64,000 bases of DNA from Ditibartonella apihabitans. Its GTDB lineage: Bacteria > Pseudomonadota > Alphaproteobacteria > Rhizobiales > Rhizobiaceae. The position numbers and the translations under genes were made by a program. Below the pieces are notes generated by a model that worked only from the letters and a program-made list of their open reading frames with translations, had not been told where the DNA came from and searched no databases. Every line of letters begins with the position of its first letter. Within the stretch, counting starts at the first letter, position 1. Of the stretch, positions 1-64,000 are shown in pieces. The DNA is taken from positions 620,001-684,000 of the forward strand of contig NZ_CP015820.1 in the NCBI RefSeq assembly GCF_002007485.1. The letters are read 5' to 3'.

Positions 1-25
1 AGTTCTACCGTTAAACTATTCCCCA
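1..25 (-). tRNA. tRNA-Gln, partial (5' end only)
   Basis: Read on the minus strand, the first 25 bases give TGGGGAATAGTTTAACGGTA followed by GAACT. This looks like the acceptor 5' strand plus D-arm of a rhizobial-type tRNA-Gln, whose 5' acceptor strand begins UGGGG. The anticodon, T-arm and 3' end lie outside the window, so identity rests on the 5' end alone and could not be tested by folding. Confidence 0.55.
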
Positions 26-346
26 GCATTTCTGCTTCAAGCGAGAACAGGATGGCTTTTAGCATATCCATTTCAAGATACAAGCCTAAACTTCAGAAAA
101 TAATTTTTGCCTCTCCATTTCGGTTAGTGATCGGAATTCAAACAGAAAGAGCTTCGGAATGTGACGAACTTTTTATGAGCTCTCGCGAAAGATTCGCCGA
201 TTTTCTAGGCTAACTGCCCAAAAAAATGAAGAACCGTGGTTCAAGCTATTGGTAAAAACGGGCAAGGCTGTTACATTAGAAACAACGAAAGATAATGAAG
301 TGTCCATTGCGAGGAAATGTCCCCATGGCTCTTTTAAGGAAAGAAG
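26..346. other. Non-coding stretch before ppx
   Basis: This gap separates the leftward tRNA from the rightward ppx gene and so should carry both promoters. I see no convincing ORF and no strong hairpin. The last bases contain the ppx ribosome binding site AAGGA at 336-340. Confidence 0.4.
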
Positions 347-1762
347 ATGATGACTCCGTTGATCGACAACTCCAAAGGGTCGGAGCGGGGAAAGCTTGGC
401 GTAGATGATGCAAAAGGTTTGCACGAACGCCCGGAAAGGCACGAAAATGGTGGTAACGAACCGCCTTTAACAGAGTCTTTTGCTGTTCCCCCGTCTAAGA
501 AAAAGCGCGCAAAACGGCGCCAGAAGGGAAAGCTGCGCGTTTTGCATGAAGGCACATCGGAGAGTGGAGCGGAAAAAAACAATCGCACGAAAAAACGTTC
601 ACGCAAAACGCCAATACTTACCAAACCTCATGATAACGACACTGTTCTAAAGAGTGCGCATTCGGGTGCTTCCAAGGAAGAGACGAGAAGACATCACAAT
701 TCGGCTCGTCCACCAGCGCAAAGGGTGCCGCTTTACGCAGCACTTGATCTTGGAACGAATAATTGCCGTTTATTGATAGCTGCCCCTACGAAACCCGGCC
801 ATTTTCATGTTGTTGATGCATTTTCACGGATTGTACGTTTGGGGGAGGGGCTTTCTCGTACCGGTCGTCTTAACGAGAATGCAATGGAACGCGCCATAGA
901 AGCGCTTAAAGTTTGCCGTTCGAAACTTGATCAAAGAACAATCAAACGGTGTCGGCTCATTGCAACAGAAGCATGTCGCGCGGCGGAAAATGGCCAATGG
1001 TTCATTGAACGGGCGGCTAGAGAAGCCGGTATCAATCTTGAAATCATCGACCGGGAAACCGAAGCGCGTCTTGCTGTTGCCGGATGTGGTACATTGGTCG
1101 AAGCGGATACCGATGCCATTGTGGTTTTTGATATTGGCGGCGGTTCATCAGAAATTGTATTGATTGACCGCTCAAAGAAACGGTCTCCGCGTCTGGCAGA
1201 ACATATCATTGCCTGGACATCGTTGCCTGTTGGTGTCATTACTTTGGCCGAGCGTTTTGGCGGTGAAAACGTTACAAAAAACGATTTCGAAAATATGAAG
1301 AATTATGTCCGCCATTTGCTCATGGGATTTAAAGGCCGTGACAAATTGGGTGCCTTGGCAAAAAGTCCGCATTTTCATTTATTGGGTACGTCGGGTACGG
1401 TAACCACTCTCGCAGGCATACATCTGGAACTAGCGAAATATGACCGTCGCCTCATCGACGGTATTTGGCTCAATAATGACGATGTTGAACGTATGACCAA
1501 ACGTTTGCTTTCATGGAATTTGGCAGAACGGATTGCCAATCCCTGTATCGGGCACGATAGGGCCGATCTGGTGCTCGCCGGTTGTGCCATTCTTGATGTG
1601 ATCAGAGAAGAATGGCCATCCGAACGATTACGCGTTGCCGACCGTGGCTTGCGAGAAGGAATATTGACAGAATTGATGTCACGTGATGGAGCATGGAGAA
1701 AACGCCGTCATATCAATGATCGTTTTCACTTGCGGAAAAATCGTGAAAGTGAGCGCCTATGA
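347..1762 (+). CDS. ppx: Exopolyphosphatase / Ppx-GppA family phosphatase
   Basis: Predicted to hydrolyse polyphosphate or guanosine pentaphosphate in the cytoplasm. The ASKHA fold starts near residue 128: phosphate-1 loop [10 protein letters not shown] at 134-143 and phosphate-2 loop DIGGGSSE at 262-269. At 471 aa it exceeds the usual short Ppx/GppA form because about 125 N-terminal residues are hydrophilic, low in complexity and very basic ([12 protein letters not shown] at 51-62, KKRSRK at 82-87). The ATG at 347 has AAGGA 6 bases upstream, and no equally good internal start precedes the fold, so the extension is probably translated. The stop overlaps the rlmE start by 4 bases (ATGA), suggesting coupled translation; ppx-rlmE adjacency is common in this order. 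Exopolyphosphatase versus pentaphosphatase activity cannot be told from sequence. Confidence 0.9.
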
Positions 1763-2481
1763 CAATGAAAAAAACTGGAACACATGCAGGTGGAAGAGGC
1801 GGTGCCGGTACACATGAACTCCACACAAGGGTAAAAAAGAAAGCCGGAACAATCAAGGCTTCATCACGCCGGTGGCTTGAGCGACATCTGAACGACCCTT
1901 ATGTGCATCAGTCAAAAATAGACGGCTACCGTTCCCGTGCGGCATATAAACTTATCGAAATCAATGAACGCTATCATCTCTTGAAAAAAGGACAAAAGAT
2001 TATTGATCTTGGTGCTGCCCCCGGTGGCTGGTGTCAGGTAGCAGCCAAAATTGTCGGCTCTACAAATGATCATCCTTCTGTCGTCGGTATTGATTATCTC
2101 CACGTAGACCCGTTGCCAGGTGTTACAATGCTGGAAATGGATTTTCTTGATGATGATGCACCTCAAAAACTGATGGATGCTCTTGGCGCCAAGCCTGATC
2201 TCGTAATTTCAGACATGGCTGCACCGACAATAGGTCATAAGCAAACCGATCATATCAGAACCATCCACCTTTGTGAGGTGGCAGCCGATTTTGCCGTGTC
2301 TGTCTTGAAACCGGGTGGGCATTTTCTTGCCAAAACCTTTCAGGGCGGCGCAGAAAATGAATTGCTGACAATATTGAAGAAGAATTTCAAAAAGATTTAC
2401 CACGTCAAGCCGCCGGCAAGTCGGGCGGAATCGGTCGAGCTTTATTTGCTGGCCTATGATTTTAAAGGTAAAACTGCTTGA
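1759..2481 (+). CDS. rlmE: 23S rRNA (uridine-2'-O)-methyltransferase RlmE (FtsJ/RrmJ)
   Basis: Methylates the 2'-O of U2552 (E. coli numbering) in the 23S A-loop, a late step in 50S assembly, using S-adenosylmethionine. The Rossmann SAM loop [10 protein letters not shown] is at 82-91. The YRSRAAYKL segment at 57-65 supplies the first Lys of the K-D-K-E catalytic tetrad, and [10 protein letters not shown] carries the Asp. Length 240 aa is slightly long for the family; the extra is a Gly/Lys-rich N-terminal tail (first 35 residues), as is common in rhizobial homologues. It overlaps ppx by 4 bases. Confidence 0.95.
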
Positions 2482-3955
<1,474 letters not shown>

Positions 3956-3961
3956 GCATTC

Positions 3962-5086
3962 ATGGTGCAGGAATTAAAAAAACTCGATCAATATAAACGT
4001 ATTGTTGTCAAAATCGGGTCAGCTCTTCTTGTTGATCGCAAGCACGGTCTTAAAGCCGATTGGCTTGAAAGCCTGATTAATGACGTCGCTGCATTGGAGA
4101 AAAAGGGCGTAGAGATTCTTCTGGTTTCTTCCGGTGCTATTGCCTTGGGACGGACACTCTTGAAACTTCCGTCGGGTTCGCTCAAACTTGAACAAAGTCA
4201 GGCATGTGCGGCGATCGGTCAGATCGAACTTGCCAAAGCCTATGGGGCGCAATTGTTAAAACATGGCTTGATGACGGGGCAGATTCTTCTGACACTCGTC
4301 GATACGGAAGAGCGCCGCCATTATCTCAATGCAAGGGCAACAATCAATACGTTACTTCATTTTGGCGCAGTTCCGGTCGTTAACGAGAACGATACGGTTG
4401 CAACCGGTGAAATCCGTTATGGCGATAATGATCGTCTGGCAGCACGCGTTGCAACAATGATGGGGGCGGATCTCCTCATTCTTTTATCCGATATTGATGG
4501 TCTTTATTCTGCGCCGCCGCATCTTGACGACCATTCGCAGTTCATCCCCTATATCCGCTCGATTAATCCGGCTATTGAAAAAATGGCGGGTGTTGCCGCT
4601 TCCGAATTATCGAGGGGCGGAATGAAGACAAAACTTGAAGCAGGCAAAATTGCCAATCAATCCGGAACGGCAATGATTATTACTTCGGGTAAGCGCCTCC
4701 ATCCACTAGCGGCTATTGATCAAGGTGAAAGAGCAAGCTTTTTTGCAGCGAGCGAAAAGCCCGTAAGTGCATGGAAAACATGGATATCCGGACAGCTTGA
4801 TCCATCCGGTACATTGACGATTGACGAGGGGGCGGTTCATGCTTTGAAAAGAGGCAAGTCACTTCTTGCAGCCGGTGTTGTCGCCATCGAAGGGGATTTC
4901 CACCATGGTGATACGGTGGCGATTGTCGACAAGGACAACCTCGAAATAGCAAGAGGATTAGTCAGTTATGATCGCGATGAGGCTGATCGAATTATCGGAT
5001 TGAAAAATTCCGAGATTGAAGCTGTCTTAGGTTATGAACCAAGATCTGCAATGGTTCATCGCAATGACATGGTTTTGCGGAGTTAG
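3962..5086 (+). CDS. proB: Glutamate 5-kinase
   Basis: Catalyses ATP-dependent phosphorylation of L-glutamate to gamma-glutamyl phosphate, the first and feedback-controlled step of proline synthesis. The amino-acid kinase domain covers about 1-260: VVKIGSALL near 15, [11 protein letters not shown] near 54, [21 protein letters not shown] near 140-160, [11 protein letters not shown] near 217. A C-terminal PUA domain (about 275-365) follows, as in the full-length enzyme class; 374 aa is the normal size. The start is 6 bases after the obgE stop, suggesting co-transcription. Confidence 0.97.
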
Positions 5087-5237
5087 TCAACATTCGTTAT
5101 CAATAATATTTGTCGGGCTTATATTATAAATATCGTTCCTTGAGCTTAACGGACTTTGCCGGTCATAATATATATTGAGTTATCGGATGTGATGTGGCTA
5201 ACTGCCGGAAAACGGTGGTTAACAAGGGAAGTTTTTC
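5087..5237 (+). promoter_or_regulatory. proB-proA intergenic, likely internal promoter
   Basis: This 151-bp gap is AT-rich. TTGAGC near 5141 followed about 18 bases later by CATAAT/TAATAT is a plausible sigma-70-like promoter for proA and the downstream genes. No terminator-like hairpin is visible, so read-through from proB is also likely. Confidence 0.3.
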
Positions 5238-6497
5238 ATGGCTGGTTTGCACGACAATCTTTTGAAAATGGGTAAAGATGCCCGCTCGGCTTCCCGGACA
5301 TTGGCGCTTAGCCCCTCAAAGCAAAAGACGCAAGCACTTGAAGCAATTGCTAAAAATATTCGCGACCATCAAGCTGATATATTGGCGGCCAATGCCAAAG
5401 ATATAGAGAAAGCCAAAAAAAATGGCATGAGTGCAGCTCTTGTCGACCGGCTTTTGCTTGATGAAAAACGTATTTCTTCGATAGCCGATGCCGTTCATAC
5501 AATTGCCGGTCTTCCCGACCCTGTCGGCGAAATTATGAGTGAATGGAAACGCCCGAACGGGTTAGAAATCCAGCGCGTTCGCACACCCCTTGGCGTTATA
5601 GGTGTCATTTACGAAAGCCGGCCTAATGTGACTGCCGATGCAGGCGCCTTATGCCTGAAAGCCGGCAATGCCGTTATTCTTCGTGGTGGCTCCGATAGTT
5701 TCCTGTCGTCCAAAGCTATTCATGAAGCAATGGTTGAAGGCTTGAAGTCTGCCGGTTTGCCGGAACAATCTATCCAGTTTGTCGACACAGTCGATCGTGA
5801 CGCGGTGGGAGAATTGCTCACCGGTCTTGATGGAAATATCGATGTTATTGTTCCGAGAGGAGGAAAAAGTCTTGTTGCGCGTGTACAGAAGGAAGCACGT
5901 GTTCCGGTGTTCTCCCACCTTGAAGGTTTGTGCCATATCTATGTTGATAAATCTGCCAATCTCGACATGGCAAAAAAGATAATTATCAATGCCAAATTGC
6001 GGCGCACAGGGATATGCGGTGCGGTGGAAACTATTCTTGTTGACAAAGCGATTGCCGATAAGATCGTTCCGGTTATTATTGCACTTCAACAGGCTGGTTG
6101 CGAAATTCGTGTGAGTGACGATCTCCTCGATAAAATTCCGGGTGCCAAGCTTGCCACAGAAGCTGACTGGTCGACCGAATATCTTGATGCCATTGTATCG
6201 ATAAAGACAGTCAATGGTGTAGAGGGTGCAATCAATCACATCAACCGTTATTCATCCCACCACACAGAGTCGATTATTGCCGAAGATAAAAAGGCAGTTG
6301 ACCTGTTTTTCAGAAGTCTCGATTCCGCTATTCTGATGCACAATGCGTCGACACAATTTGCTGATGGTGGCGAATTCGGTTTCGGAGGTGAAATCGGTAT
6401 CGCAACGGGCAAAATGCATGCGCGTGGTCCGATCGGTGTCGAACAATTGACGACATTTCAATATCATGTCAACGGTAACGGGCAGATACGTCCTTGA
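5238..6497 (+). CDS. proA: Gamma-glutamyl phosphate reductase
   Basis: Reduces gamma-glutamyl phosphate with NADPH to glutamate semialdehyde, the second step of proline synthesis, working with ProB upstream. It is an aldehyde-dehydrogenase-fold protein of normal length (419 aa). The catalytic cysteine is C260 in [12 protein letters not shown]; the [11 protein letters not shown] segment (124-134) and VPRGGKSLV (205-213) are family signatures, and the C-terminus has the conserved [20 protein letters not shown] stretch. AAGGGAAG lies just before the ATG. Its last 4 bases overlap the nadD start. Confidence 0.97.
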
Positions 6498-7111
6498 ATG
6501 ACTTTTTTCGATATGAAAACAAAATGCCGCATTGCGAAAGCGGCAACCGGATAGGCCTTTTTGGCGGGTCGTTCAACCCGCCGCATGAAGGACATCTCCT
6601 CGTTGCAAAAATTGCGCTTCGTCGATTGAAACTTGATGAGTTGTGGTGGATGGTGACCCCCGGAAACCTTCTGAAAGACAGAAGCGGGCTTTTGCCACTT
6701 CATGAGAGAATGCGTTTAAGTGCCGAACTTGTTGACGACCCACGCATAAAAATTACCGGCTTTGAAAAGAAAATCAAATCCTATACGTCGATCACAACGC
6801 TCTCCTATATACTCGCTCGCCATCGCAATATTCGTTTCGTCTGGGTGATGGGTGCCGATAGTCTTGCGACATTTCATCAATGGCAGGAATGGAAAAAGAT
6901 TGTGGCCATGATCCCGATTGTTATTATTGACCGGCCATCGGCCTCAATGTCGGCACTTTCTTCTCCCATGGCGGAAACATTCCGGAAATTCCGTGTTAAA
7001 GAATATGATGTCGGCGCTCTGCCCTATAAAAAACCTCCCGCATGGGGATATATCCATGGCCGACGCTCTTATGCATCTTCTACGGGCTTGCGGCAGAAAA
7101 ACGCGAAGTAG
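6494..7111 (+). CDS. nadD: Nicotinate-nucleotide adenylyltransferase
   Basis: Transfers AMP from ATP to nicotinate mononucleotide, giving deamido-NAD in NAD synthesis. The nucleotidyltransferase signature [14 protein letters not shown] is at 21-34, and the second conserved segment SSTGLRQ lies close to the C-terminus (the ISSTxIR-type motif). Length 205 aa is typical. The ATG at 6494 overlaps the proA stop by 4 bases but lacks a clear Shine-Dalgarno; ATG 6524 (residue 11) is an alternative. Confidence 0.93.
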
Positions 7112-7237
7112 AGAGGAAGCGGCGAGCAAGGGCAAAATAAGAAAAATACTGATTTCCTTGAAAAAAAGCGGCAAGTCTGTAACTTTTATTAATCAAGAAA
7201 CTGGTGGTAAAAACGAGAATTTATATCGGGTTGAAAG

Positions 7238-7696
7238 GTGAATAATCTGAAAAAAACTATTGTGACACAAAAGAAAAATAGAATTGGCAAAGACGCGGCG
7301 ACCCAAGAAAATTTACAAGCCGACAATACCGGTTTGATCGTTGAAAATAATTTGCAACGCGTTCTTTCGAGCCTTGATGATTCAAAGGCGGAGGATGTTG
7401 TTACTATTGATCTTCGTGGTCGTTCCCCGTTAGCCGATTATATGGTGATTGCTTCGGGCGGTTCGCAGCGCCATGTTTCGGCATTGGCGGACCATCTTCT
7501 CTATGCCATGAAAGATTGTAATAAAGGTCAAACCAGAGTGGAAGGCTTGAGTGAGTGCGATTGGGTGCTGATTGACCTCGGTGATATTATTGTGCACCTT
7601 TTCCGGCCGGAAACACGGGAATTCTATAATCTCGAAAAGATGTGGAACACGTCCGACGAGGGTGACCGGATTCATTTGCGAGTCGGAGAAAATTGA
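7238..7696 (+). CDS. rsfS: Ribosomal silencing factor RsfS (Iojap/YbeB family)
   Basis: Binds uL14 on the 50S subunit and blocks 30S joining when nutrients are low. The RsfS domain starts near residue 32 (LQRVLSSLDDSKAEDVVTID), with the conserved ADYMVIASGGSQRHVSALAD and the C-terminal DWVLIDLGDIIVHLFRPETREFYNLEKMW pattern. GTG 7238 is the first possible start, because an in-frame stop lies two codons earlier; it gives a 30-residue polar extension and has no ideally spaced Shine-Dalgarno, so the N-terminus is uncertain (GTG 7262 possible). nadD-rsfS-rlmH is a classic order; rlmH starts 1 base after the rsfS stop. Confidence 0.92.
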   Translation: MNNLKKTIVTQKKNRIGKDAATQENLQADNTGLIVENNLQRVLSSLDDSKAEDVVTIDLRGRSPLADYMVIASGGSQRHVSALADHLLYAMKDCNKGQTRVEGLSECDWVLIDLGDIIVHLFRPETREFYNLEKMWNTSDEGDRIHLRVGEN

Positions 7697-7697
7697 C

Positions 7698-8180
7698 GTG
7701 CAGATTTCGGTATTTGCCGTCGGCCGTATGAAAAAAGGGCCCGAGCAGGAACTTGTCACCCGTTATTTTGACCGTTTTTCAAAATTGGCTCCGTCATTGG
7801 GGCTGAGCTTTCAAAATGTCCATGAAATTGTGGAGAGCCGGTCACAAAACGCCAATCAAAGGATGGAAGAAGAAGGGGAGAACCTTCTTGGCACTTTGCA
7901 AGAGGGGAGTCGTCTTATTGTTCTTGACGAACGCGGCAAGTCAATGACATCGGTTCAGTTTGCCCGTAAATTGCAAGATTGGCGTGATGCCGGCTGCAAA
8001 CATCTGACGATAGCTTTGGGTGGTCCCGACGGGCATTGTGAAAAAGTACGAAAGCGGGCCGATTTATTGTTATCATTCGGCGCAATGACATGGCCTCACC
8101 AGATCGCGCGCATTTTGCTTAGCGAACAGATCTATCGCGCCGCAACTATTTTAAGTGGACACCCCTATCATCGCGTGTAA
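7698..8180 (+). CDS. rlmH: 23S rRNA pseudouridine(1915)-N3-methyltransferase
   Basis: SPOUT-class methyltransferase modifying pseudouridine 1915 in helix 69 of 23S rRNA. The GTG at 7698 with GGAGAA upstream gives 160 aa beginning MQISVFAVGRMKKGPEQEL, matching the family start and length; the longer reading frame from 7572 only overlaps rsfS. Trefoil-knot motifs are LDERGKSMTSVQFA near residue 73, IALGGPDGH near 102, and the C-terminal WPHQIARILLSEQIYRA followed by HPYHR. It starts one base after the rsfS stop. Confidence 0.95.
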   Translation: MQISVFAVGRMKKGPEQELVTRYFDRFSKLAPSLGLSFQNVHEIVESRSQNANQRMEEEGENLLGTLQEGSRLIVLDERGKSMTSVQFARKLQDWRDAGCKHLTIALGGPDGHCEKVRKRADLLLSFGAMTWPHQIARILLSEQIYRAATILSGHPYHRV

Positions 8181-8282
8181 AATCGGGCTTTAGCGAAAAA
8201 CTGTTAAATTACCTGTTTGTTAACACGATCTTAGTCTGATGCGTTTATAACTTTTTCGTTTAGAGCAGTTCGAATTGGTAGA

Positions 8283-9548
8283 ATGATAAAATGCATTATC
8301 ATGCGTGTTGGTAAGATTTTATCCTCTTTAAGTCGGGGAGGTGTCGTTGCATGCTTGATATTGTTTTGGCCATATTGGTCTTTTGCAGATGAAAATGCGA
8401 ATAAGGAAGCTGCTAATAAAGCATTAAATGACATTCGCGCGACCATGACGCTGTCACGCCAGAAAATGGCGCAATTGGCCAGTCAGGTTGATAGTCTTAA
8501 AAAAGATCAGCGAACCTTGACTTCCGAGATTGTCAAAGCAGCCAAAAGCGAGCGTGAAACTTCCGAAAAAATAGCTCAGAGTGAGGAAAAATTAACAAGA
8601 CTTTATGATGAAAAGTCGAAAGTCAAACAGGATCTTGAAAGTCGCAGAGGAGAATTTTCTGAAGTTCTGGCTGCTCTTGAACGCATGGGCCTAAATCCTC
8701 CGCCGGCTATTCTGGTTGAACCGGGTGATGCCCTGAAATCTGTGCGTAGTGCTGCACTTTTGGGAACGCTTGTTCCGGAAATGCGCGAAAAAACATTGTC
8801 CTTGTCGGCTAGTCTCAAGGATATGACAGCAGTTGAAAACTCTATCAAAGCACAACATGACGAGTTGAAAAATCAGGTTCAATTACAGGCAGAACAACAA
8901 AAACGTTTAAGTTTGCTCGTTGAAGAAAAAGCAAAATTGCAAAAAACTTCGGAAAACGAATTGGCAACACAGCGTAAAAATGTTCTCGAGCTTTCCGAAA
9001 AAGCCAAATCGCTTGAAGATCTGTTAACCGAGCTCGAGCGTCAATCACGTCAGGACAAAACGGACAATAATTTCAAAAATGAAGATACCGAATTGACACG
9101 CAACCTCGATTTCGAAGGGAAAAAGGGAAGTCTTGTTCTGCCTGCAGCCGGAAAAATTGTGCAGAAATTCGGGGAAAACAACGGGGCAGTCCTTGGGGAT
9201 ACTGTTGAAACGCAACCGGGTGCTATTATAACTGCACCTGCCGATGGTGTGGTTGCTTATGCCGGACCTTTTCGTTCCTATGGAGAATTGGTTATTCTTG
9301 ATACGGGACAAAATTATCATATATTGCTTGCGGGCATGAACAAGGTTAATGTTGTGCAAGGACAATTTTTGCTTTCAGGTGAACCGCTTGGCACGATGGG
9401 GAATCAACAAATTGCTAGCGCGGCGTCTTTGGATATAGGCAAAACTACTCCGATGCTTTACATTGAGTTCAGAAAACTAGGTAAACCTGTAAATCCGGCA
9501 CCATGGTGGATGGCTGGTAAGTCGGGAAGGAACCAGAATGATTCGTAA
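8283..9548 (+). CDS. EnvC-like murein hydrolase activator (degenerate LytM/M23)
   Basis: Predicted periplasmic activator of division amidases. Order: a signal peptide ending about WSFADE (near residue 38), a long coiled coil (about 40-260, rich in Q, K, E), and a C-terminal LytM/M23 fold (about 290-410). The M23 zinc ligands are not kept: the usual HxxxD region reads VLGDTVETQPGA and the late HxH region reads YHILLAG, so it should be non-enzymatic, as in EnvC. ATG 8283 is taken; ATG 8301 would give a cleaner signal peptide (MRVGKILSSLSRGG). The end overlaps ctpA by 11 bases, an envC-ctpA pairing found in many proteobacteria. Confidence 0.85.
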   Translation: MIKCIIMRVGKILSSLSRGGVVACLILFWPYWSFADENANKEAANKALNDIRATMTLSRQKMAQLASQVDSLKKDQRTLTSEIVKAAKSERETSEKIAQSEEKLTRLYDEKSKVKQDLESRRGEFSEVLAALERMGLNPPPAILVEPGDALKSVRSAALLGTLVPEMREKTLSLSASLKDMTAVENSIKAQHDELKNQVQLQAEQQKRLSLLVEEKAKLQKTSENELATQRKNVLELSEKAKSLEDLLTELERQSRQDKTDNNFKNEDTELTRNLDFEGKKGSLVLPAAGKIVQKFGENNGAVLGDTVETQPGAIITAPADGVVAYAGPFRSYGELVILDTGQNYHILLAGMNKVNVVQGQFLLSGEPLGTMGNQQIASAASLDIGKTTPMLYIEFRKLGKPVNPAPWWMAGKSGRNQNDS

Positions 9549-10848
9549 ATTGACTGTTTTAGCTGCCGGTGCATTGCTGGGCGCAAGTTCGATGATTATG
9601 ATGCAATCCTTTGCAGCTAATAATGACGGTGACACCTATAAACAGCTAGCCATTTTTGGTGACGTCTTCGAGCGCGTGCGGGCACAATATGTGACAGTGC
9701 CGGATGACAAAAAGCTCATTGAAAATGCGATCAATGGTATGTTGACCTCGCTTGATCCGCATTCTTCCTATATGAATGCCGAAGAAGCAAAAGATATGCG
9801 GGTTTCCACCAAAGGCGAGTTTGGCGGCTTGGGCATTGAAGTAACAATGGAAAATGACCTTATCAAGGTTGTTTCGCCAATGGAGGATACACCCGCCTCC
9901 AAGGCCGGTGTTCTTGCTGGCGATCTTATATCCAAAATTGATGGCGAGCAGGTGCGCGGGCAAACTTTGAACGATGCTGTCAGCAAAATGCGTGGCGAAG
10001 TCGGCAAACCGATCAAACTGACAATTATCCGTAATGGTGTCGATAAACCGCTCGAAATTACTGTCATTCGCGATATTATCAAAGTCAAGGCCGTCAAATA
10101 TCGGGTCGAAGGTGATATCGGTTATTTGCGTCTCATCCAGTTTACCGAACAAACCTATGATGACCTTCAGGCAGCCATTAAAGACATCCAGTCAAAAATT
10201 CCGTCAGACAAGCTCAAAGGATATGTCCTTGATCTGCGTTTGAATCCGGGCGGATTGCTGGATCAGGCTGTCAGTGTATCCGACGCATTCCTTGATAAAG
10301 GCGAAATTGTTTCAACGCGTGGGCGTGATCAGGCAGAAGTCATGCGTTTTGATGCAAAGCCGGGCGATATTTCTAATGGCAAGCCGTTAATTGTTCTCAT
10401 TAATGGTGGCTCGGCCAGTGCTTCCGAAATTGTCGCTGGTGCTTTGCAGGATCATCGCCGTGCGACAGTTCTTGGTACACAGTCATTCGGAAAAGGTTCG
10501 GTACAAACAATTATTCCGCTTGGTGATAATGGTGCTTTGCGTCTGACAACGGCGCTTTATTACACACCTTCGGGCGCTTCAATTCAGGGTAAAGGGATAA
10601 CGCCGGATATCAAGGTCGACCAGCCATTGCCTGATGAATATAAAGGCTATGACGTCAATTTGGGCGAATCCGAATTGAAGGGACATATCAAGGGTAATCA
10701 GGAAGATGATAAGGGTTCGGGTTCTGCCGCCTTTGTCCCGAAAGACCAGAAAGATGATATCCAACTGAATGAAGCCTATAAATTGCTTCGTGGTGAAATG
10801 GCCAATGCTGCTTTTCCGCCAAATCCGCAAAAAGGCGTTCCGAATTGA
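9538..10848 (+). CDS. ctpA: Carboxy-terminal processing protease CtpA (S41 family)
   Basis: Periplasmic or membrane-anchored serine protease that trims C-termini of envelope proteins and can degrade peptidoglycan hydrolases. Domains: N-terminal hydrophobic segment (about 5-27), cap, PDZ domain (about 85-170, GGLGIEV at 97-103), and the S41 core with NGGSASASEI at 289-298 (nucleophile Ser) and SFGKGSVQ at 316-323 (general-base Lys 319). Length 436 aa is normal. It overlaps the EnvC-like gene by 11 bases, so the two are probably coupled, consistent with roles in septal peptidoglycan control. A strong terminator follows 8 bases later. Confidence 0.95.
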   Translation: MIRKLTVLAAGALLGASSMIMMQSFAANNDGDTYKQLAIFGDVFERVRAQYVTVPDDKKLIENAINGMLTSLDPHSSYMNAEEAKDMRVSTKGEFGGLGIEVTMENDLIKVVSPMEDTPASKAGVLAGDLISKIDGEQVRGQTLNDAVSKMRGEVGKPIKLTIIRNGVDKPLEITVIRDIIKVKAVKYRVEGDIGYLRLIQFTEQTYDDLQAAIKDIQSKIPSDKLKGYVLDLRLNPGGLLDQAVSVSDAFLDKGEIVSTRGRDQAEVMRFDAKPGDISNGKPLIVLINGGSASASEIVAGALQDHRRATVLGTQSFGKGSVQTIIPLGDNGALRLTTALYYTPSGASIQGKGITPDIKVDQPLPDEYKGYDVNLGESELKGHIKGNQEDDKGSGSAAFVPKDQKDDIQLNEAYKLLRGEMANAAFPPNPQKGVPN

Positions 10849-10855
10849 ATACAAT

Positions 10856-10880
10856 AAAAAGCGCGTTCAACGCGCTTTTT
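10856..10880 (+). terminator. Rho-independent terminator after ctpA
   Basis: AAAAAGCGCG-TTCAA-CGCGCTTTTT forms a 10-bp stem with a 5-base loop and a T5 tail (followed by ATTT), immediately after the ctpA stop. Confidence 0.9.
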
Positions 10881-11037
10881 ATTTGTCAAAATCGTGCTTT
10901 GGAAGCTTGCCCTCTAAAGGAAAGATCTGAAACGGAAGGTCCCGATTTTTAAAATATAACTTAGGGGTGGCAGGCTTGATCAAACCGTTATAGAATCTTG
11001 ATATGATTTCGGATTGCAACACATTTGGTAATAAAAG

Positions 11038-11568
11038 ATGACAAAAAACGATATGGATAAACAAAAAAACAAGACAGATTTGCCTTACCGTAAGTGCGTT
11101 GGAATCGCCTTGTTTAACAAAGACAATCAGGTATGGGCCGGACGGCGAATTACCAACCGTTTAAGCGAGCTCGAAGGTGCTTCCAAAATATGGCAAATGC
11201 CGCAAGGGGGAATTGACAAGGGTGAACTCCCGATTGAAGCGGCAAAACGTGAACTTTATGAAGAAACCGGTGTCCGTTCGATAGAATTGATTGCGGAGAC
11301 TGAAGGGTGGCTGACATATGATTTGCCTAAGGAGCTCGTCGGCATTGCGTTGAAGGGGAAATATCGCGGGCAAACACAAAAATGGTTTGCATTCCGCTTC
11401 ACCAGTGATGACAAAGAAATTGCGATCAATCCACCTCCCGCAAACAATACAGCAGAGTTCGATCAGTGGAAGTGGGTGGATCTGGAAGCACTTCCGATGA
11501 TGGTTGTGCCGTTTAAACAAGCCGTTTACGAAAAAGTTGTTGCCGAGTTCCGGCATATCATTGCTTGA
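11038..11568 (+). CDS. rppH: RNA pyrophosphohydrolase RppH (invasion-associated IalA of Bartonella)
   Basis: Nudix hydrolase that converts 5'-triphosphate RNA to monophosphate, starting mRNA decay, and also splits dinucleoside polyphosphates. The Nudix box runs [20 protein letters not shown] then TGV (about 57-79), with the RppH start of [11 protein letters not shown] near 17 and WQMPQGG just before the box. Length 176 aa is typical. ATG 11050 (MDKQ) is an alternative start. In Bartonella this gene is ialA, next to ialB, and promotes erythrocyte invasion in B. bacilliformis; the same adjacency here supports the genus assignment. Confidence 0.95.
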
Positions 11569-11674
11569 TATTGTCAAGTGAATGAAATTTTTCTGGTTTT
11601 AACACGTAACTTTCTTTATACATTTTGGCTGAATTTCGAATATCGGGGAAAATACTTCCAGAAAGAATTTTAAT

Positions 11675-12244
11675 ATGAAACGTTTACTCTGTTCCTTTTT
11701 TGTGGCCGGTTTACTTTGTTCTACTTTATCAGCCGCCGCCGCTAATGATAAGGGGGGCAGGCCCAATGCCGCGACGTTGCCGAATGGTGCATCGTCGTTG
11801 ACTGAAACCTATGGGTTGTGGACCGTCAATTGTGCCATACAAAATGGCGAAAAAGCTTGCGCTCTGCTCCGTCAGGAAGTTAACAACCAGAACCAGCCGG
11901 TCATCAGCATGAATGTTTCGACAAATAATAACGGCGATGTTTCCGGTGTTATTGTTGTACCTTTCGGCATTCTGGTTTCCAAACCCGTAAAGCTTCAGGT
12001 TGATGATACCAAGGCGGTTGTCGAAACCGGCGTTCGTACCTGTATGCCTGTCGGTTGCATTGTTCCTGTTGCCTTTGACAAAACGTCAACTCAGGCTTTG
12101 CGCGCTGGTAAACAACTCAATGTCAAAGCAACTTCGGCCGGAAATAATGAACAGCCGCTGGATAATCTCTTCGTGCAGCTTGATGGTTTCGGCCCGGCTC
12201 TTGATCGCTTGAATGCACTAAAAAATAATTCGGCAACTCTATAA
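11675..12244 (+). CDS. ialB: Invasion-associated locus B (IalB) family protein
   Basis: Secreted or outer-membrane-associated protein of the IalB family, implicated in erythrocyte invasion in Bartonella and widespread with unknown role in non-invasive alphaproteobacteria. It has a clear signal peptide (MKRLLCSFFVAGLLCSTLSA, cleavage near AAA at 21-23), then a beta-rich domain containing YGLWTVNCAIQ, paired cysteines (NCAIQNGEKACALL) and RTCMPVGCIVP. Length 189 aa is normal. Separate promoter likely in the 106-bp gap after rppH (TATACA at about 11615). It is followed by a bidirectional terminator. Confidence 0.93.
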   Translation: MKRLLCSFFVAGLLCSTLSAAAANDKGGRPNAATLPNGASSLTETYGLWTVNCAIQNGEKACALLRQEVNNQNQPVISMNVSTNNNGDVSGVIVVPFGILVSKPVKLQVDDTKAVVETGVRTCMPVGCIVPVAFDKTSTQALRAGKQLNVKATSAGNNEQPLDNLFVQLDGFGPALDRLNALKNNSATL

Positions 12245-12266
12245 TCATTCGCTCACTATGATTTGG

Positions 12267-12291
12267 AAAAATGGCTCGTTCGAGCCATTTT
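12267..12291. terminator. Bidirectional terminator between ialB and the metal ATPase
   Basis: AAAATGGCTCG-TT-CGAGCCATTTT is a perfect 11-bp inverted repeat with TATTTTTT following on the plus strand and A-rich sequence on the other side. The right arm overlaps the ATPase stop codon (12290-12292), so one hairpin ends both convergent genes. Confidence 0.85.
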
Positions 12292-14728
12292 ATTTTTTGA
12301 ATAATAAAAGCCGCAAAGCATTGAGTGTGACGAGAACAGTCGCTCCGGTATCGGCCATAACAGCAAGCCAAAGTCCTGTAATGCCGAAGATTGTTGTCAG
12401 AAGAAAAATCAACTTCAAACCGAGCGCTATGGCAACATTTTCCTTGATATTCAACATGGTAGCTCGGGCAAGCGAAATCAGTGTCGGTATATCGCTCACG
12501 CGGTTGCGCAATATGGCTGCATCGGCTGTTTCCAATGCCACATCGGTTCCCGAGCCCATGGCAATGCCGACATTTGCCGCTGCCAGTGCCGGTGCATCAT
12601 TGATACCATCGCCCACCATAGCAACAATATGATTTTTGCCAAGTTCCTTGATGGCTTCCACTTTCATGCCCGGCATCAATTCCGCTTTGACTGCAAGCCC
12701 GAGTTTTCTTGCAATGGCTTCTCCGGTCTGTTTATTGTCACCGGTCAGCATAACGGCTTCAATGTTCAACCGGCGGAGTTCTTCCAAAGCCGCGAGCGCA
12801 TCGTCCCGTGGCTCGTCGCGCATTGCAATAACGCCGATTGCCTTACCATCATGATGAACAACGACGACGGTTTTTCCTTCGCTTTCGAATTTGTCAGCAC
12901 TTTTTTGCAATGTTTGGCCGATAACACCGTAATCGCCTGAAAATCTCGGTGCTCCGATGAAAACCGGCTTGCCTTTCCATTCGGCAATAATACCTTTACC
13001 GGCAACGGCTTTGACATCTTTCACCGAAACGGCTTCGATTTTCCGTTTTCCGCTTTCGGTGATAATGGCAACAGCAAGCGGGTGGCTCGATTCCCGTTCC
13101 AAAGCAACGGCAAGTTGCAATACCTCGTTTTCCGAATATTCGGTTGCAACAACATCTGTGACAACAGGTGTGCCTTTGGTCAAAGTACCGGTTTTATCGA
13201 ATGTTATACAATCGACCTTCGATAAAGTCTCGACCACGTTCCCGCCCTTGACAAGAAGACCATGACGGGTGCCGGTCGAAAGTCCGGATGCAATAGCTGC
13301 CGGTACAGAAATAACAAGCGCACAAGGGCAACCGATCAATAATAGAGCCAATCCGCGATAGGTCCATTCTCTCCATTGCCCGTCAAAGAGTGGAGGGATG
13401 ATGGCGACGAGGATAGCGATACCGACGATAATTGGCATATAGACTTTAGAAAAAGCATCGATGAAACGTTCTGTCGGGGCTTTCGCATCCTGTGCTTCTT
13501 CGACAAGCGAGATGATGCGTGCAATGGTATTATCGGAGGGCTTGGTTTCCACACGAATACGCAATGTTGATTCATTGTTGATGGAGCCGGCGAAAACCTT
13601 GCTGTTGATTGTCTTTGTTACGGGAATCGATTCGCCTGTAATCGGCGATTCATCTACACCGGAGGTTCCCTCAATAACAACGCCGTCTGCCGGCAAACGA
13701 TCGCCCGGTCTTGCAAGAACAATATCGTCAATTTGAAGGCTTTCGGCAGGGACTTCTTCAAGCTTGCCATTGACTTCTTTCCAAGCGGTTTTAGGCGCAA
13801 GCTTGCTTAATGACTTGATGCCCGCACGTGCATGACCTGTTGCAACTCCCTCAAGCACTTCGCCAACACAAAAGAGAAAGACAACCACGGCTGCTTCCTG
13901 GGTTGCATTAATGAAAATGGCACCGATAGCCGCAATTGTCATCAGCATTTCAATCGTAAAGGGACTGCCATTTTTCAATGCGGCAAACGCCCGTTTTGCA
14001 ACCGGAAGAAGTGCAGCGAGTGCGGCAATCGTAAAAAACCAGAATGACAAATGTGGTAAAAACGTCGATGCAATATATGCAAGAGCAAGGAGAACACCGG
14101 ACAAGATCGCCGCTTGGCCTTTTTGTGTTTGATACCAGTATTTTTCTTCTTGTTGTTCAAGCGGCTGGTCATTGTCGATTTTATGCAGGCGATAACCAAG
14201 CGATGCGACTGTCTTTTCTATCTCTTCCGGGCTCACACGGCTTTTATCCGCTTTTAAAGTCAGTCTTTCTCTGGTGAGCGAAACATGGACATTTTCCACG
14301 CCCGACATGCGCTCCAAAGCGGTGGTAATGGTTCTTGCACAGGCTGCGCAATCCATGCCTTCAACCCGCCATAAAGAATCATTTCCCGCCTCTAACCGCG
14401 GGTCATCATCAATGATTTCTTCATCTTCATCATCGTGTTCATGGGAATGATTATGGTGTTCATGTGAATGATCGTGACAATGGTCATCAGAGCAATGATC
14501 ATGCGTGTGTTCATGGTGGTCGTCATGATGATGTCCGGCATGCGCGTGATGTTCGTGATCATGTTCTTTTTTATTTTCGGACGCCGGTTCTGCCTCGGTT
14601 CTACAGTGTGCGGCTTCTATTGACGAAGAGATAATTTCATGATGTTTGTCATCATATCCGGCCTCATTGGCACTATTCTTTTGATGATCATGACCATGTG
14701 GAATAGTTTCTTTTTCGACTTCAGCCAT
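12290..14728 (-). CDS. zntA: Zn2+/Cd2+/Pb2+-translocating P1B-type ATPase (ZntA-like)
   Basis: Exports divalent soft metals across the inner membrane using ATP. From the ATG at 14728 (AGGAGA 9 bases upstream) the protein is 812 aa: a His/Asp/Glu-rich N-terminus (about 55-100, dozens of His), one HMA domain with GMDCAAC near 124-130, eight membrane segments, the CPC motif (LIGCPCALVIS), phosphorylation site DKTGTLTKGT, HP pair (ESSHPLAVA), and [10 protein letters not shown]. The C-terminal ADTGATVLVTLNALRLL is typical of the Zn/Cd/Pb class rather than copper pumps. An in-frame extension to 14779 exists but lacks a better ribosome site. Divergent from the merR gene, whose operator overlaps the likely promoter. 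Confidence 0.93.
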   Translation of the reverse strand: MAEVEKETIPHGHDHQKNSANEAGYDDKHHEIISSSIEAAHCRTEAEPASENKKEHDHEHHAHAGHHHDDHHEHTHDHCSDDHCHDHSHEHHNHSHEHDDEDEEIIDDDPRLEAGNDSLWRVEGMDCAACARTITTALERMSGVENVHVSLTRERLTLKADKSRVSPEEIEKTVASLGYRLHKIDNDQPLEQQEEKYWYQTQKGQAAILSGVLLALAYIASTFLPHLSFWFFTIAALAALLPVAKRAFAALKNGSPFTIEMLMTIAAIGAIFINATQEAAVVVFLFCVGEVLEGVATGHARAGIKSLSKLAPKTAWKEVNGKLEEVPAESLQIDDIVLARPGDRLPADGVVIEGTSGVDESPITGESIPVTKTINSKVFAGSINNESTLRIRVETKPSDNTIARIISLVEEAQDAKAPTERFIDAFSKVYMPIIVGIAILVAIIPPLFDGQWREWTYRGLALLLIGCPCALVISVPAAIASGLSTGTRHGLLVKGGNVVETLSKVDCITFDKTGTLTKGTPVVTDVVATEYSENEVLQLAVALERESSHPLAVAIITESGKRKIEAVSVKDVKAVAGKGIIAEWKGKPVFIGAPRFSGDYGVIGQTLQKSADKFESEGKTVVVVHHDGKAIGVIAMRDEPRDDALAALEELRRLNIEAVMLTGDNKQTGEAIARKLGLAVKAELMPGMKVEAIKELGKNHIVAMVGDGINDAPALAAANVGIAMGSGTDVALETADAAILRNRVSDIPTLISLARATMLNIKENVAIALGLKLIFLLTTIFGITGLWLAVMADTGATVLVTLNALRLLLFKK

Positions 14729-14887
14729 GGGTCTGTCTCCTGTTTTGGCTTTTCCGTCATGCAGCGAAAATCTCGACACTCGAAAATTGATGAGCGTTGA
14801 ATTTCGTCGTTAAAATTTGGCTCTCGAAATCCGCCAACTGAAATTTCAAAAAAGGACATTTCCGATGGTGGAATTCATTGTCGAATA

Positions 14888-14920
14888 ATTATATAATTCC
14901 TGTAGTAACTACAGCTTCAA
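14888..14920 (-). promoter_or_regulatory. MerR-type promoter/operator for the metal ATPase
   Basis: On the minus strand: -35 TTGAAG (14915-14920), then the perfect dyad CTGTAG-TTA-CTACAG (14900-14914) directly abutting it, then TATATA/TATAAT as -10. Depending on the -10 chosen the spacer is 19 to 21 bp, longer than 17, the hallmark of promoters that MerR proteins activate by untwisting DNA. The dyad lies 14 bases before the merR start on the other strand, so the regulator may also control itself. Confidence 0.8.
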
Positions 14921-14928
14921 GAGGAAAA

Positions 14929-15348
14929 ATGCAGAAAATTTATTTTTCAATTGGCGAACTTTCAAAACATAGCGGCTGCAATATAGAAACCATCCGTTAT
15001 TATGGAAAAATTGGCCTCCTAGACGAGCCTGAGCGTACAGAAGGCAATCAGCGCCGTTATGTCGAAGCTGATTACAAGCGCCTATTGTTTATTTTAAGAG
15101 CCAGAAATCTTGGCTTTTCTATTGAAGCCATCCGCCAGCTTATAGCATTATCCAAACATCCGGATGATCCATGCGGGGAAGCGGATACCATTGCCCATAA
15201 GCAACTTGCAGAAACACGTATGAAAATTGCACGATTGAAAATTCTGGAAAAAGAGCTGGAGAGGATTACAAAGCCGTGCGTCGGCCACAAAATACATGAA
15301 TGCAAGGTTATTGAAAGCCTCGCGGATACAAGCTCTCTTCAAGCATGA
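14929..15348 (+). CDS. MerR-family heavy-metal-responsive regulator (ZntR/CadR-like)
   Basis: Metal-sensing activator, presumably of the divergent ATPase gene. The start is ATG 14929 with AGAGG upstream (MQKIYFSIGELSKHSG); an upstream TTG frame would add 17 unlikely residues and run over the operator. The winged helix-turn-helix covers 1-75 (IGELSKHSGCNIETIRYYGKIGLL), followed by the dimerisation helix. Candidate metal-binding cysteines are in DDPCGEADT and the C-terminal KPCVGHKIHEC, a pattern nearer zinc/cadmium/lead sensors than CueR. 139 aa is normal for the family. Confidence 0.9.
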   Translation: MQKIYFSIGELSKHSGCNIETIRYYGKIGLLDEPERTEGNQRRYVEADYKRLLFILRARNLGFSIEAIRQLIALSKHPDDPCGEADTIAHKQLAETRMKIARLKILEKELERITKPCVGHKIHECKVIESLADTSSLQA

Positions 15349-15362
15349 TCGCTTGAAGAGAG
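15333..15362 (+). terminator. Hairpin terminator at the end of merR
   Basis: CTCTCTTCAAGC (15333-15344) and GCTTGAAGAGAG (15351-15362) form a perfect 12-bp stem with loop ATGATC, followed by AATTTTATTGATTTTT. The stem includes the merR stop codon. It lies between merR and the convergent metal-chaperone gene. Confidence 0.75.
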
Positions 15363-15376
15363 AATTTTATTGATTT

Positions 15377-15589
15377 TTACAAGGCTTGAGGCGTATAGCC
15401 TTCTTCCTTCATAATGTCGGCCAAACTTGCCTTGTCGGCCACACCTTTGACTTTGACGAGATGTTTGTCGAGCTCAATATTGACATCGGCAGACGGATAT
15501 TTTTCTTTGATTGCATTGGTGATTGTTTTTACACAATGCCCGCATGTCATATCTTCTACCTTGAACAAGCTTGTGTTTTGATCAGACAT
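15377..15589 (-). CDS. Heavy-metal-associated domain protein (CopZ-like metallochaperone)
   Basis: A stand-alone 70-aa HMA domain: beta-alpha-beta start FKVEDMTCGHCVKTITNAI with the metal site MTCGHC at 14-19, and the usual end EEGYTPQ. Such proteins carry Cu(I) or other soft metals to P-type ATPases in the cytoplasm. It is convergent with merR and next to the zinc-type ATPase; a copper-type ATPase lies at the far window end, so its client is not obvious. The start ATG has AGGAA upstream on the minus strand. Confidence 0.88.
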   Translation of the reverse strand: MSDQNTSLFKVEDMTCGHCVKTITNAIKEKYPSADVNIELDKHLVKVKGVADKASLADIMKEEGYTPQAL

Positions 15590-15701
15590 TTTTATATTCC
15601 TTTGCCTATTGACTATTTACTATAATATGAGGGGTTCCTATAGGGTAAGGTCAAGGGCGGGGGGTTGTTTATTTTTATAAAGCCCGTAAAACAGGAAAAA
15701 G

Positions 15702-17039
15702 ATGAAGTCTGCACGTAATTTGAATAGTGATGACATACGCACGCTGGCGCTTGCCTCTTTGGGGGGAGCACTCGAGTTCTATGACTTCATTATATTTGTG
15801 TTTTTTACAGCCGAAATTTCCCATACGGTTCTCCCGTCAGAAATGTCGCCTTGGCTGGCCACAACGTGGACCTATGGCATATTTGCCGCCGGTTATCTGA
15901 TGCGGCCCATCGGGGGAGTCGTCATGGCACATCTTGGCGATAAACTTGGGCGCAAGCGTATTTTTACGTTCTCGGTCCTTTTGATGTCGCTTGCAACCTT
16001 GGGCATGGCTTTTGTGCCGACCTATAACCATTTCGGTATTCTTTCTCCGCTTATTCTTTTGGCCTGCCGGATGATGCAAGGGTTGGCCGTCGGCGGCGAA
16101 GTTCCCGGTGCATGGACATTTGTAGCCGAGCATGTTCCGGAGCGTCACGTGGGGCTTTCAACAGGTGTTCTCACCTCCGGTCTTTCTCTCGGCATTCTGA
16201 TCGGTTCTTTTATTGCTTTTGCGATCAATCATATTGTTCATAACAATGTTTTGCCGTGGCCTGAAAATGTAACCGATTTTTGGGGCTGGAGAGTTGCCTT
16301 CATCATTGGCGGGATTTTCGGGCTGATTGCTGTCTGGCTCAGGCGCTTTCTGGAAGAAACGCCAATATTCAAAGAACTGAAAAGGAAAAAAGCTCTATCC
16401 AAAGAAATTCCTTTGAAAGTAGTTTTGACGAAATATCTGGGAAGCGTTGTCGTAGCAGTTCTTTTGACATGGACTTTATCGGCAACAATTATGATTAGTA
16501 CCTTGCTCACCCCGAACTATATGAAAGCTGCGCCTTATAATTATTCGGGTGATATCACCCTTGCGGCCAATTCGATAACCAGTTTTTTTCTCATTCTTGG
16601 AACGCCGGTTGCAGGATTTCTGTGTGACCGCTTCGGTAGCGGCAAGTTTTTTACGTTTTCCGGAATTGTTTTTGCAGTCGTTTCCTACATTTTTTATCAT
16701 TGTGCCGGCTATTCAACGGGCTTGCTCTTTGTGCTTTCGGCTTTTCTCGGTTTTTTCGCCGGCTATGTCGGTTCGGTCGCTTATGTGATTGTTCGTAGTT
16801 TCCCGGCAACAGTGAGGTTTTCCGGTTTGTCTTTTTCTTATAATATTGCCTATGCAGTTTTCGGTGGCTTGACGCCATGGGCAATCAATTTGATGCAACC
16901 GGTTTTTCCCATGTTCCATATGTGGTATCTGATTATCATTTCCCTTCTAGCAAGCCTTGTCGGGCTTTACCTGATTTTTTACGGGGAAAAGAAACAAATG
17001 CCGATAGGGATTGAAGAGCTTGAAACAAAGGATTTGTAA
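15702..17039 (+). CDS. MFS transporter, metabolite:H+ symporter (MHS) family
   Basis: Twelve-segment inner-membrane proton symporter of the MHS group (KgtP, ProP, ShiA relatives). Signatures: LGGALEFYDFIIFVF (about 19-33), the loop 2-3 motif HLGDKLGRKRIF (about 75-86), and QGLAVGGEVPGAW in segment 4. The substrate, probably a carboxylate or small zwitterion, cannot be read from sequence. 445 aa is typical. AGGAAAAAG precedes the ATG. Single gene with its own promoter region. Confidence 0.85.
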   Translation: MKSARNLNSDDIRTLALASLGGALEFYDFIIFVFFTAEISHTVLPSEMSPWLATTWTYGIFAAGYLMRPIGGVVMAHLGDKLGRKRIFTFSVLLMSLATLGMAFVPTYNHFGILSPLILLACRMMQGLAVGGEVPGAWTFVAEHVPERHVGLSTGVLTSGLSLGILIGSFIAFAINHIVHNNVLPWPENVTDFWGWRVAFIIGGIFGLIAVWLRRFLEETPIFKELKRKKALSKEIPLKVVLTKYLGSVVVAVLLTWTLSATIMISTLLTPNYMKAAPYNYSGDITLAANSITSFFLILGTPVAGFLCDRFGSGKFFTFSGIVFAVVSYIFYHCAGYSTGLLFVLSAFLGFFAGYVGSVAYVIVRSFPATVRFSGLSFSYNIAYAVFGGLTPWAINLMQPVFPMFHMWYLIIISLLASLVGLYLIFYGEKKQMPIGIEELETKDL

Positions 17040-17188
17040 TTGCTCCGACCGAAATGTGCATCAAATTCAAAACTTTCCGGTGTTCTCGGCAGTTTTCACG
17101 AAAAGCTTGAATGCTCGTTAAAAAAGTCTTGCTCATCAAATATTTGAATGGCAATTTTGCTGTTCATCGACTTTCGAAGGAATAGAGA

Positions 17189-17482
17189 ATGATTTATGCT
17201 TTGCTATATGTGATAGATCGTGTTTTTGATGTTTATATTTTCATTCTCATTGCGGGCGCTGTATTTTCATGGCTCTATGCGTTTAATATCGTCAATCCGC
17301 ACAACCCGCTGATAGCTGCAATCGGCAATTTTCTTTATCAGATAACCGAACCGGTACTCGCGCCGATCCGGCGTATTCTCCCAAACTTGGGATCAATCGA
17401 TATTTCGCCAATTGTCGTATTGCTGATTATCTATTTTATTCGCACCTTTATGCGGCGCGCCTATGACGGACTCTTTTTCTAA
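17189..17482 (+). CDS. YggT family membrane protein
   Basis: Small inner-membrane protein of 97 aa with two YggT helices (about 10-30 and 70-90) around the conserved [20 protein letters not shown]. The family is linked with osmotic tolerance and cell division, without a proven mechanism. GAAGGAA lies just before the ATG. It stands alone here between two transporter genes. Confidence 0.9.
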
Positions 17483-17528
17483 ATCCGAACGGTATATGCG
17501 GGATTAAAAAAGTATCCAAAGAAGATGG

Positions 17529-17553
17529 TAAGGGATGTGGTTGGCATCCCTTA
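17529..17553. terminator. Possible bidirectional terminator
   Basis: TAAGGGATG-TGGTTGG-CATCCCTTA, a 9-bp stem between the convergent yggT and MFS genes. The T-rich tail (TTTATG) is short, so efficiency is doubtful. Confidence 0.5.
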
Positions 17554-17577
17554 TTTATGTGATCGTTTCTGCGGCCA

Positions 17578-18861
17578 TTAGTGAACTTTTTTGTTCCGGC
17601 TTAAAAATACTGCACCTAAACACAAAATGTTGGTGAAGATGAGGTAGAAGGCCGGCGAGGCGGGATTGCCGGTGAGCTCCAATATCCATGTAACAACGAT
17701 TTGAGCGGTTCCGCCAAAGAGGGAAATTCCCAAAGCATAAGAGATAGAAAATCCGGTGGCTCGCAATCTTTTCGGGAAACATTCACATAAGAATATAACA
17801 ATTCCGGCACCGCTAATGTTCTGCAAGGCTGTAAAAATGGTAATGACGCCGAAGAACACCCAAATGCTGTTGAATTGGTTGACGAGATAAAGTCCCGGCC
17901 ACAGGATAACGAGCAATATGATGCGGGGAGCAACGATTGTTATTCGCCGTCCGAACCGGTCGGCACAATAACCGCCAATCAATGCAAAAATAACAACCCC
18001 CAACCCGACAACAAAAGTGGCAAGCATCGCAAAATTTTCGCCATAGTGCAGTTCGGTCAGGGCATAAGTCGTTGTGTAATTTAAAAAATATTGCGTAACG
18101 GTACTGCCGGAAAGGACGAATATCCCGATAAAAATCAGAGCACTGTGATGCTCGAATATTTCTTTTAGCAGTCCCTTTGTCGAGTTGTTTTCGGCTTTGT
18201 CTTCAAGTTTTAATGTTTCACCAAGATGGCGACGCATCAAAATTGCAATCGGTAAAATGCAAAGTCCCAGACCAAAAGCAATGCGCCATCCCCAATCGGT
18301 TTGTTGTTGGTGTGTCAGATAAAGGCTTAAGATATAGCCGACCAAACCGGCAGTTATTGCCGCGGCGCCCTGTGCCACAATCTGCCAACTCGCATAGAAA
18401 GCGCGTTTTCCTTCTGGAGCAGCCTCCATGATGAACGTTGTCGCAGGCCCTGCTTCGCCGCCCCAGGCAAGCCCTTGTGCCAATCTGGCAATCACCAGCA
18501 ATATGGGTGCTGCAATTCCGATTTGCTCGTAGCCGGGCAGAAGAATAAGCCCTGCAGTGCCGATTGCCATTAACAACATTGTCAGGATCATTGCGGGTTT
18601 GCGTCCGACCTTGTCGGCATAGGTGCCGATGAGGATTGCCCCCAAGGGGCGGGCTATAAAACCTATGCCGAATGTTGAAACCGACGACATCAGGCTGACA
18701 AACTCGTTGTCAGAAGGAAAAAAAGTTTTCCCGATCATGAAAGCGAATGTTGTGTAGACGATAAAATCGTAAAATTCGACAGCATTACCGATAGCAACAG
18801 CGGCTACATCACCTTTGGTGATGGTGTGGCTTTTTTCAGGGGCTTTTACTGCAGCATCCAT
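17578..18861 (-). CDS. MFS transporter, metabolite:H+ symporter (MHS) family
   Basis: A second MHS-type symporter (427 aa, twelve predicted segments). Signatures: AIGNAVEFYDFIVYTTFAF (about 23-41), TYADKVGRKPAM in loop 2-3, and QGLAWGGEAGPATTF in segment 4. It is only distantly related to the 15702 gene, so this is not a recent duplication. Citrate/proton-type substrates are possible but not shown. The 560-bp region upstream holds its promoter. Confidence 0.85.
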   Translation of the reverse strand: MDAAVKAPEKSHTITKGDVAAVAIGNAVEFYDFIVYTTFAFMIGKTFFPSDNEFVSLMSSVSTFGIGFIARPLGAILIGTYADKVGRKPAMILTMLLMAIGTAGLILLPGYEQIGIAAPILLVIARLAQGLAWGGEAGPATTFIMEAAPEGKRAFYASWQIVAQGAAAITAGLVGYILSLYLTHQQQTDWGWRIAFGLGLCILPIAILMRRHLGETLKLEDKAENNSTKGLLKEIFEHHSALIFIGIFVLSGSTVTQYFLNYTTTYALTELHYGENFAMLATFVVGLGVVIFALIGGYCADRFGRRITIVAPRIILLVILWPGLYLVNQFNSIWVFFGVITIFTALQNISGAGIVIFLCECFPKRLRATGFSISYALGISLFGGTAQIVVTWILELTGNPASPAFYLIFTNILCLGAVFLSRNKKVH

Positions 18862-19423
18862 ACGTCAAAAATCCCGTTGCACTCTCTTTATCGGAATTGG
18901 GCGCCAGTTTTGCACCAATTATTATCAACCTTTTAATCAAAAAGACCGGTTACGGACAGATAACAAAACAAGTTTTTTGGTGCGTAACGGCATTTTGATG
19001 AGGCCTCGCTTTAATAAGCAAAAAATATGATTTGTTCAGCAATTTGTGTGATTATCATTCCAAGCTTATAGGACATTTATACGGGTTGCCAAATCAGCAG
19101 CTTGTCAATAACAAGTTTTTGTCGGCAATTTCTTTTTCGGGACAACGCATAAACAGTCGATCATCGGAATGCCGCTCTCCCATAAGCAGTCAATGACAAT
19201 CACACCCCGTATAAATAAAACTTGTACAAAAAAACCAGGCAGGACATTGTCCCGGAAAAACCAAGCGGGACAGGCTTCAAAGTGGACAAGAGGACAACGG
19301 ACGTGTTGCTGTTAAAACCACTTGCCATGATGCTAAAAAACAACGCCCGACAAAGTTTGACGGGCGCTTTAATCAAATATTTTTAAAGCTGATTGATAGA
19401 AGACTATCAATTATTTCCAAGGA
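18862..19423. other. Non-coding region between MFS gene and ppa
   Basis: No credible ORF. The left part should hold the promoter of the MFS gene at 17578-18861. The right end contains the ppa terminator at 19335-19366. The rest shows no repeat or structure I can name. Confidence 0.4.
19335..19366 (-). terminator. Rho-independent terminator after ppa
   Basis: On the minus strand a CGCCCG/CGGGCG stem (19344-19349 with 19361-19366) is followed by TTGTTTTTT. It lies about 60 bases beyond the ppa stop. Confidence 0.75.
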
Positions 19424-19951
19424 TTATTTTTTAGCGCGCTTGATTGCTTTGTTGATGAGCTCGCGGGCAAAATCCTCATCTTCCCATCCACCAATCTTGA
19501 CCCATTTGCCGGGTTCGAGATCTTTGTAATGCTGGAAGAAATGTTCGACCTGTTTCAAGGTTATTTCCGGCATATCGGCATAGTCGTGAACATCGACATA
19601 ACGTTGTGTCATTTTGGGTGTCGGAACAGCAATGATTTTTTCATCTTTGCCGCCGTCATCTTCCATAATCAAAGCGCCAATCGGACGGCAATTGATAACG
19701 CATCCTGGAACAAGCGGACGGGTGTTAAGAACGAGAACATCAATCGGATCGCCATCTTCCGACAAAGTGTGCGGAACAAAACCGTAATTGCCCGGATAGG
19801 TCATCGGGGTGTAGAGAAAACGATCAACAAACAGCGCACCCGACTTTTTATCCATTTCATATTTGATTGGTTGACCGCCGACCGGCACTTCGATGATAAC
19901 ATTAACATCTTCCGGCGGGTTTTTGCCGATGGGGATCAAATCAATATTCAT
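19424..19951 (-). CDS. ppa: Inorganic pyrophosphatase (family I)
   Basis: Soluble Mg2+-dependent enzyme hydrolysing pyrophosphate to two phosphates, which drives biosynthetic reactions forward. The start at 19951 ([11 protein letters not shown]) has AAGGA 8 bases upstream and gives 175 aa, the normal length; a 12-codon upstream extension is unlikely. Signatures: [21 protein letters not shown] (about 20-40), [11 protein letters not shown] (about 53-63), and the metal site [11 protein letters not shown] (about 66-76). Confidence 0.97.
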
Positions 19952-20019
19952 AGAGACATCCTTTCCAGAATAAAAAGAGCCGGACACCTTCTAAAGTATC
20001 CGGCATAAATGGTCAAAAA

Positions 20020-21849
20020 TCAGGCAGCACTGTCCGACGGACGTGGCTTTCCGTTTCTTTTACGATCAATCGGATCAAGATAAAGCTTGCGCAGACGAAT
20101 GTTCTTTGGCGTAACCTCGACGAGCTCGTCATCCTGAATCCACGATAACGCACGTTCCAATGTCATTTTGATAGGAGGAGTGAGTTTCACAGCCTCATCC
20201 TTTCCGGCAGCACGAACATTGGTAAGCTTTTTACCCTTCAAGACGTTTACATCCAAATCATTATCACGTGAATGGATGCCGATAATCATTCCCTGATAGA
20301 CTTTGACACCCGCATCAATGATCATCGGGCCGCGGTCTTCAAGATTGAACAGGGCATAGGCTACCGATTCACCATTATCGTTGGAAATCATGACGCCATT
20401 GGTACGTCCGGCAATATCGCCTTTATATGGTTCATAGTCATGGAACAAGCGGTTCATGACGGCAGTGCCACGCGTATCGGTCAATAATTCCGACTGGTAG
20501 CCGATAAGGCCACGTGTGGGCGCATAAAAGACCATGCGGACACGATTTCCACCTGACGGCTTAAGCTCGATCATCTCGCCTTTGCGTTCCGACATTTTCT
20601 GGACGACGATGCCGGAATATTCCTCGTCAACGTCAATGACAACTTCTTCGACCGGTTCAAGCTTGTTGCCGTTCTCGTCGGTATGCATGACAACACGTGG
20701 ACGGGAAACTGAAAGTTCAAAGCCTTCACGGCGCATATTTTCAATCAAAACAGCAAGCTGCAATTCGCCACGGCCGGAAACATAGAAGGAATCCTTGTCT
20801 TTTGATTCCTCGATTTTCAGAGCAACGTTCCCTTCGGCCTCTTTGAGCAAACGGTCACGAATGACACGACTTGTAACTTTGTCACCTTCTGTCCCTGCAA
20901 GCGGGCTGTCATTGACAAGGAAACTCATTGTGACCGTCGGCGGGTCAATCGGCTGGGCCTTCAAAGGCTCGGTTACTGACGGGTCACAGAATGTGTCGGC
21001 AACGGTACCTTTTTGTAGACCGGCAATTGCAACAATATCGCCGGCATCACCTTCTTCAATCGGTTGGCGCTCAAGTCCACGGAAAGCAAGAATTTTTGAA
21101 ATTCTGCCACTTTCAACAAGATTACCCTGCTGGTCGAGAACTTTTACAGCCTGGTTCGGTTTGATTTTACCGGAGTGAATTCTACCGGTGATAATACGAC
21201 CCAAAAATGGATCGGCTTCCAGAATAGTACCGATCATCGTGAAGGGGCCCGGAGCGACAGTCGGAGCCGGTACGTGGCGCACGACCATATCGAACAACGG
21301 TGCCAATCCTTGATCCTTCGGGCCGTCAGGGCTTTCGGCCATCCAGCCATCACGACCGGAACCATAAAGGATCGGGAAATCAAGTTGTTCATCTGTCGCG
21401 TCAAGTGCGGCAAACAGATCAAAAACTTCATTGATAACTTCTTCAGGACGTGCGTCGGGGCGGTCGATCTTGTTAATGGCAACAATCGGGCGCAGGCCAA
21501 CTTTCAAGGCTTTGCCAACAACAAATTTTGTTTGCGGCATCGGGCCTTCGGCGGCATCCACGAGAACAATGGCTCCATCCACCATATTAAGGATACGTTC
21601 CACTTCACCGCCGAAATCGGCGTGTCCGGGTGTATCAACAATATTGATACGCGTATCTTTCCAAACGACAGAGGTAACTTTGGCAAGAATGGTAATTCCA
21701 CGTTCTTTTTCAATATCGTTGGAATCCATCATACGCTCGCCAGTGCGTTGGTTTTGGCGGAAATTTCCTGATTGCTTTAGTAGCCCGTCGACAAGGGTTG
21801 TTTTACCGTGGTCAACGTGGGCAATGATTGCAATATTGCGCAATTGCAT
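20020..21849 (-). CDS. typA: Translational GTPase TypA/BipA
   Basis: Ribosome-binding GTPase needed for 50S assembly and growth at low temperature or under stress. From ATG 21849 ([19 protein letters not shown], with AAGAAG upstream) it is 609 aa, the family norm; the longer upstream frame has a Cys/His-rich leader not typical of the family. G1 AHVDHGKT at 10-17, switch ERGITI, G3 [15 protein letters not shown]4 NKID. Domain II, the EF-G-like domains and the BipA-specific C-terminus ([12 protein letters not shown] near the end) are all present. Confidence 0.96.
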
Positions 21850-22038
21850 GTAAATCTTCTTTTCGTTCACTGAAATTTCGAAAATACGGCAACAACAAGC
21901 TGCCGCATGGTGTTGCATGCCTCTTACAAGTTTTTTACGGTTTTTGGAAGAGGGGGAAACCTTTTTTAGCTAAGATAAACGCATTATCATAACTTTGAAC
22001 CTTCGAAGGCATTCTTCCGATTATATGAGAATAGTCGG

Positions 22039-22066
22039 TTGGCTAATCAATATCTCACCATAAAAT
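22039..22066 (+). promoter_or_regulatory. Candidate promoter of a small RNA
   Basis: TTGGCT (22039-22044), 16-base spacer, TAAAAT (22061-22066) on the plus strand, between two minus-strand genes. No plus-strand ORF follows; a T7-tailed hairpin lies about 155 bases downstream. Confidence 0.35.
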
Positions 22067-22072
22067 GCCTTC

Positions 22073-22227
22073 TCTCAATGAAAATAATTATTAAAAAATC
22101 AAGAAAATAATTGCAAAAGAGAAGAAGCGTAATGGCATTATTCTATTCAGCCATAGTTTCTCAATGACGAGGCCGTCTATATCGGCACAAGCAGATTGTG
22201 CGCTTTAATCTGGCTTGTGTTTTTTTA
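22073..22227 (+). ncRNA. Candidate intergenic small RNA (plus strand)
   Basis: The gap between typA and mgtE, both minus-strand, contains a plus-strand promoter-like sequence (22039-22066) and a plus-strand intrinsic terminator (22186-22226). The enclosed ~155 nt has no ORF but shows stems: CTTCTCT pairing with AGAGAAG, and ATGGC pairing with GCCAT. A factor-independent terminator with seven Ts facing away from both neighbours is best explained by a separate transcript. Identity unknown; I could not match it to a known RNA family. Boundaries are estimates. Confidence 0.35.
22186..22226 (+). terminator. Rho-independent terminator on the plus strand
   Basis: CACAAGC-AGATT pairs with AATCT-GGCTTGTG (one bulged base), loop GTGCGCTTT, followed by seven Ts. 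No annotated plus-strand gene lies upstream, so it probably ends the candidate small RNA. Confidence 0.65.
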
Positions 22228-22320
22228 ATGCCGATTGTGCATTTGAATAATGAAGGCCGTCGTTCAATGTCGAAAAATAGAACAACGGCCTTAAACAGGG
22301 ACTCACACTTAAAAAAGGAC
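22228..22320. other. Hairpin downstream of mgtE
   Basis: AAGGCCGT and ACGGCCTT arms at 22253-22292 form a stem with one mismatch just beyond the mgtE stop. There is no T-run on the minus strand, so it may only stabilise the mgtE 3' end. Confidence 0.35.
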
Positions 22321-23700
22321 TCACAAAAGTGTGCCACTTAAAATAAGTGCGGCGACAGAAAAATAAATAACAATACCGGTTACGTCGACCAGTGTTGCGA
22401 CAAAAGGTGCAGAAGCACTCGCCGGGTCAAATCCCAGACGGTTCAGAAGGAAGGGAAGCATCGAACCTGTGAGACAGCCGAACATAACAATGCCGATAAG
22501 GGCGGCTCCCACCGTTATTGCCACCAGCACCCAATGTTCGCCATAATCGTAGATGCCGGTTTTTTGCCACACGATAATGCGTATAACGCCAATCAATCCG
22601 AGCATGGCTCCCAAAGATACGCCAGCCGGTATTTCCCTTAAAGCGACTTTCCACCAATCTCTGAGTTCAAGCTCTCTTAAGGCAAGTGCACGAATGATAA
22701 GAGATGTTGCCTGAGAACCGGAATTACCGCCGGAACTCATAATAAGCGGAATGAAGAGGGTGAGAACAATCGCTTTTTCAAGCTCGACCTCAAAATGCTG
22801 CATGGCACTGGCGGTTAACATTTCGCCCAGAAACAAGACGGCAAGCCAGCCACCACGCTTTTTCATCATATCGAAAAAGCCGATATCCATATAGGGCTTG
22901 TCGAGCGCTTCCATACCACCGAATTTATAAGCATCTTCACTCATTTCTTCGGTCATCGCATCAAGCACGTCATCGACTGTTACAATGCCGATCACATGGT
23001 CGGTCTCGTCTACAACCGGAACCGAGAGCAAATCGTGACGCCGGAACAGACGCGCAACTTCTTCCTGATCGGTCAAAGGACCAATCTTGATCGGCTCACC
23101 ATTGGTGGCAGCATTAAGAATCGTGTCATCGGGATTTGCCAGAATAAGATTCCTGAGTGATACCGCTTTGATCAGAACGCTGGTTTCCGGATCAATGACA
23201 TAACTTGCGTAAACTGTCTCGCGTGTACGCTCGACATCGCGGATATGATCAAGCGTTTGACGAACCGACCAGGTTGAAGGAACAGCGATAAATTCTGTTG
23301 TCATTAACGCGCCGGCGCTGCCATCAGGATAACTCGACAGCTTTTTCATTTCGGCGCGGGTGAGTGGCTTCAGGAGCGGGTAAAGTTTGGCGCGAGTCGC
23401 CTCTTCCATTTCCTGAAATACATCGGCTGCCTGGTCGGCAGACATTCCGTCAAGAATTGTGACAGAACGCTCGGTCGGCAGCATTTCAAGAATCTGCCCC
23501 GGCTCGTCAAGTTCCGGCTTGTCGAACAGCTCGATAGCATATTCTATCGGCAAAAATTTGAACACATTTACCCGTTCGACAATGTCGAGATCATTAATGA
23601 CATCGACAGCGTCGGCAAAATGCAGACGGCTCAAGCGCTCGGCAAGCGCCTCAGCAGACAGCGTTTTGACATCAAATGCTGAAGTCTGGTTTTCAGTCAT
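22321..23700 (-). CDS. mgtE: Magnesium transporter MgtE
   Basis: Mg2+ (and Co2+) channel of the inner membrane. From ATG 23700 (AAGGAG 8 bases upstream) it has 459 aa: the MgtE N domain (about 10-130, LEMLPTERSVTILDGM), two CBS domains (about 135-255, VIGIVTVDDVLDAM), and five membrane segments (about 285-455) with MSSGGNSGSQATSLIIRALA and the pore-linked PFLLNRLGFDPASASAPFVATLVD. The N and CBS domains sense cytoplasmic Mg2+ and close the pore. An in-frame extension to 23760 is less likely. Confidence 0.96.
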   Translation of the reverse strand: MTENQTSAFDVKTLSAEALAERLSRLHFADAVDVINDLDIVERVNVFKFLPIEYAIELFDKPELDEPGQILEMLPTERSVTILDGMSADQAADVFQEMEEATRAKLYPLLKPLTRAEMKKLSSYPDGSAGALMTTEFIAVPSTWSVRQTLDHIRDVERTRETVYASYVIDPETSVLIKAVSLRNLILANPDDTILNAATNGEPIKIGPLTDQEEVARLFRRHDLLSVPVVDETDHVIGIVTVDDVLDAMTEEMSEDAYKFGGMEALDKPYMDIGFFDMMKKRGGWLAVLFLGEMLTASAMQHFEVELEKAIVLTLFIPLIMSSGGNSGSQATSLIIRALALRELELRDWWKVALREIPAGVSLGAMLGLIGVIRIIVWQKTGIYDYGEHWVLVAITVGAALIGIVMFGCLTGSMLPFLLNRLGFDPASASAPFVATLVDVTGIVIYFSVAALILSGTLL

Positions 23701-24000
23701 GATGGAGCTCCTTAAGAACAGTTCTTGATGGGCATTGAACCTGTCGGGCAGGTTTGACATCCCGGCAGATCATTTGTGGGGGGAGCGTTTCCCTACGCAG
23801 ATGTTTCAATTGTTATGTTTTGAACGAAAGTCAAGCACTGTTTGGCTATCAGTCACTTTTATTCTTATAACTTCAAAAAACAGTGGAAACTTGATGGATA
23901 ATTTCTTTTTTTAAGGCTGGATCTGTCCCATTAAAGGAACAAGCTGTATTGAGCTATTGTATTCGAGATATGCTGCTTGTTTTATATAAAATTATAATAT
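23701..24000 (-). promoter_or_regulatory. mgtE leader with two hairpins next to the ribosome site
   Basis: On the minus strand the last 50 bases before mgtE hold AACCTG-CCCGA-CAGGTT (23738-23754) and AAGAAC-T-GTTCTT (23714-23726). The second directly abuts the Shine-Dalgarno AAGGAG (23708-23713). TTGACT near 23832 is a possible -35 without a convincing -10. I do not recognise an M-box or other known magnesium riboswitch. Confidence 0.35.
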
Positions 24001-24483
24001 AATTATTTAAAAATACGTTATTAATAATAAAAGTATAATATAAAACATTTATAATTTTAATATAAACACAAATTCATATTTTTATGCAATCTGATAAATT
24101 GTATAAATAAGATAATCTATGATTTTTATTTAATTAATGAAAAATATTTTAGTCGACAACGTATAATGAATTTAGTTTTTGATACCACATAACAAATAAT
24201 AATCAACAACGAGTTGATTTAGCCCAATTTGATAATAATTTTCCGTTTTTGGCCTTCCGCTGCAATTATAGCATTCAATAACAAATGCGTTATGTTACAT
24301 TGATTGCGCCATGATAGATGAAAATTAATAGCTTGTTTTGAACAAGGTTCAGAGCTCGGGGATTTTTGAAACATAAACTTGGATAGAGATCAAAGTGAGT
24401 CACTCTAAAGATTTTGCTGAAATATCCGGAGAACCCGCCTCATTGACAAGCCCAACAATGAGCACAGCAATGAGGGGATATTG
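23980..24483. other. AT-rich island upstream of the substrate-binding protein gene
   Basis: Positions 23980-24240 are almost entirely A and T with many TA steps and no ORF. The remaining part has normal composition and contains a 29-codon GTG frame (24395-24484) that ends TGATG on the next gene's start codon. Likely promoter and regulatory region for the 24484 gene. Confidence 0.45.
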
Positions 24484-25983
24484 ATGTGCTTGTTTTTCTT
24501 CTGTTTATTTGTTTCACCTGTCTTCGCATCATCAGCTTCCGAACTCAAAATTGCACTTCAAGACGATCCTGATAGTTTGGATCCGGCCTTATCGAAAACG
24601 TTTTCAGGACGGCTAGTTTATACGGCGATATGCGATAAACTTGTTGATATTTCCCCTGATGCCAGTTTTGTTCCCGAACTTGCTCAAAGTTGGTCTTTTT
24701 CTGAAGACGGCAAGATTTTGAAAATGAGTTTACGAAAGGATGTCGTCTTTCAGGATGGCACTCCGTTTAATGCCGATGCAGCAGTCTATTCTTTAAAACG
24801 TACAATCGGTTTTTTGCAATCCGTTCGGGAAAACGAACTTGATTCTGTTGCTTCTGTCGACGCAACAGGCCCCTTCGAATTGACGATCAAATTAAAATAT
24901 CCTGATGCGTCACTTTTATCGCAACTCGCAGATCGGGCAGGGGTCATGGTGTCGCCCAAAGCAGCGCGTGAAATGGGCACAGATTTCGGGTTGAAGCCTA
25001 TTTGTGCGGGGCCGTTCCGCTTTGTCGAGCGCGTTCCACATGACAGAATTGTTTTGGAAAAATTCGATCGCTATTGGAACAGCCAACAAATCAAACTTGA
25101 CCATCTCACTTTTTTGTCGATCGAAGATCCGTCGGTGCGTTTTTCGAATTTGCGTGCCGGAATTGTCGATATGGTTGACCGGCTTTCTTCAAGCGATTTT
25201 GCCAAAGCTAAAACGGCATCCAGATTAGAAACGAACAGAATAGCGAGCGAAGCTTATATTGCGTTGACAATCAATATCGCAAATGGTGACAAAGCAATGA
25301 CGCCGCTCGGACAACAGAAATTGCTGCGTCAGGCATTTTCGTTTGCTATTGATCGTGCGTCTATTCGTGACACCGTTTATGACGGTGCAATGATTGTCGG
25401 CAACCAGCCTTGGGCACCGGATACAATCTGGTACAATTCAGGTTTTCCGGTTTCCCCGCGCAATCTGGAAAAAGCCCGTCAGTTAATAGAACAAGCCGGT
25501 TTTGCCAATCAGAAAATCGATGTCCAGATTTCCCATAGTAACGACCCGACAATTGTTCAGGTGATGCAGGCAATCCGGACGATGGCCAATGAAGCCGGCT
25601 TCAATGTCAGTCTTCGTCCTAAAGAAGAAACCAAACTTGCTATCGATAATAAGAGCGGCAAATTCGAAGTTTCTGCACAAAGGTGGAGCGGCCGGATTGA
25701 TCCGGATGGAAATATCTTCCGGTTTGTTACCTGTGAGGGGGCAGGCAACATAGGTAGATATTGTAATCGCGCTCTCGATGACAAACTCTCTTTGGCAAGA
25801 AAGACCCCCGATCCTGCCGAACGTGCCGATCTCTATCATCATGCTATAGCTATTCTTCAAGATGATATGCCGATCATTTATCTCGGCCATCCCGATTATA
25901 TCTATGCCTACACCAAAAAACTCCACGGTTTTGAACCTTATCCGGATGGATTGATCCGTTTTTCCAATATGTATAAAAATTGA
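24484..25983 (+). CDS. ABC transporter substrate-binding protein, family 5 (peptide/opine type)
   Basis: Periplasmic binding protein of the SBP_bac_5 family, which delivers di/oligopeptides, nickel or similar to an ABC permease. Visible features: LKIALQDDPDSLDPALSKTF at the mature start, LAQSWSFSEDGKILKMSLRKDVVFQDGTPFNADA (about 65-98), and a C-terminal HAIAILQDDMPIIYLGHPDYIYAYTKKLHGF region. No permease or ATPase is adjacent, so the partner must be elsewhere or shared with Dpp. The signal peptide (MCLFFFCLFVSPVFASS) lacks a basic n-region, which is odd. ATG 24484 (or TTG 24481) follows GAGGGG at 24472-24477. A one-base change upstream could have removed the normal N-terminus. Confidence 0.85.
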   Translation: MCLFFFCLFVSPVFASSASELKIALQDDPDSLDPALSKTFSGRLVYTAICDKLVDISPDASFVPELAQSWSFSEDGKILKMSLRKDVVFQDGTPFNADAAVYSLKRTIGFLQSVRENELDSVASVDATGPFELTIKLKYPDASLLSQLADRAGVMVSPKAAREMGTDFGLKPICAGPFRFVERVPHDRIVLEKFDRYWNSQQIKLDHLTFLSIEDPSVRFSNLRAGIVDMVDRLSSSDFAKAKTASRLETNRIASEAYIALTINIANGDKAMTPLGQQKLLRQAFSFAIDRASIRDTVYDGAMIVGNQPWAPDTIWYNSGFPVSPRNLEKARQLIEQAGFANQKIDVQISHSNDPTIVQVMQAIRTMANEAGFNVSLRPKEETKLAIDNKSGKFEVSAQRWSGRIDPDGNIFRFVTCEGAGNIGRYCNRALDDKLSLARKTPDPAERADLYHHAIAILQDDMPIIYLGHPDYIYAYTKKLHGFEPYPDGLIRFSNMYKN

Positions 25984-26130
25984 CGTTCGCCCCTGTTTTG
26001 AAGTGTGGGCAGAAAGAAAAGTTTTGTTCCACGGTTGGAACCGGCATGATTAGAACCCGTTTTCATAATTTGGAAAAACGTCTTGGAGAAGTTAATGAAT
26101 TTCCCAAGATAGGGAATTTTCTGGGGAATT

Positions 26131-26190
26131 GAATTTTTTAAGACAAGGAATTTTTTAAGACGGGGAATTTTTTAAGACGAGGAATTTTAT
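26131..26190. repeat. 17-bp tandem repeat, three full copies plus partial
   Basis: Unit GAATTTTTTAAGACRRG occurs at 26131-26147, 26148-26164 and 26165-26181, followed by GAATTTTAT as a partial fourth copy. Units differ only in the two bases after GAC. A related GGGAATTTTCTGGGG precedes them. Confidence 0.9.
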
Positions 26191-26276
26191 CGAGGGGGAG
26201 ATTCCGATGTTTTGCGGCTTCAAAGAAAAGTAATTTCGAAAATGACCTAACGAAAACGCCGCTTCATAAACGCCGT

Positions 26277-26305
26277 TTCTGTCTTTCTTCATCCGAAAGA
26301 CAGAA
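26277..26305. other. Perfect 11-bp stem-loop
   Basis: TTCTGTCTTTC (26277-26287) pairs with GAAAGACAGAA (26295-26305), loop TTCATCC. No T-run follows on the plus strand, so it is not a standard terminator; it would sit in the 5' leader of the M3 peptidase if transcription starts upstream. Confidence 0.6.
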
Positions 26306-26431
26306 GAATGGATACGCATTTAAGGGTAAAAAGAGTTTGAGAGACGCTGGCATTCATAGTTTTAATTATTACATGTGGTACACATTGATCATTGCAAACA
26401 ATTTGCAGCAAAAAGATTGGAGATAAAAAAT

Positions 26432-28456
26432 ATGTCAAAAACGGCGTTGCTGGAGTGGACCGGTTTTGAAGGTCTGCCTGATTTTTCAAAAATTCATGAT
26501 GAAGATTTCAAGCCAGCTTTTGAAGAAGCATTAAAAGATGCCGAAGCCGAAATTGAACAAATTGCGGCCTCTCCGGAACCTGCCACGATTGACGGTTTTT
26601 TGCAGTCGTTCGAGCTTGCAGGCAAGTCTCTTGACCATGTATGTTCGGTTTTCTTTCTCCGTTCGGGTGCCTATAGCAATGATCTGATCCAGCAATTGGA
26701 ACAGGATTTTGTACCGAAGCTATCGCGTTATTCTTCAAAATTGCTTATGGATCCGCGACTTTTTGCAAAAATTGATGCCCTCCATGAGGAAGCAAAAAAA
26801 GCAAAATTCGATGCCGAAACCACGCGTGTGATCGAACTCACATGGAAAGGGTTTGTTCGGAACGGTGCACTTCTTGATGAAAAGGATAAAAAAAGACTGG
26901 CAGAGATAAACGAGCGATTGGCTTTGCTTGGCGCACAGTTCGGCCAACATGTATTGAATGATGAAGCCGATTGGGTTCTTTATCTTGAAAAAGAAGACTT
27001 GGCCGGACTTCCGGACGATCTTATTGCGACAATGAAAGAGACGGCAAAGGAAAGAGGAAAGCCGGATTCCTATGCACTGACGCTTGCGCGTTCGGTTGTG
27101 GAACCGTTTCTGACTTTTTCCGACCGGCGGGACTTGCGCCAGATTGCCTTTGAGGCCTGGGCAAAGCGTGGCGAAAATGGCAATAAAAATGACAATCGGA
27201 AGATTATCAGCGAGATTGTGGCATTGCGTGATGAAAAGGCAAAGCTTCTCGGCTTTAAATCCTTTGCTGCGTTCAAACTCGACAACACAATGGCCAAAAC
27301 GCCCGACAATGTCATGAAGCTTTTAATGCCTGTCTGGAAGCGAGCTGTTGCCAAGGCCGAAAAAGAAGCAGAAGAGCTGCAAAAACTGGCAGCTGAGACA
27401 GGAAGCAATGACGAATTGGCTGCTTGGGATTGGCGCTATTATGCGGAGAAACTGCGCACCAAATTATTCTCGTTCGATGAAGCATCGGTCAAAGTCTATT
27501 TTGAACTGAATAAAATGATTGAAGCCGCTTTTGCGACCGCAAAGAAGCTTTTCGGTGTCACTTTTGAAGAAAAGCATGGCGTACCGCTTTGGCATGAAGA
27601 TGCACGGCTTTTCGAGGTCAAAAATCCTGACGGAAGCTTACGCGGGCTTTTCATTGGAGATTATTTCGCCCGCCCGAGCAAACGCTCAGGTGCATGGATG
27701 AGCGAATTACAAACCGAACATCATCTTAAAAAAGGGCGCAAACCGATCATCTATAATATTTGTAACTTTGCCAAGCCGCCCAAGGGAAAACCGGCACTTT
27801 TGTCATTGGATGATGCGCGAACCCTGTTTCACGAATTCGGACATGCCCTCCATGGTCTGTTATCGGAGGTTAAATGGCCATCTGTTTCGGGAACCTCTGT
27901 GGCAAGAGATTTTGTCGAACTTCCTTCACAATTGTTCGAGCATTGGGTCACTGTTCCGGAAACCTTGAAAACTTACGCAAGGAACGTCAAAACCGGTGAA
28001 CCAATGCCGCAAGAATTGCTCAACAAGGTTCTCGCTGCACGCACGTTCAATGGTGGCTTTGACGCCGTCGAATTTACGGCTTCCGCGCTTGTTGACATGG
28101 CCTTCCATGAAGGCGGAAAAGTTGATGACCCGACCGAATTCGAGAAAAAAGAATTGCAAAAATTGGGTATGCCGAAGGCAATCATTATGCGCCACCGTCC
28201 ACCCCATTTCACGCATGTATTTACCGGTGACGGTTATTCTGCGGGCTATTACTCCTATATGTGGGCAGAAGTTCTTGATTCAGATGCGTTCGAGGCTTTT
28301 GAAGAAACCGGCAATGCCTTTGACCCGAAAACAGCTGAAAAACTGAAAAAATATATTTATTCGGCCGGTGGCAGTCGTGATCCGGAAGAACTTTATAAAG
28401 CTTTCCGCGGCCGCTTGCCGAGCCCGGATGCATTAATGAGGAAACGCGGTATTTGA
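26432..28456 (+). CDS. M3 family metallopeptidase (oligopeptidase A / peptidyl-dipeptidase type)
   Basis: Cytoplasmic zinc peptidase (thimet oligopeptidase clan) that degrades short peptides, including signal-peptide remnants. Zinc site HEFGHALHGLL starts at residue 467 (HEFGH 467-471), with the third ligand Glu in the following helix region; the C-terminal RHRPPHFTHVFTGDGYSAGYYSYMWAEVLDSDAF region is characteristic of PrlC/Dcp. ATG 26432 with GGAG 9 bases upstream gives 674 aa, the family size; an upstream 19-codon extension is unsupported. Single gene with its own terminator. Confidence 0.93.
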   Translation: MSKTALLEWTGFEGLPDFSKIHDEDFKPAFEEALKDAEAEIEQIAASPEPATIDGFLQSFELAGKSLDHVCSVFFLRSGAYSNDLIQQLEQDFVPKLSRYSSKLLMDPRLFAKIDALHEEAKKAKFDAETTRVIELTWKGFVRNGALLDEKDKKRLAEINERLALLGAQFGQHVLNDEADWVLYLEKEDLAGLPDDLIATMKETAKERGKPDSYALTLARSVVEPFLTFSDRRDLRQIAFEAWAKRGENGNKNDNRKIISEIVALRDEKAKLLGFKSFAAFKLDNTMAKTPDNVMKLLMPVWKRAVAKAEKEAEELQKLAAETGSNDELAAWDWRYYAEKLRTKLFSFDEASVKVYFELNKMIEAAFATAKKLFGVTFEEKHGVPLWHEDARLFEVKNPDGSLRGLFIGDYFARPSKRSGAWMSELQTEHHLKKGRKPIIYNICNFAKPPKGKPALLSLDDARTLFHEFGHALHGLLSEVKWPSVSGTSVARDFVELPSQLFEHWVTVPETLKTYARNVKTGEPMPQELLNKVLAARTFNGGFDAVEFTASALVDMAFHEGGKVDDPTEFEKKELQKLGMPKAIIMRHRPPHFTHVFTGDGYSAGYYSYMWAEVLDSDAFEAFEETGNAFDPKTAEKLKKYIYSAGGSRDPEELYKAFRGRLPSPDALMRKRGI

Positions 28457-28484
28457 GTAGTACGGCCTTGTTAGAGGTGTGATT

Positions 28485-28519
28485 AACCGAAAGGAGGAAA
28501 ATTCACTCCTTTCGGTTTT
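28485..28519 (+). terminator. Rho-independent terminator after the M3 peptidase
   Basis: AACCGAAAGGAG (28485-28496) pairs perfectly with CTCCTTTCGGTT (28506-28517), loop GAAAATTCA, followed by TTAAGGG and TTTT. Very stable 12-bp stem. Confidence 0.85.
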
Positions 28520-28744
28520 AAGGGTTTTATCTTGTGGTGTTTTTTGGTTAAAAATCCGCCAGAAGATGCTTCTTTTGAAAATTCGTCATTCAAATTGCAG
28601 TTATAAATTAAAGAAGCCAACCTGAATTTGATATAAAAAGCCGGGGAAATGGCGCATAGGATGAGCTTGTCTCCATCACTTTGACAGCTTACTCATGCAG
28701 GAGTAAGAATTATTGGAAAAACTCTAAAATTCGGATTTTGAAAA

Positions 28745-29350
28745 ATGGAAAAGTTCACAACACTGACGGGTGTTGCAGCCCCAATGCCGGTTGTCAATAT
28801 TGATACCGATATGATTATTCCAAAAAACTATTTGAAAACGATCAAACGGACGGGGCTGGGCAAAGGGCTTTTTGCAGATATGCGTTATCGTGATGACGGA
28901 TCTGAAAATCCTGATTTCGTTTTGAACAAACCCGCTTACCGTCACGCCAAAATCATTGTCGCGGGAGATAATTTCGGTTGTGGTTCATCGCGTGAACATG
29001 CGCCTTGGGCATTGGCCGATTTCGGGATACGTTGTGTTATTTCGACTTCATTTGCCGATATTTTTTATAACAATTGCTTCAAAAACGGTATTTTGCCAAT
29101 TATTGTCAGTCCGGAAGATTTGCAAAAACTGATGGAGGATGCAGAACGCGGTGCTAATGCAACCATGACCATCGACCTTGAGAAAAAGGAAATCCATGGA
29201 CCTGACGGTGGAACATTGAAGTTCGATCTTGACGAATTTCGCCGGCACTGCCTGTTGAACGGACTTGACGATATTGGATTGACTATGCGCAAGGTGTCCG
29301 AAATTGATTCTTTTGAAAAAAAGAATGCAAAGGAACATCCATGGGCCTGA
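28745..29350 (+). CDS. leuD: 3-isopropylmalate dehydratase small subunit
   Basis: Small swivelling subunit of isopropylmalate isomerase (LeuCD), which converts 2- to 3-isopropylmalate in leucine synthesis. Signatures: [20 protein letters not shown] at about 19-38, [17 protein letters not shown] at about 78-94, and [20 protein letters not shown] at about 104-123. Length 201 aa is normal. leuC is not in the window, which is usual in rhizobiales where leuC and leuD are apart. No strong Shine-Dalgarno is seen before the ATG. Confidence 0.97.
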
Positions 29351-29453
29351 ATTAACGGGCTTTAAAAAAATTAAACCGGATTTTGAATTAGCCGCTTGAG
29401 AGCGAGCTAATAAAACACGTTTTTGATAGCTGCAATGGAGCATGTAATTTAAT

Positions 29454-29876
29454 ATGGCTAGACCAGACCATAGTCATAACTGGGCCTCTCGCCTCTCTCC
29501 AAGTTTGAATGAAATAGATTCTATTGCCCGAAATTCTTTTGCCAATTTGCCGTCAAAATTTCGGGTTCTTTGTAAGGACCTTGTTATAAGTGTCACGGAT
29601 TTTCCTGATGACCAGATGATGGATGATATGGGACTTGAATCTCCGTTCGAGCTTTTGGGCTTGTTTGAAGGACAAGGCATTAGCGAGCGGTTTTCTCTGA
29701 ATACTGGCAATGAAACGAACCGGATTACATTGTTCAGGCGACCAATTCTTGATTATTGGTCTGAAAATGATGAAGCACTAGGCGATATTGTAACCCATGT
29801 TCTTATTCAGGAAATCGGCCGTAACTTCGGTTTGTCGGACGACACATTGGATGAAATAGAAGAAGCTGTCGAATAA
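29454..29876 (+). CDS. Zincin-like metallopeptidase family protein with degenerate active site
   Basis: 140-aa protein of the DUF1025-type zincin family common in alphaproteobacteria, recognisable by FRVLCKDLVISVTDFPDD (about 36-53), SPFELLGLFEG (63-73) and the block THVLIQEIGRNFGLSDD (114-130). In the family this block is normally H-E-I-G-H-H; here the ligand positions read Q119, R123 and N124, with only E120 kept, so zinc binding and catalysis should be lost. The reading frame is intact and family-like throughout, so it may have a non-catalytic role or be drifting. ATG 29454 has GGAG about 14 bases upstream, wider than usual. Confidence 0.8.
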   Translation: MARPDHSHNWASRLSPSLNEIDSIARNSFANLPSKFRVLCKDLVISVTDFPDDQMMDDMGLESPFELLGLFEGQGISERFSLNTGNETNRITLFRRPILDYWSENDEALGDIVTHVLIQEIGRNFGLSDDTLDEIEEAVE

Positions 29877-30179
29877 GATCGAATTACAAAGTAACGATCA
29901 TCGTTTTCTTGGCTTATTCACATTTGCTGCAACAGGTTTTTCCGGTATTTCCCGATTGTTATTTTCTTTAACGCTCACTCATTTCCATATCATTACCAAG
30001 CGTAAAACGCGGACAGAGTTTTGAGAACTGTTTTATTCAAAAATTTTCCGGCCAATCGCCACAAAGTCGGGAAAACATTGTTGTTCACCAAGGCGGTTCG
30101 CAATCAATCCTCTGAAATAAATGGTTATGAAAATGAGTAGAGGGGCGCTCGTTGCTTTTATGAACAATTTTACATCGGT
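29877..30179. other. Non-coding gap between two convergent genes
   Basis: 303 bases downstream of both the zincin-like gene and the SGNH-like gene. I see no ORF, clear terminator or repeat. Confidence 0.35.
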
Positions 30180-31244
30180 CTATTGAACCGTCGAAAAATT
30201 GTCGGCACGCCCTGCATGTTTACCGTTTCGTGGAACCCAGGAATCTTCATCTTTCAGAGTTTTCGGGTTGTCAGGATCACCAAGAAGACCATTATTCTGT
30301 CCCGCCATGTCATAAAAGCCGACAGGTGCAATCCGGTCGACATCGCGTGGTAAAACAGAAATAACAGGTCCGTTCGGATCGACTTTGATATTGTCCTTGT
30401 CATCCTTGGAATTCAAATTGAAAATGCCGTCCAACGGTTTTTCAAGGTAGAAAGCGAGTTTCTTTTTTCCCGCAGTGGTAAAATTTATCCCGTCATTGGC
30501 GCGCAATCGGGCTGTCTGTCCGTTTACATCGTAACCGGAAAGCGCGAAATTTCCCTGTTCATCAACAAAACCTTCCCATACATCGATAAAATGTCCGCCA
30601 GCTGCTTCCACCTGTTGCTTATAAAGTCTGTTGAAAGAAGCTATTGCAATACTCAAGTCGCGATCTTTGAAAGACGGGTTGCCTAACCATAAGAACGGTT
30701 TGCCTGTTTGCTTGAGAGCATTTGTAAGTGCGGTAATCCGTTGACGATAATTGTCTTTCCATTCGCTGGCGTTGACATCGATGGTTTCGCCATTGGTTTT
30801 GATAGGTTGATCATCATTTGCACCAAGTGCCATGACAATGACATCCGGCTTTTCTTTTGCTATGAGCTTCGGAATATTATCTATCCAATTATAGTGGTTG
30901 TCGCGAACGAGACCGGATGACAGATTTGTTGAAATCAAAACAACAATATCGGAATTTTCTGCGTAAAGCTGGCTTAATCCGTCACCGGCAGCATTGGCGA
31001 CGAAATCCCCTATCACCAGAATGCGTTTCGCGTTCTGTGCCTTCTGGTTGGCTTTTTGCTGTGCAGGCGTTTTGGTAACGCGTTTTTTCTTCACCGGCGG
31101 TGGTGCCGGTGGATAGACCGGCTGCACTTCCTGTTTGCGCCCGAAGATAATATCAAAAATATTTCTTGCATCTGCGACTGCCGGTGCAAATGCCAATACA
31201 ATGACTGGAAACAGAAAGAGGCCAAAACGTACAAGTCTTTTCAT
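30180..31244 (-). CDS. DUF459 / SGNH-like secreted protein
   Basis: Exported protein with an SGNH-hydrolase-like fold (DUF459). From ATG 31244 it is 354 aa: signal peptide (hydrophobic core about 6-22, cleavage near ADA), Pro/Lys-rich linker, then the fold with ILVIGDFVANAAGDGL (about 75-90), ALGANDDQP (about 140-148) and NDGINFTTAGKKKLA (about 250-264, where SGNH enzymes have DxxH). The usual nucleophile block GDS is GDF and the block-V His is missing, so classical esterase activity is doubtful. It starts 16 bases after the MltB-type gene and is probably in one operon with it. Confidence 0.8.
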   Translation of the reverse strand: MKRLVRFGLFLFPVIVLAFAPAVADARNIFDIIFGRKQEVQPVYPPAPPPVKKKRVTKTPAQQKANQKAQNAKRILVIGDFVANAAGDGLSQLYAENSDIVVLISTNLSSGLVRDNHYNWIDNIPKLIAKEKPDVIVMALGANDDQPIKTNGETIDVNASEWKDNYRQRITALTNALKQTGKPFLWLGNPSFKDRDLSIAIASFNRLYKQQVEAAGGHFIDVWEGFVDEQGNFALSGYDVNGQTARLRANDGINFTTAGKKKLAFYLEKPLDGIFNLNSKDDKDNIKVDPNGPVISVLPRDVDRIAPVGFYDMAGQNNGLLGDPDNPKTLKDEDSWVPRNGKHAGRADNFSTVQ

Positions 31245-31260
31245 CAACAATTTTCCGGAA

Positions 31261-32517
31261 TTAACGGCTACGAAGAATTGTCAATAATTCACGGCTCGGA
31301 TTTCCATCAACGGGCAAACCATTGCGACTTTGATAAGTCTCGATCGCTTTTTTGGTTACCTCTCCGTTTTTACCGTCGATATTGCCGTGATAGTACCCCA
31401 TTTTATTCAGTCTCGTTTGTAGTTCCTGACGTTCCTGGATATTGAGTGGAGAAAACGGTCTGTTCCAATCTTTGACCAATCCCGGACGGCCGGCAATGCG
31501 GTCGGAAAGTAGACCAACAGCCAAAGCATAACGGTCGGCACTATTGTACCGCTTTATGACAAAGAAATTTTTTGTAACCAGAAATACAGGTCCCTTCCGG
31601 CCATCAGGTAATTTCAGATTTGCTTTATCGGAAGGGTAGGGGAAGGGTTTGCCATTCGCCCGCTTTACACCCATTTTCGTCCATTCGGAAAGCGGCAACG
31701 AGCCCGGGGGGAATTTACCATTTTCAGGAAGGAGAACTTCATAGCCCCAAGGACGCCCCTCTTGCCAACCATTTTTCTTCAAAAGATTGGCCGCCGTTGC
31801 CAGAGCATCAGGAACCGACGTCCAGATATCGCGCTTTCCATCCCCATCCATATCAACAGCGTAGATCAGGTAACTTGTCGGAATGAATTGTGTGTGCCCG
31901 AGTGCTCCCGCCCATGAACCTTGTAAATGGGCGCGATCAATATCGCCGGACTGAAGAATTTTCATAGCAGCAATAAGCTGCGTTTGCGCATATTTTGCTC
32001 TGCGTTTGTCACCATATCCGAGGGTAGCAAGCGATCGAATGGCATCGCGCATAGCAGTGTCTCGATCCATTGCTTCACCGAAATCGGATTCAATTGACCA
32101 TATTGCCAAAAGTATATTGCGATCGACGCCGAAACGTTTTTCAATTGCACCAAGCCACTTTGCCCATTTTTTCCCATGGGCACGACCGGTTGCAATCGCA
32201 TTGTCCTGCACCCGATTGTCAAAATAATTCCATGTCGGATCGGTAAACTCGGGTTGATAAGCTGCTTTTTTCAAGACTTCCGGATCCGGAGAATCAACCC
32301 CCTTGAAAGCGAGATTGAAAGTTGCAGGCGTAATGCCGGCGTTCAAAGCAGTTGTTTTGAAGGCAGCAATCCAGCGCCTAAAGGCAATATCCGAACCGTT
32401 TGCCAAAACAGGCAAAGAACAAAATGCACCGATGAAACATGCGCCGCCGAAAACTGCAAACCGTCTGGTTATCCGGCTATCGGTTATTTGAGGGAAACTA
32501 TTTGTTTTTATTTTCAT
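31261..32517 (-). CDS. Lytic murein transglycosylase (MltB family) with peptidoglycan-binding domain
   Basis: Cleaves the MurNAc-GlcNAc bond in peptidoglycan to form 1,6-anhydro ends. ATG 32517 (GGAG just upstream) gives 418 aa: basic n-region plus a hydrophobic export signal (about 18-40), MltB/SLT domain (about 45-340) with catalytic Glu in LAIWSIESDFG (about 130-140), and a C-terminal peptidoglycan-binding domain (about 350-415: LQTRLNKMGYYHGNIDGKNG). Divergent from galU; co-directional with the DUF459 gene. Confidence 0.92.
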   Translation of the reverse strand: MKIKTNSFPQITDSRITRRFAVFGGACFIGAFCSLPVLANGSDIAFRRWIAAFKTTALNAGITPATFNLAFKGVDSPDPEVLKKAAYQPEFTDPTWNYFDNRVQDNAIATGRAHGKKWAKWLGAIEKRFGVDRNILLAIWSIESDFGEAMDRDTAMRDAIRSLATLGYGDKRRAKYAQTQLIAAMKILQSGDIDRAHLQGSWAGALGHTQFIPTSYLIYAVDMDGDGKRDIWTSVPDALATAANLLKKNGWQEGRPWGYEVLLPENGKFPPGSLPLSEWTKMGVKRANGKPFPYPSDKANLKLPDGRKGPVFLVTKNFFVIKRYNSADRYALAVGLLSDRIAGRPGLVKDWNRPFSPLNIQERQELQTRLNKMGYYHGNIDGKNGEVTKKAIETYQSRNGLPVDGNPSRELLTILRSR

Positions 32518-32812
32518 CTGTGCTCCGCCTGATAAAAGCAACAATTCAATTAAAAATGCCTCATCCCCATATTAAACCGGTTTTCCGAATTTTTTGAATA
32601 TTTTATCGTAATTTTTAATGAAGTTGATAAAATCCGGAAAATAGCATTCCTGTTGTGAAATTGACTATTTATTTAGCCTTTGGACAGTAAAATGTCATCA
32701 CTTAAGATTGCAGCTTGCGAAAAAAGATGATGAGAGAAAACCTAATTTTGTCACCTTTCGCATTATACAATGAAAAACGTTGAATTAAACGGAATAAATT
32801 CGGGAGAGCAGT
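32518..32812. promoter_or_regulatory. Divergent promoter region mltB-type gene / galU
   Basis: 295 bases between divergent starts, AT-rich at 32570-32660. It must contain promoters for both directions, but no box stands out enough to place them. GGGAG just before 32813 is the galU ribosome site. Confidence 0.4.
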
Positions 32813-33694
32813 TTGAAAAAAATCCGTAAAGCAGTCTTCCCCGTGGCGGGACTTGGAACACGTTTCTTACCGGCAACCAAAACAGTTCCGAAGGAAATGC
32901 TCACCGTTGTTGACAAGCCTGTTATTCAATATGTAGTCGACGAAGCCCGCGAAGCCGGAATTGAACACCTGATTTTCGTAACGGGGCGCAATAAAGCGGT
33001 TATCGAGGATTATTTCGACGCGCAGGTCGAGCTTTATACGACGCTTGCCGAACGTGGAAAAAAGGAAGAGTTGGCTCATCTCAAGGATTTACAGCCACAA
33101 CCGGGCACAACATCCTTTACCCGTCAACAGCAACCTTTAGGGTTAGGGCACGCAGTTTGGTGTGCACGCGAACTTGTTGGAAATGAGCCCTTTGCTCTTC
33201 TCTTGCCGGATATGGTCATGCAGGCAGAAAAAGGGTGTCTTTCGGAAATGGTTCGCCTTTATGAGGCAACCGGCGGCAATATCGTTGCTGTTCAGGAATG
33301 CGATCCGGAAGAAGCGCATAAATACGGTATTGTTGGCAAAGGCAAAGCGGTCGCTCACGGCTTTGAAATAACCCAGATGGTGGAAAAACCGGCAAAAGGT
33401 ACGGCTCCTTCCAACCTCTATATTAACGGGCGATATATTTTGCAGCCGGAAATTTTCGATATTCTGTCACGGCAGGAAAAAGGCGCAGGCAACGAAATCC
33501 AGTTGACGGATGGTATGCGTTCACTTGCACAAGATCAGAAGTTTTATGGGTACCGCTTTGAAGGTACGACATATGATTGTGGCTCCAAAACCGGATTTAT
33601 CGAAGCAAATGTAGCATTTGCTCTTTCGCGAGACGATATGCGTGATAAGGTTCTTGGCCCGTTAACGACATTGATCGCGAATATAAAAAAATAA
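32813..33694 (+). CDS. galU: UTP-glucose-1-phosphate uridylyltransferase
   Basis: Makes UDP-glucose from UTP and glucose-1-phosphate for envelope polysaccharides and glycolipids. Starts with TTG at 32813 (GGGAGAGCAG upstream; the nearby ATG at 32770 is out of frame). Signatures: [20 protein letters not shown] (9-28), [23 protein letters not shown] (about 109-131), and [14 protein letters not shown]. 293 aa is normal. It ends in a stem-loop that runs into the kdsD start. Confidence 0.95.
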
Positions 33695-33710
33695 AACAGA
33701 GTAGACGTTA

Positions 33711-33738
33711 GACCCGATTTGCTTTATCAAATCGGGTC
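33711..33738 (+). terminator. Stem-loop between galU and kdsD, abutting the kdsD start codon
   Basis: GACCCGATTT (33711-33720) pairs perfectly with AAATCGGGTC (33729-33738), loop GCTTTATC. The next base is the A of the kdsD ATG. It lacks a T-run, so it may be an attenuator or block ribosome access rather than a standard terminator. Confidence 0.6.
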
Positions 33739-34734
33739 ATGATGACAAATAAAACCCCTCATTTTTCTGCTGATGACGCAGTCAAATCTGCAAAACATAC
33801 CATTTCTATCGAGAGTGCAGGGCTTGAAGCCATAAAAAAAGCTTTGGAAGATGGCCTTTCCAAGCCTTTTGCCGAAGCGGTTAAAAGCATTCTTCAATCC
33901 AAAGGTAGGGTCATTGTTACCGGACTCGGGAAGAGTGGCCATATTGGTACGAAAATAGCCGCAACTCTTGCCTCTACCGGAACACCGGCATTTTTTGTCC
34001 ATGCTGCGGAAGCAAACCATGGCGATCTGGGAATGATTGAGGTGGGGGATGTCATCCTTGCAATATCATGGTCGGGCGAGACTGTTGAACTTGGCGGAAT
34101 ATTGAATCATGCTGCCCGCTTCCGTATCCCCCTCATTGCGCTCACTTCCGGCGCAAATTCGGCTTTGGGGCAAGCAGCAGATATTTTATTACTCTTGCCA
34201 AAAGTGGAAGAAGCTTGCCCGCATGGCCTTGCTCCGACAACGTCTACCACAATGCAACTTGCAATGGGGGATGCATTAGCCGTTGCACTTCTCGAAATGC
34301 GCGGCTTTACCGCCAGCGATTTTAAAATTTTCCACCCTGGCGGTTCTCTCGGAGCAAATTTGAAGTTTATCCGTGATATTATGCATCGTGGCGACCGTAT
34401 TCCCATTGTCAAAAGCGGAACACCGATGAAAGATGCCATGCAAGTGCTTATTGAAAAACACTTTGGTTGTGTTGCAGTTGTCGATAGCGACGGCAATTTG
34501 GAAGGCATTGTCACAGACGGTGATCTTGCTCGAAATATCAATCGGGACCTTTCAAAACTTACGGTCAATGATGTTATGACAAAAGACCCCAAAACAGTCA
34601 CTCCCGATATGATGGTCGGTGCAGCAACTGCTTTGATCAACGATCATAAAATTGGCGCACTTCTGGTGGTTGAAAACAAAAAACCGGTTGGTCTTGTTCA
34701 TTTCCATGATTTGTTACGAATTGGCGCGATTTAA
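33739..34734 (+). CDS. kdsD: D-arabinose-5-phosphate isomerase (KdsD/KpsF)
   Basis: Interconverts ribulose-5-phosphate and arabinose-5-phosphate, the first step to Kdo for lipopolysaccharide. SIS domain (about 40-190): VIVTGLGKSGHIGTKIAATL (about 55-74), AEANHGDLGM (about 93-102), SWSGETVEL (about 113-121). Two CBS domains follow (about 215-330: FGCVAVVDSDGNLEGIVTDGDL). Length 331 aa is normal. No Shine-Dalgarno is seen: the 28 bases before ATG 33739 form a perfect hairpin. The second codon is also ATG (33742). Confidence 0.93.
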   Translation: MMTNKTPHFSADDAVKSAKHTISIESAGLEAIKKALEDGLSKPFAEAVKSILQSKGRVIVTGLGKSGHIGTKIAATLASTGTPAFFVHAAEANHGDLGMIEVGDVILAISWSGETVELGGILNHAARFRIPLIALTSGANSALGQAADILLLLPKVEEACPHGLAPTTSTTMQLAMGDALAVALLEMRGFTASDFKIFHPGGSLGANLKFIRDIMHRGDRIPIVKSGTPMKDAMQVLIEKHFGCVAVVDSDGNLEGIVTDGDLARNINRDLSKLTVNDVMTKDPKTVTPDMMVGAATALINDHKIGALLVVENKKPVGLVHFHDLLRIGAI

Positions 34735-34994
34735 AAATATTGTCACTACTTCAACTATAATTTTGTTGACTAATGAAAAGCATTAATTGATTTTATATAA
34801 TTAATAAATTTAAATTTTATTTATAACTTTACTTAGTTTGAAATATTTTTATCTATTTTGTCTTTTAATGACTTATTTTTATAAATTTTTATTTCGGAAA
34901 ATTGCTTTATTTGCAAATTGAGATTATCCTTCAATCCCCATGTCGAAGTCCGGTATGGGGCTAAGCATAAAAACTATTATGTGGAGGATTTTTG
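34735..34994. other. AT-rich island upstream of aldA
   Basis: Nearly pure AT from about 34740 to 34920, no ORF. GGAGG at 34983-34987 is the aldA ribosome site. Likely carries the aldA promoter. Confidence 0.45.
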
Positions 34995-36428
34995 ATGACA
35001 CCTGAACTTAATTTTATCGACGGGAAGCTTGTTGATTGCAAAGGATGCAACACGATTCCTGTTACCAATCCTTCAACTGATGAAGTTATTGGAGAAATTT
35101 ATGAAACGCCGAAGGGGGAAGTTGACAGGGCAGTTGCAGCAGCCAAAAAAGCGCAACCGGCATGGGAGAAATTACCGGCGATAGAACGCGCAAAATTTTT
35201 AAAACAGATTGCCCAGAAGGTGCGCGAGCATGCGGACGAGGTTGCAAACATTCTGGTGAGAGAACAGGGAAAAACCCAGGCACTTGCCAAGGTGGAAGCG
35301 AATTTTACTGCCGACTATATGGATTATATGGCAGGTTGGGCGCGCCGCATTGAAGGGGAAATTATCCCTTCGGACCGTCCGGGTGAAACCATTTTATTGA
35401 TGCGACAGGCGATCGGCGTTGTGGGCGGTATTTTGCCGTGGAATTTTCCGTTCTTCCTGATTGCCAGAAAAATGGCTCCAGCACTTCTTGTCGGCAATAC
35501 GATTGTCATCAAGCCAAGTGTCGAAACGCCGCTCAATGCTTCTATTTTTGCTAAAATCGTTGCCAATACAGATTTGCCGAAAGGCGTGTTCAATATGGTC
35601 TTCGGGCGTGGTTCGACCACCGGTCAGAATATTTGCGAAAATCCGGATGTAGGGCTTGTAAGCTTTACCGGTTCTGTCGATACCGGCGTTCGCATTATGT
35701 CTGCTGCGGCAAAGAACATTACCAAAGTCAATCTGGAACTCGGTGGTAAAGCACCGGCAATTGTTGCGAAAGATGCCGATCTTGACCTTGCGGTTCGTGC
35801 TATTCTTGCTTCACGTGTTATCAATACGGGACAGGTTTGTAACTGTGCAGAACGGGTTTATGTTGATAGAGCTGTCGAGGCCGAATTTCTCGAGCGAATG
35901 AGCAAAGCTATGAAAGCGGTACGCTATGGCAATCCGGAAAAAATGGCCGATGCCGATATGGGGCCGTTGATTAATCAAGCGGCCTTGTCTTCGGTTTCCG
36001 GTTTTGTTGACAGAGCCCTTAAAGAAGGCGCCGAATGTCTTGTTGGTGGTGAACCTGCTGACATAAAACAAGGTAACTTCTATGAGCCAACATTGCTTGC
36101 CCACTGCAAACAGAAAATGGAAATTGTCCAAAACGAGGTTTTCGGGCCAGTTTTGCCGGTCGTTGCATTTGATACAATTGATGACGCTATTGAAATGGCC
36201 AATGACACGATTTATGGCCTCACATCGTCGATCTATACAAAAGATCTTTCGACGGCCATGCGTGCATCAAACGAACTCCGTTTTGGAGAGACCTATATCA
36301 ATCGCGAAAATTTCGAAGCTATGCAAGGTTTCCATGCAGGAACTAAAAAATCAGGTATTGGTGGAGCCGACGGCAAGCATGGCATACTTGAATATACCCA
36401 TACCCATGTTGTTTATATACAGAACTAA
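34995..36428 (+). CDS. aldA: Lactaldehyde / glycolaldehyde dehydrogenase (AldA-like)
   Basis: NAD-dependent aldehyde dehydrogenase (477 aa) oxidising small hydroxyaldehydes. ATG 34995 has GGAGG 7 bases upstream. Catalytic Cys lies in NTGQVCNCAERVYVD (about 275-289), the sequence form seen in E. coli AldA; catalytic Glu is in LELGGKAPAIV (about 240-250), and the NAD fold has PWNFPFFLIARKMAPAL and FTGSVDTG. Substrate is inferred from similarity only. Monocistronic by position, with AT-rich DNA on both sides. Confidence 0.88.
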   Translation: MTPELNFIDGKLVDCKGCNTIPVTNPSTDEVIGEIYETPKGEVDRAVAAAKKAQPAWEKLPAIERAKFLKQIAQKVREHADEVANILVREQGKTQALAKVEANFTADYMDYMAGWARRIEGEIIPSDRPGETILLMRQAIGVVGGILPWNFPFFLIARKMAPALLVGNTIVIKPSVETPLNASIFAKIVANTDLPKGVFNMVFGRGSTTGQNICENPDVGLVSFTGSVDTGVRIMSAAAKNITKVNLELGGKAPAIVAKDADLDLAVRAILASRVINTGQVCNCAERVYVDRAVEAEFLERMSKAMKAVRYGNPEKMADADMGPLINQAALSSVSGFVDRALKEGAECLVGGEPADIKQGNFYEPTLLAHCKQKMEIVQNEVFGPVLPVVAFDTIDDAIEMANDTIYGLTSSIYTKDLSTAMRASNELRFGETYINRENFEAMQGFHAGTKKSGIGGADGKHGILEYTHTHVVYIQN

Positions 36429-36457
36429 ATAACGGATAAATTCAAGTTTTAGCATCA

Positions 36458-36486
36458 TTGGAAGCAACCAAGAGCGTTGCTTCCAA
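36458..36486 (+). terminator. Stem-loop after aldA
   Basis: TTGGAAGCAAC (36458-36468) pairs with GTTGCTTCCAA (36476-36486), loop CAAGAGC. The tail is TAAAAAATAA rather than Ts, so a 3'-end stabiliser is as likely as a terminator. Confidence 0.55.
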
Positions 36487-36799
36487 TAAAAAATAATATA
36501 TTTAAAAAATATAAAATTTATTTATTATGAAAATTTATCGCATTGAAAATAATTTTTCGAATAAAATTTTAATGGACGTATATTATTATAAAACAGAATA
36601 GATATAAAACGATATTTATTTTATATTTATACAATTGAATTTTATGACGTTTTTCAAACTAAATAGGATTTTTTTCTAATTAAAATGAAAAATAGATATA
36701 TATATTTTATTCAATTGTTGCTAGAAGTAATAATTATCCCTGTATTTCTTTTAAAGAAAAGGGGTAAATAAAGCGACCATATAAAAAGGACAGTTCATA
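36487..36799. other. AT-rich island upstream of the M24 peptidase-dpp cluster
   Basis: About 300 bases of very AT-rich DNA with frequent TA steps and no ORF. AAGGA at about 36786 is the ribosome site of the TTG-started peptidase gene. Confidence 0.45.
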
Positions 36800-37924
36800 T
36801 TGCTCAGGCCGCAACCAATTGCCGATAAAGAACGGCTAACGCGTATCCGTCGTTTGCGTGAAAGAATGGCGGCTAAAAATGTTGATGCGGTTTTTTTGGG
36901 GGCAACATCCAATTTACGATATTTTACCGGTCTTGAATGGGGTATGAGCGAGCGACTGTGCGGTGTACTGATCTCTCATGACAAATTGACCTATATTGTT
37001 CCGGCATTTGAACATTCGAGATTGGAAGAACTGCCGCATTTGTCGGGAGATATTGTCGTCTGGCAGGAAGACGAAAGCCCATTCGACAAAATAACCAGAC
37101 TTTTGCATCCGAAAGGCATATTGGCTGTCGATGAAGCAATTCCCGCGAATTTCTTTCTCGCTCTGGCATCTTTGATCGGTCAATCCCGTTTAACCGGTGC
37201 CAATCAATTCACGACGACTTTGCGGATGGAAAAATCCGAAAACGAAATTGCACTCATCCAATATGCGATGGATGTTACTTTGGAAGTGCAAAAACATGTG
37301 CGTGATTTTTTGCGTCCAGGAATTTCTTCATACGAGGTTATAAAGTTTATTGATGAAGCCCATCGCAAGCTTTGCGGAAATGGTTCGAGCTTTGCAATAG
37401 TTTCATTTGGCAAGGCCACTTCGATACCTCATGGCGTTGAAAGCGAACAAATATTGCAAAAACAGGATCCTGTGCTGATTGATATAGGCACAACAGTAGA
37501 AGGATATCATTCCGATATTACACGAACCTATATGATTGGTGATGTGGCGGACGATTTCGCTAAAAAATGGGATATAGAAAAGCAATTGCAAAATATTGTT
37601 TTTGATGCCTGCAAAGTTGGCGGTCGTGCGGCAGATGTGGACAATGCCGGACGAAAAGCGTTGGAAATGTTCGATCTGGGGCCGAATTATCGACTGCCGG
37701 GGATACCTCATCGCATTGGCCATGGCCTTGGTCTTGATATTCATGAAGAGCCTTATGTTTCCCGTCATGACAACACTATTTTGAAGCCGGGTATGTGCTT
37801 TTCCGACGAGCCGACCCTTATCTTCCCGGGTAAGCTCGGTATCCGTCTGGAAGACGCGATCTATATGACAAAAGACGGGCCGAAGTGGTTTACGCAACCG
37901 GCACTTAGCCCTGTCGCTGTTTAA
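36800..37924 (+). CDS. M24 family metallopeptidase (Xaa-Pro aminopeptidase/dipeptidase type)
   Basis: Cytoplasmic two-metal peptidase removing residues before proline or splitting Xaa-Pro dipeptides. Creatinase N-domain about 15-135; pita-bread catalytic domain about 145-370 with metal ligands in DIGTTVEGYHSDITRTY (about 229-245), GIPHRIGHGLGLDIHEEP (about 299-316), DEPTLIFPG and RLEDAIYM. TTG 36800 with AAGGA upstream is the start; no ATG fits. 374 aa is typical. The next gene, dppA, starts 56 bases downstream, so imported peptides could be cleaved by this enzyme in one regulon. Confidence 0.9.
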   Translation: MLRPQPIADKERLTRIRRLRERMAAKNVDAVFLGATSNLRYFTGLEWGMSERLCGVLISHDKLTYIVPAFEHSRLEELPHLSGDIVVWQEDESPFDKITRLLHPKGILAVDEAIPANFFLALASLIGQSRLTGANQFTTTLRMEKSENEIALIQYAMDVTLEVQKHVRDFLRPGISSYEVIKFIDEAHRKLCGNGSSFAIVSFGKATSIPHGVESEQILQKQDPVLIDIGTTVEGYHSDITRTYMIGDVADDFAKKWDIEKQLQNIVFDACKVGGRAADVDNAGRKALEMFDLGPNYRLPGIPHRIGHGLGLDIHEEPYVSRHDNTILKPGMCFSDEPTLIFPGKLGIRLEDAIYMTKDGPKWFTQPALSPVAV

Positions 37925-37980
37925 TGCCGGTATTGGATTTCGATAGTAGAACGAACACGCGAAAAGAGAGAGGAACCATT

Positions 37981-39585
37981 ATGAAAATATTACGGACAAT
38001 TGCGCTGGCAAGCGTATCAGTGGCAAGCCTTGCCACACTTTCTTTGTCGGCAAATGCAAAAACGCTCGTCTACTGTTCCGAGGCTTCGCCTGAGGGATTT
38101 GATCCGGCTGCATATACAACCGGAACAACATTCGATGCCAGTGCGCATACAGTTTATAACGGCCTCGTCGATTTCAAAAAAGGAACAACCGAAGTTATAC
38201 CGGCTCTGGCCGAGAGCTGGGATATTTCACCGGATGGTTTGGAATATACATTTCATTTGAGAAAGGGGGTACATTTCCACAAAACCTCCTATTTTTCGCC
38301 ATCGCGCGACTTTAATGCTGACGATGTCGTCTTTTCGATTGAACGACAGTGGAAGAAAGATCATCCTTGGTACAGCTATGCTCCGGGGCTATCATGGCAA
38401 TATTTTAATAGCATGGGATTTGGAAAACTTCTCAAGGATGTAAAGAAGGTTGATGATCATACAGTCAAAATCACACTGAACCAGCCGGAAGCACCGTTTT
38501 TGGCCGATTTGGCAATGAACTTTATTTCGATCATGTCGAAGGAATATGCGGACAAGCTGCAGGCAGACGGAAAAATGGTCGAGCTCAATGCAAAACCTGT
38601 GGGAACGGGACCATTTATCTTTGTTTCCTATCAAAAGGATGCGGTGATCCGTTATAAGGCAAATCCTGATTATTTTGAAGGCAAACAACCGCTTGATAAT
38701 TTGGTTTTTGCCATCACAACAGACCCGTCAGTGCGTGCACAAAAGCTGAAAGCCGGCGAATGTCAGGTGATATCAAATCCGGCACCGGCTGATGTCGCAG
38801 GATTGAAGGCAAATCCGGATTTGGTTGTAAAAGAGCAACCGGGTCTTAATGTTGCTTATCTTGCTTATAATACTCTTCAACCACCTTTTGATAAGGTTGA
38901 AGTGCGTCAGGCTTTGAATATGGCCATCAATAAGAAGACTATTCTCGAAGCCGTTTACGAAGGGGCAGGCACTCCTGCCAAGACACCGATACCACCCACA
39001 ATGTGGTCCTATAACAAATCCATTGAAGAAGATAATTATAATCCTGAAGCGGCCAAAGCACTACTCGACAAAGCAGGTGTAAAAGACCTGAAAATGAAAA
39101 TTTGGGCAATGCCGGTCAGCCGTCCCTATATGCCAAATGCCCGACGCGCCGCAGAGTTGATGCAGGCCGATTTGGGAAAAATTGGTGTCAAGGTCGAGAT
39201 TGCCACAATGGAATGGGGTGAATATGTCAAACAGTTGCGTGAAAAAGAGCGCGACGGGGCTGTTATAATGGGGTGGACAGGCGATAATGGTGATCCGGAT
39301 AACTTCCTGAGTGTTCTAGCTTCGTGCGCTTCTATTGGGAGCAATAATTATGCAAATTGGTGTTACGAGCCATTTGACAAAATAATTTCGGAAGCAAAAA
39401 AATCGGCAGATCATGAAAAACGCATAGAACTTTATGAACAGGCTCAGGCTATTTTCAAACAGCAGGCTCCTTGGTTTGTCATCGCCAACTCAACGGTGGC
39501 TATGCCAATGTCAAAAAAAGTAAAAAACTATGTTATTGATCCGGTTGGTGCCCACCGCTTCGTTAATGTAGATATAGATGAGTAA
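37981..39585 (+). CDS. dppA: Dipeptide-binding periplasmic protein DppA
   Basis: Periplasmic receptor of the dipeptide (and possibly haem) ABC importer. ATG 37981 follows GAGAGAGGAACC; signal peptide ends at SANA (about 22-25). The mature start KTLVYCSEASPEGFDPAAYT, the ADDVVFSIERQW segment, QAPEAPFLADLAM-like NQPEAPFLADLAMN (about 170), and the C-terminal MPVSRPYMPNARRAAELMQAD, MGWTGDNGDPDNF and WCYEPFDKI blocks match E. coli DppA closely. Length 534 aa is normal. It is the intact one of two adjacent dppA copies and likely the functional receptor for DppBCDF. Confidence 0.93.
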   Translation: MKILRTIALASVSVASLATLSLSANAKTLVYCSEASPEGFDPAAYTTGTTFDASAHTVYNGLVDFKKGTTEVIPALAESWDISPDGLEYTFHLRKGVHFHKTSYFSPSRDFNADDVVFSIERQWKKDHPWYSYAPGLSWQYFNSMGFGKLLKDVKKVDDHTVKITLNQPEAPFLADLAMNFISIMSKEYADKLQADGKMVELNAKPVGTGPFIFVSYQKDAVIRYKANPDYFEGKQPLDNLVFAITTDPSVRAQKLKAGECQVISNPAPADVAGLKANPDLVVKEQPGLNVAYLAYNTLQPPFDKVEVRQALNMAINKKTILEAVYEGAGTPAKTPIPPTMWSYNKSIEEDNYNPEAAKALLDKAGVKDLKMKIWAMPVSRPYMPNARRAAELMQADLGKIGVKVEIATMEWGEYVKQLREKERDGAVIMGWTGDNGDPDNFLSVLASCASIGSNNYANWCYEPFDKIISEAKKSADHEKRIELYEQAQAIFKQQAPWFVIANSTVAMPMSKKVKNYVIDPVGAHRFVNVDIDE

Positions 39586-39732
39586 TAGAAGCTTTATATT
39601 GGCCATAGACATAAAAACTATGGTCAATATAAACTTGAATATAACAAAGGTTTGTCTTTTTGTTCCAATATTTTAAACATGTGTAACAATCAGACTCAAA
39701 TAAACGTTTTATAGAATAATATAGGGGAAACC

Positions 39733-41335
39733 ATGAAATTACTGAAAGAGTTCGTATTCTCTGTTGGAGTAGCAACAGCATTTTTTGCAATTTCCAATGA
39801 AGCGTCGGCAAAAAATCTGGTTTATTGTTCGGAAGCATCTCCGGAGGGGTTCGACCCCGCGCTTTATTCAAACGGAACAGCATTTGATGCATCTGCATGG
39901 GCTGTCTATAACCGGCTGGTAGAATTTGATCCGGATAAACCGGGCGTTTTCCCGGGGCTTGCTGAAAGCTGGCAAATATCCGATGACGGGAAAGAATACA
40001 CTTTCCACTTGCGGAAAAATGTAAAATTCCAAAAGACTGCTTTTTTCACTCCCACGCGAACATTGAATGCGGATGATGTGATTTTTACTTTCGAGCGCGC
40101 TAAAAATCCGGACAGTCCTTGGCATGCCTATACGTCCGGCATTCGCTATCAGTATTTTGAAAGTATGGGGTTTAGAACGCTCATCAAGGATATCGTGAAA
40201 GTCGATGACCAAACAGTCAAATTCATTCTTGACCGACCGGATGCTCCCTTTCTTGCCGATCTCGCTATGCCATTTTTGTCGATTAATTCGCTAGAATATG
40301 CGCAACAATTGGAAAAGCAGGGAAAACGGGAACAGTTCAATCTTCAACCGGTTGGAACTGGCCCATTTACTTTTGTCACATATCAAAAAGATGCACTGAT
40401 ACGCTATAAGGCAAATAGTGATTATTATGCGGGAAAGCCGAAGATAGACAATCTTGTTTTTTCGATCACGACAGATCCGGCCGTTCGCGCACAAAAGCTG
40501 AAGGCCGGCGAATGTGATATCATGTCTTATCCGGCTCCTGCCGATATTGGTGAATTGAAATCGAATCCGGATTTGAAAGTTGTCGAGCGACCGGGATTGA
40601 ATATCGGCTATATGGCTTACAATACGACAGTGCCTCCCTTTGACAATGTTAATGTAAGACGCGCACTCAATATGGCGGTCAATAAAAGGCCATTATTGAT
40701 GCCGTTTTTGATGGTTCGGCAACAGTCGCAAAAATCCGATGCCACCGACAATGTGGGGTTACAATGACAATGTCAAGGATGATGCATATGATCCGGAGAA
40801 AGCCAAACAGATGTTGGAAGCTGCCGGTATCAAGAACTTCAAAATGAAGATTTGGGCAATGCCGATAAGTCGGCCTTATATGCCTAACGCACGACGCGCT
40901 GCCGAGCTTATTCAATCCGATTTCAAAAAAGTTGGTGTAGAGGCCGAAATTGTCTCTATGGAATGGGGTGAATATATGAAAGCGGGTAAAGCAAGGGATC
41001 GAGACGGTGCCATTATTATCGGCTGGACAGGCGATAATGGTGATCCTGATAACTTCCTTGGTGTTCTGCTTTCATGCATTGGAATAGGGACTACGAATTA
41101 TGCGAATTGGTGCAGTAAGCCGTTCGATGATCTCATTGAAAAGGGTAGGACTGTCACCGACCAGCAAGAGCGGACGAAACTTTACGAACAAGCCCAACTG
41201 ATATTCAAAGAACAGGCTCCCTGGCTGACGCTCGATCATTCAACCGTATTTATGCCAATGAGAAAGAACGTAACCGGCTTCAAACTCTATTCGGTAGCGG
41301 GCTATCGTTTTGAACATGTCGATATCGAAAAATAA
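39733..41335 (+). pseudogene. dppA: Second dppA copy, broken by two frameshifts
   Basis: Reads as a full-length DppA (signal peptide MKLLKEFVFSVGVATAFFAI, NLVYCSEASPEGFDPALYS onward) but in three frames. Frame 1 runs from 39733 to about 40686; after AATAAAA the family sequence (AIIDAVFDGSATVAK) continues one base early; after GCAAAAAT at about 40735 it shifts again, into the frame PMPPTMWGYNDN that runs to 41335. Both breaks are single-base losses at A-runs 45 bases apart, within a stretch where copy 1 reads NKKTILEAVYEG. Either the copy is a recent pseudogene or these are homopolymer sequencing errors; the rest is intact with good conservation, which favours recent loss or error. GGGGAAACC precedes ATG 39733. 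Confidence 0.85.
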
Positions 41336-41397
41336 CTTTCGGTTGATGCGTGAATGATGGCAGCCATTAGACCAGGCAGTATGGGTGCGGAGGCAAT

Positions 41398-42417
41398 ATG
41401 CTTCAATATTTGTTGAAAAAAATAGGTTATATCATTCCTACTTTTCTAGGAATTACGCTTGTTTCTTTCATTTTTGTACATACCTTGCCGGGTGATCCTG
41501 TGCTTTTGTTGGCAGGTGACCGTGGCATCTCAGAAGAACGCCATGCCGAACTGATGACCGAATTCGGCTTCGATCGTCCTTATTGGCAACAATATCTCGA
41601 TTATTTGTGGGGTGTTCTTCATGGCAATCTGGGCACTTCTTTCGTTTCCAAACAAAGCGTAGCCGAAGAGTTCTTTACACTTTTTCCGGCGACGCTGGAA
41701 TTGACATTTTGTGCCATTACTATTGCTATATTTCTTGGAATTGTTGTTGGCGTTATTGCTTCCGTCAAACGTGGCTCGTGGTTTGACCAGACTTCAATGG
41801 GATTGGCTCTTACAGGCTATTCTATGCCAATTTTCTGGTGGGGCCTTTTGCTGATCATGCTCTTTAGTGGAAAATTGGGTTGGACGCCGGTTTCAGGGCG
41901 GATTTCTCTACTCTATTATTTCGATCAACCCACCGGTTTTATGCTGATTGATAGCTGGCTATCGGGTGAGGAGGGGGCTTTTGCCTCTGCCGTTTCCCAC
42001 CTGATTTTACCGACATTGGTTTTGGCAACGGTTCCTCTCGCAGTGATCGCTCGCCAAACGCGTTCGGCCATGCTCGAAGTTTTGAATGAAGACTATGTTC
42101 GCACAGCAAAAGCAAAAGGCTTGAGCACTTTTCGTGTCGTTGCAATTCATGCATTGCGTAACGCCTTTATTCCGATTGTAACAACAATCGGTTTGCAGAT
42201 CGGAATGTTGATGGGCGGGGCAATTCTTACCGAGACAATTTTTTCTTGGCCGGGAATTGGAAAGTGGATGATCGATTCAATTTCGAGAAGAGATTACGAA
42301 GCTGTACAGGGTGGATTACTCATAGTTGCTATGCTCGTGATGGTGGTCAATCTCGTCGTCGATTTGCTTTATGGATTTATCAATCCGAGGGTCAGACATA
42401 GCCAGGGTGTATCGTAA
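41398..42417 (+). CDS. dppB: Dipeptide ABC transporter permease DppB
   Basis: Inner-membrane permease subunit of the dipeptide importer, pairing with DppC. Six predicted segments, N-terminal segment IIPTFLGITLVSFIFVHTLPGDP (about 12-34), and the EAA-type loop YVRTAKAKGLSTFRVVAIHALRNAFIPI (about 232-259) that docks the ATPases. 339 aa is normal. GGAGGCAATATG provides the ribosome site. The stop overlaps the dppC start (TAATG). Confidence 0.95.
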   Translation: MLQYLLKKIGYIIPTFLGITLVSFIFVHTLPGDPVLLLAGDRGISEERHAELMTEFGFDRPYWQQYLDYLWGVLHGNLGTSFVSKQSVAEEFFTLFPATLELTFCAITIAIFLGIVVGVIASVKRGSWFDQTSMGLALTGYSMPIFWWGLLLIMLFSGKLGWTPVSGRISLLYYFDQPTGFMLIDSWLSGEEGAFASAVSHLILPTLVLATVPLAVIARQTRSAMLEVLNEDYVRTAKAKGLSTFRVVAIHALRNAFIPIVTTIGLQIGMLMGGAILTETIFSWPGIGKWMIDSISRRDYEAVQGGLLIVAMLVMVVNLVVDLLYGFINPRVRHSQGVS

Positions 42418-43319
42418 TGAATAGTAAAGCTGACAGAAATATATCGGCCGATATCCGACGTCAGGCTTGGCGCGAATTCTGGTTCTCTTTCAGTATGAAT
42501 CGTGGCGCTGTGATGGGGCTTGTCGTATTTTGTGCTATTGTCCTTCTTGCAGTCCTTGCGCCGTTGATTGCTCCTTATGGATATGACGAGCAGTTTCGTG
42601 ATGCAATGCAAAGACCACCGGCTTGGCAAACAGGCGGAACATGGAATTTTATTCTGGGAACTGATGCGGTTGGACGTGATATTTTATCTCGCCTCCTCCA
42701 TGGTGCGCGCTATTCACTGCTTGTGGGAGTAGTTGTTTCCCTTGCAGCTATGATCGTCGGTATCGTCGTCGGCGTTATTGCCGGTTATATAGGAGGCATG
42801 ATTGAAGTCATCATCATGCGTATTATGGATATCATCCTTGCATTTCCTTCGCTCCTTCTGGCTTTGGTGCTCGTGAGTATCGTCGGTTATGGTTTGCAAG
42901 GTGCAATTATTGCAACGGCGGTTGCGCTCCAGCCGCATTTTGTCCGCCTTGCACGCGCTGCAGTCCTTTCGGAAAAAAATCGTGAATATGTCATTGCCGC
43001 AAAACTTGCAGGTGCTGGCCGCGGTCGTTTGATGTTCAAGACCATTCTCCCGAATTGTATGGCTCCCATTATCGTACAGGGAACGTTTTCTTTTTCGAAT
43101 GCCATTCTTGATGTAGCTGCCTTGGGGTTCCTTGGTATGGGGGCGCAAGCGCCCACACCGGAATGGGGAACAATGTTGGCCGATGCGCGTGAATTTATTT
43201 CAAGCGCATGGTGGATTGTTACATTTCCCGGTCTTGCAATATTGGTACTTGTTTTGGCAATCAACCTCATGGGGGATGGCTTACGTGACGCACTCGATCC
43301 GAAATTGAAAAGGAGCTGA
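42417..43319 (+). CDS. dppC: Dipeptide ABC transporter permease DppC
   Basis: Second permease of the importer. Family marks: LAPLIAPYGYDEQFRDAM (about 41-58), LGTDAVGRDILSRLLHGARYSLLVG (about 79-103), and the EAA loop YVIAAKLAGAGRGRLMFKTILPNCMAPI (about 189-216). 300 aa is the usual length. Start overlaps the dppB stop by one base, and dppD begins 2 bases after its stop. Confidence 0.95.
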   Translation: MNSKADRNISADIRRQAWREFWFSFSMNRGAVMGLVVFCAIVLLAVLAPLIAPYGYDEQFRDAMQRPPAWQTGGTWNFILGTDAVGRDILSRLLHGARYSLLVGVVVSLAAMIVGIVVGVIAGYIGGMIEVIIMRIMDIILAFPSLLLALVLVSIVGYGLQGAIIATAVALQPHFVRLARAAVLSEKNREYVIAAKLAGAGRGRLMFKTILPNCMAPIIVQGTFSFSNAILDVAALGFLGMGAQAPTPEWGTMLADAREFISSAWWIVTFPGLAILVLVLAINLMGDGLRDALDPKLKRS

Positions 43320-43321
43320 AG

Positions 43322-44164
43322 ATGGCGTTACTCGAAATCCGTAATCTTAGTGTATATTTCGAAACCGCAAGCGGGCCTTTTTATGCAGTCAAAGGCATAG
43401 ACATCACCGTAAATGATGGCGAAATACTTGCAATTGTTGGTGAATCCGGCTCCGGTAAATCGGTGAGCATGTTGGCTGTCATGGGGCTATTGCCAAAAAG
43501 TGCCAAGATTAGTGCCGACAAGATGATGTTTGGAAATATCGATCTTATGAAGCTTACCGATCATGAAAGACGCCGGATCATCGGCAATGAAATTTCAATG
43601 ATTTTTCAGGAACCGATAGCAAGCCTCAATCCCTGTTTTACAGTAGGTTATCAGCTTGAAGAAGTACTGAAAGCCCATCTTAAGCTCGGTCGTAAACAAC
43701 GGATTGAGAAAATTATCGAACTGTTCCACCTTGTCGGGTTGACCGAGCCCGAACGCAGATTGAAGAGTTTTCCTCATCAATTATCCGGCGGTCAATGCCA
43801 ACGAATTATGATTGCCATGGCAATTGCATGTAACCCGAAATTACTGATTGCCGACGAGCCGACAACTGCACTTGACGTTACTATACAGAAGCAGATTCTC
43901 GATCTTATTTTGGATCTCCAAAAAAGCCAGAATATGGGCGTTATTCTTATCACCCATGATATGGGCGTTGTTGCTGAAACGGCAGATCGCGTTGTGGTGC
44001 AGTATAAGGGAGAAAAAATGGAAGAGGCCGACGTGCTTTCCTTGTTCGAAACGCCAAAAAATGCCTATACCAAAGCTCTTCTGGCAGCCCTTCCGGAAAA
44101 TGCCCATGGCAATCGACTTGTAACGGTTGCAGATTTTATGCACACGCACGGAGATGCTTTATGA
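43322..44164 (+). CDS. dppD: Dipeptide ABC transporter ATP-binding protein DppD
   Basis: One of two ATPases energising the importer. Walker A GESGSGKS (about 40-47), Q-loop FQEP, signature [16 protein letters not shown] (about 155-170), Walker [13 protein letters not shown] (about 176-187), H-loop THDMG. At 280 aa it is about 45 residues shorter than E. coli DppD because the C-terminal oligopeptide-type tail with cysteines is missing; the core is complete. Ends with a 4-base overlap into dppF. Confidence 0.93.
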
Positions 44165-45012
44165 GCGATTTCATAATAGAAGCTAAAGATATCGTACGTG
44201 ATTATCCCATTTCCGGCGGTTTGCTCGGAAAAAGAAAAATTTTACATGCTGTCAATCATGTTTCGTTTGGTGTCGAACGTGGAAAAACCTTGGCTGTCGT
44301 CGGCGAATCCGGATGCGGAAAATCGACTTTAGCCCGGATTCTGAGCCTGATTGATCCGCAAACGAGCGGCGAGCTCGTCATTGACGGGGAAAATATTGAT
44401 ATTGCGCAAAAAAAAGTAACAACAACGATGCGCCGGAAGGTGCAGATCGTATTTCAAAATCCTTATGGATCACTCAATCCCAGACAAAAAATCGGCGATG
44501 CTCTCACCGAACCCTTATTGTTGAACACAACATTGTCGGCCAAAGAACGTGAGCAGCAAGCAAAGCAAATGCTCGAGAGAGTGGGGCTTTCGGAAATACA
44601 TTACTATCGATATCCTCATATGTTTTCAGGTGGTCAGAGGCAGCGCATTGCAATTGCGCGTTCTTTAATGCTTCGCCCGAAAATAGTTGTTCTTGACGAG
44701 CCGGTTTCAGCGCTTGATTTGTCCGTTCAGGCTCAGGTGCTCAATTTGCTTGCCGATCTACAGGAGGAATTCGGCCTTACATATGTTTTTATCAGTCACG
44801 ATCTGTCGGTCGTGCGCTATATCGCCAACACAGTCATGGTCATGTATTTTGGGGAAATTGTCGAATATGGCACAAGAGACAGAATTTTTTCCCATCCCGA
44901 GCATGATTATACTAAAAAACTTTTTGCAGCCACACCAATAGCCAGTGTAGAGGCTATACGTGCACGAATTGAAAAGAAAAATAATGTTCAAAACGCTATT
45001 AATTCATTTTGA
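44161..45012 (+). CDS. dppF: Dipeptide ABC transporter ATP-binding protein DppF
   Basis: Second ATPase of the importer. Walker A GESGCGKST (about 48-56), Q-loop FQNPYGSLNPRQ, signature FSGGQRQRIAIARSLM (about 157-172), Walker B IVVLDEPVSALD (about 178-189), H-loop SHDLS. 283 aa; the C-terminal tail is short compared with E. coli DppF (no second half of the oligo_HPY region). The ATGA overlap with dppD implies translational coupling. The last gene of the operon, followed by AT-rich DNA. Confidence 0.93.
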   Translation: MSDFIIEAKDIVRDYPISGGLLGKRKILHAVNHVSFGVERGKTLAVVGESGCGKSTLARILSLIDPQTSGELVIDGENIDIAQKKVTTTMRRKVQIVFQNPYGSLNPRQKIGDALTEPLLLNTTLSAKEREQQAKQMLERVGLSEIHYYRYPHMFSGGQRQRIAIARSLMLRPKIVVLDEPVSALDLSVQAQVLNLLADLQEEFGLTYVFISHDLSVVRYIANTVMVMYFGEIVEYGTRDRIFSHPEHDYTKKLFAATPIASVEAIRARIEKKNNVQNAINSF

Positions 45013-45280
45013 TAATTCATTTATACTATTTTAAATATATATTATATTTATATAATTTAGTATATTATTTAGTTAAAAATAATTATACTCGTACTATGAA
45101 AAATATGAAATTAACCCATAAATAATATATTTAAAATAATTTTTCAATTTTGTAATTATAATTATTATAAAAAATCTAAAATCGTTAAATAAATTAAAAA
45201 TATAATTTAAATTTTATAAAAAATTTAGTATAATCTCCACGTTAGAAGGTTCTGTAATTGAAGCTGAAAGGTGGTGCATT
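45013..45280. other. AT-rich island between dppF and the alcohol dehydrogenase gene
   Basis: Almost only A and T from 45013 to about 45235, no ORF and no evident terminator for dppF. AAAGGTGG at about 45269 is the ribosome site of the next gene. Confidence 0.45.
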
Positions 45281-46360
45281 ATGGCAAAAATGAAAGCAGC
45301 AGTATTTGTAGAAAAAAACCGGATTGTTCTGGAAGATAAACCCGTTCCGGATATTGGTCCGTTGGACGCTTTGATCCGTATTACAACAACGACGATTTGT
45401 GGAACCGATATCCACATTTTAAAAGGCGAATATCCGGTCGAAAAAGGTTTGACGATTGGGCATGAACCGGTTGGTATTATTGAAAAGCTCGGTTCAGAAG
45501 TCAAAGGTTTTCGTGAGGGGCAACGTGTTATTGCCGGTGCCATTACACCGAGTGGTATTTCGAATGCATGTATGTGCGGATGCGGTTCGCAAGATGGCCC
45601 GCATACGAAACATGGCTTTGAAGCGATGGGCGGTTGGAAATTCGGTAACACTATTGACGGTGCACAAGCCGAATTTTTACGCGTCAATGATGCGGCAGCA
45701 AATCTGTGCGCCATTCCCGACAATCTCACCGATGAACAGGTATTGATGTGCCCTGACATTATGTCGACCGGTTTTTCCGGTGCCGAACGTGGGGGAGTTA
45801 AAATCGGTGATATTGTTGTTGTCTGGGCATTGGGACCGATCGGCTTGTGTGCTGTTGCCGGTGCAAAATTATGCGGTGCAACAACAATTATTGGCGTAGA
45901 TACTGTGTCGGCACGTATGGAAATGGCTAAAAAGCTCGGTGCCACCCATGTTGTCGATTTCAAAGCCTGCAATGCCGTTGAAGAAATCATGCGCCTGACA
46001 GATGGGCGTGGCGTTGATGTCGCTATTGAAGCTTTAGGGACACAACCGACTTTCGAGTCTTGCCTTAATGTTCTTCGCCCCGGTGGCACATTGTCCAGTC
46101 TCGGAGTTTATTCCAATGACCTGAAAATACCGCTCGCAGGTTATCGCGCAGGTCTCGGAGATATTGATATTGTGAGTGGTCTTTGCCCCGGTGGTAAAGA
46201 ACGTATGCGCCGTTTAATGAATGTTGTTGAAAATGGCAGCGTTGATTTACGCTCGCTCGTGACACATACTTTTAAATTGGATGATATAGAAAAGGCTTAT
46301 GATCTGTTTGCCCATCAGCGCGACGGGGTCATGAAAATCGCTATCAAAACAGGCGCCTGA
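45281..46360 (+). CDS. Zinc-dependent alcohol dehydrogenase (secondary-alcohol / Tdh-like, MDR superfamily)
   Basis: NAD(P)-dependent medium-chain dehydrogenase, 359 aa. Catalytic zinc ligands are C38 in CGTDIHILKGEYP, H60 in IGHEPVG and D/E in the PDIMSTGFSGAE segment; the structural-zinc loop has the pattern CMCGCGSQDG. Rossmann fold: WALGPIGLCAVAGAKLCGA (about 183-201). The spacing of GGWKFGNTIDG, RVNDAAANL and GLCPGGKERMRRL resembles the secondary-alcohol dehydrogenase of Thermoanaerobacter. Substrate not assigned. Followed directly by a strong bidirectional terminator. Confidence 0.88.
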   Translation: MAKMKAAVFVEKNRIVLEDKPVPDIGPLDALIRITTTTICGTDIHILKGEYPVEKGLTIGHEPVGIIEKLGSEVKGFREGQRVIAGAITPSGISNACMCGCGSQDGPHTKHGFEAMGGWKFGNTIDGAQAEFLRVNDAAANLCAIPDNLTDEQVLMCPDIMSTGFSGAERGGVKIGDIVVVWALGPIGLCAVAGAKLCGATTIIGVDTVSARMEMAKKLGATHVVDFKACNAVEEIMRLTDGRGVDVAIEALGTQPTFESCLNVLRPGGTLSSLGVYSNDLKIPLAGYRAGLGDIDIVSGLCPGGKERMRRLMNVVENGSVDLRSLVTHTFKLDDIEKAYDLFAHQRDGVMKIAIKTGA

Positions 46361-46381
46361 ACAAGTTCGGGATAAGTTATA

Positions 46382-46409
46382 AAAAAGCGGGCTGAAAAGC
46401 CCGCTTTTT
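46382..46409. terminator. Bidirectional terminator between the alcohol dehydrogenase gene and katA
   Basis: AAAAAGCGGGCT-GAAA-AGCCCGCTTTTT, a 12-bp stem with a GAAA tetraloop and T/A tracts on both strands, between convergent genes. Confidence 0.92.
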
Positions 46410-46422
46410 CAATGCATGGAAA

Positions 46423-47880
46423 TTATTTGCTTTCTTTTTTACGCTTTATGGCAGCACGTACGCCTGCTGCATAGTCAGGATGGACTTTTTCAAAGTGTCC
46501 AAGTTGACGCTCGATGATGAAATCAGGAACGCCTTCCATTGCATCGGCAATGTTGGAGAAAAGCCGGTTTTTCTGGTCCTGATCGAACAGATTGAACAGT
46601 GCCGTTACCTGACTGTAATCGTCATTACCAGCCCGATGATCGTAACGATAAGCGTCACCGGTAATTTTTAACGGCGGCTCTTGTGCCGATTTGTCTTCAA
46701 CCGGTCCATTGAAGGAATTCGGTTCGTAATACGCATCGACATTATTGGTGGAATGACCGCCATATGTGTTCATTTGCCCGTCACGATGGTAGTTATGAAC
46801 AGGGCAAACGGGTTTGTTTACCGGAATTTGTTCATAATGCGTGCCTAAACGATAACGATGCGCATCTGCATAAGAGAAGATACGAGCCTGCAACATTTTA
46901 TCGGGAGAATAACCGATGCCGGGAACGATGTTGGAAGGCGAAAAAGCAGCCTCTTCGATTTCTGCAAAATAATCGTCAGGATTACGGTTTAATTCCATAA
47001 TACCGATATCCATTGGCGGATAATCTTTATGAGGCCAGACTTTTGTCAGATCGAACGGGTTATAAGGTGTTTTGTCCGCATCTGCTTCAGGCATAATCTG
47101 AACCTGAACTTTCCAGCGCGGGAAGTTGCCACTTTCGATAGCATTGTAGAGTGCCTCTTGTGAGCTTTCACGCGTCTTTCCTACGAGTTCCGTGGCTTCG
47201 GCATTGGTATAGAACTTATGCCCCTGCATCGTCTTGAAGTGGAACTTGACCCAGAAGCGTTCGCCTTTGTCGTTCCACAATGAATAAGTATGCGAGCCAT
47301 AGCCGTTCATATGCATGGTATCAATCGGTAATCCGCGGTCGGACATCAGAATAGTGACCTGATGCAGACTTTCCGGAGAAAGCGACCAGAAATCCCATTG
47401 GGCAGTGTTCGAACGCAAGTTTGTCCGCGGATGGCGCTTTTGCGTATGAATGAAATCGGGAAACTTATAAGCATCTCGAACGAAAAACACCGGAGTGTTA
47501 TTGCCAACGAGATCCCAGTTTCCTTCGGATGTATAGAATTTCAGCGCAAAACCACGAACGTCACGTTCCGCATCTGCTGCGCCGCGCTCTCCGGCAACAG
47601 TAGAAAAACGGCCGAGCATCGGCGTTTCCGTTCCAGGTTTGAAAACGGCGGCTTTTGTGTAGCGGGTAATGTCGCCGGTAATCTTCAATACACCATGTGC
47701 ACCGACACCCTTGGCATGGACAGTGCGCTCCGGGATACGTTCCCGATTTTGATGCGCCAATTTTTCCAATAATTGATAATCCTGAATCAATACCGGGCCA
47801 CGAGGACCAGCCGTAATAGAATTCTGATTATCAGGTACAGCGGCACCTGCTGTTGTCGTTAATGTAATCCGCTCACTCAT
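46423..47880 (-). CDS. katA: Catalase (small-subunit haem catalase)
   Basis: Breaks down hydrogen peroxide to water and oxygen. From ATG 47880 (CTGGAGGCTTTC upstream) it has 485 aa, the clade-3 size. Catalytic His in [16 protein letters not shown] (about 46-61), Asn in [16 protein letters not shown] (about 128-143), and proximal haem Tyr in [14 protein letters not shown] (about 339-352). The NADPH-binding region is present. An oxyR gene lies 1.9 kb away on the other strand beyond a stress protein, so peroxide induction is likely. An in-frame 9-codon extension to 47907 is less likely. Confidence 0.96.
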
Positions 47881-48457
47881 GAAAGCCTCCAGTCTGTGAA
47901 TGTTCAAATCGTCTCACCAAAGAAGATAGGGCAAATTTAAATTAATTCTAATTTTAATTTGTTTAAATTCCTATTAGGAAAAATTATGACAGAACGCATC
48001 GTTATTGGCGTAATTTATGGATGCGTTGACAACGTTCAATTTCATGTACTTGCAAAAGACGAGGGGGGACGCTTTTTTAAGAGGGAAAAAAGCGGTTAGT
48101 TCATATATTTACAGGAGATAGCAGTGTTTCACGACGCGTGTTTCGAAAGATCGCGCTTTCTCGATAACAGTTTTTACAAGTATAGACAGTACGTTCAACT
48201 ATCAATTGGAATTGATAAAACGATTAATAATAATTTTTTCAAAAAAATATGATTTTACAAGAATTTAAAATTAATATACCATAATAAAATATATATTTTT
48301 GATTTGTTTTTACAATAAAATTTTAATTTTATTGTACGAATAATATCATTGCTGATAACAATAGATAGTTGGAAAAACGGTAATTTGATAGCTATCTATA
48401 TGATTTATTTTCATAAAATTTATTCTATATTCGATTGACAAGAAAACGGGGAACTTT
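47881..48457. other. Divergent katA/usp control region, AT-rich
   Basis: 577 bases with no ORF between the divergent katA and usp genes. The right half (about 48180-48430) is extremely AT-rich. A CCTAATAGG dyad at about 47968-47977 upstream of katA is a possible operator. I could not place a convincing OxyR site by eye. Confidence 0.4.
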
Positions 48458-49327
48458 ATGGAACAGCCGATACTTGCCCTGGTTGACTCTTCAATTTATT
48501 GGAAATCGGTTTGCGACCTCGCAATCTGGGCTTCCCGGACATTCAATGTGCCTGTCCGATTGCTGAATGTTCTTGATAAAATGTCTGATGATGTTTTAGT
48601 TCCGGACGAGATTGCCAAGGATATTGATAATCGTTTTCTATCCGATTTTGCCGATAAAGTTCGGGACGAGACGGCGAGCTATGCTCGATTGATGCAGGAA
48701 TTGGGGCAAACCGTACTTGATAATGCGAAATCCTACATTGAAAGACGTGAGAAAGTTATTGTTGATACCAGATTGCGCTATGACAGCCTTGCTGATGCAA
48801 TCGGCTTTTACGGCAAAACGTCTTCATTGATCATCATCGGCAAGCAAGGTCAGCAAACGTCTAACAATGACGGATATAGCAAAGTAGGTAATAATTTCGA
48901 AACAATCGTACGTGCTGCCCGGAAGCCGGTTTTGGCGGCGTCAATAGAGGTAAGGCCGATCAAAAAAGCACTGTTGCTTTATGATGAAAATTTCGGTCTC
49001 AATTTGGTTGTTGATTATCTTAAACGTTATCATAGTATTTTTGATAAACCGGTTATGATTGCGGTTTCACAAAACAATTTCCAATTGGTAGAGAAAGATA
49101 TTGATTATATCGAAAAAGTGTCAAAACAAGAAAATATTGCCTTGTCATTATTGGCGGTTAATGAAGACTTCAATGAAGAAATTCTAAATAATATTGCTTA
49201 TGAAAATAACATAGATCTTATTATCATTAATGCGTTTACGGAATCAAAAATTAGAAATATGCTATTTGGTTCGGTGCATAAAATACTTATACAGAAAATA
49301 AAAGTTCCAATACTTATTGTTAGATAA
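48458..49327 (+). CDS. Universal stress protein with two Usp domains
   Basis: 289-aa cytoplasmic protein with two alpha/beta Usp folds. First domain about 1-155: PILALVDSSIYWKSVCDLAIWAS start, LIIIGKQGQQ, and VGNNFETIVRAARKPVLAAS. Second about 160-289: KKALLLYDEN start, IDLIIINAFTESKIRNMLFGSVHKILIQKIKVPILIV end. The ATP-binding GxxGxx(9)S/T motif is only partly kept. The second half is noticeably richer in AT codons than the first. It lies between katA and oxyR, which suggests an oxidative stress role. AACGGGGAAC precedes the ATG. Confidence 0.85.
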   Translation: MEQPILALVDSSIYWKSVCDLAIWASRTFNVPVRLLNVLDKMSDDVLVPDEIAKDIDNRFLSDFADKVRDETASYARLMQELGQTVLDNAKSYIERREKVIVDTRLRYDSLADAIGFYGKTSSLIIIGKQGQQTSNNDGYSKVGNNFETIVRAARKPVLAASIEVRPIKKALLLYDENFGLNLVVDYLKRYHSIFDKPVMIAVSQNNFQLVEKDIDYIEKVSKQENIALSLLAVNEDFNEEILNNIAYENNIDLIIINAFTESKIRNMLFGSVHKILIQKIKVPILIVR

Positions 49328-49731
49328 ATGAATCCAAGAATAACATTAGCTTGAAAAATACTCCTAACGAACGCTGTTTTGCCTTAGGTAGGGAGCACAT
49401 GAACCAGTGAACGCATGGTATTTGGAGCAGCAGTTCATAAAAAGACAGGAAGCCGAAACATAGGGGGAAATGTTTCGGCCTCCAAAGATCATCTCTCTTA
49501 CAAGATGACCAAAGAAAAAATGACACAGTTACAGATTGAGCGCTCGCTATATTCCCTAACCGAAAAAATTCGGTACGAAAATTAGACAGCAAGCTCTCAA
49601 TCTCTGTAATTGGCAGTCAACCCTCCGGCAAGGCACTGCCCGGTTCTTTTTCAGAACATTAGTATTATTATGCAATGAATAGAATAAAATCCAATTGCTT
49701 TTTGTTTTAAATTGTATAAGAAAAAATTATC
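49328..49731. other. Non-coding gap between usp and oxyR
   Basis: A 10-bp stem-loop GCCGAAACAT/ATGTTTCGGC at 49452-49479 stands out; no T-run follows, so function is unclear. A 90-codon minus-strand frame is present but resembles nothing. The oxyR promoter should be in the AT-rich last 80 bases. Confidence 0.4.
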
Positions 49732-50646
49732 ATGTTTACCATAAGACAGCTTCGTTATTTTCAGATTTTAGCCAATACGGGTCATTTCGGAGAGGCATCC
49801 GAAAAATTGGGCATTTCACAACCCGCACTCTCCGTGCAAATTGCTGAAATGGAAAAATTAGCGGGATCGCCGCTTTTTGAACGGACATCCAAGCGCATTA
49901 TATTGACGCCACTTGGTTGCAATTTTCTCCCGATCATCAATGATATTCTGGCAAGATTATCTGTCTTGGGGGATATTGTTGCGGCGCATGAATCGCCGCT
50001 AAGCTATCCGATCAAACTTGGTATTATTCCGACGGTCGCACCTTATATATTGCCGTCGGTTCTGCCGAAAGTGCGTCATTTATATCCTTCTTTGGCACTT
50101 CAAATTCAGGAAGCAAAGACCGAGAGGCTTGTTGAATTGCTGCGCAATGGTCATATAGACGCGATCGTGGCGGCAACGCCAGTTGAAGATGGAGAATTTG
50201 TCTCCGAACCGATTTTCGACGATAATTTTTATTATGCTTTGCCGCGGGACGACCCGCAATCTGTCTATAAAAATGTTCGGGAGGGAGATGTCGATACCGG
50301 GAAATTGTTGTTGCTGGAGGAAGGGCACTGTCTGCGCGATCAAACGCTCGAAGCGTGCCAGACCAAAAAATATCGACATGATATCACAGCCTCATCTTTG
50401 ACGACTTTGATGCAACTTGTTGCCAATGGTATTGGTATAACGATTATTCCCCAAATTGCTGTTTCGACGGAAGCACGGTTGGATAATATCAGCGTTGTCG
50501 CTTTCGAAGGCGAGACGCCGCAGCGCCACATTTGCCTCTTCTGGAGAAGACGTTCGCGCCGGAGCAAGGACTTCAAGTTGTTGGCTGATATTCTAAAGTC
50601 AATGGCCATCCCGATTCTTGATCAGGCAAGAAATTTTATCTTGTGA
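49732..50646 (+). CDS. oxyR: Hydrogen-peroxide sensor OxyR (LysR family)
   Basis: LysR-type regulator, 304 aa. Helix-turn-helix at about 18-37 (GEASEKLGISQPALSVQIAE). The effector domain carries EEGHCLRDQTLEAC with C200 and C209, the same spacing as the redox pair C199/C208 of E. coli OxyR, so peroxide sensing by disulfide formation is very likely. Nearby katA and the usp gene are obvious targets. The start ATG has no strong Shine-Dalgarno (AAGAAAAAATT). Confidence 0.93.
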   Translation: MFTIRQLRYFQILANTGHFGEASEKLGISQPALSVQIAEMEKLAGSPLFERTSKRIILTPLGCNFLPIINDILARLSVLGDIVAAHESPLSYPIKLGIIPTVAPYILPSVLPKVRHLYPSLALQIQEAKTERLVELLRNGHIDAIVAATPVEDGEFVSEPIFDDNFYYALPRDDPQSVYKNVREGDVDTGKLLLLEEGHCLRDQTLEACQTKKYRHDITASSLTTLMQLVANGIGITIIPQIAVSTEARLDNISVVAFEGETPQRHICLFWRRRSRRSKDFKLLADILKSMAIPILDQARNFIL

Positions 50647-51217
50647 TGCTCGCGGGAAAACCTTGTTTGATTATGAAAAACCTCTCCTTTTCAAAGTGAA
50701 AACTTGAGGGCGTTGCAGCATAACCGCTTTTGTCTGTTAGAAAGTAATCACAAATTAAATTGAAACGGGAATTTTCCTGTTAAAAGGGAGCAAGCCCGAT
50801 TAGCAAAATAAATCCGCTTTTTTTAAATGACGTCAGGTGCTAGGGACTTTGGCTTTAAGGCCTCGCCAAAACGGTCAAACGGATTTGTCCGGATTACGTA
50901 GAAGATTGAGACTATCCGTTTCAAGATTCACATCTGTTTCGGTGAAGCTCGACAGACAAAAGCATAGCCTATGTTTCATCAATTGGATTTGAAATAGCTG
51001 TCTGTTCAGGATGAACGCTTAAAATCAATTTTCCATGATTTCGTTCTGTGTCTCATGAACGATCAAGCTCGTAGCCTTCAACCATCAGCCGCTTTTTAAA
51101 AAGACAAGAAGAAATCAGAGGAAGTGGTCAGACAGATTGCTCGGCCGAACCGAAGTTGAAATCCCCCTTGTCGGCATTTCAGACAGACAAGGGGGATTAC
51201 ATTTTAAAAAACGTCAA
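50647..51217. other. Non-coding gap between oxyR and guaB
   Basis: 571 bases downstream of both genes. Apart from the hairpin at 51160-51198 I see no ORF, repeat or recognisable gene remnant. Confidence 0.4.
51160..51198 (-). terminator. Stem-loop downstream of guaB
   Basis: AATCCCCCTTGTC (51160-51172) pairs perfectly with GACAAGGGGGATT (51186-51198), a very stable 13-bp stem 20 bases beyond the guaB stop. The minus-strand tail is TTCAACTT, not a clean T-run. Confidence 0.65.
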
Positions 51218-53357
<2,140 letters not shown>

Positions 53358-54929
53358 TTACAATTGGGACTGGATAGGCAACCAACTAATCAATTTTGCA
53401 AAAGCGCGCCGCCATATGGGGCTTTCCGGTTCACGCTTCGCAGTACATGGCTTTTCATCTTCAACATAATTCCAGTAAATCCGGTTTTTGCTATCAAGAT
53501 GAAGATGATAGCTCATTTCCTCGGTTGTTTCTTCGACAAAAAGTTTGTTCAACCTTTCGGAAATAGGAGGGCATTCAAACAATATTCCCATCTCTGTGTT
53601 CAGCGAAGCCGAACGCGGGTCAAAATTGAAAGAACCGATAAAAGCTGTTTTACCGTCGATCAGAAACGCTTTGGTGTGAAGGCTTGCGCGACGTGAACCG
53701 AACAGACGCAAGCGATGCGGGCCACCATTGGGTTTCAGCTCGTAGAGTTTTGCGCCGCCTTTAAGAAGTGGCTTGCGATAAGGCGCATATCCGCCGTGGA
53801 CCGCTGCGACATCGGTAGCTGCCAATGAATTGGTAAGGATGCGGACATCGGCACCATTTCTGACGAGCGTGCAAAGCCGTTCGGTTCCGGCTTTTCCGGG
53901 AACAAAATAGGGCGATGTTATCTGCAACTCGGTTTTTGCACTATCAATTAATGGCGAAAATACCGTCATTAACCAGTTTTCCGGTCTATGTCCCAGAGCT
54001 TTTTCAGGAGGGTCGGAAACAACATCAACCGCAACAACCGGAAAAAGCTTATGTTGCGGTTTGATAAAATGCTCGAAATTCATATGGGCGCGGACATAGT
54101 CAAGATAAGGTTTTGCGTTTTCCGAGTCATGAAATTGCGTGAGTTTGTTTTTCCAATAATTGATATCGCGGGCTTTTTTGGGAACGGCCAAGGCATGGAT
54201 GGGCAATGCCACGGCACTGTTCCAGAATGAATCGAAAATCGTTTCAACCTTTTTGACCGAAGGGCCGACAAGCATCAAATCAAGGTCGCGAAAATTGGAG
54301 GCCTTGCCTGCACCAAAATAGGCATCGGCAATATTACGCCCGCCTACAAAAGCGATGCGGCCATCAATGATAAAAGCTTTGTTGTGCATTCTGCGGGTGA
54401 CTGTCAATGCACGTAACATCATTTCAAGACCGCGTCTCAAACCACCGTTTCTCGCCCGTCCGGGATTGAACATGCGTATTTCTATGTTCGGATGTTTATC
54501 AAGCGCAACATAGGCAGGATCACGCCCCTGTGCATTAATATCGTCAAGCAACATACGAACGCGCACACCTCTATCGGCAGCATCCATCACTTCTTTCAAA
54601 AGAAGACGGCCTGTCAGGTCATCATCCCAGATATAATACATGAGATCGAGACTGCGACCGGCAAGCTCGGTTCCGACAGCGCGACCGGCAAAAGCATCAA
54701 GATTACTGATGAAAAGCGACAAACCGTCTTTTTCAACACCTAATCCGTTTTCACGTTTGGCCAAATCTTCAATTTTCAGGTCTATCTTCGTGCTTTTCCC
54801 ATCTATCTTCAACGCAAAAGAATTTTCGCCGCGCGCACTTTTGGCAAAGCGCCCATAAGCATAGACAGCCAGCATAGAGGCCAACGCAAAGACGATAACA
54901 ATGACGATTGCGAAATGTAGAATATTCAA
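53358..54929 (-). CDS. Phospholipase D family protein (cardiolipin-synthase-like)
   Basis: Membrane-anchored phosphatidyltransferase/phospholipase D, 523 aa. One N-terminal membrane segment (about 5-25) and two PLDc domains with HKD motifs: HNKAFIIDGRIAFVGGRN (H182, K184, D189) and HTKAFLIDGKTAFIGSFN (about 425-442), both complete. This is the ClsC/YmdC-like single-anchor layout, so a role in cardiolipin synthesis or membrane lipid turnover is likely. Stands alone. Confidence 0.88.
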   Translation of the reverse strand: MNILHFAIVIVIVFALASMLAVYAYGRFAKSARGENSFALKIDGKSTKIDLKIEDLAKRENGLGVEKDGLSLFISNLDAFAGRAVGTELAGRSLDLMYYIWDDDLTGRLLLKEVMDAADRGVRVRMLLDDINAQGRDPAYVALDKHPNIEIRMFNPGRARNGGLRRGLEMMLRALTVTRRMHNKAFIIDGRIAFVGGRNIADAYFGAGKASNFRDLDLMLVGPSVKKVETIFDSFWNSAVALPIHALAVPKKARDINYWKNKLTQFHDSENAKPYLDYVRAHMNFEHFIKPQHKLFPVVAVDVVSDPPEKALGHRPENWLMTVFSPLIDSAKTELQITSPYFVPGKAGTERLCTLVRNGADVRILTNSLAATDVAAVHGGYAPYRKPLLKGGAKLYELKPNGGPHRLRLFGSRRASLHTKAFLIDGKTAFIGSFNFDPRSASLNTEMGILFECPPISERLNKLFVEETTEEMSYHLHLDSKNRIYWNYVEDEKPCTAKREPESPIWRRAFAKLISWLPIQSQL

Positions 54930-55360
54930 AGAAAAGGCTCTCTTATTTCAGAAAACAAGGTAATCTAATATAATCGCTCAAAGTCGTCTATTCATTTCCT
55001 GAATTAACAATTTTAAAAAAATGTTGAAACGCTTCGAGGCATTATAAAAGACATATAGTAACGCGAAATAACCTTGCTATCCTCTTGGAGGAGAGATGGA
55101 GAAGACATGTCCGTTTCGACATAACGGCCTTCGAAAAGTGTCTTTCAATCTGGAAGCAAAAATTGCTATTGAACCGAAGAAATAATTCGATTTTCATTTT
55201 TTCATAAAATAATGGATGAAAATCAAGGAACCGGCAAACGGTGGATGAACGACAGGAATGGATGACAAAACGGAAATGAATTCACCCGATATTGCCAATT
55301 GTTCTTATCTTATAAAAGTTGCAAAACATATCGGCATAAAAATATTCTATTGGTGAGCAA
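54930..55360. other. Divergent region with a possible leader peptide before the MFS exporter
   Basis: Contains the PLD-family promoter (minus), a 29-codon ORF with a strong ribosome site at 55096-55185, and a 9-bp stem-loop (GATTTTCAT 55189-55197 with ATGAAAATC 55216-55224) right after it. See the separate ORF entry. Confidence 0.45.
55096..55185 (+). CDS. Possible 29-aa leader peptide
   Basis: ATG 55096 follows the strong Shine-Dalgarno GGAGGAG (55087-55093) and opens 29 codons (MEKTCPFRHNGLRKVSFNLE then a short tail ending PKK). The stop is 3 bases before a 9-bp hairpin and 175 bases before an MFS efflux gene. The layout is like leader-peptide control of drug-export genes, but the peptide matches no known leader and may be fortuitous. 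Confidence 0.25.
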   Translation: MEKTCPFRHNGLRKVSFNLEAKIAIEPKK

Positions 55361-56575
55361 ATGGTTGAGCAAACGGAGGAATTGTCGCCTTATTGGCGGC
55401 GAAATCTCGTCATATCGGCTTTTGGTGCTTTTACGACGATTGTCGGAATGACTGTTCTTTTGCCCTTTTTGCCACTTTTTGTTGAAGAAATCGGAGTGAG
55501 CGACACAAAAGCCATTTCGGAATGGTCAGGCATCGCCTATGCCGCAACGTTTTTTTCCGCGGCTCTTGTTGCGCCTTTGTGGGGGCGTTTGGGCGACCGT
55601 TACGGACGTAAGCTCATGTTGGTTCGTGCAAGTTTCGGAATGGCAATCTCGATCGGATTGATGGGCTTTGTTACAAGCATTTCACAATTGGTTTTATTGC
55701 GATTGTTGACGGGGCTCGCTGGAGGTTACGCTTCGGGAGCGGCTATTCTTGCGGCCACACAAACGCCGAAAGATAAAACCGGATGGGCATTGGGCGTTAT
55801 TTCGTCCGGTGTTATGGCGGGCAATTTTATCGGCCCTTTGATTGGCGGTATTTTGCCGAATTATATTGGCATAAGAACATGTTTTGTCGCTATCGGTATT
55901 CTGATTTTTATAACTTTTATCGTTACGACATTTGCGATCAGTGAAAATCATAAGGTTTTTGTTGACCGGCGTCGTAAAAAAGACAAGGGCATGCTCACGC
56001 GAAGTCTCTTTAATCACAGTGTTTGTGCAATGTTGCTAACCGGAGCGCTTCTAACATTTGCCAATCTGTCAATCGAGCCGATTATAACAATTTACGTCAA
56101 TACTCTGTCGAGAGGAGGTGCGAGTGTAACTTTCTGGGCAGGGCTTGTTATGTCAATGACAGCATTAGGAAGCGCATTATCGGCAAGTTTGGTCGGGCGG
56201 CTCGCAGATCGTGTCGGTCATTGGAAAATGTTGGTCGGGGCGATGATTTTATCGACAATTCTTGTCGTGCCACAAGCATTTGTTGAAACCGCATGGATGT
56301 TGGTTGTGCTGCGGTTTCTGCTCGGTCTGGCACTTGGTGGTCTAATTCCCTGTGTCACTGCTATTTTGCGTCATATCGTGCCGGATTATGCTGTGGGGGC
56401 AGTTCTGGGGCTTTCTGTTTCGTCGCAATATGTGGGGCAGGTTCTGGGGCCTGTTTGCGGTGGTTTTATTGGTGGGTGGTTCGGCGTTCGACCGGTCTTT
56501 TTTGTGACCGCCCTCATTATTCTCTTTGCAGTTGTCGTAAACCTGAGAGTTTATCAAAAACGTGAAAAGGCGTGA
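55361..56575 (+). CDS. MFS drug exporter (DHA1-type)
   Basis: 404-aa, twelve-segment major-facilitator protein. Loop 2-3 motif A PLWGRLGDRYGRKLML (about 73-88), motif C GVMAGNFIGPLIGG (about 150-163) that marks drug/proton antiporters, and a second motif A-like SLVGRLADRVGHWKML in the second half. Most likely a proton-driven multidrug or metabolite exporter; substrate unknown. ATG 55361 follows GGTGAG. Confidence 0.87.
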   Translation: MVEQTEELSPYWRRNLVISAFGAFTTIVGMTVLLPFLPLFVEEIGVSDTKAISEWSGIAYAATFFSAALVAPLWGRLGDRYGRKLMLVRASFGMAISIGLMGFVTSISQLVLLRLLTGLAGGYASGAAILAATQTPKDKTGWALGVISSGVMAGNFIGPLIGGILPNYIGIRTCFVAIGILIFITFIVTTFAISENHKVFVDRRRKKDKGMLTRSLFNHSVCAMLLTGALLTFANLSIEPIITIYVNTLSRGGASVTFWAGLVMSMTALGSALSASLVGRLADRVGHWKMLVGAMILSTILVVPQAFVETAWMLVVLRFLLGLALGGLIPCVTAILRHIVPDYAVGAVLGLSVSSQYVGQVLGPVCGGFIGGWFGVRPVFFVTALIILFAVVVNLRVYQKREKA

Positions 56576-56667
56576 AACCACACAAATATCGGAAATATGT
56601 TTATAGCCACAGCTTGAAACGTGCCGAGAAAACGGCGAATGATGAATTCAAACACTAACACTGTTAG

Positions 56668-56694
56668 AAAAAGGCGGTTCGGGACCGCCTTTTT
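56668..56694. terminator. Bidirectional terminator between the MFS exporter and actP
   Basis: AAAAAGGCGGT-TCGGG-ACCGCCTTTTT, an 11-bp stem with A/T tracts on both sides between convergent genes. Confidence 0.92.
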
Positions 56695-56759
56695 CTTGAG
56701 TACAGGATGTTCTTCCAAACCGGATTTTATTTATACAATCCGGTTAAACAGAAACCGTT

Positions 56760-58505
56760 TTAATGGTCGGAGGCAACTGACGCTCCGATGCCCGTTTCAG
56801 AACGGATTTGCTGGGCAGGGAAACCGGCACGATCTTCCTGTGCTCGACTGGACTTGTCGGTTATTGAAAATAACCAAACACCGCCAAAGCCTAAAATCAT
56901 GGAAAAGAGCGCTGGTGATGTGTAGGGGAAGAGGACTGACTCCGGCGAGAAACCGAATGTTGAAACCCACACGGCCGGCGAGACAATTGTCAGCCCCACG
57001 GAAGATATCAAACCAAGAAAACCTCCGATGACCGCACCTCGTGTTGTGCATTTTTTCCACAGAATGGAGAGCAAAAGCACAGGGAAATTTGCTGATGCGG
57101 CAATAGCAAAAGCAAGCGCCACCATAAATGCCACATTCTGTTGCTCGAACACAATGCCAAGCAGGATAGCGACGATGCCGATGATGACCGTAGCAATACG
57201 GGAGATACGTAGTTCCAAGTCACTCGTTGCAGCTCCTTTTTTCAAAACCATATTGAAAATGTCATGGGATATTGCTGTTGCACCCGAAAGGGTGAGACCG
57301 GCAACGACAGCCAGAATAGTCGCAAAAGCAACTGCCGAGATAAAACCGTAGAACATATTTCCGCCGACCGCCTTTCCGACCATGACTGCGGCCATATTCG
57401 CCGCTCCTGCACCACTTGAAAGGGGCGCTGAAAGTATCGGGTCGGAGAGGACAAGTGCAATAGCACCAAAACCGATGATAAAGATAACGATATAGAAATA
57501 TCCGTTCCAGACAGTTGCCCACAAAACCGACTTTCTTGCCTCTTTTGCATTCGGAACAGTGAAAAAACGCATCAGAATATGGGGAAGGCCGGCGGTACCA
57601 AACATCAATGCCATACCGAAGGAAATAGCCGAAATCGGATCCTTTATAAAACCGCCGGGAGCCATAATGGATTGTCCGGCAGCAATCGCTTCAGGCGAAG
57701 TGGCGTCAACAGCGTTTTTTTGGGCAAACAATGTCGCTTTGACATTGACGGCCGCCTGAAAGAAATTTTCAAAGCTGAAATTGAATTTCAACAAGATCAT
57801 AAACGCCATGAAGGTGACACCGATAAGAAGCAATACGGCTTTGATAATCTGCACCCATGTTGTCGCCGTCATGCCACCAAAAAGCACATAGATCATCATC
57901 AAAACACCGACGAGAACAACGGCGTAAAGATAATCCAGCCCGAACAGAAGTTTGATAAGCTGGCCGGCACCAACCATTTGTGCAATCAGATAAAAAGCAA
58001 CAACAGCGAGTGTCCCGCAGGCTGCAAAGATACGTATAGGAACAGTGGCAAAACGGAACCCCGCAACATCGGCAAAATTGAAGCGACCAAGGTTACGTAG
58101 CCTTTCCGCGATAAGAAACATCACGATAGGCCAACCAACAAGAAAGCCGACAGCATAGATCAAACCGTCATAACCGACGCTCATGACCATAGCCGAAATT
58201 CCGAGAAAGGAAGCGGCAGACATAAAGTCACCGGCAATGGCTAAACCGTTCTGGAAGCCGGTTATACCTCCGCCCGCTGTATAAAAATCGGCTCGTGACC
58301 GGGTTCTGTTTGCAGCCCATTTGGTAATCCAGAGAGTCAGGGCAACAAATACAAAAAACATGATAATTGCCGACCAGTTCGTGGCTTGTTTTGGAAGCTC
58401 GCCGCCAATCGCATCAGCCTTTGCGTTCATTCCGGTGAGAAGAGAAAAAACAGCCACATTGATCGCTGAAACAACCGGTTTTTTATAAAAATAAAAGAGG
58501 CTCAT
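56760..58505 (-). CDS. actP: Cation/acetate symporter ActP
   Basis: Sodium:solute symporter family permease (581 aa) taking up acetate and short-chain carboxylates. The N-terminal part looks like a cleavable signal before the first core segment, as in E. coli ActP. Core marks: [32 protein letters not shown] (about 72-103), [16 protein letters not shown], and [26 protein letters not shown] (about 300-325). The ribosome site AAGGAGG is inside the end of the upstream yjcH gene, and the two genes overlap by 4 bases. Confidence 0.94.
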
Positions 58506-58810
58506 TTCTTCACCTCCTTTTTAATCTCGTCGGTATAATGGTCATAACTGCTATTTGCGATCAGAATATAGATTGCAGTCAACAGAACCATGACCACAAT
58601 CACGCCGATGCCAATCGGGATGGCTATCGTTGTAACGCCGGTACCAATGCGTAAACTCAGAAATTGCTTGTCAAAGGCGATGAGTGCAATCCAGCCATAA
58701 TAAACAATCAGGGCAATAACAGTAAGAACACCACCAAGCCTATTACGCTTTTTTCTCAACGTTATATAAGCGGGGTTCGCCTCAATTCGGGCAATAGTTT
58801 CTTTATCCAT
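58502..58810 (-). CDS. yjcH: DUF485 membrane protein YjcH
   Basis: 102-aa inner-membrane protein with two segments (about 27-47 and 65-85), DUF485 family, almost always encoded with actP (yjcH-actP). Conserved start [18 protein letters not shown]. Possibly an accessory subunit of the permease; no proven function. A very strong ribosome site (GGAGGAGG) lies before ATG 58810. Four 16-bp tandem repeats lie 50-113 bases upstream. Confidence 0.92.
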
Positions 58811-58859
58811 AACGGCTCCTCCTCCGTGACAGGAAAGTTTTTCAAGGTCAGGTAGACAT

Positions 58860-58923
58860 TGTTACTTGTCATAGCTGTTACTTGCTATAACTGTTACTCG
58901 CCATAACACTTACTCGCTATGGC
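58860..58923. repeat. Four tandem 16-bp repeats upstream of yjcH-actP
   Basis: Plus-strand unit TGTTACTYGYYATARC: 58860-58875, 58876-58891, 58892-58907, and a more diverged fourth (ACTTACTCGCTATGGC, 58908-58923). Copies differ mainly by C/T and A/G transitions. They lie 50-113 bases before the yjcH start, in its leader or promoter. Confidence 0.9.
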
Positions 58924-59524
58924 TATTAATGAATATTCAAAACGAAAACTGAATGCTTTAACCGCATTCATCCACGTTCTAGATAAATAAATACTATCTC
59001 TATTTTTAATAGAGACAGTGAACCATTATAATTTTTACAAAAATATTTTAAGCTCAGGTAACAAAATCTCCCATTTTTTCACGTATACCTGTTTTTTACG
59101 TATATAAGTGAAACGAACTTAAGGCCTCCTCTTAATCCCTTTCGTTCTATTAAAAAGAATTATTCAAATATGCTCTTATGTCAATATAGGCACTAACGTA
59201 ATTCGGTTTTTTATTAGTATTCATTATTCAACTTTTCGTATAACTGTTTTAACACATTGTTTTTATTATTGAAAATGTTCTTTTAAAAAAGCGGTCAAAG
59301 TCATCCGTCGTTCTATAAAAAGAGGAAAATACCGCAGTTTCAAAGACCATCCCAAACCTAAAAGAATTGTCATCATCAATTGATCTATTTTTAAGAAATA
59401 TGCATAGCGTGAAACGATGTAAAATGTTCTATAGAAAAAATGACATTTATAGAAAATGACATTTGCCATTGGAAATGTACTGGTTTGAACTTCCGGATTT
59501 ATAAAACGACTGGGATGACACAGA
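58924..59524. other. AT-rich non-coding region between yjcH and the DUF488 gene
   Basis: 600 bases with no credible ORF. An 8-bp stem TCTCTATT/AATAGAGA with a 3-base loop lies at 58997-59015. The rest is AT-rich and should contain divergent promoters. Confidence 0.4.
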
Positions 59525-59887
59525 ATGAAGATAGCAATCAAACGGGTTTATGAACCATATTCGGGAGATGACGGGTGGCGGGTTCTAAGCGATCGTCTTT
59601 GGCCAAGAGGGCTTTCTAAAGAGAAAGCCCATATTGATGATTGGCAAAAGGAATTGGCTCCGAGCAATGATTTACGTCATTGGTTCAACCATGATGTCAG
59701 AAAATGGGAAGAATTCAAAAGCCGCTATATTGCAGAACTCAATACACAATCGGATGCAATAGAACTTTTTCTTTCTTCCCTGAAGAAACACGCGCATGTA
59801 ACTTTATTATATGCAGCGCATGACGAAGAACATAACAATGCGGTTGTACTTCTCAATTATCTGGAAAACCGTATTTCCCGGGATTGA
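59525..59887 (+). CDS. DUF488 family protein
   Basis: 120-aa cytoplasmic protein of the DUF488 family, with IKRVYEPYSGDDGWRVLSDRLWPRGLSKEKAHIDDW at the start (about 4-39), RHWFNHDVRKWEEF (about 51-64), and VTLLYAAHDEEHNNA (about 91-105). No established function. Its last 35 bases overlap the 3' end of the convergent dehydrogenase gene. Confidence 0.88.
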   Translation: MKIAIKRVYEPYSGDDGWRVLSDRLWPRGLSKEKAHIDDWQKELAPSNDLRHWFNHDVRKWEEFKSRYIAELNTQSDAIELFLSSLKKHAHVTLLYAAHDEEHNNAVVLLNYLENRISRD

Positions 59888-61247
59888 GAATATTGTCAGG
59901 GTCGAGAGCCTGTTTGATTGTCCACATGAAATCGACAGCATCTCCAAGTTCCATACGCAAATATTTTATCTTGCGTTGTCCTATACCATGTTCACCTGTG
60001 CAAGTGCCGCCCATTGATATGGCCCGTTCTGACAGCCTTTCGGTAAATTCATAGATGCGTTTTTCTTCCCTCTCGTTATCTTTCGGGTAACCGACAAAAA
60101 CATGGAAATTACCGTCACCGACATGGCCGATGATTGGACCGATCAGATTGTGTTCCTTCAAGTCTTTTTGCGTTTCCGTAACGCAATCGGCAAGACGTGA
60201 AATAGGCACACAGGCATCTGTAGAAAATACGTCGCAGTCAGGTAGGCTCGCTTCGGCAGCCCATAACGCGCTATGACGGGCTTTCCAAAGTTGAGCACGT
60301 TTTTCCGGATCGGTCGATTGCTGGAAATTGTTCGAACCATGGGCCGCAGCGATCTCGCTGAAAGTGGCGGCCTGGCTTGCAACGCCTGCCTCATCGCCAT
60401 GGAACTCGACGCAAAGCGTCGGGCGTGGCTCCAGGCTCAAACCGGAATAGGCGTTACATGCCTTGACCATAAATTCATCCATCAATTCGACACGTGCAAA
60501 GGGTATAGCACACTGGATGGACTCGATGACTGTATTACATGCGTCTCCAATTGTTGCAAAAGTGCAAATGCCGCTCGAAACGACTTCAGGTATCGGATGC
60601 AGCCTTATTGTGAGTTCGGTAAAAAGCCCGAGTGTGCCTTCCGAGCCAACGAGGAGCCGTGTCAGATCATAACCGGCGGCAGATTTTTTGGCTCTACTTG
60701 CAGTGCGGATGAGGCGGCCGTCGGCCATGACAGCCTCTGCACATAAAACCGCCTCTCTCATTGTTCCGTAACGAACAGCGCTGGTACCTGATGCGCGTGT
60801 AGCCGCCATCCCCCCGATTGATGCGTTTGCACCGGGGTCAATCGGAAAAAACAAACCGCTATCACGCAACCAACTGTTCAATTTTTCTCGCGTAATACCC
60901 GGTTGTACTGTAATTGTCATATCTTCCGGCGAAAAAGATACAACCTGATCCATTTTTGAAAAATCGATACTGATACCACCTACGGGAGCATTCAATTGCC
61001 CTTCAAGCGAGCTTCCCACGCCAAAACCGATAATCGGCATTTTATGACGGGCGCAAATTTTGACCGTCTTGACCACATCATCTTTTGACAATGCATAAAC
61101 AACGCCATCAGGCACTTCGTGTCGTAATTTTGTTTCATTGTGCGAGTGGGTATCACGAACTGAAAGATTGTTGCTGAAACGATTGCCAAAGGCCGTTTCC
61201 AATTCTTTACACACTTGATCTACGGTCTTCTGATCTAATCTAGCCAT
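59853..61247 (-). CDS. FAD-binding oxidoreductase (GlcD / D-lactate dehydrogenase cytochrome type), copy 1
   Basis: 464-aa flavoprotein oxidising a 2-hydroxy acid (D-lactate or glycolate) and passing electrons to the respiratory chain. FAD_binding_4 domain about 40-215 (PIIGFGVGSSLEGQ, IDPGANASIGGMAATRASGT) and FAD-oxidase C domain about 220-462 (IGPIIGHVGDGNFHVF, GTCTGEHGIGQRKIKYL). The E. coli-type partners GlcE and GlcF are absent here, favouring the single-subunit D-lactate dehydrogenase group. A paralogue lies 580 bases upstream in the same direction. Convergent 35-base overlap with the DUF488 gene. Confidence 0.9.
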   Translation of the reverse strand: MARLDQKTVDQVCKELETAFGNRFSNNLSVRDTHSHNETKLRHEVPDGVVYALSKDDVVKTVKICARHKMPIIGFGVGSSLEGQLNAPVGGISIDFSKMDQVVSFSPEDMTITVQPGITREKLNSWLRDSGLFFPIDPGANASIGGMAATRASGTSAVRYGTMREAVLCAEAVMADGRLIRTASRAKKSAAGYDLTRLLVGSEGTLGLFTELTIRLHPIPEVVSSGICTFATIGDACNTVIESIQCAIPFARVELMDEFMVKACNAYSGLSLEPRPTLCVEFHGDEAGVASQAATFSEIAAAHGSNNFQQSTDPEKRAQLWKARHSALWAAEASLPDCDVFSTDACVPISRLADCVTETQKDLKEHNLIGPIIGHVGDGNFHVFVGYPKDNEREEKRIYEFTERLSERAISMGGTCTGEHGIGQRKIKYLRMELGDAVDFMWTIKQALDPDNILNPGKYGFPDN

Positions 61248-61826
61248 TCTCTACACTCCTCTCCCTGTATTGGATAGCTGATTTAAAATGTTGGCACGAT
61301 TGAGAGTTATTTTTCAATAAAAATATTCGTAAAATAAATGTATTATGTCAATTCATTATAATATATTTGTTGTTTTTAATTTTTATATTAGAATGATTTT
61401 ATAAAAAAACGAAAAATGTGGAATACCATTATTCCAGAAAAATACACATGTTAAGGGTAACGGACATCAACGGGTCTCGATTATCGCATTTTCACCAATG
61501 GCGGGTCGAAACATGTTCCTCTGAAAAAAATCGTTTTGTTATCATTCAAGAAATTAAAAGCAGAGATTACTTGAGCAATTAAACGCAGGAACGCGTTTTA
61601 AAAGCGGTTTAGATATTGCGTTATGCGGATTGTAAGTTTCAAGAAAATAAACAAACCGGAATAAAATCCGAAAAACAAAAATAACCTCAGGAAATAAAAA
61701 AGCTGCCCATTTCATAAAAACAGGCAGCCGATGACAGATCAATTTGTAACAGATATATCGGAGTGAAGTGACGCTATAACGATCGTTTCAAAGTTATTGG
61801 TTGGACAGCCGCTTCACCATTGATTA
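61248..61826. other. Intergenic region between the two dehydrogenase paralogues
   Basis: Contains a terminator for copy 2 (61696-61728), an AT-rich stretch at about 61310-61410 and presumably the copy 1 promoter. No ORF found, and no remnant of a gene between the copies. Confidence 0.45.
61696..61728 (-). terminator. Rho-independent terminator after dehydrogenase copy 2
   Basis: On the minus strand GCTGCC...GGCAGC is followed by TTTTTT, about 100 bases past the copy 2 stop. This implies that the two copies are separate transcripts. Confidence 0.75.
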
Positions 61827-63224
61827 TCAATAGTCTTCAAATCCATATTTTCCGGGGTTGAGAATATTGTCAGGGTCGAGAGCTTTTTTGATAGCTCTCA
61901 TGTAATCGACAGCATCGCCAAGTTCGAGCCGCAAATATTTTGCTTTTCTTTGCCCGATGCCATGTTCACCTGTGCATGTTCCATCCATCGAAATTGCCCG
62001 TTCGGACAATCTTTCGGAAAATTCATAGACCTTCTTTTCTTCTTCTTTATTACCTTTGTGATAGCCGAGAAGAACATGGAAGTTTCCATCACCGACATGA
62101 CCGACCATTGGCCCGATAAGGTGGTGCTCCTGAAGATCTTTTTGTGTCTCACCCACACAATCGGCAAGCCTTGAAATAGGCACACAGGCATCAGTGGAAA
62201 ATACATCGCAATCCGGCAGGCTTGCCTGCGCTGCCCAGAAGGCTTCGTGGCGTGCTTTCCAGAGTTCGGCGCGTTTGTCAGGATCGGTCGAATGTTTGAA
62301 ATCTTTTGATCCATGGCTTGCTGCTATTTCACCAAACAGTGAAACTTGTGCGGCAACGCTGGTTTTATCGCCATGAAATTCGACACAAAGCGTTGGAAGG
62401 GGATCAAGTTTCAATCCCGAATAGGCATTGCAGGCTTTTGTCATGAACTCATCAAGAAGTTCGACACGTGCGAAGGGAATGGCACATTGAATTGACTCAA
62501 TAACAGCATTGCAGGCATCGGTTACAGTCGGAAAAGTGCAAGCGCCACACGAAACCACTTCCGGAACCGGATGCAGACGCAAAGTAATTTCGGTAAAAAT
62601 GCCGAGTGTTCCTTCAGAACCGACAAGAAGACGGGTCAGGTCATAGCCGGCGGCCGATTTTTTTGCGCGGCTTGCCGTGCGGATAATTCTCCCGTCTGCC
62701 ATAACCGCTTCGGCACTTAAAACAGCTTCTCTCATCGTGCCATAGCGCACGGCATTGGTTCCGGATGCACGTGTCGAGGCCATGCCACCAATAGATGCAT
62801 CGGCACCGGGGTCGATCGGGAAGAACAGACCACTGTCGCGCAACCAGCTATTTAAGGTTTCGCGGGTAATTCCGGGCTGGACAGTTATCGTCATATCTTC
62901 AGGTGAAAAAGAAACAACCTGATCCATTTTTGAAAAATCGATGCTGATGCCACCTTTAGGCGCATTAAGCTGCCCCTCAATGGAACTTCCGGCACCGAAG
63001 GGAATAATCGGCATTTTGTGCTTGGCGCAAATCTTTACGATTTTTACAACATCGTCTTTGTTGGTCGCATAGACAACGCCATTAGGAGTTTGTTGATAAA
63101 GGGCGGTCACATTATGGGAATGAGCCTGACGGACAGAAAGATTGCGGCTGAACCGGTCTCCGAAAGCCGCTTTCAATTCTTCACAAACACGATCTATTGT
63201 CGCTTCATCGCAGTGTTTTGCCAT
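61827..63224 (-). CDS. FAD-binding oxidoreductase (GlcD / D-lactate dehydrogenase cytochrome type), copy 2
   Basis: Paralogue of the preceding gene, alike over the full length (80% or more by eye). ATG 63224 (MAKHCDEATIDRV) aligns with the copy 1 start and gives 465 aa; an in-frame extension to 63293 is unlikely. FAD domain: PIIPFGAGSSIEGQ, PIDPGADASIGGMASTRASGT. C domain: IGPMVGHVGDGNFHVLLG, GTCTGEHGIGQRKAKYL. All FAD and substrate-site motifs are present in both, so both are probably active, perhaps with different substrates or control. The ribosome site (AAAGTAAAAAGA) is weak. Confidence 0.9.
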   Translation of the reverse strand: MAKHCDEATIDRVCEELKAAFGDRFSRNLSVRQAHSHNVTALYQQTPNGVVYATNKDDVVKIVKICAKHKMPIIPFGAGSSIEGQLNAPKGGISIDFSKMDQVVSFSPEDMTITVQPGITRETLNSWLRDSGLFFPIDPGADASIGGMASTRASGTNAVRYGTMREAVLSAEAVMADGRIIRTASRAKKSAAGYDLTRLLVGSEGTLGIFTEITLRLHPVPEVVSCGACTFPTVTDACNAVIESIQCAIPFARVELLDEFMTKACNAYSGLKLDPLPTLCVEFHGDKTSVAAQVSLFGEIAASHGSKDFKHSTDPDKRAELWKARHEAFWAAQASLPDCDVFSTDACVPISRLADCVGETQKDLQEHHLIGPMVGHVGDGNFHVLLGYHKGNKEEEKKVYEFSERLSERAISMDGTCTGEHGIGQRKAKYLRLELGDAVDYMRAIKKALDPDNILNPGKYGFEDY

Positions 63225-63647
63225 TCTTTTTACTTTCTCTTTGGGTGGGCAATTTTCTTTTGCCACTTTCGCGCCAAGCGCAAGAAATTGCAATGTTATT
63301 TCAAAATATTATGATTGATTTCGGTCTTCTGCGAAAATTTTTTCAAAGGATTGAAAATTTATTCAAATTCAATGAGCGCATTTGTTTATCCATTGTGAAA
63401 TCGTTTCTGTTAATGCACACCGGTTCGATGACAAAATGTTTTGGTGAATGTCAACTTCACCCGTCATTCCAGCATGATTATTTTGGCTGTTCAAAGAGGA
63501 TGCGAGTGACAGACTTAATTCACATCTATCTCCATGCTTTTTGTGAATGCTCTGACCTCTGATCAATCCACTTTAAAACTCTTCATTCAATATGATGAGC
63601 GGCGAAGATTGACCTGATCTAATAAGGTTGCCGAAAACACCGTTAGC
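63225..63647. other. Non-coding gap upstream of copy 2
   Basis: Should contain the copy 2 promoter on the minus strand. An imperfect stem around 63635-63661 overlapping the ATPase stop codon could end that gene. Nothing else recognised. Confidence 0.35.
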
Positions 63648-64000
63648 CTATAAACGGGGTTTGAAACGTTTCAAACGCAATGCATTGGAAAGCACAAAGA
63701 CACTTGAAATTGCCATTGCTGCGGCAGATAGCATTGGCGACAATTGTACGCCCCAGACCGGATAGAAAATTCCGGCAGCAACAGGAATGAGTAAAACATT
63801 ATAACCGAATGCCCAGAACAAATTCTGCTTGATGTTGCGGATTGTTGCTTTTGAAATGGCAATCGCATTGACAACGCCTGTCGGATCGCCCGACATCAAT
63901 ACAACATCCGCGCTTTCAATAGCGACATCGGCACCGGTTCCAATGGCGATACCGGTATCGGCAGCCGCAAGTGCCGGCGCATCATTGATGCCATCACCAA
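63648..64000 (-). CDS. Copper-type P1B ATPase, C-terminal part (cut by window end)
   Basis: Only the last ~117 residues are in the window; the frame is open to the edge, so the gene continues beyond 64000. Visible: the hinge DGINDAPAL followed by [24 protein letters not shown], then two final membrane segments with [18 protein letters not shown] and the C-terminal [29 protein letters not shown] and the SSVxVLxNALRL pattern are typical of Cu+ exporters (CopA), unlike the zinc-type pump at 12290. The CPC and HMA parts are not visible. Confidence 0.88.

Follow-up and report, generated by a model that had tools for sequence, protein, structure and literature searches.

An apparent double frameshift in the second receptor gene of a dpp-type transporter operon of Ditibartonella apihabitans, very probably a pair of assembly errors

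Results

Organization of the locus

The window analyzed here is a stretch of 64,000 nucleotides (positions 620,001 to 684,000 of contig NZ_CP015820.1) from the 2.60-Mb single-contig genome of Ditibartonella apihabitans. Its nearest named relative among the genomes compared is Bartonella sp. M0177, with a mean DNA identity of 94.8% over 218 aligned ORFs. M0177 is also the closest hit of the honey-bee isolate B. apihabitans K-FP28 (PMC10868161), and we therefore assign the window to the Bartonella group of the honey-bee gut. In the current NCBI taxonomy, Bartonella apis has become Ditibartonella apis; deletion of genes is reported for its laboratory strain PEB0150 (PMC11389375).

Genes encoding an aldehyde dehydrogenase and an M24 peptidase are followed, in this order, by dppA1, dppA2, dppB, dppC, dppD, and dppF (Table 1). 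As expected of a Dpp operon, the receptor precedes two permeases and two ATPases (together 41398-45012) on a single strand. The locus as such is an ordinary peptide transporter operon with tandem receptors.

Table 1. Features of the dpp-type locus, in window coordinates, with model scores and cut-offs in bits.
Feature	Position	Strand	Family match
dppA1, intact, 534 aa from the ATG at 37981; solute-binding protein of family 5	37981..39585	+	PF00496; DppA_dipep NF043070 695.5, curated cut-off 1005
Intergenic hairpin (dppA1-dppA2) with inner pairs conserved in five genomes	39589..39636	+	
dppA2, first ORF, 344 aa; family sequence until about 40683-40698, out of frame after	39733..40767	+	
Segment bounded by the two one-base deletions, each in an A-run	40684..40730	+	
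dppA2, last ORF, 198 aa; remaining family sequence, different frame	40739..41335	+	
dppB-type permease	41398..42417	+	PF00528; PRK10914 503, cut-off 590
dppC-type permease	42417..43319	+	PRK10913 422, cut-off 483
dppD-type ATPase	43322..44164	+	PRK11022 352, cut-off 541
dppF-type ATPase	44161..45012	+	PRK11308 420, exceeds cut-off 408

Both receptor genes pass the PF00496 gathering cut-off of 32.4 bits (350 for dppA1, 233 and 73 for the two pieces of dppA2), while neither dppA1 nor the dppA2 pieces (397 and 257 bits) reach the cut-off of the NCBIfam DppA equivalog. Likewise, three of the four transporter subunits score below the cut-off of their own best Dpp model. We therefore use 'dppA' as a nearest-family label, the family match not fixing dipeptide or heme as the ligand. 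An intact dppA2 product would be a periplasmic peptide-type binding protein of family 5, encoded by a second receptor gene upstream of the dppBCDF-type permease; gene order suggests that both receptors serve this one permease.

The 147-nt spacer between dppA1 and dppA2 contains a strong hairpin (folding z = -3.2). Across five genomes the inner stem is conserved and two of its pairs have changed on both sides; over the alignment as a whole, however, covariation contributes an unfavourable term (+0.24). The hairpin is possibly an mRNA-stabilising or partial-terminator element behind the first receptor gene. A search of the window against Rfam at gathering thresholds gave no match.

Two single-base deletions in dppA2

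Translated in all three frames and aligned at the DNA level with the intact copy at 37981-39585, dppA2 (39733-41335) shows a family sequence that runs through three frames, as the initial annotation of this DNA had proposed. The ORFs 39733-40767 and 40739-41335 occupy different frames and cover positions 7-323 and 338-535, respectively, of the 535-position NCBIfam DppA model. Because these are consecutive stretches of one model, the two ORFs represent one gene and not a chance arrangement.

The window dppA2 was aligned with nine other sequences, namely four dppA2 orthologues, the window dppA1, three dppA1 orthologues, and one copy from genome G003. It shows exactly two gaps of one base each, at alignment columns 952 and 999, 47 columns apart; the remaining nine rows have no gap at these columns or elsewhere. 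Both gaps fall in A-runs, which the record gives as 4 and 5 bases long; in the four orthologues each run has one base more. This bears out the initial annotation, which had described dppA2 as broken by two one-base deletions at A-runs; its coordinates and its spacing of 45 bases, equivalent to the 47 columns given here, are also right. The four orthologues examined, from M0177, MAG L011 (same contig as in G018), MAG L012, and G007, are all intact, being open across 534 codons from the aligned start. No further decay was detected in the window copy, either as an additional gap in the alignment or as an in-frame stop in the pieces upon three-frame translation.

Age of the receptor pair

In a protein tree of 37 rows, dppA1 and dppA2 fall into separate groups, each with full support, and the two tandem copies from G003 are placed as sisters to dppA2. 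The dppA1/dppA2 split therefore predates the compared species, and the lineage has kept its second receptor for a long time. Matches at E < 1e-100 were obtained in 3 of 36 genomes of the same genus searched (G003, G007, and G018). The tandem receptor pair of G003 (G003:C1:2025979-2029385), both members of which are dppA2 sisters without a dppA1-type copy in the tree, is apparently a separate, later duplication.

Selection on dppA2

Pairwise dN/dS of the window dppA2 is 0.15 against the M0177 copy and 0.09-0.13 against the remaining three orthologues. On the window branch, private non-synonymous to synonymous changes number 19:15 in dppA2 versus 23:101 in nine neighbouring genes (four taxa; Fisher p 3.5e-5). 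A similar rise is seen in the intact copy of M0177 (L010:6001-7605; 11:17 versus 11:146, p 3.3e-5), so that the raised non-synonymous share is independent of the break. No significant rise was found in G007 (11:22 versus 80:196) or MAG L012 (17:73 versus 184:594).

The site-by-site list of changes has two entries at some codons, and the comparison with outgroups was recounted by residue. Eighteen of the 20 residues private to the window copy are present among 73 outgroup sequences, where random missense changes would give 32%, and just one lies at a site conserved to at least 95% (random expectation 27%). Intact copies behave similarly, with 7/8 private residues found in outgroups for M0177, 12/16 for L012, 3/3 for G007, and 1/2 for L011. 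At 13 of the 20 positions, the private residue is the commoner outgroup state, and these may therefore not be new changes; they hint at recombination or reversal in dppA2. Relaxed selection after loss was considered as the cause of the raised share and set aside, given that intact M0177 is alike and that most of the private residues are those that prevail in outgroups. The missense changes are those of a working protein. Until the breaks, dppA2 behaved as a working gene; if real, the breaks can only be very young.

Frequency of interrupted genes relative to M0177

Three stretches of the window genome, 564 kb in all, were compared with M0177. For M0177 ORFs of at least 100 aa with a match at 75% identity or more, we determined whether a single in-frame piece covered at least 90% in the window genome; ORFs whose best piece covered less were termed partial, and only these were flagged. 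Around the window (540-744 kb; 204 kb), 4 of 166 matched ORFs are partial. dppA2 is the sole clear frameshift; the other three comprise a gene truncated by the edge of the sample and two ORFs of 100 and 113 aa that, being short, we judge to be non-genes. A raised density of errors near dppA2 was accordingly not found in these 204 kb. At 2.00-2.16 Mb (160 kb), 2 of 85 are partial, one gene at the edge and one ORF made of 33-base repeats with one-base losses. At 1.2-1.4 Mb, on the other hand, truncation affects 14 of the 131 ORFs with a match, although the two shortest (126 and 116 aa) are possibly not genes as drawn. In the reverse control, with ORFs of the window genome sought in M0177, partial matches amount to 5/170, 4/87, and 9/136 in the three stretches, respectively, and are mostly short ORFs or counterparts of broken genes. 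One case runs the other way: a 205-aa ORF near 1246557 of the window genome spans two frames in M0177 (1239054-1239669).

At the DNA level, gaps whose length is not divisible by three occur in 34 of 218 ORFs from the first two stretches; on visual inspection, most of them sit at the starts or ends of over-long ORFs or cancel nearby. Within ORFs of the same 364 kb, five-base A-runs are the same in 609 cases, shorter in 2, and substituted in 87; for six-base A-runs the counts are 194, 1, and 51. The 33-base-repeat ORF, of about 144 codons with LKRDL-type 11-residue repeats (M0177 L157:2919-3353; window genome 2050098-2050553), is nearly identical in DNA between the two genomes despite diverged flanks, and was also found in G007 and G018 among six genomes searched.

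Broken essential genes at 1.2-1.4 Mb

DNA alignment of the 14 cut ORFs with M0177 reveals 21 one-base deletions on the side of the window genome, at least one per ORF, and no one-base insertions; Tmk also carries a 2-base deletion and a 2-base insertion that cancel each other. As read from the alignment, 10 of the deletions lie in runs of at least four equal bases and 5 in shorter runs (two or three bases), the other 6 being elsewhere or at unclear positions. Ten of the 14 ORFs were compared with NCBIfam. Curated cut-offs are passed for O-acetylhomoserine aminocarboxypropyltransferase, dTMP kinase, a hexose kinase, HisI, RbbA, ThrS, dGTPase, and ArgS, while a glycosyltransferase and an exopolyphosphatase stay below their own.

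ThrS (1379420-1381396) has three breaks, lying in runs of two or three bases, and ArgS has two. Searches of the window genome for a second intact ThrS, ArgS, or Tmk returned only split copies, together with two weak partial relatives of ThrS (26% and 29% identity). A growing bacterium requires ThrS and ArgS, and these breaks can therefore not all be real. As the sole copies detected of ThrS, ArgS, and thymidylate kinase are broken in a cell that needs them, the assembly must carry one-base deletion errors, some of them closely paired. The type of break seen in dppA2 is thus found in genes that have to work, and the assembly is unreliable at 1.2-1.4 Mb.

Distribution of one-base gaps

Isolated one-base gaps in ORF interiors show deletion-to-insertion ratios of 4:4, 9:6, and 23:4 in the first (540-744 kb), second (2.00-2.16 Mb), and third (1.2-1.4 Mb) stretch, respectively, indicating that the excess of coding deletions is regional; the corresponding non-coding ratios are 108:87, 69:51, and 117:76, so that non-coding DNA of the third stretch is tilted towards deletions as well. 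Moreover, deletions in the third stretch occur in close pairs, 4 neighbour distances among 22 positions being below 350 bases (P = 0.0075 under uniform placement). These positions are the isolated-gap deletions minus three near insertions (1314466, 1314603, and 1323108), plus two from the ORF comparison. The dppA2 pair, 47 columns apart, fits this pattern. The probability of two random points in 203.5 kb falling this close is 0.0005, so the pair is unlikely to represent two independent random errors, and one bad patch must be assumed.

Discussion

The deletions in dppA2 are present in the record and absent from four orthologues, and one-base deletions occur elsewhere in needed single-copy genes of the same record. 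We consider it very probable that the double frameshift consists of paired assembly errors in an intact gene. The assembly would have lost one base in each of two A-runs within a short, poorly called patch, and the deletions would share their cause with those in the needed single-copy genes. The organism itself probably retains an intact dppA2, like the four orthologues examined. Of the two readings offered by the initial annotation, paired homopolymer errors are thereby the better supported, given the one-base deletions in the sole ThrS, ArgS, and Tmk genes detected, while the loss of one of the receptors by the strain finds no support.

The only serious rival is a real, very recent pseudogene, with two slippage deletions having deprived this strain of one of its two tandem receptors. 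The neighbourhood is otherwise clean, without another clear frameshift in 204 kb, and two of the four coding deletions in this stretch, where deletions and insertions are balanced, are those of dppA2 itself; the local error rate is therefore low, which argues against an artefact, as does the unchanged length of most five- and six-base A-runs in ORFs across 364 kb. In addition, the intact neighbouring paralogue could render dppA2 dispensable, and the raised non-synonymous share on the window and M0177 branches relative to other genes could mean relaxed constraint. A real pseudogene was in fact favoured by the 204-kb and 160-kb stretches, where no known gene other than dppA2 has a clear frameshift, and this was overturned by the third, in which essential single-copy genes of the same chromosome record are broken likewise. 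The missense changes of functional type, the lack of any further gap or of in-frame stops in the pieces, and the four intact orthologues also speak against it, and overall we regard it as improbable. It would imply a strain-specific loss, caught before further decay in a lineage of bee-gut bacteria that conserves the tandem receptors, possibly after a relaxation of constraint seen in M0177 too; this scenario is equally unlikely.

Two further explanations carry very little weight. The breaks might be real and bridged by transcriptional slippage or ribosomal frameshifting, yielding the full protein, and both do lie within A-runs. However, runs of 4 and 5 bases are short for slippage, two events would be required per protein, and runs of two or three bases hold several other breaks of this record, the three in ThrS among them, making bridging highly implausible. 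The idea of two independent functional genes, one for a 344-aa receptor and one for a 198-aa protein, is scarcely credible either, for although the second ORF happens to begin with ATG, the two pieces match successive parts of a single 535-position family and form a single joined ORF in the examined orthologues. Confusion of reads between the receptor copies, also considered, is unlikely, dppA1 and dppA2 being 64% identical in DNA.

The consequences extend beyond this locus: counts of pseudogenes or gene losses taken from this assembly would be wrong, since core genes, ThrS and ArgS among them, likewise appear broken in it.

Comparison with known systems

dppA1 matches the dipeptide-binding protein DppA (PDB 1dpp) over its mature length (E 7e-189) and the heme-binding protein HbpA (PDB 3m8u and 3tpa) at E 1e-158 and 3e-149. 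PDB 1dpp and 1dpe are Escherichia coli DppA. As in the DppA system, a dppBCDF-type transporter lies downstream of the receptor; unlike it, the locus has two tandem receptor genes, which score under the NCBIfam DppA equivalog cut-off.

The breaks resemble the indel errors of long-read assemblies in that conserved genes are split by one-base deletions, mostly in runs of equal bases, but differ in being regional. A nanopore assembly of the honey-bee isolate Bartonella apihabitans K-FP28, whose closest match is given as M0177, is described as having 206 frame-shifted genes among 246 pseudogenes (PMC10868161). We would suggest, as that source does not, that these are largely errors as well. Tools that correct frame-breaking indels in long-read assemblies are described (PMC12007338, PMC8011154).
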